Virus record (IMG/VR): IMGVR_UViG_3300043427_001537
Coordinates: 1-30,209 of that record
Direction: 5' to 3' (one strand)
Origin: a virus
DNA length: 30,209 nucleotides
The notes under the pieces were generated by a model. The model had not been told where the DNA came from and did not search any database. It saw only the letters and a program-made list of their open reading frames with translations. This document shows, one piece after another, positions 1-30,209 of this stretch (positions within the stretch are counted from its first letter, which is position 1; every line of letters starts with the position of its first letter). Made by a program: the position numbers and the translations under genes.

Positions 1-707
1 CACTGTACTCTTCAATTGTTAGTAAATTTAGTTCTGACTTCGGAGGAACTGTAAGTGATACAACTCGTCTGATGAGGTTGTATACAGACGAGTGTTCAAT
101 TCCAGGCATTCAAATGACAACAGGTGAGTATAGAATTAACAATACTCCACAATTAAAGTATGCATATGGTTCTGTTTTTAGTGAAACAAACTTTTCATTT
201 ATCATGGATGCCAATTCAACAATCAAAAAAGTATTTGATATCTGGACTGCTTTCATGTATGGATATGCAGTTGATAATAATGTAGACACAAGTTCAGTAC
301 AACAATTTTTGGTCAATCCAAATAATATTAATCATAGACTTAGAACCAGATATCGTGATGATTATGCAATTGATATTATCGTAATCAAATATGAAAAACC
401 ACCTAGCAGCAAAAAGAACTTTAGTAATGTTAAGTTGAAAGCATTTACTAAGAAAGAAATCATTCCAGATTTTCCTCAAGCTCCAGGTGAAGGAGATGAA
501 CTGTCCAGGTTCTATAAAGCAACTGCAGTTCATTCTACTAGAATGTTCAAAGCATTCCCTTCAAACATTGCATCGGTTCCTTTAAATTCTGGTGCATCAT
601 CTTTGGCAAAATTATCTGTTACGTTTGAATATGAAACTTATACCACAACTGCATTGACTGGATCTGGTAGTGTCTTTGGCAACATTCTTGATGCTGTCAA
701 TGGTTGA
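1..707 (+). CDS. tail-tube family protein (gp19/gp54-like), 5' end missing
   Basis: The frame is open from the window edge (first full codon at 3) to TGA at 705-707, so the ATG at 72 is internal: coding-like residues (SKFSSDFGGTVSDTTRLMRLY) precede it and no ribosome site lies before it. The visible part is about 234 residues. It contains the pattern I associate with T4 gp19-type tube proteins (CSIPGIQMTTGEYRINN followed by KYAYGSVFSETNFSFIMDAN). T4 uses gp19 for the tube and the related gp54 to start the tube on the baseplate. Its place directly before baseplate hub genes favours the gp54-like tube initiator, but a second tube protein cannot be excluded. The protein is expected in the virion, at the junction of tube and baseplate. 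The family call is fairly secure; the choice between gp19 and gp54 is inference. Confidence 0.75.
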   Translation, partial: LYSSIVSKFSSDFGGTVSDTTRLMRLYTDECSIPGIQMTTGEYRINNTPQLKYAYGSVFSETNFSFIMDANSTIKKVFDIWTAFMYGYAVDNNVDTSSVQQFLVNPNNINHRLRTRYRDDYAIDIIVIKYEKPPSSKKNFSNVKLKAFTKKEIIPDFPQAPGEGDELSRFYKATAVHSTRMFKAFPSNIASVPLNSGASSLAKLSVTFEYETYTTTALTGSGSVFGNILDAVNG

Positions 708-713
708 TAAATA
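706..713 (+). promoter_or_regulatory. T4-type late promoter
   Basis: GATAAATA overlaps the stop codon of the tail-tube gene and lies 37 bases before the ATG at 750. It matches the T4 late -10 element (TATAAATA) except for the first base. An AAGGAG-type ribosome site follows at about 739-744. It would start the transcript for the whole baseplate block, because no further match is seen between genes up to 12180. Confidence 0.5.
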
Positions 714-749
714 ACTTCAGATAATTATTCTATATCATAAGGAGTTGTC

Positions 750-1463
750 ATGCCTTTACCAAAACTTGTTACGCCAACATATGAGTTGGAACTTCCATCA
801 ACAGGACAAAAGATTAAGTATCGCCCATTCCTAGTTAAAGAAGAAAAAATTCTTCTACTTGCTATGGAATCTGAAGATGAAAAACAGATGACTGAAGCGG
901 TTAAAGTGATTCTGAAGAATTGTATTCAGACCGCAAAGATTAAGGTTGAAGATCTTGCTCTTTTTGACATTGAATATCTCTTCTTAAACATTCGTGGTAA
1001 GTCTGTTGGTGAAGAGATTGAACTTAACGTAACATGTCCAGATGATGGAGTGACTGTTGTTCCATTCTCTATTGATATTGATGATATCAAAGTTCAGAAA
1101 GATAAGGAACATTCTAATATCATTGATCTTGGTGGTGGTGTTTCCATGGTGATGAAGTATCCAAGTATGGAACTATTTGTAAAGAACAACATCTCCCAAA
1201 CTTCTAATGTTGATGATGTTTTTGAAATTGCTGCATCATGTATCTCTCAAATCGTAGAGGGTGAAGATGTATATGAAGCTGGTAACTTTTCTAAAAAAGA
1301 ACTTCTTGCATTCTTAGAAGAGATGAGTACTCAACAATTCTTGAGTGTTCAAAAATTCTTTGAAACAATGCCAAAACTTTCTCATACTATTACTGTCACC
1401 AATCCAGAAACTGGAAAGGAGAACGAGATTGTAATTGAGGGTCTTGCGTCTTTTTTCGTATAG
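750..1463 (+). CDS. gp26/gp51-family baseplate hub assembly protein
   Basis: This 237-aa protein resembles the T4 baseplate family that includes gp26 and gp51. The N-terminus reads as a beta-rich segment (PTYELELPSTGQKIKYRPFLVKEEK), followed by an acidic alpha/beta region with a helical stretch near residues 45-60 and a second helical part near 185-215. The family acts in assembly of the baseplate hub or wedge rather than as an enzyme. A good ribosome site (AAGGAG) sits before the ATG. The last codons run through a T TTT TTC heptamer, and a conserved-looking out-of-phase frame continues for 62 codons beyond it. The gene is therefore placed and built like a tail assembly chaperone (G/GT) gene in front of a tape measure. 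The family call is good. The exact T4 counterpart (26 or 51) is unsure. Confidence 0.72.
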   Translation: MPLPKLVTPTYELELPSTGQKIKYRPFLVKEEKILLLAMESEDEKQMTEAVKVILKNCIQTAKIKVEDLALFDIEYLFLNIRGKSVGEEIELNVTCPDDGVTVVPFSIDIDDIKVQKDKEHSNIIDLGGGVSMVMKYPSMELFVKNNISQTSNVDDVFEIAASCISQIVEGEDVYEAGNFSKKELLAFLEEMSTQQFLSVQKFFETMPKLSHTITVTNPETGKENEIVIEGLASFFV

Positions 1464-1645
1464 CACTAGCTCATGAGAGTATTGAAAATTTCTATACAGT
1501 AAATTTTGCTCTCATGCAGCACCACAAGTACAGTCTAACTGAACTTGAAAATATGATTCCTTGGGAAAGAGAAGTGTACGTTACTATGTTGATGGAATAC
1601 ATCAAAGAAGAAAACGATAGACAAAAACAAAGGATGAACGGATAG
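1439..1645 (+). CDS. -1 frame extension of the gp26-like gene (probable frameshift product)
   Basis: This frame opens after a TGA at 1436-1438 and ends with TAG at 1643-1645. From 1457 it reads RIALAHESIENFYTVNF, then ALMQHHKYSLTELENMIPWE, then REVYVTMLMEYIKEENDRQ. This is a helical, charged, clearly protein-like sequence. Its first ATG is at 1514, in the middle of that stretch, with no ribosome site, and no GTG or TTG start lies earlier. The coding-like character begins right at the slippery heptamer, which suggests that the segment is made as a C-terminal extension of the preceding protein. That would give a 298-aa fusion (236 plus 62 residues). A separately started 43-aa peptide from 1514 is the alternative. 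The next gene starts at 1647, immediately after the stop. Confidence 0.7.
   Translation, partial: GSCVFFRIALAHESIENFYTVNFALMQHHKYSLTELENMIPWEREVYVTMLMEYIKEENDRQKQRMNG
1451..1516 (+). promoter_or_regulatory. programmed -1 frameshift site with downstream stem
   Basis: The slippery heptamer T TTT TTC at 1451-1457 is in the correct phase for a -1 slip: zero-frame codons are TTT and TTC, and both re-pair as TTT. The zero-frame stop TAG follows at 1461-1463. Downstream, CATGAGAG at 1472-1479 is perfectly complementary to CTCTCATG at 1509-1516, an 8-bp stem with a 29-base loop. It begins 14 bases after the heptamer, somewhat longer than usual for a stimulator, and it would bury the only in-frame ATG (1514). 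The sequence facts are direct; that slippage occurs is inference. Confidence 0.6.
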
Positions 1646-1646
1646 T

Positions 1647-4600
1647 ATGGCAGTACCACTTCTAGGAATTGGGGCTCTACTGGGAAGAACAGGATTAATG
1701 GCCGCTGGTAGAGCCGGTCTAGGAATGGCGTCTCGCGGTGTCGCTCGTGCTGGTGTCCGTATGGGGGCGAGAGCAGGGATCGGTAGAGGAGCCAGGGCAG
1801 GTATTGCGAGGGGACTTCGTACAGGTGTCAGGGGTGCTGGGAGACTCGTTAGAAACTTGGGTGATGACCTTCTGGGTACAGCTCTCGGTGGGGGCCGCCG
1901 TGGTGCCGGCGGCATGGGTGGTACAGATGTAGATCAGACAATAGAACCAGTAAAGGTAAGTGTAGTAGAAGGATTCGCTAGTGCAGTCAAAGGAGCAACT
2001 GGTGCTGGAGATGGAGGAGGAGGTGCTATAGTTCCATTCGGTGGTAGTCCATTAACAAGTAGAGAATCAACTGCGATCACTAAGAGTGGAGATCAGGTTG
2101 TTGATAGGTTAGATGAGATAAAAAGAATCCTCCAACGAATGTTGGAATTGGAAAGAGAATCTTTAGAAGCAGTAAGAAATCAAGTATTAAGTTTTGCAAG
2201 ATCTTCGGAACAAGACGCAAGAACTTCTGAGCAAGATCAACAAGAGAAATCTAAAAAAGAATCCGACAAAGCAGAAAAGAATCCAATAGTTAAGAAAGCA
2301 ACTAAAGCTTTTGGTGGTATATTTGACTTCATAAAAAATTTAGTAGGTACATTTATAAAGTATAAAATATTAGATTGGTTATCAAAACCAGAGAATAAAA
2401 AATTAATTCAAGGAACTATCCAGTTCTTCATGAATGTAGTTAAGATGTTCCAACTACTTCATGAAAGATTCATTGGTCCATTTACAAAATTAATTCAATC
2501 TATTCTTGGTGGTGGATTGAATTTGTTTATGGACTTGGCGAAGTCTCTCATTGATTTGATATCTTTGAAGTGGTTGACAAATCCCAAGGAGTTTATTGAT
2601 GGGATATTGAACATTCCAAAAACTTTATTAAAGGTAATCCCAGATATACTATCTTCACTTATCAACTTCCTAACGTTCGGATTAGCTGATGCTGCTGGAA
2701 AGATAATTCAAGATGGTATAAAGAACCTTTTCGGTCTTGGTGGAGATAAAAAAGATCAAGAGACAGAAGCTGCAAGTATCTCCCCAACAGGACAACCAGG
2801 AGCTGGAGAACAAAAACCAAATCCAATAGCTCAAGCTGGTAATGCAATCAAAGGTATTGCAAGTGCGGTATTGAATCCTATTGGTGCTCTCACCAATATG
2901 GTTGGTGGGATGTTTGGTGGTGGAAATAAAGATAAACCGCAACTAAGAGAAGGTGGTGTAGTCGGTCCAACCAAAGGTGGGTCTGGAGTTTCTGTTGAAC
3001 CATTAGATGATATTGCTGAAGCATCTGGAATACTGTCTTCAGTCAAGAAGACATCCAAGATGTTTATGGATTTATTGACGATGCCATTCAAGTTGGTTGG
3101 TGCAGGATTAATTGCACTTACCATGAATACCATTGGTAAGATTCCTGGTGTAGGTCCATTTATAAATCCATTACTACAGAGTATTATTTCCAAGTTTGAT
3201 TTACCACCATCAATTGCTGGTGTACTATCTGGAAAGGCACCAAAAGAAAAGAAGGAAGAAACAGAAAAGAAACCAGAGTCAAAGACTGGTGGATCTACTT
3301 CACAAACTGCAGGAAAAAAAGAAGATGTAAACTCTGGTAATGTTGGAAATTTGTTTTCTATGTTGACTGGAAAAGAGTCTCCATATCCATCCAGTACTGG
3401 TTCTGATGGTTCATCTCCTGCTGCTGATGGATCTTCTCCTGGTGGGACTCCTGGTGGAACTGCTCCAGGTGCGCCAGGTGGTTCTCTTAATTTTGAACAA
3501 TTAAAAACATACGCAAGAAATGCAGGATTTAATGATGCAGATGCATCCAGAATGGCTGCAATTGCGATGGCAGAATCTTCTGGAAATCCAAGAGCTCATA
3601 ATTCTACTCCGCCAGATAATTCATATGGTCTCTGGCAGATCAATATGATCGGAAACCTTGGACCTGCAAGAAGAAAACAGTTAGGTATTTCATCAAACGA
3701 ACAACTGTTTGATCCTGCAACCAACGCCAAGGCTGCTAAGATGATTAAGGATAGTCAGGGATGGAATGCCTGGACTGTTCATAAGACTGGCGCATACAAA
3801 AAGTTTATGCCATCTAAGAAGGAAGGTGGATGGATCACTGGTCCACAGTCAGGTTATCCAGTATCTCTTGATGGAGGAAAATCAACTTCATTTATTGGTC
3901 ATGGAACTGAGTGGGTTGGATTCAAGAAAGCTTCTGGTGGAAGTGTATCCAGTGCTTTTGTGATTCCATTTGATACTCCATCCACTAGAAGTAATGGTGG
4001 ATTGGTTGGTAGAAGAATCAGAGAAGCTAAGAACGGTGGATATGCACTTCCTTATGCTTCTGGTGGAGTCGTTAAGACTGATGGTGTATGGGATACTGGC
4101 CCAGGATATACTATTAAGGGCGCATCGGATCAACAGGGAAGACCAATTGTTTTCTCTCAACCAGCAGCACAAGCATTTGCTCAGATGATGACTGCATCTG
4201 GTGGAAAGGTTAAGGGATCTGATGTTGCAAGTAGTAAGAGAAGTCCTGCCAAAAATAAAGCTGTCGGTGGCGCCAGTGGTTCAAAACACATGTATGGTGT
4301 AGCGATGGATATTCATGGATCTTCTGGTTCATGGATACGTGCAAACGGATCTAAGTATGGTTGGGTTCCAAATGATTATCCAGGATCTCATGGTGGACAC
4401 TTTGAATTTAAAGGTGCTGGAATTGCTCCAGGAGATTCTAAAAATCAAGGAAATCAAGATGGAACTCAACCAGATACTGCTGGGTCTGGAGGTGGAGCCA
4501 CAGGCGGTGGTGGAGGCGGAGGAGGATCCCCCGCATTAACTATAGATATGTTAAAAGATTTGAATGCTATGTTAAATGGCGGCCCAGGATCGGGATCTTC

Positions 4601-5006
4601 TGGCGGTGGGTTATTTGGTGGAATGTTTGGTGGTGGAGGTTCTGGGTTATTTGGTGGACTTGGTAGTATTGCTGGGGGAATATTTGGCGGACCACTTGGT
4701 TCTGCAGCCGGTAGTGCATTGGGTGGTTTGTTAGATGGAAAATCTATAACTGATGTTGCATTTAATGCAGGCACAAGTCTTGTACCAGGATTGAATGCAG
4801 TCCCCAATTACTCAGGTGCATTTAAATCACTACAGACAGAGAACCTTATTACTTCTGCATTTGGGGCTGGAGCTGGTAGTGGAGTTTCTGTTATTAATGC
4901 CGCTGGTCAAATGGAATCAAACGTAAAACAATCATTTGATACTGCTAGTCTTGGAGAAACTCTACCAAGAGATGGTAATTGGTCTGTATTTAAAACTAAT
5001 CTCTAA
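1647..5006 (+). CDS. tape-measure-like tail protein with lytic transglycosylase and M15 peptidase domains
   Basis: This protein has 1119 residues. The N-terminal 90 are an unusual Arg/Gly/Ala-rich tract. A predicted coiled coil follows (about 150-215), then hydrophobic amphipathic helices (about 220-330 and 450-530). A lysozyme-like SLT domain lies at about 615-720, with catalytic Glu643 in MAESSGNP and the SYGLWQIN motif. At about 725-755 is a GPQSGY...HGTEW motif typical of tape-measure proteins. An M15-type D,D-peptidase domain lies at about 850-925, with zinc ligands His881 and Asp888 in SKHMYGVAMDI and His918 in HGGHFEF. A glycine-rich tail follows, with an IDMLKDLNAML motif. The probable role is to set tail length and cut peptidoglycan glycan strands and peptides during DNA entry. 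It is paralogous to the next gene. The start is fixed by the stop of the preceding frame, with AAAGGA about 12 bases upstream. Which of the two paralogues matches T4 gp29 is not clear. Confidence 0.72.
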   Translation: MAVPLLGIGALLGRTGLMAAGRAGLGMASRGVARAGVRMGARAGIGRGARAGIARGLRTGVRGAGRLVRNLGDDLLGTALGGGRRGAGGMGGTDVDQTIEPVKVSVVEGFASAVKGATGAGDGGGGAIVPFGGSPLTSRESTAITKSGDQVVDRLDEIKRILQRMLELERESLEAVRNQVLSFARSSEQDARTSEQDQQEKSKKESDKAEKNPIVKKATKAFGGIFDFIKNLVGTFIKYKILDWLSKPENKKLIQGTIQFFMNVVKMFQLLHERFIGPFTKLIQSILGGGLNLFMDLAKSLIDLISLKWLTNPKEFIDGILNIPKTLLKVIPDILSSLINFLTFGLADAAGKIIQDGIKNLFGLGGDKKDQETEAASISPTGQPGAGEQKPNPIAQAGNAIKGIASAVLNPIGALTNMVGGMFGGGNKDKPQLREGGVVGPTKGGSGVSVEPLDDIAEASGILSSVKKTSKMFMDLLTMPFKLVGAGLIALTMNTIGKIPGVGPFINPLLQSIISKFDLPPSIAGVLSGKAPKEKKEETEKKPESKTGGSTSQTAGKKEDVNSGNVGNLFSMLTGKESPYPSSTGSDGSSPAADGSSPGGTPGGTAPGAPGGSLNFEQLKTYARNAGFNDADASRMAAIAMAESSGNPRAHNSTPPDNSYGLWQINMIGNLGPARRKQLGISSNEQLFDPATNAKAAKMIKDSQGWNAWTVHKTGAYKKFMPSKKEGGWITGPQSGYPVSLDGGKSTSFIGHGTEWVGFKKASGGSVSSAFVIPFDTPSTRSNGGLVGRRIREAKNGGYALPYASGGVVKTDGVWDTGPGYTIKGASDQQGRPIVFSQPAAQAFAQMMTASGGKVKGSDVASSKRSPAKNKAVGGASGSKHMYGVAMDIHGSSGSWIRANGSKYGWVPNDYPGSHGGHFEFKGAGIAPGDSKNQGNQDGTQPDTAGSGGGATGGGGGGGGSPALTIDMLKDLNAMLNGGPGSGSSGGGLFGGMFGGGGSGLFGGLGSIAGGIFGGPLGSAAGSALGGLLDGKSITDVAFNAGTSLVPGLNAVPNYSGAFKSLQTENLITSAFGAGAGSGVSVINAAGQMESNVKQSFDTASLGETLPRDGNWSVFKTNL

Positions 5007-5012
5007 TAACCA

Positions 5013-8000
5013 ATGGACTTAAACTCAATTGCACAATCTGGTGTAGATCCAAAAACTGGAAAGTACCTCACTCCAGAACAGAGAAAGGAAGCTTTTAGAA
5101 AGTCTCTTGGGAGAAAGCCAAGGTCTGGGTATGTTAGTGCAAGAAAAGATTCTGCTTTGATGAAACGAAATGGTGGAGGGGGAGATGATGGTGGCGCCGG
5201 AGCTTTGGTTAAGAGATATAATTTTAGAGTCATTGAAAAATTAATTGAAGTTAAAAAAGTTGCAGATGAATTATTCAAAGTAAAACAAGAAAGAGTCCGA
5301 CTGGAATCTAAATTTGCTGAAGCTCAAAGAGTAGCGAGAGAGAAGAGTAAAAGAAAGAAAGAAGAATCTGGAATGGAATCCAGACCTTCTGGTGGTAAGA
5401 ATATACTAACTGGTTTTGCAACTGATGCAGCTGCAAAGGTAGGTGGTGGATTATTTGGAATACTAAAAGCACTGATCTCCTATGCAATTTTAGATTTCAT
5501 TTCAAAACCAGAGAACAGAAATATGGTTGAAGGGTTTGTCAAACTCTTCATGGGTATCTTTAAGTTCTTTGATTTCTATGTTGGTTCAATGGTTGGTAAT
5601 CTTCTTGGAGGATTTACTAGATTGTTTGGTGGTGGTTCTATATTAGAAAGAGTATTTGGTGGACTTCAATTATTACTTGGAGTATTCTTATTCAAAGGAT
5701 TCACCAGAGTATTAAATCCACTGAAACTTATTGGTGATATAAAATGGGCACTAAAGAATGCGAGCAACTTTAAAGACTTATTCAAGTCACTGTTCTCCAA
5801 AAATTTAGCTGGAGTTGGTGATGCAATAAAACAAATCTTCCCAAAGACAGCAAGTATATTCAAGAAAGGTTTGCAAGGTGCTCTACAAAGAGTATTCTTG
5901 AAAGTATTTGGTAAGAATATATTTACTTTCCTAAAACCATTTGTTGGTCAAGTAACCAAGACTTTAGTTAGACCTCTTGCAAAATTAGTAACAAGAGTAC
6001 CAGTAGTTGGAACTTTATTGGCTATCCCAATTAACATGTTCTTGGGAGATCCAATTGATAAAGCTGCAGTAAAAGCAATCGGTGCTGGTATCGGAACATT
6101 TGTAGTTGGTGCTCTTGGTAGTATCGTTCCTGGTGCAGGTACTGTACTTGGTGCAATAGCAGGTGGTTTATTGGGTGATTTTCTTGCTGGGTGGTTATAT
6201 GATTCTGTCATTGCTCCTCTAGGAAAAACTATATTCGGTGGAAAGAAAGATCAACCTCAATTAAACACTGGTGGTATTGCTTCTGGACCAGAGAGTGGAT
6301 ATGATGTAACTCTACATGGAACTGAAGCTGTTATCCCAATTGATAAATTAAAGGACATTGCACTAAAACCATACAAGACTGTTGCATCTATCATCATTGG
6401 ATCAACGATGGCAGTTCTTAAATCAATGGGTGCTGTTGGATCCATGTTGTCTCCTCTTGCACTTCAAATGTTTAATCCATTCATTAGAGTGTTTGGAATA
6501 TCGGTTGAAACATTTTCTAGTGGACTAGGTAAAGGTGTTGATTTATTCATGTCACCTGCAGCTGCAAAAGAATCGGCAGATCCATCAGATTATTTGACAG
6601 ATAAAGAAGATCCATACAAACCAGCTGGTGGTGGTATGGGTGGTAGAAGAGGTAGTGGTGCATCTCCATCAACTGATCCTGGTGGAAGTCCAGCTCCTGG
6701 TATGGCAGAAAATACAAAAGGAGCACCATATGAATTTGTGCAGAGTAAACTGGGTGCAAACAAACAACAGTGGGATATATTCAGAAATACTATTGCTGGT
6801 ATTGAATCTGGTGGTAAGTATGATATTGCTGGTGGATCTGGTGGTCACTATGATGGAAGATATCAACTTGGTGCTGCTGCAAAAACAGATGGTGCTCGTG
6901 CAGCAGGATTAAAAGATCCTGGTCATAGTGCATCTGCAAGAGAAGCCTTTAGAAAGAATGCAGACTTACAAGAGAAATTATTTGCTGGATATACTTTGGC
7001 AAATCATAATTATTTGATGGGTAATAAGAAATATAAAGATGCTGCAATAGAAAGAAAACTAGAGATACTTGGATATGCTCATAACCAGGGCATGGGAGGA
7101 GCAGAAAAGTGGCTTAACACTGGTCAAGTTGGTGCTGATGGTTTCGGAACCAAAGGAACAAAATATACTGATGCACTCGCTGCAAACTTCAGAAAAGCAA
7201 ACATGACTCCAAAGAAGGGTGCTTCTAGTGGAGGAGTAGTACCACTTATGGCTCAAGGTGGTGAAGTAGAAGATCCTGGTGTACTAAGATTGTTTGACAA
7301 GAAGGGAAGAGACGTAAAGAATACTGCTCCTGGACATTCCGAGGGTGGTTTGCTTCAACTTGCATCTGGTGGTATCATTCAATCCGCAAAGAAAGCAGTT
7401 GCTGAAGGAAGAAGAGGTCCAGCAACTCCTCCATGTGCTTCATGGGTTAGAATGGTTCTTGGAATGGCAGGACATCCTGCAGCAGAAAAGGTCACTCAAA
7501 AAGGAGACCTAGACCCAGACGGAACTGCATATAGTGGAAGAAACTTTGCAGCATCTTTTGCTGGTTCTGATATGGGTGCAGTTATTAGAAGTCAATCTGC
7601 ATTACAACCTGGAGATGTTGTTCTACATAAGAATACTTACGGTAATTATACTCCTGGTGCAATTACTCACGTATCTATTGCTTCGGATAAACCAGGAAAG
7701 ATCCTACACCAATCAACTAGTGGTGGAGCTCCAAAGGAGGGTGGTATATGGAACTTTGCTGCTGGTATTAGACTGGGTGGATCTGGAACTGTAGGAGCAT
7801 CTGATACAGAATCTGGTACATCTGGAAGTTCTTCCGGCGGTGGTGGAGGTCAGTCTACATCTGCTCCAGAACCATCATTGGATATTGGGATGCTGAGAGA
7901 TCTTTTCACTATGTTAACTGGAAGAGCTCCTGGCCCAGCGACACCGGCGCCACCAGTTCCACCATCAACTCCAGCACCACCGGCACCAAAATTGCCAACT

Positions 8001-8198
8001 CCAACTCCTTCTAGATCAACTTCTTTGCCATCTATGAGTAGTCAGTTTACTTTGGATAAGAAAATGTCTGCTGCACATGGAGTTGAAATACCAACCATGA
8101 TCATTAACAAATCTATGAATTATAATGGTAGTACATTCCATATGGGCAATCTAAATAATATGACGGTATCAGAAACAGCAAACCTTAATCTACTATAA
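5013..8198 (+). CDS. second tape-measure-like protein with lysozyme-like and CHAP/NlpC-like domains
   Basis: This 1061-aa protein starts 6 bases after the previous stop, without a clear ribosome site, so translation is probably coupled. A basic coiled coil lies at about 72-120. Hydrophobic helices at about 140-380 include ILDFISKPENRNMVEGFVKL, matching ILDWLSKPENKKLIQG in the preceding protein. The tape-measure motif GPESGYDVTLHGTEAVIP is at about 425-445. A lysozyme-like domain at about 585-720 has Glu598 in AGIESGGKY and the GGHYDGRYQLG segment. A cysteine-peptidase/amidase-like domain (CHAP or NlpC type) at about 795-925 has Cys808 in TPPCASW, His886 in AITHVSIASD and His899. A proline-rich linker precedes the C-terminus. 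DIGMLRDLFTML near 960 echoes the motif in the preceding protein. It is probably a virion protein in the tail lumen or hub that helps open the wall. The enzyme classes are recognised by motif only. Confidence 0.7.
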   Translation: MDLNSIAQSGVDPKTGKYLTPEQRKEAFRKSLGRKPRSGYVSARKDSALMKRNGGGGDDGGAGALVKRYNFRVIEKLIEVKKVADELFKVKQERVRLESKFAEAQRVAREKSKRKKEESGMESRPSGGKNILTGFATDAAAKVGGGLFGILKALISYAILDFISKPENRNMVEGFVKLFMGIFKFFDFYVGSMVGNLLGGFTRLFGGGSILERVFGGLQLLLGVFLFKGFTRVLNPLKLIGDIKWALKNASNFKDLFKSLFSKNLAGVGDAIKQIFPKTASIFKKGLQGALQRVFLKVFGKNIFTFLKPFVGQVTKTLVRPLAKLVTRVPVVGTLLAIPINMFLGDPIDKAAVKAIGAGIGTFVVGALGSIVPGAGTVLGAIAGGLLGDFLAGWLYDSVIAPLGKTIFGGKKDQPQLNTGGIASGPESGYDVTLHGTEAVIPIDKLKDIALKPYKTVASIIIGSTMAVLKSMGAVGSMLSPLALQMFNPFIRVFGISVETFSSGLGKGVDLFMSPAAAKESADPSDYLTDKEDPYKPAGGGMGGRRGSGASPSTDPGGSPAPGMAENTKGAPYEFVQSKLGANKQQWDIFRNTIAGIESGGKYDIAGGSGGHYDGRYQLGAAAKTDGARAAGLKDPGHSASAREAFRKNADLQEKLFAGYTLANHNYLMGNKKYKDAAIERKLEILGYAHNQGMGGAEKWLNTGQVGADGFGTKGTKYTDALAANFRKANMTPKKGASSGGVVPLMAQGGEVEDPGVLRLFDKKGRDVKNTAPGHSEGGLLQLASGGIIQSAKKAVAEGRRGPATPPCASWVRMVLGMAGHPAAEKVTQKGDLDPDGTAYSGRNFAASFAGSDMGAVIRSQSALQPGDVVLHKNTYGNYTPGAITHVSIASDKPGKILHQSTSGGAPKEGGIWNFAAGIRLGGSGTVGASDTESGTSGSSSGGGGGQSTSAPEPSLDIGMLRDLFTMLTGRAPGPATPAPPVPPSTPAPPAPKLPTPTPSRSTSLPSMSSQFTLDKKMSAAHGVEIPTMIINKSMNYNGSTFHMGNLNNMTVSETANLNLL

Positions 8199-9541
8199 TG
8201 GCAAATCAGTTTCCAGGTGATTTTTCTTTAAAGGAAGTATGGTTATATCCACACTTTTCCGAGAGGATTGATATTAAAAACCTAGTCGGAGAGATCACTT
8301 TATACGAGAGTGTTTTGTCTGCCAGTTTGCAGTGTACAATTTTTATTCAGGATATTGGAGAAAACTTGATTAACACTTTGCCAATCATGGGCGAAGAAAG
8401 GATTCAAATGATCATTCAAAGCAATAATATATGGTATGATTTGAATTATTATATTTACAAGATTGATGGTAGGACGATGAAGGAAAAGAATCAAACCTAC
8501 ATCATGACTTGTGTTTCGGTGGAAGGTTTGAGGAATGAAAACTTTAGAATCTGTGAAAGAGTAGATGGAAAGAAGTCTGAAGTTTTGATGAAAGAAATTT
8601 TAGAACAAAGCAATTTCACCACCAAAAAAATATTTACGCCTGATGCAACGGTGTATCCATTCCAGATGTACATACCAAACTGGAGACCATTTGATACTAT
8701 AATCTGGTTAGCAAGAAGATCCGTTCCCGAATACAAGAAAGACTCTATTGGATTCTTATTCTATGAAACCTTTGATGGATTCTCATATAGATCAATTGAT
8801 GTTTTGTTTGATCAACCAAGATATCCAAATGAAGAGATAAAATATATTTACTTCCAGGGAAATCAAAAATCAGCTGGAGTTGATGTTGATGAGAGATTCC
8901 GTGTTATGAACTATGCATCTCCAAAAGCATTTGATATGTATGATGACTTGAGAAGAGGGGCATTCGCCCATGAATGTATATACGTTGATATTAATAACAG
9001 ATCCTACAGAGTATTCAGAAGTAATGCTGATGACTTCTGGGATAAGAGTAGTCATCTTGATAAAGTAAAACCATATAAGACAAAAACATTTGATGGTGCT
9101 GTTGAATTATTAAAGAGAGGTAGTAGATTTATTTACAGACCATCTACAATAAGTACTTGGGGTGCTTGGAATGAAAACCAAAGTACAGAAGGAACTGATA
9201 ATATAGATGAAGTTAATAAGAATTTTGAGAAGGCATTCTATAGATATTATTTCTTAGAATATAACCAGATGGAAATTTCTGTTCCTGGAGATCTGGAGAA
9301 TAGATGTGGTAATGTAATATATCTTTCTATTCCATCTCCAAAGAAAAATAAAGATGGAAGTATCAAAGAAGATGAAAGAGTTAGTGGTAGATATCTTGTC
9401 AATTCTATCAAGCACACCATACTAAATAGATCAGAACTGAGGACAACTATAACTCTAACAAGAGATTCATTTGGCGGTAAACCAGTTCCAGATGAAAAAG
9501 AGACCAGAGTTGGTCAGATTATGTTAGAAGGTAAAAACTAA
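8198..9541 (+). CDS. gp27-like baseplate hub protein
   Basis: The ATG overlaps the preceding TAA by one base (TAATG), so translation is coupled. The 447-aa length is close to T4 gp27 (about 391 aa). Motifs I associate with this hub family in T4-like cyanophages are present: an N-terminal tube-like domain (VGEITLYESVLSASLQCTIF near residues 30-50), the central segment YIPNWRPFDTIIWLARRSVP near 163-183, and a C-terminal tube-like part with RYLVNSIKHTILNRSELRTT. gp27 trimers form the ring between tube and spike and carry gp5, which fits the gp5-like gene that follows after one small gene. No signal peptide or enzyme motif is seen. Confidence 0.78.
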   Translation: MANQFPGDFSLKEVWLYPHFSERIDIKNLVGEITLYESVLSASLQCTIFIQDIGENLINTLPIMGEERIQMIIQSNNIWYDLNYYIYKIDGRTMKEKNQTYIMTCVSVEGLRNENFRICERVDGKKSEVLMKEILEQSNFTTKKIFTPDATVYPFQMYIPNWRPFDTIIWLARRSVPEYKKDSIGFLFYETFDGFSYRSIDVLFDQPRYPNEEIKYIYFQGNQKSAGVDVDERFRVMNYASPKAFDMYDDLRRGAFAHECIYVDINNRSYRVFRSNADDFWDKSSHLDKVKPYKTKTFDGAVELLKRGSRFIYRPSTISTWGAWNENQSTEGTDNIDEVNKNFEKAFYRYYFLEYNQMEISVPGDLENRCGNVIYLSIPSPKKNKDGSIKEDERVSGRYLVNSIKHTILNRSELRTTITLTRDSFGGKPVPDEKETRVGQIMLEGKN

Positions 9542-9553
9542 CAGGAGCTACAT

Positions 9554-9766
9554 ATGTCAACAATAGACGATCATATTGAAAGAGACAAAAAAATATTAGA
9601 TGATCCTCTTACTTCTTCTCAGGCTAGAAGGCACATAGAAGGAGAACTAGAGTCTCTACAAAAATATAAAGAGTCACATCCAAACGATACTCACGATCCA
9701 ACTCCATTAGAATTATTTTGTGATCAAAATCCCAGCGAACCAGAATGCAGAATTTACGATAACTGA
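9554..9766 (+). CDS. small conserved protein between hub and spike genes
   Basis: This 70-aa acidic protein has a strong AGGAG ribosome site ten bases before its ATG. The N-terminal two thirds are charged and helical (DDHIERDKKILDDPL and RRHIEGELESLQKYKE). The C-terminus has two cysteines in LFCDQNPSEPECRIY. The stop lies two bases before the next gene. I recall similar small proteins in this position in cyanomyoviruses, but no function is known to me. Its tight placement between gp27-like and gp5-like genes suggests a part in hub or spike assembly; this is inference from position only. Confidence 0.65.
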   Translation: MSTIDDHIERDKKILDDPLTSSQARRHIEGELESLQKYKESHPNDTHDPTPLELFCDQNPSEPECRIYDN

Positions 9767-9768
9767 TT

Positions 9769-12180
9769 ATGGCATCCACTAACCCTACATTATCTACCAC
9801 TAGTTTTATTGGAAATGATGACTGGAGATGGTGGCTAGGTACTGTATTGAATGCAGATGATAAAGATGCAAAACTTGGCAGAGTTAAGGTAAACATTTTA
9901 GGTTATCATAGACCTAAAGAGAAACCAGAGGATCTGCCATGGGCACTTGTAATGGCACCAACAGATTCTGCTGGTGCAAACGGGGTTGGTAGTGCTCCCG
10001 CACAACTTAAACCAGGAAGTTTTGTTGTAGGATTTTTTCTAGATTACCCAGACTGTCAACAACCAGTAGTTATTGGAACTCTTCTCAGTAAGATTGAAGA
10101 CGTTGTTGATCCAACATCTCAGGACAGATGGGATTATCCTGGTTCATTTGAGAACACAGTACAGAGAACTAAATCTGATGTGAGTGATAGAGGTTCCAGT
10201 GTTGCCACACTTGCAGAACAAGCATCAATGTCTGCTGCTGCGGCTTCATCCCCACACTCTGATACAAACCCATCTGGTGTAGTAAAGTCTATTCCGATTG
10301 CTGATGGTAAGAATGCAGGGGACAAGACTTTTACATCAAACGTTTCCTATGCGATTAATCATCTGGTTGCAACTTTAAAGTATGCAGATACAATCAAACC
10401 AGACACTACCACACTATCAGTAGACATTGATTCGGAAGAACAGGCTATCCCAGTTCAAAGCACTCAGGGATTTCCTAGTGTTGGTATGTTGAATGTTGGT
10501 GGTGAGAAGATTGGTTATAATAATAAAAACTCAAAGACCTTTGTTCTCGCTAAGAGGGGACAAGATGGTTCAACACCGAAGAGACACACAAAAGGTACAA
10601 CAGTTTCACTGGTAAAGAAAGGAGAATATCAAGGTGGTGCTGGTGGTACTTCAGAAGAGGGAGATACTGCAGGATCCTTTATCCATAGTTTAGTTGATAT
10701 AAAAAGAACCATTGATAGTGCGTTAGAATTTATTGAAGATTCTCTATGGTGGGTAGTGAATCAGATCAAGTCATTCTTGATGGGTCAGATCACAAAAATT
10801 CTAAATGCAATTGGTATCGCAGCAATCTCTGCAATTCCCTTGTTTGGTAAACTACTCACCGATGTAATTCTATTCATCCTAAAAGAGATCGCATGTATCC
10901 TGGACCAAGCACTTATAGATGCTTTGATGTCTGGTATTGAAGATGCAATCATGGATCTCGTTAGTGGTGCTCTTGGTGCTGCTGGTTGCGTTGTTGATGC
11001 AGTTTTCGGAACCATCATTAATCTAGTATCTCTTGCTGATCAAATTATTTCATTGGTTAGTGACATCGTTTCATCATTCAGTTCAGTTGGAGATCTAAGT
11101 AACTTATCAAATCTTGCTCAATTAAATGTTGTAAGTATATTAGATTTCATTTTCGGTCTTCTCAACATTGGTTGCGATAGAGACACTAGAGATCCAACTG
11201 CAATCACATTCTCAATGTGTGATCTAGCAAACTTGGGAAGTTGTGGTGGCGCAGGAGGTTATGGAATTGATATCTCAGGAATACCTGGAAGGATAAATCC
11301 AGAATACTCCAAGATGATTGGAACCTTCTCCGAAACTGGCACGATGGTTATGATGGATGATACTCCATATAATAGTCGTCTAGTTATTGAACATGGTCCA
11401 AGTAAATCAGGTATTCATGTTTATGATAATGGTGATGTAAGAATTACCAACTCTGCTAAAAAGACAGAGGTTACTATTAAGGATGAAGAAATTATTATTC
11501 ACGGAAATTATAAGATGGTCGTGGATGGTGACTACCATTTGAAAGTTGGTAGAGATATGCACGTTGAAGTTCTTGGTTACTATAATATGGCAGTAAACCG
11601 AGAGAGTAAGATTACATATGCTGGTGAACATGAGACATACTACAAGAATGACTCCAGAATTGAAGCAAACAATGGACTCGCACTAGTTGCATCAAAACTA
11701 GGTGTCACTTGTTCTGGCCAGTATGAAATATTCTCACCAATTATTACTTCCTGGACTACAGAACAAAATCATTTCTGTTTAGGATCTCATAATGTTATCA
11801 CTCTTTTCCAAAATAATTTTATTGGTTTGAATAAACTTAAATTAGTTGGTGGTAACAACGTCTATGCTCGTGTTGGAACTAACTTTGAACAGGGATTAGG
11901 AATATCCAATGTTTTCCAGACTGGATTGGAAAACGAATGGTGGGGCGGTAAACACAATCAGATTGGTTTGGGTGTGTGGACAGAGAACAAACTTGCAATT
12001 GACCAAGAAAATACTACTGGTATCACAGCATTCACAAAACAGGGTGCGTACTTTGATTCTATTGCTGCAGCAGCATTTAAGAACACAACTGGTCTATTGT
12101 TGGATACTGCAGAAGGTGTTCTTGGAAACACTTCATTTGCTGTACTGAAACTCACTGCACCAATCATCTCCCTCAACTGA
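9769..12180 (+). CDS. gp5-like baseplate spike (OB-fold plus beta-helix, no lysozyme)
   Basis: This protein has 803 residues. An OB-fold domain covers about 18-108 (WRWWLGTVLNADDKDAKLGRVKVNI, then EDLPWALVMAP and PVVIGTLL), as in T4 gp5. A small beta module at about 210-285 has GFPSVGMLNVGGEKIGY followed by a KRGQDGS segment. An unusually hydrophobic helical segment of roughly 160 residues (about 304-464) sits where T4 gp5 carries its lysozyme domain. The C-terminal part (about 525-803) has the short repeating beta pattern of a trimeric beta-helix needle (GDVRITNSAKKTEVTIKDEE, MVVDGDYHLKVGRDMHVEV). Its role is the membrane-piercing tip below the gp27-like hub. No lysozyme motif is visible, and the wall-degrading domains are in the two upstream tape-measure-like proteins. 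The family call is strong; the function of the hydrophobic insert is unknown. Confidence 0.78.
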   Translation: MASTNPTLSTTSFIGNDDWRWWLGTVLNADDKDAKLGRVKVNILGYHRPKEKPEDLPWALVMAPTDSAGANGVGSAPAQLKPGSFVVGFFLDYPDCQQPVVIGTLLSKIEDVVDPTSQDRWDYPGSFENTVQRTKSDVSDRGSSVATLAEQASMSAAAASSPHSDTNPSGVVKSIPIADGKNAGDKTFTSNVSYAINHLVATLKYADTIKPDTTTLSVDIDSEEQAIPVQSTQGFPSVGMLNVGGEKIGYNNKNSKTFVLAKRGQDGSTPKRHTKGTTVSLVKKGEYQGGAGGTSEEGDTAGSFIHSLVDIKRTIDSALEFIEDSLWWVVNQIKSFLMGQITKILNAIGIAAISAIPLFGKLLTDVILFILKEIACILDQALIDALMSGIEDAIMDLVSGALGAAGCVVDAVFGTIINLVSLADQIISLVSDIVSSFSSVGDLSNLSNLAQLNVVSILDFIFGLLNIGCDRDTRDPTAITFSMCDLANLGSCGGAGGYGIDISGIPGRINPEYSKMIGTFSETGTMVMMDDTPYNSRLVIEHGPSKSGIHVYDNGDVRITNSAKKTEVTIKDEEIIIHGNYKMVVDGDYHLKVGRDMHVEVLGYYNMAVNRESKITYAGEHETYYKNDSRIEANNGLALVASKLGVTCSGQYEIFSPIITSWTTEQNHFCLGSHNVITLFQNNFIGLNKLKLVGGNNVYARVGTNFEQGLGISNVFQTGLENEWWGGKHNQIGLGVWTENKLAIDQENTTGITAFTKQGAYFDSIAAAAFKNTTGLLLDTAEGVLGNTSFAVLKLTAPIISLN

Positions 12181-12181
12181 C

Positions 12182-12210
12182 TTGACAGGCTCTGGATCCT
12201 GTGGTATGAT
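12182..12210 (+). promoter_or_regulatory. sigma70-type promoter
   Basis: TTGACA (12182-12187) and TATGAT (12205-12210) are separated by exactly 17 bases, a near-perfect host-type promoter. Transcription would start near 12217, 18 bases before the small gene at 12235. It begins right after the stop codon of the spike gene. Confidence 0.7.
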
Positions 12211-12234
12211 AGCCAGGTACTCAGGTTCCCTGTC

Positions 12235-12426
12235 ATGTCCATTAATCCTAAATCAAAGTTACAAAAGGTTGAAGTAAATATTTTGAGTAGAGTTGTAACG
12301 ATGTATAGTGATAATGGAGAAGTGTTGTCTGTAGAAAATAATACTTCAGATGAGTTCACCAGGATGTGTGAATTCCTTAATACGCATGAAGATCTGACTG
12401 AGGATATGATTGAGTATCTTTATTGA
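12235..12426 (+). CDS. small protein of unknown function
   Basis: This 63-aa protein (MSINPKSKLQKVEVNI and on) reads as two beta strands followed by an acidic helical C-terminus (TSDEFTRMCEFLNTHEDLTE). No ribosome site of normal strength is seen; AGG lies 10 bases upstream. I do not recognise a family. It sits directly behind a near-consensus sigma70 promoter in an otherwise late gene region, so it may be expressed early. The stop codon overlaps the -35 box of the next promoter. A minus-strand frame (11958-12359) overlaps it, but the promoter and direction favour the plus strand. Confidence 0.6.
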   Translation: MSINPKSKLQKVEVNILSRVVTMYSDNGEVLSVENNTSDEFTRMCEFLNTHEDLTEDMIEYLY

Positions 12427-12451
12427 CAAAGTACGGAACCTATAGTACAAT
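12423..12451 (+). promoter_or_regulatory. sigma70-type promoter
   Basis: TTGACA (12423-12428) and TACAAT (12446-12451) are 17 bases apart. The expected start, near 12458, is the first base of a perfect hairpin. No gene longer than three codons follows before a terminator, so this promoter seems to serve a small RNA and, by readthrough, the tRNA. Confidence 0.7.
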
Positions 12452-12457
12452 TTAAAA

Positions 12458-12549
12458 GAATTTTCCCAGGCGAAAATTCGGCCATGTTTACCTAAATCCC
12501 CGAAAAAAAATTCCAGGCCAAAATCGGTCTGTGGCCTTTTCGGGGTTTT
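12458..12549 (+). ncRNA. candidate 92-nt small RNA
   Basis: A sigma70 promoter predicts a start at 12458. The RNA would begin with a perfect 8-bp hairpin, GAATTTTC (12458-12465) and GAAAATTC (12472-12479) around CCAGGC. A single-stranded stretch (12480-12497) follows, then a second strong hairpin with a T run (12498-12549). The only start codon inside (12484) opens a three-codon frame. This structure is typical of a bacterial-type small RNA or an attenuated leader ahead of the tRNA. I know no named family that matches. Confidence 0.5.
12498..12549 (+). terminator. rho-independent terminator
   Basis: CCCCGAAAA (from 12498) pairs with TTTTCGGGG (12537-12545). Inside it, GGCCA pairs with TGGCC (GGCCA at about 12516-12520, TGGCC at about 12532-12536), and a bulge lies on the 5' side. 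TTTT follows at 12546-12549. It separates the promoter at 12423 from the tRNA and may act as an attenuator. Confidence 0.65.
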
Positions 12550-12565
12550 CTGGTAAAATTATTAA

Positions 12566-12649
12566 GCGAGTATGGTGGAATCGGTAGACACATCGGCCTT
12601 AAAAGCCGCTGAAGGCAACTTCGTGCCAGTTCAACTCTGGCTGCTCGCA
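12566..12649 (+). tRNA. tRNA-Leu (anticodon TAA)
   Basis: This is an 84-base class II tRNA. The acceptor GCGAGTA pairs with TGCTCGC (one G-T pair), with discriminator A at 12649. The D stem is GTG/CAC. The anticodon loop CTTAAAA holds TAA at 12600-12602. The variable arm is GAAG-GCAA-CTTC. The T stem is GCCAG/CTGGC with loop TTCAACT. The outermost pair of the anticodon stem (12593 T with 12609 C) is a mismatch. CCA is not encoded. It reads UUA/UUG leucine codons, which are frequent in this AT-rich genome. Expression may come from readthrough of the sigma70 promoter upstream. Confidence 0.93.
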
Positions 12650-12657
12650 TTTTTGGT

Positions 12658-12665
12658 TATAAATA
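12658..12665 (+). promoter_or_regulatory. T4-type late promoter
   Basis: A perfect TATAAATA lies 22 bases before the ATG of the HNH gene and just after the tRNA and its T run. The HNH gene would be transcribed late and separately from the tRNA. Confidence 0.6.
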
Positions 12666-12686
12666 TCATTAGATATTTGAACCCAA

Positions 12687-13025
12687 ATGCCATATAAAGA
12701 TAAATTAAAACAAAAGGAATATCAAAAAAAGTGGCACTCTAACCACAAAATTTCTAAATCAAACCAAACTTCTCATAACAAGAGAAAATCTATGGTTGAA
12801 GAAGCAAAAGATAAACCTTGTTCTATTTGTAAAGTCAAATATCCTCCATGTGCTATGGATTTACATCACATTGATCCATCAACGAAAAATATGGGTGGTA
12901 TTAGTGGTATGATGAGAATGGGTTCTTATAAAAAACTTCAAGAAGAAATTGATAAATGTGTTCCTCTGTGTGCGATCTGTCATAGATTACTTCATAATAA
13001 TTTAGCAGAACTTATTCTGGAGTAA
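12687..13025 (+). CDS. HNH endonuclease
   Basis: This 112-aa protein has a basic N-terminus (MPYKDKLKQKEYQKKWHSNH) suited to DNA binding. A compact HNH/zinc module follows: Cys45-x2-Cys48, the HNH strand DLHHIDP with His60-His61, and CVPLCAICHRLLHNN with Cys95-x2-Cys98, His99 and His103. Asn68 is a candidate for the middle HNH residue. Both cysteine pairs and the histidines are intact, so the enzyme is probably active. No intron or intein is seen nearby. Free-standing HNH genes of this size are common mobile genes in T4-like phages, often beside tRNA genes. The start has no good ribosome site. Confidence 0.85.
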   Translation: MPYKDKLKQKEYQKKWHSNHKISKSNQTSHNKRKSMVEEAKDKPCSICKVKYPPCAMDLHHIDPSTKNMGGISGMMRMGSYKKLQEEIDKCVPLCAICHRLLHNNLAELILE

Positions 13026-13037
13026 TTTTTTTATTGT

Positions 13038-13045
13038 ATTAAATA
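13038..13045 (+). promoter_or_regulatory. weak late-type promoter
   Basis: ATTAAATA lies 25 bases before the ATG at 13070 and keeps the core TAAATA of the late element. A strong ribosome site (GGAGAGG, near 13053-13059) follows. It is weaker than the TATAAATA sites in this window. Confidence 0.35.
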
Positions 13046-13069
13046 GTACATCTGGAGAGGGTTTTTTCC

Positions 13070-13339
13070 ATGAAGTACAGAATCACACAAGCTTATTGTT
13101 GGTACAATCAAGGAACCCAGATAGTGAAGATGTACTTCATCAATGAAATTCCGTTTACTTTTGATGAAGTTGATCCAGAAGAAATGTACGATATTGCTTA
13201 TATAGAAGCGGCAGACAAGCAACGTACATTTGAACCCGATGATTTGTATAAAACTTCCTTCTATTTGATAGACGAACAGGCCCATCCGATGCTATTTGAG
13301 ATGGATTTGGAGAACCCAGAAGACCTCCCGCAAGACTAG
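13070..13339 (+). CDS. acidic protein of unknown function
   Basis: This 89-aa protein starts MKYRITQAYCWYNQGTQIVK and becomes strongly acidic (FDEVDPEEMYDIAYIEAAD, ending NPEDLPQD). It has alternating beta-like stretches and no signal peptide, membrane segment or known motif. A GGAGAGG ribosome site precedes the start with a spacer of about 10 bases. It lies between the HNH gene and the large structural gene, behind a weak late promoter. I do not recognise a family; acidic proteins of this size are common among phage accessory genes. Confidence 0.65.
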   Translation: MKYRITQAYCWYNQGTQIVKMYFINEIPFTFDEVDPEEMYDIAYIEAADKQRTFEPDDLYKTSFYLIDEQAHPMLFEMDLENPEDLPQD

Positions 13340-13402
13340 TCAAAAACAGCGGAATTTTTACATCAAAAATAGTAAAATTCTAAGTCAAAAAATTTAGACG
13401 CC

Positions 13403-13410
13403 TATAAATA
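13403..13410 (+). promoter_or_regulatory. T4-type late promoter
   Basis: TATAAATA in the context CCTATAAATAATC lies 39 bases before the ATG of the 1527-aa structural gene. CGGAG (about 13435-13439) is the ribosome site. This is the best late promoter of the window and fits a highly expressed virion protein. Confidence 0.7.
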
Positions 13411-13448
13411 ATCTCAGATGTATTCTATTTTTCATCGGAGACAAATTT

Positions 13449-16400
13449 ATGGCTCTAACTAGAGTTACATCTGGCGGTATCGCTCCTGGTGTGGAGATTA
13501 AGTTTGATCAAAACAACTCCCCAACCGCTCCAGCGATTAGCTTTGATACCGACACAGATACAGGTATTTACAGTCCTGCAGCAAATACAATTGCAATCTC
13601 AACAGGCGGTGTTGAGAGATTTAGAATTAATGCAGACGGTAAGATTATTCTTGGAACCGAAGAGGAACCAACTTTCCTTCCCGTCACAGACAGCTCAAGC
13701 ACAATTTCACTAACTGGTAAAACTCTATACGTTAACGGTAACGACAGCAAATCTGACGATGCCCTTGACAACAATGGAGAAAACCTTGCAAGACCTTTCA
13801 AGACGATTGAACGTGCTCTAATTGAGTCCGCAAGAAGATCTTATGTTCAAGGTGTTGGACAATCTGCTGGTGAAGCAGGTGCTGACCAATTTGAATATTT
13901 CACCATTATCGTTTATCCTGGTCAATATACAGTTGATAACCGTCCTGGTGTATTCCAAGGTGCAAGTCCAGAGTGGAGTGGTGATTACAGCACTCTAATT
14001 ACTCAAAACTCACTATCACCAAACGACTACTACAAGTTCAACGCAGCGAATGGTGGTCTAATTGTTCCTAGAGGTACTTCCATCGTTGGTATGGACCTCA
14101 GAAAGACAATTATCCGTCCTAAGTACTGCCCAGATCCAGAAGGTACTGGTTCTGAAGCTGCAATCTTCCGCCTCACTGGTGGTTGCTATATTTGGCAACT
14201 TACAATTAAGGATTCGGAAGGTCAACCATATGCAACACAATCAAGTGTTCATCCAAACTCAAGTTTCTCTCACCACAGACTAGTTGCATTTAAGTTTGCT
14301 ACTGCAGCAGACCTAAATTCATACTACAGAAAGGTTGATCAACTTGACGGTAACATCCCTGCTACTGGCAACTCTATCTTTGAACTCTATAAGAGAGTTG
14401 AAGAGAACAGAATCGTTGGTAACTACAATGATGCAAACACTGTTGATACTGTAGCATCTGCTTCTCCATACGTATTCAACTGCTCACTCAGATCTGTCTG
14501 GGGTATGAGTGGTATGCACGCTAATGGTGCTGATGCAACTGGTTTCGCATCCATGGTTGTTGCACAGTTCACTGGTATTTCTCTACAGAAAGATGCCAGA
14601 GCGTTTATTAATAACAATCCAAGAACTGTATTTGACAACTATAAGGATAATTGGAGAAACTATCACATTAAGGCATCCAATTCTGCGTTCATTCAGATCG
14701 TTTCTGTTTTCGCGGTTGGTTACGCTGATCACTTCTATTGTGATAGTGGTGGTGACATGTCTATCACCAACTCTAACTCCAACTTTGGTAACACTGCTCT
14801 GAAGACTAGAGGTTTCCAATCTGTCGCATATCCTCAGAATTCAAACGGAAGAATCACTGGTATTATTCCACCTAGAGGTATTGATCCAGATCTACGTACT
14901 TCAACGATTCAGATTGACTTCCCTAATGTAGAAAGAACTCTATTTGCAGAAGCAAATAGTGAGCCAGCTTCGTATGCAAGTGCAGGTACTCTGTCAACGA
15001 ATCTTCAAAGTGATTTCAAGATTCTTTATATCGGTGGACTCATCAACGAAGACGAGATTCCAGAACTCAGACTTGCGGAGAATGGAACATTCAATAGATA
15101 TCTTGCATTTGGTACTACAAATTCATATCTGCTAACCAAGAGACCAAACGAGACTCTTCTCTTTAATCTTTCTGGTACAACTTACACCGATACCGTCAGA
15201 ACTTCGGCATCAACTGCTGACCCAAGTTATGATGACTCCAATAACGGAGAAAGACTCGGTTATGGTTTTGACATCATGGGAACCGTCCAGTCTGGTCCAA
15301 ATGCTGGTAAAAAGTTTGGTTATCTATATCTCAAGTTGAATACTGCTCCAACAGCTGGTAGTTCTACCGTTGTTGCAGCGTCTGCACTTGCAACTAACGG
15401 AACATTCACCGCAGCAACAAACAACTTTGCTAATGGTGATGAAGTTCTAATCAGTACAACTGCAACATATCCAACTCCACAGGATAACCTAGGTCAACTT
15501 CAACCAAATTTACCATATTATATTGTTGGTAAATCTGGAAATAACTTCAAACTCGCTAGAACCATCAGTGGTCCTGCATTGACATTTGCTTCCAGCACAT
15601 CGGATGCTTATACATTCACAAGAAGAGCAACTCCAAATACCTCATCTGGTATTCTCGGTGTTCTTCATACTAGAATTGAAGTTGCAAGTAAACTAACCTA
15701 TCAGTACTACTTCACTGCTGGTACTACTAATATTGGCGTAGAGAGAGTTGCTGATACCAGAACCTCTATCTCAAACTCCGAACTACTTTGGAGAATTGAG
15801 TATACTCTACCACAAGGTCTAAACTGTAAACCACCAGAAAGAAGATTTGTTCTTCAACCACAATCTGGCGGAAATACAAGTGACGTATTCTATATTCTAA
15901 GTATTGATACTGAACAGGACTACATCTTCGGTGAACAGGATGGTATTTACTACCTAACTTGCTTGCTCGGTACTGTTAAGAATACAACTGAAACATCTAC
16001 AACTCCAGGTGTAATTTACCTCTATGAAGGTGTAAGCACTCTTGTTGATGGTGTTACTCAGAATATTAACTACCTATATCCAGTTATTGACGAAGACGAA
16101 CCAGATTGGAACCCAAGTGCTTCTGTATCCAAGGTTCAAATTCTAGATATTCAGTCCAATAATAATACATATAAGAAGAATCTTAACATCTCAGTTCCAA
16201 CTGGTACAGATCTTCAGTTCACTTCTCTCACAAGAGAGACAATTAATAAAGTTATTACTCAGTTCGGTATCCAATACAATGGAACAACAACTGCAGTAAA
16301 TACTGCTACACCATATCAGTCCGATACAACTGCAAATACTCACGGTAAGGATATTAGATCTTCTTCAAGAAGAATTGATGTTAATGATGTTAACGTCAAA

Positions 16401-18032
16401 CTACATAGACCTTCTATCATTCGTGCTTCCGCACACACATGGGAGTATCTAGGTTATGGTTCGGGTAACTACTCAACCTCACTACCACAGTTCCACCAAG
16501 TTGTACTTTCAAGACAAGAACAGTTTATCTCTCAGACTCTTGACCTCAACGGTGGTTTGAATGCTTCAACTGGTACTAACAGTTCTGGTGAATTCTACAT
16601 CGGTAATAACATTCAAGACGCTGGTGGTTTTGAGAGTATTACTCTTAACGTTCCTGCAGTTAGAACTTCTTCACAGACTCGTCTGATTGACTATTCAAAC
16701 ACCTTCAACTCTATCACTAATAGTATTGCACAGGTTAACCAGTCACTCACGAATAACGTTTCGCAACTTCAGTCTGCATTCACAAGTCAGTTGCAGGGTC
16801 TTGCAAATTCCTTCACCACAACCAGTTTGACGGTTCAGGATAACGCAACGATCTCAACTCTGACTGTTTCAACCAGACTTGCAATTTCGGGTGTTACATC
16901 TGATCTTGGACTTGCTTCAACAACTGCTGCTGGTATCGTAAGACTATCAACAACTGCAGAAGCTGCACTCGGTACTGCTGAAGATATTGCAATTACACCA
17001 CTTGCACTATCCAGTAAGACTGCATCTAGTATCAAGGGTCTAACCAATATTAGAATGTCACTGAATGCTCCTGGTGTTGGAACTGGATTCTTATATCCAA
17101 CTGTAGATGTTAGTGATGCAACTTCCTGGTACTTACACCCATTTAGAGGTAATGAAATTTCTCTATATGATTATCAGAATAATGTTTGGACTATTGTTCC
17201 TGTTCCTGAAAACAGTAAGCAATTCTTTTTAACAAATACTGGTCTTGCTGGTGGTACTGCACTAACAGCAAACACTGTGTATGATGTTTATCTCTATAAT
17301 GCTGGTAGTGTTACCACTCCAGATCTAAGAGTTGAGTATGCTGCATGGTCAGACTTCCACACTCCACCTTCTAGAGGTAGAGTACAAGGTATTGTCACTA
17401 AGGGTAACGTTGGTGGAGTTGATGCTTCTAAGAGATACATCGGTCTCGTTAAGACTGGTGGAACTGCTGGTACTTGCTCAGTTAAACTCGGTGGAAGACT
17501 TGCCAATAACTTGGCAGAAGCGGATGTTCCAACTATTGGAATTGCAAACTTCTATAATACATATAGATCTTCACAAAGATTCATGTTTGCAAGTTCATGG
17601 AACACAACTCAATACTATGCATGGGGACATCCTCCAACCTATGGTGCAAAAGCACGAATTGAAGTTTTAACTGCTGATGATTCTTCAATCACTTCATTCA
17701 GTGATATTTACAACAACCCAGGCGCCGGTGGTGCTAGCCCAGCAATCACAATTTGTTATCACACAATTGGACTAGATTCTGTTGATGTTGGAACTACAGT
17801 TGACGCTGCTGGTTCTGGTTTGTCTGGGGAAATTAGTGCAGGTGCAGGTGTATTTGTTCCAGTTGATGCTTTCTATGGTGAAACTCAAGCAGATAACCAA
17901 ACAGTAAATACAAGCTGGTCAAGAAGTTTGGGTGCGGGTCTACACAGAATATACTATGTCTACAAACAAAGTGGACTATCATTGATCAATGAACATGCCG
18001 CTCATGGTATGATTGTAAGTGCTGACGTTTAA
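13449..18032 (+). CDS. very large virion structural protein with beta-helix-like region
   Basis: This 1527-aa protein opens with a fibre-type block (PAISFDTDTDTGIYSPAANT and AISTGGVERFRINADGKIIL), then TLYVNGNDSKSDDALDNNG and ARPFKTIERALIESARR, the usual opening of a right-handed beta-helix (pectin-lyase-like) domain. Long stretches of beta structure and N/S/T-rich sequence follow. The part near residues 1120-1200 has a coiled or trimerising look (ITNSIAQVNQSLTNNVSQLQ, then an LSTTAEAALGTAEDIAITPL block common in fibre proteins). In cyanomyoviruses a protein with this start follows the hub genes and is often labelled VrlC-like; I recall this but cannot check it. It is probably a baseplate-attached or peripheral tail component. 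Its first third is richer in C-ending codons than nearby genes. CGGAG precedes the ATG. The exact role is unknown. Confidence 0.75.
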   Translation: MALTRVTSGGIAPGVEIKFDQNNSPTAPAISFDTDTDTGIYSPAANTIAISTGGVERFRINADGKIILGTEEEPTFLPVTDSSSTISLTGKTLYVNGNDSKSDDALDNNGENLARPFKTIERALIESARRSYVQGVGQSAGEAGADQFEYFTIIVYPGQYTVDNRPGVFQGASPEWSGDYSTLITQNSLSPNDYYKFNAANGGLIVPRGTSIVGMDLRKTIIRPKYCPDPEGTGSEAAIFRLTGGCYIWQLTIKDSEGQPYATQSSVHPNSSFSHHRLVAFKFATAADLNSYYRKVDQLDGNIPATGNSIFELYKRVEENRIVGNYNDANTVDTVASASPYVFNCSLRSVWGMSGMHANGADATGFASMVVAQFTGISLQKDARAFINNNPRTVFDNYKDNWRNYHIKASNSAFIQIVSVFAVGYADHFYCDSGGDMSITNSNSNFGNTALKTRGFQSVAYPQNSNGRITGIIPPRGIDPDLRTSTIQIDFPNVERTLFAEANSEPASYASAGTLSTNLQSDFKILYIGGLINEDEIPELRLAENGTFNRYLAFGTTNSYLLTKRPNETLLFNLSGTTYTDTVRTSASTADPSYDDSNNGERLGYGFDIMGTVQSGPNAGKKFGYLYLKLNTAPTAGSSTVVAASALATNGTFTAATNNFANGDEVLISTTATYPTPQDNLGQLQPNLPYYIVGKSGNNFKLARTISGPALTFASSTSDAYTFTRRATPNTSSGILGVLHTRIEVASKLTYQYYFTAGTTNIGVERVADTRTSISNSELLWRIEYTLPQGLNCKPPERRFVLQPQSGGNTSDVFYILSIDTEQDYIFGEQDGIYYLTCLLGTVKNTTETSTTPGVIYLYEGVSTLVDGVTQNINYLYPVIDEDEPDWNPSASVSKVQILDIQSNNNTYKKNLNISVPTGTDLQFTSLTRETINKVITQFGIQYNGTTTAVNTATPYQSDTTANTHGKDIRSSSRRIDVNDVNVKLHRPSIIRASAHTWEYLGYGSGNYSTSLPQFHQVVLSRQEQFISQTLDLNGGLNASTGTNSSGEFYIGNNIQDAGGFESITLNVPAVRTSSQTRLIDYSNTFNSITNSIAQVNQSLTNNVSQLQSAFTSQLQGLANSFTTTSLTVQDNATISTLTVSTRLAISGVTSDLGLASTTAAGIVRLSTTAEAALGTAEDIAITPLALSSKTASSIKGLTNIRMSLNAPGVGTGFLYPTVDVSDATSWYLHPFRGNEISLYDYQNNVWTIVPVPENSKQFFLTNTGLAGGTALTANTVYDVYLYNAGSVTTPDLRVEYAAWSDFHTPPSRGRVQGIVTKGNVGGVDASKRYIGLVKTGGTAGTCSVKLGGRLANNLAEADVPTIGIANFYNTYRSSQRFMFASSWNTTQYYAWGHPPTYGAKARIEVLTADDSSITSFSDIYNNPGAGGASPAITICYHTIGLDSVDVGTTVDAAGSGLSGEISAGAGVFVPVDAFYGETQADNQTVNTSWSRSLGAGLHRIYYVYKQSGLSLINEHAAHGMIVSADV

Positions 18033-18045
18033 TTAGGAGAAAATC

Positions 18046-18261
18046 ATGGCAACACAGTACGGATATCCATACATAACTACCGCTTTAACTAGGATTCATG
18101 GAGTGCTCCCACAAGGTAGTTTTCCAAATTCTATTCCAGAAACGGATCCAACGTGGTATGAACAAATTGTTTATGCAGAAAATGAAACTTTAGTAAAACC
18201 TTCCAAAGAAGAAATTCTTGAAGAAGTTGAAAAAATTAAAGAAGAGAGAGGAGAAGTTTGA
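18046..18261 (+). CDS. small protein following the large structural gene
   Basis: This 71-aa protein has an AGGAG site eight bases upstream of its ATG and follows the large structural gene by 13 bases, so the two are probably co-transcribed. The N-terminal half is rich in aromatic residues and proline (MATQYGYPYITTALTRIHGV, then SIPETDPTWYEQIVY). The C-terminal half is a highly charged helix (EEILEEVEKIKEERGE). The pattern resembles small fibre-assembly or chaperone-type proteins with an acidic helical tail, but I cannot name a family. It ends at a terminator, closing this transcription unit. Confidence 0.6.
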   Translation: MATQYGYPYITTALTRIHGVLPQGSFPNSIPETDPTWYEQIVYAENETLVKPSKEEILEEVEKIKEERGEV

Positions 18262-18273
18262 TTTAAATCAAAC
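18256..18273. repeat. perfect 18-base palindrome
   Basis: GTTTGATTTAAATCAAAC is fully self-complementary and covers the last codon and stop of the small gene ending at 18261. As RNA it could form a 6-7 bp hairpin; as DNA it could bind a dimeric protein. A terminator hairpin begins ten bases later. Confidence 0.55.
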
Positions 18274-18280
18274 ATAAATA
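18273..18280 (+). promoter_or_regulatory. late-type promoter next to a terminator
   Basis: CATAAATA has the late core sequence. Its expected start (near 18286) lies inside the left arm of the terminator hairpin that follows. It is 58 bases before the fibre gene at 18338. Confidence 0.4.
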
Positions 18281-18282
18281 GA

Positions 18283-18307
18283 GGAGGGATATTTATCCCT
18301 CCTTTTT
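18283..18307 (+). terminator. rho-independent terminator
   Basis: GGAGGGAT (18283-18290) pairs perfectly with ATCCCTCC (18295-18302) around an ATTT loop, followed by TTTTT (18303-18307). It is the clearest terminator of the window and ends the transcript of the 1527-aa gene and its small partner. Confidence 0.85.
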
Positions 18308-18337
18308 CTTTAGGTATATACCGAGATAGAATGCCAT

Positions 18338-19816
18338 ATGGCGACAAATATTAAATTAAAATCCAGTTCGTTAGCTGGAAAAACACCCACACTTTCAGAC
18401 CTATCACTAAGAGAACTTGCAGTTAATACTGCTGATGGTAAACTGTTCCTTAGAAGAGGTGATGGAAGTGGTACGGATAAAATTATTGACGTAACTGCTC
18501 CTCTCCAGGCTAGTGAGCCTATGGGGCATGAAAACAAATCGCAAAGTGTTATATCTTTTAATACAGTAAACAGAAGGTTTACTATTCAACCAGTATCTAC
18601 ATCATTTAATGTATGGTGTAAAGGAGTTAAGTATAATTTTACAACTGCACAGACCGTAGATCTTCCAAATACTACTGGAATTTATTACATCTATTTTGAT
18701 GGTGATGGAGTTCTTCAGTATAGACTTTCATTTTTTGACTGGGAAAATGATGCACCAACTGCATATGTTTATTGGAATGCCACTACTGGGACTGCACCAT
18801 TCGTCGCAGACGAAAGACACGGTATTGTTCTAGACTGGCAGACACATGAATATCTACATAGAACCCGTGGTGCAGTCATTGCAAACGGATTCTCAATCAG
18901 TAATTATACCGCTACTGGAACTGGTGCAAATAACTCAGATGCTCAGTTTGATCTAGGTGGTGGTACATTCTTTGATGAGGATCTGGAAGTTATCATTACT
19001 CATAGTAATACACCAACTTCTGATACATGGCAACAGGACTTACAAGGGCCATCACAGATTCCTGTATTTTATCAGAGTGGTAATGGATGGGTTCGTGATG
19101 CAGTAACTGATTATGCACTAAAACAGGGAACTGCAAGAATTCAGTATAATTTCTTTAATGGTGCATCCTGGACAACTTTGGATGTTCCATCGGATACGCA
19201 TTATACAACATCATGGATAATCGCAACTAATAATATCAATTACCCCGTGATTGCAATCATGGGGCAAAGTCAATCAAATAAACTCTCCGATGAAGAGGCA
19301 CTAACCTTTGGAGATTTAACTCTAACTGCATTTCCAGTCGTAGAATTTAGACCACTATACAAAATTATTTGGCAAACAGATTCTGGTTATGCAAACACTC
19401 CAAATGCAAGGATTGCGGGAGTTTATGATATTCGTCAGTTAGTATCCAGTGGTGGAATCTCTGGTACTACACCAGTATCTGATCACGGATTATTAACTGG
19501 ACTTGGTGATGATGACCATCTACAGTATGTACATATCAGTGAGAATAGAACTATCAGTGCAAGCCATACAATCACTGGTACACTAAATATTACTAACAAC
19601 ACTAATAGTGCTTTAACAGTCACTGGAAATGTTGGAATTGGTACTACCACTAGTTCCTATAAACTTCAAGTTCAAGGTGATCTTAATTACACTGGAACTC
19701 TGAGATATCAAGGAAATCCAATTTCTACTACACAAATTGTTGAAGGAACAAACCTGTACTATACATCAGAAAGAGCAACCCAAGATGCCTTGGTAATGGC
19801 AATCGCACTCGGATAA
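18338..19816 (+). CDS. tail fibre protein
   Basis: This 492-aa protein has an N-terminal block (SSSLAGKTPTLSDLSLRELA, then VNTADGKLFLRRGDGSG) typical of many phage fibre proteins, probably for attachment to the tail. The middle (about 70-340) is mixed beta sequence with many aromatic residues. Near 395 is the GLTGLGDDDHLQY-like motif (LLTGLGDDDHLQYVH), a common collar between fibre domains. The end has NVGIGTTTSSYKLQVQGDLN followed by an NLYYTSERA segment, shared in part with the S74 fibre at 26779. No autoprotease domain is present, so the fibre may need another gene product for trimerisation. The ATG follows without a strong ribosome site. The next gene starts 4 bases after the stop. Confidence 0.78.
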   Translation: MATNIKLKSSSLAGKTPTLSDLSLRELAVNTADGKLFLRRGDGSGTDKIIDVTAPLQASEPMGHENKSQSVISFNTVNRRFTIQPVSTSFNVWCKGVKYNFTTAQTVDLPNTTGIYYIYFDGDGVLQYRLSFFDWENDAPTAYVYWNATTGTAPFVADERHGIVLDWQTHEYLHRTRGAVIANGFSISNYTATGTGANNSDAQFDLGGGTFFDEDLEVIITHSNTPTSDTWQQDLQGPSQIPVFYQSGNGWVRDAVTDYALKQGTARIQYNFFNGASWTTLDVPSDTHYTTSWIIATNNINYPVIAIMGQSQSNKLSDEEALTFGDLTLTAFPVVEFRPLYKIIWQTDSGYANTPNARIAGVYDIRQLVSSGGISGTTPVSDHGLLTGLGDDDHLQYVHISENRTISASHTITGTLNITNNTNSALTVTGNVGIGTTTSSYKLQVQGDLNYTGTLRYQGNPISTTQIVEGTNLYYTSERATQDALVMAIALG

Positions 19817-19820
19817 AACT

Positions 19821-20153
19821 ATGGCAAATACATTCAAGAGTTATACAAAAGCATCCATTGGTACATCACTCACTGATGTATATACTGTTCCTGCAGGTAC
19901 GACCTCAGTTGTAATTGGTTGTAACTTGTCAAATCGTACTGGTGATCAGATTAACGTCAGCATGTTAATTAATAAAGCGGATGTTTCTTCCGATGATGTT
20001 TATCTTGTGCGAAATATTCCCATTCCAAATGGATCTGCATTTGAATTTAACGCAGGCAACAAGATTATTTTGGTTGCTGGAGACAAAATTCAGATAACAT
20101 CTGATGTTGCATCAAGTGTGGATGTAATCATGAGTGTTCTAGAGCAAACTTAA
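19821..20153 (+). CDS. small beta-rich structural protein
   Basis: This 110-aa protein is beta-rich throughout (SYTKASIGTSLTDVYTVPAG, SVVIGCNLSNRTG, KIILVAGDKIQITSD). The pattern of strands around a VYTVPAGTTSVVIGC core resembles small phage proteins encoded among fibre genes, which may be fibre collars or accessory adhesins. It follows the fibre gene after 4 bases and is probably translated from the same message. No signal peptide, enzyme motif or membrane segment is seen. The function is inferred from context only. Confidence 0.65.
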   Translation: MANTFKSYTKASIGTSLTDVYTVPAGTTSVVIGCNLSNRTGDQINVSMLINKADVSSDDVYLVRNIPIPNGSAFEFNAGNKIILVAGDKIQITSDVASSVDVIMSVLEQT

Positions 20154-20164
20154 GGTAATTAAAA

Positions 20165-20641
20165 ATGCCATACGTAGGTACTATACCATATCCATTTGTA
20201 CAACCAGTCACTCAGATATCATCATTTGATGATATTAGTAGTCAGTTTAATGGATCAACAACAATTTTTAATTTGACCGTAGGAAGTGTTCCTTATAGTC
20301 ATGGAACATCAAAGTCTTTATTAGTTGTACTTGGTGGTATTGTTCAAAAACCCAATCAAGATTACACAATTAATTCAAATCAAATTACATTTACTACTGC
20401 CCCAGCTTCTGGATTATCTTTTGAAGCTAGACATCTATATGGTATTCCAGTTACTTATGAAGAGACTGTATCTCAAAAAATTATTGTAAAAACAATCACT
20501 ACTCCTTTTGCATATAGAATAAATGCAAAAGATGTATCTATAGTTGGTAGATCTGCAACTTATAATTATGTTGATTTAGATACAGTTGTAAATAGAAATG
20601 GATTAGACGTTCCTCTCCAGACTACATCAACATTTTCATAA
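20165..20641 (+). CDS. short fibre-like protein
   Basis: This 158-aa protein opens MPYVGTIPYPFVQPVTQISS. Near 28-90 is the module FNGSTTIFNLTVGSV ... LLVVLGGIVQKPNQDYTINS ... ITFTTAPASGLSFEARHLYG. This beta module recurs in many phage fibre and structural proteins and also in the gene at 26169 (FNGVSTTFNLT ... LFVSLGGVIQEP). The C-terminal 55 residues are distinct. It is probably a short tail fibre or an adaptor. AAGG lies 10-12 bases before the ATG. The stop codon overlaps a late promoter for the next gene. Confidence 0.68.
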   Translation: MPYVGTIPYPFVQPVTQISSFDDISSQFNGSTTIFNLTVGSVPYSHGTSKSLLVVLGGIVQKPNQDYTINSNQITFTTAPASGLSFEARHLYGIPVTYEETVSQKIIVKTITTPFAYRINAKDVSIVGRSATYNYVDLDTVVNRNGLDVPLQTTSTFS

Positions 20642-20644
20642 ATA
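20637..20644 (+). promoter_or_regulatory. late-type promoter overlapping a stop codon
   Basis: CATAAATA contains the stop of the upstream gene and ends 15 bases before the ATG at 20659. The predicted transcript start (about 20650) leaves a leader of only about nine bases, without a ribosome site. Confidence 0.45.
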
Positions 20645-20658
20645 ATTAGAAAACTGTC

Positions 20659-21567
20659 ATGGCAAATAAAACCCCACTAGTATTAGATACAACAACTTTG
20701 CAGTTGGCAGAGTTACCTACTGGAGATAACTTAGATCTGACTGGTAGTTCTATTTCTTCAGTTGCTGATATTACATTGACTGGTCAAATCAAAGGACCAT
20801 CTACACTAGTTATTGACCCAGCAGTAGTTGGAGATGATACTGGAACTGTTGAAATTAAAGGTAATTTAACAGTTCAGGGAGCAACTACAACTATTAATTC
20901 ATCAACATATACTGTTGATGATCCTTTGATTGTTCTTGCAGATGGACAAACAACATCGTCTGGAGTAAATACTGGAGGGTTCACTTTAGGAACCACAGGA
21001 ATTTCTATTCAATATAATCACGGCGGAACTAGATTTGATTGTACGGAAGATTTTAATGTTGCTTCTGGAAAAATATATGAGATTAATGGAACTTCAGTAT
21101 TATCTTCAACTACACTTGGATCAACTGTAGTTAATTCATCATTAACTTCTCTTGGAACTCTAACTGCATTGACAGTAGATGGATTATCTTCCATTAAATC
21201 AGTAACAGAATCTCTAGAGGTAAGGGCAGCGTCTCAAACTGGTGCTCAAACATACAACTATTCAACTGCGGCAATTTTTTGGCATCCTTCTGTTGCCGGA
21301 GACATTACTCCAACAATTTCAAACGTTCCTACAACCGCGTCAAAAACACACTCAGCGGTAATTGTTTTTAATCAAGGGGGAACTCCATATAAAATTGGAA
21401 CAACACTTACAGTTAATAGTACATCAGTAACAATCAAATGGGCAGATGGCACTCAACCAACTGGCACTGCAAATAGAGTAGAAGCTTGGAACTTTACTCT
21501 AATTAATACTAGTTCTACCGCTACTCCATCATGGACAGTAATCGGTTCTAAAACCTCATTTGTATAA
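20659..21567 (+). CDS. tail fibre protein
   Basis: This is a 302-aa beta-rich protein. Residues about 35-100 (ITLTGQIKGPSTLVIDPAVV, GTVEIKGNLTVQGATTTINS, VDDPLIVLADGQ) form a block that recurs almost residue for residue in the S74 fibre at 26779. The rest is different: a central region with FTLGTTGISIQYNHGG, then a C-terminal domain (about 200-302) with alternating T/S-rich strands that may be the receptor-binding or capping part. No chaperone domain is found. The gene may have its own late promoter. It is followed after 19 bases, with a strong ribosome site, by the glycine-rich adhesin gene. Confidence 0.75.
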   Translation: MANKTPLVLDTTTLQLAELPTGDNLDLTGSSISSVADITLTGQIKGPSTLVIDPAVVGDDTGTVEIKGNLTVQGATTTINSSTYTVDDPLIVLADGQTTSSGVNTGGFTLGTTGISIQYNHGGTRFDCTEDFNVASGKIYEINGTSVLSSTTLGSTVVNSSLTSLGTLTALTVDGLSSIKSVTESLEVRAASQTGAQTYNYSTAAIFWHPSVAGDITPTISNVPTTASKTHSAVIVFNQGGTPYKIGTTLTVNSTSVTIKWADGTQPTGTANRVEAWNFTLINTSSTATPSWTVIGSKTSFV

Positions 21568-21586
21568 TAATTGAAGGAGAAATAAT

Positions 21587-22435
21587 ATGAGTCCTATTAT
21601 TGCTACATTTTCCAGCGGTTCTTCTTTTGGTCGTAGGGGTGGTATTGGTAAAATAATTGCCACTGGTGGAACTATCACAACAGTTGGATTGTATAAAATT
21701 CACACATTCACTGGCGATGGAACTTTTACAGTTACATCTGGCGGTGGACAACAAGTTGAATACTTAATTGTTGCTGGTGGCGGCTCCGGCGCTGATACTG
21801 GCGGTGCTGGCGCTGGTGGTATGTTAACAGGTTCTTTTACTGTTTCATCTACAAATTATTCTGTTGTTATTGGAGCCGGTGGTCCAGAAGGTCCAGATGG
21901 AGATAATGGAACTGTTTATCAAAATGGTTCAAATAGTACTGCATTTGGTTTGACAGCATTTGGCGGAGGATGTGGGGGATCTGGTTTCTCTCTAGGCGGC
22001 AATGGGGGCAATGGTGGAAGTGGTGGAGGAGCATCAAGAAATCCTCAAGGTACTTTAATAGGATCACCTGGAACTGGAGTTTCTGGTCAAGGTAATCGCG
22101 GTGGATTTCCATCAGCTGCAGATTGGAAAGCTGGTGGCGGCGGGGGTGCTGGTCAGGTTGGAGGAGATGCTTCTGGTAATGTATCTGGAAATGGTGGAAA
22201 TGGTCTTCAGTCCTCTATTTCAGGAACTTCTGTGTATTATGCTGGTGGAGGGGGAGGAGGAAGTGATATCACTCCTGGGTCTGGTGGACTAGGAGGCGGC
22301 GGAAGAGGAAAAATTGGTGCAGATGGAACAAATAAAGATGGTGTTGCAAACACAGGTGGCGGTGGCGGCGGTGGATGGTCAGGCCTGTGCGGCGCTGGAG
22401 GATCTGGGATTGTTATAATCAGATATCTTGCGTAA
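21587..22435 (+). CDS. glycine-rich tail adhesin
   Basis: This 282-aa protein has the best ribosome site of the fibre region (AAGGAGA). Residues about 40-65 (YKIHTFTGDGTFTVTSGGGQ, then VEYLIVAGGG) start a domain of glycine-rich loops with many runs of 3-6 glycines (about 64-270), ending in GSGIVIIRYLA. This start and end are typical of glycine-rich fibre-tip domains, and glycine-rich sandwiches form the receptor-binding tips of adhesins such as gp38 of T2/S16-type phages. It probably binds the host surface at the end of a fibre. Its stop abuts the stop of the minus-strand halogenase gene with no spacing. Confidence 0.78.
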   Translation: MSPIIATFSSGSSFGRRGGIGKIIATGGTITTVGLYKIHTFTGDGTFTVTSGGGQQVEYLIVAGGGSGADTGGAGAGGMLTGSFTVSSTNYSVVIGAGGPEGPDGDNGTVYQNGSNSTAFGLTAFGGGCGGSGFSLGGNGGNGGSGGGASRNPQGTLIGSPGTGVSGQGNRGGFPSAADWKAGGGGGAGQVGGDASGNVSGNGGNGLQSSISGTSVYYAGGGGGGSDITPGSGGLGGGGRGKIGADGTNKDGVANTGGGGGGGWSGLCGAGGSGIVIIRYLA

Positions 22436-23608
22436 TTAAAAATAACTTCCAAAAATTAATTCGTCCATCTCAGATTCAATTTCAAGACCTTTTATGTTTT
22501 GAAGTAAGGATCCTGCCCACCAAAGACCATAGTTATCGGTCTGTTTACATTCTCCATAGTTATTAGTAGATTTTGCATTTGCATAGATCGTCAAAAAATT
22601 ATGATCCTTTGATAATTTTTTGACGCACTGATTTGCTTTTTGTTTAGCAAATTTCCAAAACTCAGTATCGTATATTGACCCAGAAAAATAATGTAACATG
22701 ATTACAGATTCAATCTGAATTATTTCTTTCAGGTAATCATTATTTGATTCTTCGTGACTTTTATTACCATTTAACATGTCCCAAGAATTTCTTTGAATAT
22801 GGTCCATCATACCAACAGAAGTAGCTTCTAAAGGTTCAAGAAAGAAAGAAGCATTTCCATTGTATGCAATATTATCTACGTAATTTTGTTTTCTATAGTA
22901 ATTTTTAAAACTAAACGAATTTGTATCTTGACTTGGAATTAAATTGTATTCCAAAAAGATATTTTGTATGTCTTCTTTTATTTCATCAATGGTGTTAATT
23001 TCACTGTTGTAAAGATATCCGATTGAACACCTATTCTGCAATGGAATTCCAAAAACCCATCCATATGGTCTAGCAATAGTCAGTGTATGCAAGAATCTAG
23101 GATACTCCCAATAACACTGATTGACATGAACAGAATTTACTGGAATGTATGAGCTCATATAAAAATCATCAAAACTTTCTGGTTTACCAGAACAATTCAT
23201 TACAAAATCCGCATCAATTTGTGTAGATTTTACATTATGATCAAACAAAGAAACTTTATCTTTAACGCACTCAAAAATATAATTTTGCAATGAAATAGCA
23301 TTAAAATGTAATGCAACATTTGGTGGCGGAAAAGAGTGCAGGAAAGACTTTCCAGTTTTACCCCACCCAGACTTATAGATACCAGTTTTAATAGTACCAT
23401 CAATTTTATCCAGATCTGAGTAATTAAAAGATAAATTTGTAAACATATTTCTGGAGAGAGTCAGAACAGAACCTTCTCCTACTGCTTGTGTAGGTGTATC
23501 CGAATCAAAGTGCCATTGAATTTCGCAATCCGGCATATGTCTTAAAAAATGTATTACCGATTGAGCTCCTGCAGTGCCTTTACCGAGGATTGCTATTCTC
23601 TTAGTCAT
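22436..23608 (-). CDS. flavin-dependent (tryptophan-type) halogenase-like protein
   Basis: This 390-aa protein has the FAD motif GKGTAG (Gly9, Gly11, Gly14) as in tryptophan halogenases (GGGTAG) and VGEGS at 43-47. Lys74 in TIKTGIYKSGW is at the place of the catalytic lysine (Lys79 of PrnA). GWVFGIP at 183-189 corresponds to the WxWxIP signature with the second Trp changed to Phe. FLEPLEATS at 257-264 carries the glutamate segment (Glu261). It is 120-150 residues shorter than classical tryptophan halogenases, mainly at the C-terminus. The family normally uses FADH2, O2 and halide to halogenate aromatic compounds; the substrate here is unknown. Its ATG follows the stop of the carbamoyltransferase gene directly, with GGAG upstream inside that gene, so they form one operon. 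I recall halogenase-like genes in some cyanophages. The family call is good, the activity unproven. Confidence 0.8.
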   Translation of the reverse strand: MTKRIAILGKGTAGAQSVIHFLRHMPDCEIQWHFDSDTPTQAVGEGSVLTLSRNMFTNLSFNYSDLDKIDGTIKTGIYKSGWGKTGKSFLHSFPPPNVALHFNAISLQNYIFECVKDKVSLFDHNVKSTQIDADFVMNCSGKPESFDDFYMSSYIPVNSVHVNQCYWEYPRFLHTLTIARPYGWVFGIPLQNRCSIGYLYNSEINTIDEIKEDIQNIFLEYNLIPSQDTNSFSFKNYYRKQNYVDNIAYNGNASFFLEPLEATSVGMMDHIQRNSWDMLNGNKSHEESNNDYLKEIIQIESVIMLHYFSGSIYDTEFWKFAKQKANQCVKKLSKDHNFLTIYANAKSTNNYGECKQTDNYGLWWAGSLLQNIKGLEIESEMDELIFGSYF

Positions 23609-25270
23609 TTAAACTTTCTCCATTAATTTGTTTTGTTTCACAAAGTACAAACAATCTAGATTACTATTTGCATAAGTATCTATTGCATCTTCAACAGTAT
23701 GCACTAGAGGTTTGCCAGCAAGATTAAAACTAGTGTTCAATAACATAGGACAACCAGTTTTATCATAGAAATTTTTTAACAAGTCATATAAAAATCCATC
23801 AGATATAGTTTGAATTCTACAAGTGTCATCTACATGTACAATACCAGGAGCTAATAGTTTTGTCTCTGGTTTACATTCAAAACTAATTGTCATGTATGGA
23901 GAAGATTTGATTCCAAGAGTTTCAAAGTAATTTTCAAACTCTTCCTCAAGAATTACACCAGCAAATGGTCTATACCACTCTCTCCTTTTTATTTTGTTTA
24001 TAATATTTTTTGCATCTTTATTGCGAGGATCAAATAGTATTGACCGATGACCCAAAGCTCTTGGTCCAGATTCTGGAGATCCATCAAAAATTGCCAAACT
24101 CTTTTGATTTATCAAAATATCACTGAGATAGTCCAAATCAGTTTGGTTTCCATCAATTATGGTTTCGGAAGACTCATCGTAATAGTGATAAAAGTTATTT
24201 TTTGGAACAATAATGGATTTATCTTTAGTAAGTGATCTATATTTTAACATTGCAGAACCAATGCTTATTCCTGTATCGTCAGCGAGTGGTTCAAAGTAAA
24301 AATTAATATCAGGAAGATTTTTTACATAGAAATTATTTGCAACTACATTTAGTCCATATCCACCAACTATACACACATTTTTGATTCCAGTCAAATTTAC
24401 ATACTCTCTTATTAATTTTAGAGTTTCTGACTGAGTTTCAATTTGAACGTGTTTAGCCTTGTTTGCATATGGTTTATAGTTATTTTCCGTTATTTTATTG
24501 GTTATCAACTCTTCACAACCATTAAAACAAGATACATTTGACATGTGATTTGTATCTACATGACAAAACATATTACTTACAGATTTTCCAGAGTCATCAA
24601 ATAATTTTGGATAGTCTTTTTGATCACCATATGAGGATAATCCCATAGTCTTTCCATTTTCTAGTGGATGTTCACCTATAAGAGTTGTGGCTGCCTCATA
24701 GACTTTAACTACACCAAATGAATTAGTTACTTCTATACTTGACTGTGGATATAAATCCTGAAGTTGTTTTTTAATCAAATACCTTTTATTCTCATATCCA
24801 TCATAAGACCAAAAATTTTTATATACTGGAACAATATTGTCGGGATAAGAAAATTTATATACACTTTCTGATTCTCTTGCTACAGGAGTTTCGTTTAAGA
24901 AAACCACAGACCCATTTCTGTCTATAACGAATACAAGGGATTCTTCAAATCCACTGTTATAAAAAGCTATACTTGCATGAGAATCATGATGTTTTAAATT
25001 AGAAAAATTTTCAGCAGATACATTGAAAAGTTTTCTGACAAAATTATTAAATGTAAACTCCAACGTAGAAACTGTATTTGTTGGAGTACAATACAAGATA
25101 TGATCTACTTTACCAAAATTCAAAGACTTGTATAAATTTAAAGAAATAAATGGGTGTATATCTCTCTTCTGTCCAGAGAGTCTTTCTTCCTTACAGAAAA
25201 ATTCTATGAATCCATCATTAATTGCACAGACAGAACTATCATGTGTTATGTTGAAGGAAAGGATTCTCAT
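23609..25270 (-). CDS. NodU/CmcH-type carbamoyltransferase
   Basis: The ATG at 25270 gives 553 aa beginning MRILSFNITHDSSV; a TTG 15 bases upstream is possible but less likely. The N-terminal Kae1-like domain has KHHDSHASIAFYNSGF (His94, His95, His98) and a strand with Asp117, matching the HHxxHAxxAFxxS metal/nucleotide site. GGYGLNVVANN matches the family's GGVALN motif. The C-terminal domain contains SPESGPRALGHRSILFDPR and REWYRPFAGVI, the hallmark EGPRALGxRS...FRPFAP segments. Such enzymes transfer carbamoyl from carbamoyl phosphate to hydroxyl groups of sugars or antibiotics, and some phage members modify hydroxymethylcytosine in DNA. The substrate here is unknown. It overlaps the upstream gene by 32 bases, and its stop touches the halogenase start. 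All key motifs look intact. Confidence 0.88.
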   Translation of the reverse strand: MRILSFNITHDSSVCAINDGFIEFFCKEERLSGQKRDIHPFISLNLYKSLNFGKVDHILYCTPTNTVSTLEFTFNNFVRKLFNVSAENFSNLKHHDSHASIAFYNSGFEESLVFVIDRNGSVVFLNETPVARESESVYKFSYPDNIVPVYKNFWSYDGYENKRYLIKKQLQDLYPQSSIEVTNSFGVVKVYEAATTLIGEHPLENGKTMGLSSYGDQKDYPKLFDDSGKSVSNMFCHVDTNHMSNVSCFNGCEELITNKITENNYKPYANKAKHVQIETQSETLKLIREYVNLTGIKNVCIVGGYGLNVVANNFYVKNLPDINFYFEPLADDTGISIGSAMLKYRSLTKDKSIIVPKNNFYHYYDESSETIIDGNQTDLDYLSDILINQKSLAIFDGSPESGPRALGHRSILFDPRNKDAKNIINKIKRREWYRPFAGVILEEEFENYFETLGIKSSPYMTISFECKPETKLLAPGIVHVDDTCRIQTISDGFLYDLLKNFYDKTGCPMLLNTSFNLAGKPLVHTVEDAIDTYANSNLDCLYFVKQNKLMEKV

Positions 25271-25709
25271 TCTCAATAGTTTCAATAATTAACTTTGGTG
25301 TATATGGCAAAGTTATCTCTCGCTTGGAGTTATATTTTGTTTGATACGTGTATATTGTATCATATTCCTTGAAATCTGGCAACCTGTAAGCTACTGCCCG
25401 ATCATCCCAATATTTTCCATCTTCCGTCATGTAGACACTTGGATATCTTACGCATCTCATTATTTCAACTTTTCTACCACGTTCCACATATTCTTCTTTT
25501 TCAAAATCACTTTCTGTGATAGGAGTAATTGGAAGTTTTGTAAGTAGTCTATCTATGATTTCTACAACTTCTTTTAAGCTTGCCGTATCTAAGTTTGTTA
25601 TCTCTTGAGTTTCTTCTAATAAATTCAAAACTGATTTGCCAAAATTGGATCCGTAGATGTTCGTCAATTTTAGCTCATTTATTGCATGTTGCATCATATC
25701 AGAATTCAT
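25239..25709 (-). CDS. unknown protein, first gene of the inverted operon
   Basis: This 156-aa protein has an N-terminal half of amphipathic helices (MMQHAINELKLTN, VLNLLEETQEITNLDTA, LKEVVEIIDRLLTK). The C-terminal half is a charged aromatic-rich part (EKEEYVERGRKVEIMRCVRY, SVYMTEDGKYWDDRAVAYRL). No cysteine pairs, signal peptide or known catalytic motif is seen. I do not recognise a characterised family. Its 3' end overlaps the carbamoyltransferase start by 32 bases, so translation is coupled and a linked role is plausible. A minus-strand late-type promoter lies about 20 bases upstream, leaving a very short leader. Its base composition is AT-rich like the rest of the operon. Confidence 0.72.
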   Translation of the reverse strand: MNSDMMQHAINELKLTNIYGSNFGKSVLNLLEETQEITNLDTASLKEVVEIIDRLLTKLPITPITESDFEKEEYVERGRKVEIMRCVRYPSVYMTEDGKYWDDRAVAYRLPDFKEYDTIYTYQTKYNSKREITLPYTPKLIIETIENENPFLQHNT

Positions 25710-25728
25710 ATGTTGTCCATTAAAACTG

Positions 25729-25736
25729 TATTTAGT
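25729..25736 (-). promoter_or_regulatory. late-type promoter, minus strand
   Basis: The plus strand reads TATTTAGT, which is ACTAAATA on the minus strand, a known-looking variant of the late element. It lies 20 bases before the ATG of the 156-aa gene and one base from a plus-strand GATAAATA. It is the only promoter candidate I find for the inverted operon. Confidence 0.45.
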
Positions 25737-25737
25737 T

Positions 25738-25745
25738 GATAAATA
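25738..25745 (+). promoter_or_regulatory. late-type promoter, plus strand
   Basis: GATAAATA lies 30 bases before the ATG at 25775. With the facing minus-strand element it forms an inverted repeat, TATTTA-5 bases-TAAATA (25729-25745), a back-to-back divergent pair. Confidence 0.5.
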
Positions 25746-25774
25746 CTTGATAAGATTTCCACCATCAATATAAA

Positions 25775-26152
25775 ATGGCTCATTTTGCTAAATTAGATTC
25801 AGATAATAAAGTTGTCCATGTTTCTGTTGTTGATAACGATGTTATTTTAACGGAAGATGGAACTGAAAGTGAGGAACTTGGTATTGAACATCTACTGTTA
25901 ATACATGGACCATCTACATGGAAACAAACGTCATACAATTCTAATTTTAGAAAAAATTATGCAGGTATTGGTTTCACTTATGATGAAACACTAGATGCAT
26001 TTATTCCACCGAAACCATATCCTTCTTGGAGTTTGAATGAGGAAACTTGCAAATGGGAACCACCAATTCCAAAACCAGAGACAACTAGAGAAAATTATCT
26101 TGGTCCGTTTTGGGATGAAGATACTTTGAGTTGGATTGATATTGACTTATAA
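25775..26152 (+). CDS. conserved small cyanophage-type protein
   Basis: This 125-aa protein begins MAHFAKLDSDNKVVHVSVVD and contains TWKQTSYNSNFRKNYAGIGF, TYDETLDAFIPPKPYPSW and LNEETCKWEPP, ending with FWDEDTLSWIDIDL. I recall proteins of this pattern as widespread in marine cyanophages, often in several copies per genome, with no assigned function. The repeated T/S-W-x segments (WKQTSYN, PSWSLNEET, WDEDTLSW) look like short beta repeats. Its place between the divergent promoter and fibre genes suggests a virion or fibre-associated role. The stop codon overlaps the next late promoter. Confidence 0.75.
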   Translation: MAHFAKLDSDNKVVHVSVVDNDVILTEDGTESEELGIEHLLLIHGPSTWKQTSYNSNFRKNYAGIGFTYDETLDAFIPPKPYPSWSLNEETCKWEPPIPKPETTRENYLGPFWDEDTLSWIDIDL

Positions 26153-26155
26153 ATA
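26148..26155 (+). promoter_or_regulatory. T4-type late promoter overlapping a stop codon
   Basis: A perfect TATAAATA includes the TAA stop of the upstream gene and ends 14 bases before the ATG at 26169. The predicted start (about 26161) leaves a leader of about eight bases. Confidence 0.55.
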
Positions 26156-26168
26156 AAAATAAAACTTC

Positions 26169-26747
26169 ATGGCATATATCGGTCGCAATCCTACTCCAGG
26201 TGAAGTAGTAATAATGGATTCCCTTGAGGGAGCCTTCAATGGAGTTTCAACTACTTTTAATCTAACTAGAACAGTAAATGGAGTGACCAGTGCATTCTAT
26301 CCAGTTTCTAGTGCCCATCTGTTTGTATCTCTGGGTGGTGTTATTCAGGAACCAGATTCCACTGGTGATACTGGATTTAGAATCAACTACAATACAATTA
26401 TTTTTGCAGTTCCACCTCCAGCCAATACAAGTTGTTTTATAATTTCATACGGCAACATCTTTGATATTGCGAATATTGCTGAAGGAAGTATTACAGCTGC
26501 AAGGCTTGCTGATGGTGCAGTAACTCCTGCAAAATTATCAACAGGTGGTCCTTCATGGGATAGTGATGGTGATTTTACTGCATCAAAGGTAATTTCTGGT
26601 TCCATATTTGCAAATCCACAAACAATTCCAATCGGAAATCATTTAATCCAAGAAAATTATAACGCTAGATCATTTGGTCCTACAATCACACTTGCAAATG
26701 GAGCAACTGTTACAGTCTCTTCTGGTGCAGTATGGACAATACTATGA
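26169..26747 (+). CDS. short fibre protein
   Basis: This 192-aa protein opens MAYIGRNPTPGEVVIMDSLE. Residues about 22-100 hold the FNGVSTTFNLT ... LFVSLGGVIQEP ... INYNTIIFAVPPPANTSCFI module, also found in the protein at 20165. A fibre connector with a repeated S/A-A-R-L-A-D-G-A-V-T-P-A-K-L pattern follows near 115-132, the usual trimeric stalk motif. The C-terminus is beta-rich (FGPTITLANGATVTVSSGAV). It is probably a trimeric short fibre or a base to which other fibres attach. The gene has its own late promoter, very close to the start codon, and another promoter follows its stop. Confidence 0.72.
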   Translation: MAYIGRNPTPGEVVIMDSLEGAFNGVSTTFNLTRTVNGVTSAFYPVSSAHLFVSLGGVIQEPDSTGDTGFRINYNTIIFAVPPPANTSCFIISYGNIFDIANIAEGSITAARLADGAVTPAKLSTGGPSWDSDGDFTASKVISGSIFANPQTIPIGNHLIQENYNARSFGPTITLANGATVTVSSGAVWTIL

Positions 26748-26748
26748 G

Positions 26749-26756
26749 TATAAATA
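26749..26756 (+). promoter_or_regulatory. T4-type late promoter
   Basis: A perfect TATAAATA begins two bases after the upstream stop codon and ends 23 bases before the ATG at 26779. The predicted start is near 26762. Confidence 0.6.
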
Positions 26757-26778
26757 TTACTAAAAGAGACTTATAATA

Positions 26779-27822
26779 ATGAGTACATTAAAAGTCAATC
26801 AGATACAAAATTTAAATGGTGACGTACTTCTATCAAGTTCTGGTAGTGATTCAAATCTAACCTTAACTGGAGAACTAAGAGGGCCTGCAACACTGGTTAT
26901 TGATCCCGCAGCAGTTGGAGATAATACAGGAACTGTTCAGATCAAGGGCAATCTTCAAGTTGATGGAAGTACCACAACTATTAATTCTACGACGTTGAGT
27001 ATAGATGATAAGAATATTGTCATTGCGGATGGTGTAAGTACTTTAGCAAACTTAGATACTGCAGGTATTGATTTCGGAACAACTGCAGTTAAATTAAGAT
27101 ATAACTATAATGCAGGAAGTAACTCAACATTGAGTATTGAAGGTTCTAATGTTGGTATTGGAACTGCTTCTGCTGCATATACTCTAACTGTACAGGGTGA
27201 TATCAATTTCACTGGTTCGTTGAATCAAAACGGCAGTGCATTCGTTGCGTCTAGATGGACAACTGGCACTGGTGATGATATTTACAGATCCGCCGGTGAT
27301 GTTGGCATTGGCACAACTAATCCACAATATAAATTAGATGTTGTTGGAGATATCAACTTCACTGGAACTCTTAGACAGAATGGAGTTGCATTTAGTGCAG
27401 GTGCATCCTGGACTGCTGGAACTGGCGATGATATCTATAGATCTACTGGTGATGTTGGTATCGGCACCACAGATCCAACTTCAAAGCTACACGTAATCGG
27501 AAACGCAAATATCGTAGGTGATGTAACAGTAACAACTATCACAGAAACATCCAGTTTAACGTTGAAAGAAAATATCAATCCTATTGAAAACGCAATTGAA
27601 AAGATTCTTCAACTCAATCCTGTTACATATGATCGTAAGAATGGAATTGGTAAAAATGAGGCAGGATTAATCGCAGAAGAAGTTTATAAAATTATTCCAA
27701 ATATTGTTACAAAAGATTCGGAAGGAAATCCAGAGGGTATTAATTATACAAAACTTTCTGTGTACTTAATTGATGCAATTAAAACTTTAACTAAAGAAAT
27801 TGAATCATTGAAGAGTAAGTAA
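26779..27822 (+). CDS. tail fibre with S74 intramolecular chaperone/autoprotease
   Basis: This 347-aa protein has three parts. Residues about 30-95 match the fibre at 20659 (LRGPATLVIDPAAVGDNTGT, then QIKGNLQVDGSTTTINS). Residues about 120-245 are three repeats of about 50 aa around (N/D)VGIGT with GDINFTG. The C-terminal 90 residues are an S74-type domain: SSLTLKENINPIENAIEKIL, VTYDRKNG, AGLIAEEVYKIIPNIVT, and a final helix (YLIDAIKTLTKEIESLKSK). In this family a Ser five residues before a Lys performs self-cleavage after the trimer has folded; here Ser and Lys in SSLTLK have that spacing, so the site looks intact. It is expected to fold as a trimer and release its C-terminus. It lies in one run with three lectin-type genes. 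Confidence 0.83.
   Translation: MSTLKVNQIQNLNGDVLLSSSGSDSNLTLTGELRGPATLVIDPAAVGDNTGTVQIKGNLQVDGSTTTINSTTLSIDDKNIVIADGVSTLANLDTAGIDFGTTAVKLRYNYNAGSNSTLSIEGSNVGIGTASAAYTLTVQGDINFTGSLNQNGSAFVASRWTTGTGDDIYRSAGDVGIGTTNPQYKLDVVGDINFTGTLRQNGVAFSAGASWTAGTGDDIYRSTGDVGIGTTDPTSKLHVIGNANIVGDVTVTTITETSSLTLKENINPIENAIEKILQLNPVTYDRKNGIGKNEAGLIAEEVYKIIPNIVTKDSEGNPEGINYTKLSVYLIDAIKTLTKEIESLKSK
27151..27510 (+). repeat. three direct repeats of about 150 bases in the S74 fibre gene
   Basis: Units start at about 27151, 27301 and 27454 (GTTGGNATNGG), spaced 150 and 153 bases. Each encodes VGIGT, a beta strand and usually GDINFTG with TGTGDDIYRS. They are degenerate at base level, so not a recent copy. A related unit ends the fibre at 18338 (from about 19631). 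Confidence 0.75.
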
Positions 27823-27824
27823 TC

Positions 27825-28655
27825 ATGGCATCTTTAAAAAATACTACTGTAGATTCTACGGGTGCCATAGTTCTTCCATCTGGAACTACTGCACAAAGAC
27901 CCTCTCTAGTTCCTGGAAGTATTAGATATAATTCATCATTCAATGTTCCAGAATTTTATGATGGAATTAATTGGAGATTTCTGCCAGATATGGTACGAAC
28001 TGGATTAGTCGCATACTATGATCCAGGTGAACCAAGTTCATATCCAGGTTCTGGAACTGCTCTATATGATGTAAGTGGCAATAATAGACTTGCGACTTTG
28101 TTTAATGGACCAACATATAATAGTTCCAACGGTGGAAGTCTTTTGTATGATGGTGTAGATGATTTTGGTCAGAGTGGAAATTTTACTCCAAATATAACTG
28201 ATAAGACTTTGTGTGGTTGGGCAAAATTAAGTAATCTTTCTCAAACTGGAGGTGCATTAATAGGATTGCAAAGTGAAAGTGGTGCAATATTTGATGCCTT
28301 GGTATATAACGAAGGAGGAAACACTGGTTGGAGATTTGGTTCAGATAATAATGGACGAGCATTAAACTCCTTAGTATATGAAACATCAACATCCGAATGG
28401 GTGTTTATTGCAGGGACTTGGGCAAATAATGACTATAGAATTTATAGAAATGCTGCTCTGATTGGAACACGAACTGATATTGCTGCGAGAGTTTTTGATT
28501 TTACTAGTAGAATTAATGTTGGACAAAGACACACTGGGGGTGGATCTAACTTTTTGGCTGCAAATATTTCAGCAACTATGTTATATGATCGTGTTTTATC
28601 GCAAGAAGAAATACAAGAGAATTTTAACGCTATGAGAGGAAGGTTTGGAGTTTAA
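27825..28655 (+). CDS. LamG-type lectin adhesin, copy 1
   Basis: This 276-aa protein has an N-terminal 60-residue cap, LKNTTVDSTGAIVLPSGTTA ... QRPSLVPGSIRYNSSFNVPE ... FYDGINWRF, shared by all three tandem genes. It probably fixes the protein to a tail part. The rest (about 65-276) is a concanavalin/LamG-like jelly roll (LVAYYDPGEPSSYPGSG, LYDVSGNNRLATLFNGPTYN, LLYDGVDDF, WVFIAGTWANNDYRIYRNAA, ending NISATMLYDRVLSQEEIQEN and FNAMRGRFGV). Such domains bind glycans or cell-surface proteins, so a host-recognition role is likely. It follows the S74 fibre by two bases and precedes copy 2 by two bases; none of the three has a strong ribosome site, so coupled translation is likely. Confidence 0.82.
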   Translation: MASLKNTTVDSTGAIVLPSGTTAQRPSLVPGSIRYNSSFNVPEFYDGINWRFLPDMVRTGLVAYYDPGEPSSYPGSGTALYDVSGNNRLATLFNGPTYNSSNGGSLLYDGVDDFGQSGNFTPNITDKTLCGWAKLSNLSQTGGALIGLQSESGAIFDALVYNEGGNTGWRFGSDNNGRALNSLVYETSTSEWVFIAGTWANNDYRIYRNAALIGTRTDIAARVFDFTSRINVGQRHTGGGSNFLAANISATMLYDRVLSQEEIQENFNAMRGRFGV

Positions 28656-28657
28656 CT

Positions 28658-29518
28658 ATGGCTAACCTAAAAAATACAACAATCAACGACACTGGTTTCA
28701 TCAAACTTCCATCAGGAACAATTGCTCAACGACCAGTATCTCCATCAGCGGGGATGTTTAGGTACAATACCGACTTTGGTGCCGAAGAATATTATAATGG
28801 AACTAGATGGATGACAACATCTGGCAGAGAATCTATTGTTCAAAATGGATTGCAACTTTGGTTAGATTCTGGTATTACTAGTTCTTACTCTGGTTCTGGA
28901 ACTACTTGGACTGATTTGAGTGGAAATGGTAGGAATGCTACTTTGATAAATGGACCAGGATATAATGCAAATAACAAAGGAAGTTTAACTTTTGATGATA
29001 CTGATGATTATGCAAGAGTTACAAATGATACTATTGCTAGAATAGGATCATCAAATCACACAATTAGCGTATGGGTCAATCCTATTACTAGAAGTTCTGA
29101 AGATTTTGTTGGAACGGGGTCAGCTACTGGTTCCGTTCTTTTAATGTTATATTTTCAAGCAGGAGGAGGATTGGGTGGATTTAGAGGACATGCATGGAGC
29201 TCTACTGGTGCTGCAAATACAATTGATAGTCCAAGAGCAATTCCATTGAATAGTTGGAGTATGTTAACTCAACGAGTTACTTGGGGAGGAAATATAGATT
29301 TAATTGAAAATGATGTAGTTACTGTTAGTCAAACATTATCTGGTGGTGCTCCTTCTTCATCATTGACTAATTTTTTCGTTGGAGTCAGAGATGCAACAGG
29401 TGTTGGGGGATCAGTTTTTAATGGCAGAATTGCAGTCGTTCAAGTTTATAATAGAGCACTAACAAACGCAGAACTAGCACAAAATTTCAATGCCCTTAGA
29501 TACCGTTTTGGAGTATAA
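28658..29518 (+). CDS. LamG-type lectin adhesin, copy 2
   Basis: This 286-aa protein has the same cap as copy 1 (LKNTTINDTGFIKLPSGTIA, QRPVSPSAGMFRYNTDFGAE, YYNGTRWM) and a LamG domain: GLQLWLDSGITSSYSGSGTT, WTDLSGNGRNATLINGPGYN, SLTFDDTDDYARV, ending GRIAVVQVYNRALTNAELAQ and FNALRYRFGV. The caps are nearly alike while the middles of the lectin domains differ, as expected for copies under selection to bind different surface targets. It starts two bases after copy 1. Whether the copies are used together or as alternatives cannot be told from the sequence. Confidence 0.82.
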   Translation: MANLKNTTINDTGFIKLPSGTIAQRPVSPSAGMFRYNTDFGAEEYYNGTRWMTTSGRESIVQNGLQLWLDSGITSSYSGSGTTWTDLSGNGRNATLINGPGYNANNKGSLTFDDTDDYARVTNDTIARIGSSNHTISVWVNPITRSSEDFVGTGSATGSVLLMLYFQAGGGLGGFRGHAWSSTGAANTIDSPRAIPLNSWSMLTQRVTWGGNIDLIENDVVTVSQTLSGGAPSSSLTNFFVGVRDATGVGGSVFNGRIAVVQVYNRALTNAELAQNFNALRYRFGV

Positions 29519-29520
29519 CA

Positions 29521-30209
29521 ATGGCATCACTAAAAAGTTTAACCGTTAACGATACTGGATTTTTAAGATTACCATCGGGAACTATTGCACAAAGACCAGC
29601 ATCCCCATCGGTAGGTCAGACTAGATTTAACACGAATTTAAATATCACCGAATACTACAATGGTTCTTTGTGGTCAGAGATAGTAACACAAGGACCACCA
29701 GTAGTGCAAGACCAGTTGAGAATTAGTTTTGATGCAGCATATCCATTATCTTATGTTCAGGGCAGTCCACGAATACACAATTTAAATGGTGAAATTATTG
29801 GAACTTTACAAAATGGAGTTGGTTATAGTTCTTCAAATGGTGGAACTTTAGTTTTTGATGGAACCAATGATAGTGTTTCATTTACGCCATATGGTGTGTC
29901 AGTTCCAAATGGGATGTCTTTTGATATTTGGTGGAGATCAAGTGATGGAACAAAGTATCAGGACATCTTTGACTTTCTTGACATATATGGTGTATGGATT
30001 ACATTAAATGGATTCGGAACAACTGGAAAAATTACAGCAAGTTTTAATACAGTTGCAAATATTATTCAAGCAAGTTATTCAATTAATACTTGGTATAACT
30101 TAGTTTTAGTTGGTAGTGGAACAACTAATATTTTATATCTAAATGGAGTAAATGTTGGTACTGAATCAAGGTCAGTTCCTACATATGTTTCATTTAATGG
30201 GGCTAGACT
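29521..30209 (+). CDS. LamG-type lectin adhesin, copy 3, 3' end missing
   Basis: The ATG at 29521 follows copy 2 by two bases, and the frame stays open to the window edge, giving 229 codons. The cap is conserved again (LKSLTVNDTGFLRLPSGTIA, QRPASPSVGQTRFNTNLNIT, YYNGSLWSE). The lectin part is the most diverged: the usual LxLxLDxG start is replaced by LRISFDAAYPLSYVQGSPRI, but TLQNGVGYSSSNGGTLVFDG and NTWYNLVLVGSGTTNILYLN still mark a LamG-like fold. The rest of the domain lies outside the window. Confidence 0.8.
   Translation, partial: MASLKSLTVNDTGFLRLPSGTIAQRPASPSVGQTRFNTNLNITEYYNGSLWSEIVTQGPPVVQDQLRISFDAAYPLSYVQGSPRIHNLNGEIIGTLQNGVGYSSSNGGTLVFDGTNDSVSFTPYGVSVPNGMSFDIWWRSSDGTKYQDIFDFLDIYGVWITLNGFGTTGKITASFNTVANIIQASYSINTWYNLVLVGSGTTNILYLNGVNVGTESRSVPTYVSFNGAR

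Follow-up and report, generated by a model that had tools for sequence, protein, structure and literature searches.

A halogenase and carbamoyltransferase operon with a Tad3-like first gene among the tail-fibre genes of a marine cyanobacterial virus

NodU and TobZ, characterised members of their carbamoyltransferase family, carbamoylate sugars, MibH modifies tryptophan within a peptide, and Tad3 is a family of type I Thoeris inhibitors. For VirX1, the one characterised viral halogenase, we know of no natural substrate. Halogenases and carbamoyltransferases have been listed among the accessory genes of cyanophages since 2010, without an agreed role (PMC3037559), and cyanophage 2OG oxygenases have been tied to 2-oxoglutarate levels (Sullivan et al. 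2010). A carbamoyltransferase acting on 5-hydroxymethylcytosine has been proven from a metagenomic contig, and it co-occurs with hydroxymethylases of the thymidylate-synthase type (PMC8670742). A literature search turned up no proposal that halogenases or 2OG oxygenases modify tail fibres.

The window analysed here, 30,209 bases long, is the entire record of a marine cyanobacterial virus, and at positions 22436-25709 it carries a three-gene unit on the minus strand, lying backwards among tail-fibre genes (Table 1). Its surroundings include a baseplate hub (phrog_150), a gp5-like gene (phrog_694), a fibre gene (phrog_529), Gly_rich_2 and an S74 chaperone, and the stop of the halogenase gene abuts the convergent glycine-rich gene (22435/22436). 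As the first-pass annotation had described, this is the sole block on that strand, the remaining minus-strand open reading frames of at least 60 residues in the window reaching at most 133 residues, and its genes are tightly joined. The spacing between halogenase and carbamoyltransferase is 0 bases, and the carbamoyltransferase overlaps the first gene by 32 bases with an ATG start or by 47 bases with an alternative TTG start at 25285 (23609-25285, 558 residues); in the alignment it is the ATG that agrees with the start of the homologues. A motif scan of the divergent intergenic region gave T4-late-like elements, both imperfect matches, on the minus strand (ACTAAATA, from 25736) and on the plus strand (GATAAATA, at 25738), which are putative late promoters; a late-promoter-like element precedes the operon's first gene by 27 bases. 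Scans for sigma-70-type promoters and terminators gave no excess over shuffled sequence.

Table 1. Positions, within the window, of the operon genes and the features flanking them
Feature	Coordinates	Strand	Remarks
Glycine-rich fibre (tip-like) protein	21587-22435	+	282 aa; PF21722 Gly_rich_2, 8.3e-20; convergent partner of the operon
Compact flavin-dependent halogenase	22436-23608	-	390 aa; last in the operon
NodU/TobZ-type O-carbamoyltransferase	23609-25270	-	553 aa from ATG 25270; middle gene
Divergent Tad3-family protein (by profile match)	25239-25709	-	156 aa; first in the operon
Divergent intergenic region	25710-25774		65 bases; sequence and motif scan
phrog_7759 protein	25775-26152	+	125 aa; phrog_7759, 2.4e-44

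The trio recurs in a second virus contig (L113), otherwise very different, with the gene order kept, 4-base overlaps, and identities of 41 % for the Tad3-like protein, 58 % for the carbamoyltransferase and 66 % for the halogenase, the divergence lying mostly at third codon positions. There too it converges on a homologous glycine-rich fibre gene (Gly_rich_2), about 54 % identical and in the equivalent position. Since L113 has all three genes in the same order, the trio is a real unit; its recurrence, together with the matches of the two enzymes to curated families at 1e-27 to 1e-121, shows that the operon is not a product of chance. An inverted carbamoyltransferase occupies the equivalent slot in four cultured Kyanoviridae (S-SSM5, S-CAM8, P-RSM4 and S-MS29), where a minus-strand, Nol-like enzyme converges on a Gly_rich_2 gene with phrog_7759 beyond it. 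However, these enzymes form a separate lineage (33-36 % identity to that of the window), and 2OG oxygenases replace the halogenase and the third gene.

The recurrence of the trio, with its gene order and its type of glycine-rich neighbour, in a distantly related second virus suggests chemical decoration of the attachment fibres by such viruses. With a probability of roughly 40 %, we read the block as an intact accessory operon of a tail-fibre tip module, the products of which would act on the glycine-rich tip or on a glycan carried by it. In favour of this reading are the repetition in L113 of the trio, its order, its overlaps and its convergent Gly_rich_2 neighbour, and the use of the slot beside Gly_rich_2 by an independent carbamoyltransferase lineage in the four cultured phages; the late-promoter-like element points the same way, as do, described below, the neighbours of halogenase homologues and of carbamoyltransferases of the window's lineage, the proximity of the two enzyme types, the match to MibH and the enrichment of tryptophan. 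Against it, the full trio was found in two viruses only, the window proteins scanned included neither a 2OG oxygenase nor a glycosyltransferase, and relatives of the enzymes also lie at times near head, terminase, replication, glycan or nucleotide genes. A variable fibre locus might instead gather unrelated accessory genes as a hot spot, the trio having no common function; phage fibre regions are indeed variable, the GC content is 31.4 % in the block against 37.8 % across the window, and most relatives carry a single enzyme. This is unlikely, however, given that order and overlaps are kept in L113 at 41-66 % identity with the glycine-rich neighbour convergent, that halogenase and carbamoyltransferase recur in proximity in several arrangements, and that two carbamoyltransferase lineages occupy one slot.

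The first-pass annotation had allowed that the position among adhesins could be a chance of insertion, and the L113 trio beside its homologous glycine-rich gene, the slot in cultured phages and the halogenase homologues near fibre-assembly genes argue for a link beyond that. Independent distribution of the three genes, which it had regarded as evidence against a system, is seen in part: beyond the two trio viruses the genes are mostly apart, whereas in L113 the trio is intact. The two enzymes are also coupled elsewhere: the cultured cyanophage S-SSM7 has both enzyme types in one row (carbamoyltransferase-2OG-carbamoyltransferase-halogenase); that row follows a heptosyltransferase-like gene, its halogenase and carbamoyltransferases belong to other subfamilies, and it lacks a Tad3-like gene.

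In profile searches the halogenase matches PF04820 (1.9e-27) and phrog_2928 (1e-62), and its predicted model has the FDH fold (pLDDT 91.8). The FAD-binding GxGxxG is present as GKGTAG at residues 9-14, with G9, G11 and G14 invariant in 35 homologues, as is K74, which aligns with the catalytic lysine of solved enzymes (K79 of PrnA/VirX1). The tunnel motif Fx.Px.Sx.G with its catalytic glutamate reads F256-L-E-P259-L-E261-A-T-S264-V-G266 (FLEPLEATSVG). The WxWxIP region is W184-x-F186-x-I188-P189 (GWVFGIP), with phenylalanine for the second tryptophan across the whole clade, and variants of this motif occur in active halogenases (PMC8407142). As judged from the sequence, the FAD-binding, lysine and tunnel motifs are intact and halogenating activity with reduced flavin is predicted. 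VirX1 of cyanophage Syn10 (6QGM; PMC8407142), likewise a viral flavin-dependent halogenase, shares the fold (TM-score 0.70-0.74), the catalytic lysine and Fx.Px.Sx.G, but has 531 residues against 390 here and is 14-16 % identical in the structure alignment. Among the 50 solved structures listed, the best TM-score (0.79) is that to MibH (5UAO), a lanthipeptide tryptophan 5-halogenase, which differs in being a 519-residue chain of 16 % identity from an antibiotic pathway. Closer are the halogenases of S-RIM4, S-ShM2 and S-SCSM1, of the same compact family and 31-51 % identical to the window enzyme; their genes just precede fibre or structural genes in the first two and baseplate genes in the third, but adjoin neither a carbamoyltransferase nor the third gene.

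Halogenase relatives have genes for tail-fibre assembly and 2OG oxygenases as their commonest neighbours: the 89 immediate neighbours of 46 dereplicated loci with halogenase homologues include 13 tail-assembly chaperones and about 9 2OG oxygenases. Some related halogenases adjoin head, terminase or replication genes. A carbamoyltransferase lies at most 5 kb away in 7 of the 46 loci as against 0 of 71 phrog_7759 loci.

The carbamoyltransferase matches PF16861 (1.2e-52), PF02543 (2.4e-16) and phrog_1601 (4.5e-121) in profile searches, and its catalytic motifs are invariant in an alignment of 15 sequences. The HHxxHA metal site and the YrdC-like carbamoyl-phosphate site are both present (H99, H100, H103, D337, GPRALGHRS at 407-415, K433, R435, R439, R490, N517 and S519). 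Neither enzyme shows the degraded sites that would have told against such a system, catalytic motifs being kept in both. No close relative of the carbamoyltransferase was confirmed in bacterial genomes, so that no host donor was found. Elsewhere, carbamoyltransferases of the window's lineage adjoin glycine-rich, phrog_7759 and 2OG-oxygenase genes; some related ones lie in glycan or nucleotide gene clusters. Those in sugar clusters occur in S-CAM3 (with heptose genes) and in S-SCSM2R, HTVC008M and Bellamy (with epimerases, a glycosyltransferase or UDP-glucose dehydrogenase), and together with the sugar substrates of NodU and TobZ they would suit enzymes that, in the infected cell, alter glycans or LPS on the host surface so that superinfecting phages or released progeny no longer find their receptor. 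Linkage to the fibre gene would then reflect the need for receptor and masking enzyme to fit each other. Such a role is somewhat unlikely, as the Bellamy and HTVC008M enzymes are distant from the window's lineage, the fibre region of the window showed no gene for sugar biosynthesis, and simple sugars are a poor fit for a halogenase.

Some other cyanophage carbamoyltransferases adjoin purM or ThyX, which, with the proven 5-hydroxymethylcytosine enzyme, phage-borne and of the same superfamily, would accord with action on hydroxymethylated pyrimidines of phage DNA. We consider this very improbable, and modified DNA, one of the targets first proposed, gains no support here: the locus is a fibre locus, no thymidylate-synthase-type hydroxymethylase, the partner of the proven enzyme, was found among the scanned proteins of this 30-kb fragment, and, by our own mapping, the positions matching TobZ G421 and R423 are ordinary G and R, while that of W408 is Ile.

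The protein of the first gene, earlier called unknown, matches Tad3 (PF25185) over residues 3-106 at 32.9 bits (5.9e-8), the curated Pfam cut-off being 27 bits; its L113 homologue, 41 % identical, scores 31.8 bits, also above the cut-off, and a reversed control gave no match. By this profile evidence it is a divergent member of the Tad3 family. It has in common with the protein of Klebsiella phage FBKp24 (96.9 bits) a P-[IL]-[ST]-P-[IL]-T stretch, but GHSGGSA, which we take to be typical of or to define the family, is present there and absent from both operon proteins, and Thoeris inhibition is only predicted. As a single query the protein found no homologue in viral_contigs or genome_contigs, nor by tblastn at E 0.01 in 50,697 phage records; with the two-sequence alignment as query, the contig of L113 was the only match. 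The protein gave a poor AF2 model (pLDDT 61), and a fold search of the PDB was empty, while BFVD gave two matches below 0.001 and then the FBKp24 protein at 5e-3. A head-tail connector identity was rejected, its PDB sequence match (E 0.03 only) being put down to chance, and so was an Aeromonas relative, a weak tblastn match which carries carbohydrate-binding modules and has no Tad3 match.

The similarity missed at first adds a further reading, a counter-defence operon in which the Tad3-like protein would block TIR/Thoeris immunity while both enzymes inactivated or masked a trigger or signal of defence. In its favour, the profile match holds for a distant homologue as well, and the first gene diverges fastest of the three, as an arms race would predict. 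It is nevertheless decidedly unlikely: the GHSGGSA of strong members is missing, the late-promoter-like element and the fibre slot indicate virion assembly, and neither halogenation nor carbamoylation is known to be linked to Thoeris signals. Fibre modification, for its part, has no obvious need of a Tad3-like protein.

If the operon does modify fibre tips, it would be expressed together with the late (virion) genes; the carbamoyltransferase would O-carbamoylate a hydroxyl and the reduced-flavin-dependent halogenase would halogenate an electron-rich aromatic group on the tip. Both would target the glycine-rich protein, perhaps at its tryptophans, or a glycan on it, with altered receptor binding or adhesin stability as the outcome. 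The Tad3-like protein would either assist the enzymes or, slightly likelier, be carried along as an inhibitor of TIR immunity in the host. A fuller version, in which the glycine-rich adhesin tips of marine T4-like phages are halogenated and carbamoylated by the phages' own tip-gene-linked operon, which also carries an anti-TIR protein, with halogenation on tryptophan of poly-glycine stretches such as NTGGGGGGGWSG, appears fairly unlikely. The convergent pairing of enzyme and glycine-rich fibre genes in six virus genomes, with two carbamoyltransferase lineages, makes fibre-tip modification directly testable; if true, host recognition in these abundant marine viruses would gain a new layer, and viral halogenases a natural substrate.

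The glycine-rich protein is a candidate substrate of the operon enzymes, and for the halogenase the candidate targets are the peptide ANTGGGGGGGWSG and the entire protein. Of 71 dereplicated viral phrog_7759 loci, 65 have a glycine-rich reading frame within 5 kb, and phrog_7759 is a constant companion of glycine-rich fibre genes in marine phages. In a post hoc comparison of small n, tryptophan content was higher in glycine-rich proteins near a halogenase.

The block of three minus-strand genes described by the first-pass annotation was confirmed, with the open reading frames (ORFs) in the order and at the coordinates tabulated below, and the family matches of both enzymes are far above chance. 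No other minus-strand ORF in the window, counting those from 60 aa upwards, is longer than 133 aa. Gene content was judged within the 30,209-nt window, which is the entire virus record, and shows the sequence to be a piece of a T4-like marine virus genome, with a baseplate hub, a gp5-like hub and cyanophage-type fibre families. A T4-late-like element lies 27 bases upstream of the third gene, the first of the operon; the minus strand of the 30-kb window has just one other match of this kind. Elsewhere in the window, two adjacent large proteins show matches, in separate parts, to several phage families, both endolysins and unknown ones; judged by these matches, the proteins look as if they were structural proteins with built-in lysin domains.

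Coordinates of the operon genes and other features of the window
Feature	Position	Strand	Basis
Third gene (first of operon)	25709-25239	-	ORF
Carbamoyltransferase	25270 or 25285 to 23609	-	ORF, two possible starts
Halogenase	23608-22436	-	ORF
phrog_7759 gene	25775-26152	+	
Large protein, 1119 aa	1647-5006		
Large protein, 1061 aa	5013-8198		

All three genes, in the same order and with a 4-base overlap at each junction, are found in a second virus contig, L113 (IMGVR_UViG_3300032323_000845, 48.5 kb). Identity between the two viruses is 41 % for the third gene, the fastest-changing of the operon, 58 % for the carbamoyltransferase and 66 % for the halogenase. The halogenase stop meets that of the convergent glycine-rich fibre gene (Gly_rich_2) in both, abutting in the window and overlapping by 4 bases in L113, and the glycine-rich proteins are about 54 % identical. 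Divergence of the trio and the glycine-rich genes is highest at third codon positions, as would be expected under purifying selection. Outside the trio, L113 has little in common with the window except fibre-type genes and one 110-aa protein. Accessory genes gathered at the fibre locus as hot-spot cargo, without common function, would account for single occurrences of genes but fail to explain the conserved trio. A search of viral_contigs yielded no third example; the trio is therefore rare, being seen in two viruses.

The third protein had been regarded as unknown; however, it passes the Pfam cut-off of 27 for PF25185 (Tad3), named in Pfam as a type I Thoeris inhibitor, with 32.9 bits. As this score is modest, the match was tested further: the L113 homologue scored 31.8 bits, two overlapping parts 21.6 and 15.5 bits, and the reversed sequence, as control, gave no score. 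A jumbo Klebsiella phage protein, a weak tblastn match found again by fold search, reaches 96.9 bits; it contains a QGHSGGSA stretch, which is absent from both operon proteins. The profile thus places the third gene in the Tad3 family as a divergent member, and this first gene is the one basis for reading the block as a counter-defence operon.

Metal and carbamoyl-phosphate motifs are kept in the window carbamoyltransferase. In four cultured Kyanoviridae (S-SSM5, S-CAM8, P-RSM4 and S-MS29), a Nol-like carbamoyltransferase on the minus strand is flanked by fibre genes on one side and by a 2OG oxygenase cluster and phrog_7759 on the other, and in 4/4 it overlaps the end of a plus-strand gene, which codes for a Gly_rich_2 protein. 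These enzymes form a clade separate from that of the window. In our reading, two lineages occupy the same position, and this speaks for a functional link of the glycine-rich gene with the carbamoyltransferase. Elsewhere among marine viruses, the lineage of the window enzyme follows the glycine-rich, phrog_7759 and 167-aa genes on the same strand, with runs of 2OG oxygenases downstream. Several other cyanophage carbamoyltransferases sit in sugar clusters, which makes glycan modification by the operon enzymes the strongest rival to modification of the fibre tip. Nothing in the window supports the nucleobase or DNA target also proposed at first pass, although a 5hmC carbamoyltransferase is proven in another source (PMC8670742). 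The enzymes located directly after purM in P-SSM2 (L206) and after the thymidylate synthase ThyX in S-RIM44 (L208) are better candidates for nucleotide modification. Some labels are likely misannotations: the S-MS29 genome paper (PMC10436341) lists its Nol-like enzyme as pyrBI (aspartate carbamoyltransferase), and that of S-SCSM2R (L207, 3501-5093) is labelled 2OG-Fe(II) oxygenase.

The flavin motif, catalytic lysine and FLEPLEATSVG motif are all kept in the window halogenase (390 aa), and its structure model adopts the halogenase fold with high confidence, with about 80 residues fewer than a solved enzyme between positions 97 and 173. MibH, an enzyme that halogenates tryptophan within a peptide, has the highest TM-score of the 50 solved structures listed (0.79; others 0.67-0.76), and in the model this likeness hints at a large substrate. 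Searching by profile recovered 79 halogenase loci, 46 after dereplication, whose 89 immediate neighbour proteins include 13 tail-assembly chaperones (PF16778), about 9 2OG oxygenases, 3 carbamoyltransferases, 3 phrog_7759 proteins and a few proteins of replication or packaging. Of the 46 loci, 7 have a carbamoyltransferase no more than 5 kb away, in several different arrangements, against none of the 71 loci of phrog_7759 (Fisher P 0.001, a guide only as the sets were sampled differently), and cultured S-SSM7 carries a single row of carbamoyltransferase, 2OG oxygenase, carbamoyltransferase and halogenase; the enzyme pairing is therefore not unique to the window. Each enzyme singly has long been known from cyanophages (PMC3037559), as the first reading also stated. 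The open-access papers searched yielded no description of the trio, its Tad3-like first gene or the arrangement in which it converges on a glycine-rich fibre gene. We rate the operon as assembled from known components; only the finding of modified fibres would make it categorically new. In each of L152, L172 and L178 (viral contigs), two compact halogenase genes occur in tandem.

Tryptophan content is 1.31 % in glycine-rich proteins encoded within 500 bases of a halogenase (n=5) and 0.39 % at halogenase-free loci (n=121; P 6e-4), a post hoc pattern from few cases that ignores descent. In the same post hoc comparison, a tryptophan right after the NTGGG run is common to the window and L113 proteins and nearly absent elsewhere. 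Another glycine-rich family without Pfam match (N-terminus MPVTSSGAIS, NGGGGWGR motif) has genes abutting or overlapping a compact halogenase at L154, L159, L163, L164, L179, L180 and L182-L184. In 65/71 dereplicated viral loci, a glycine-rich ORF lies no more than 5 kb from the phrog_7759 gene (window and L033-L112), whose protein is therefore probably a fibre-tip companion. Runs of 3-7 consecutive 2OG-Fe(II)-oxygenase-like genes adjoin glycine-rich fibre and phrog_7759 genes in viral contigs (L013, L016, L019, L026) and cultured cyanophages (L190-L193); published readings tie cyanophage 2OG oxygenases to 2-oxoglutarate levels, not fibres. A full-length halogenase sometimes accompanies these runs, for example at L013 5461-6933.
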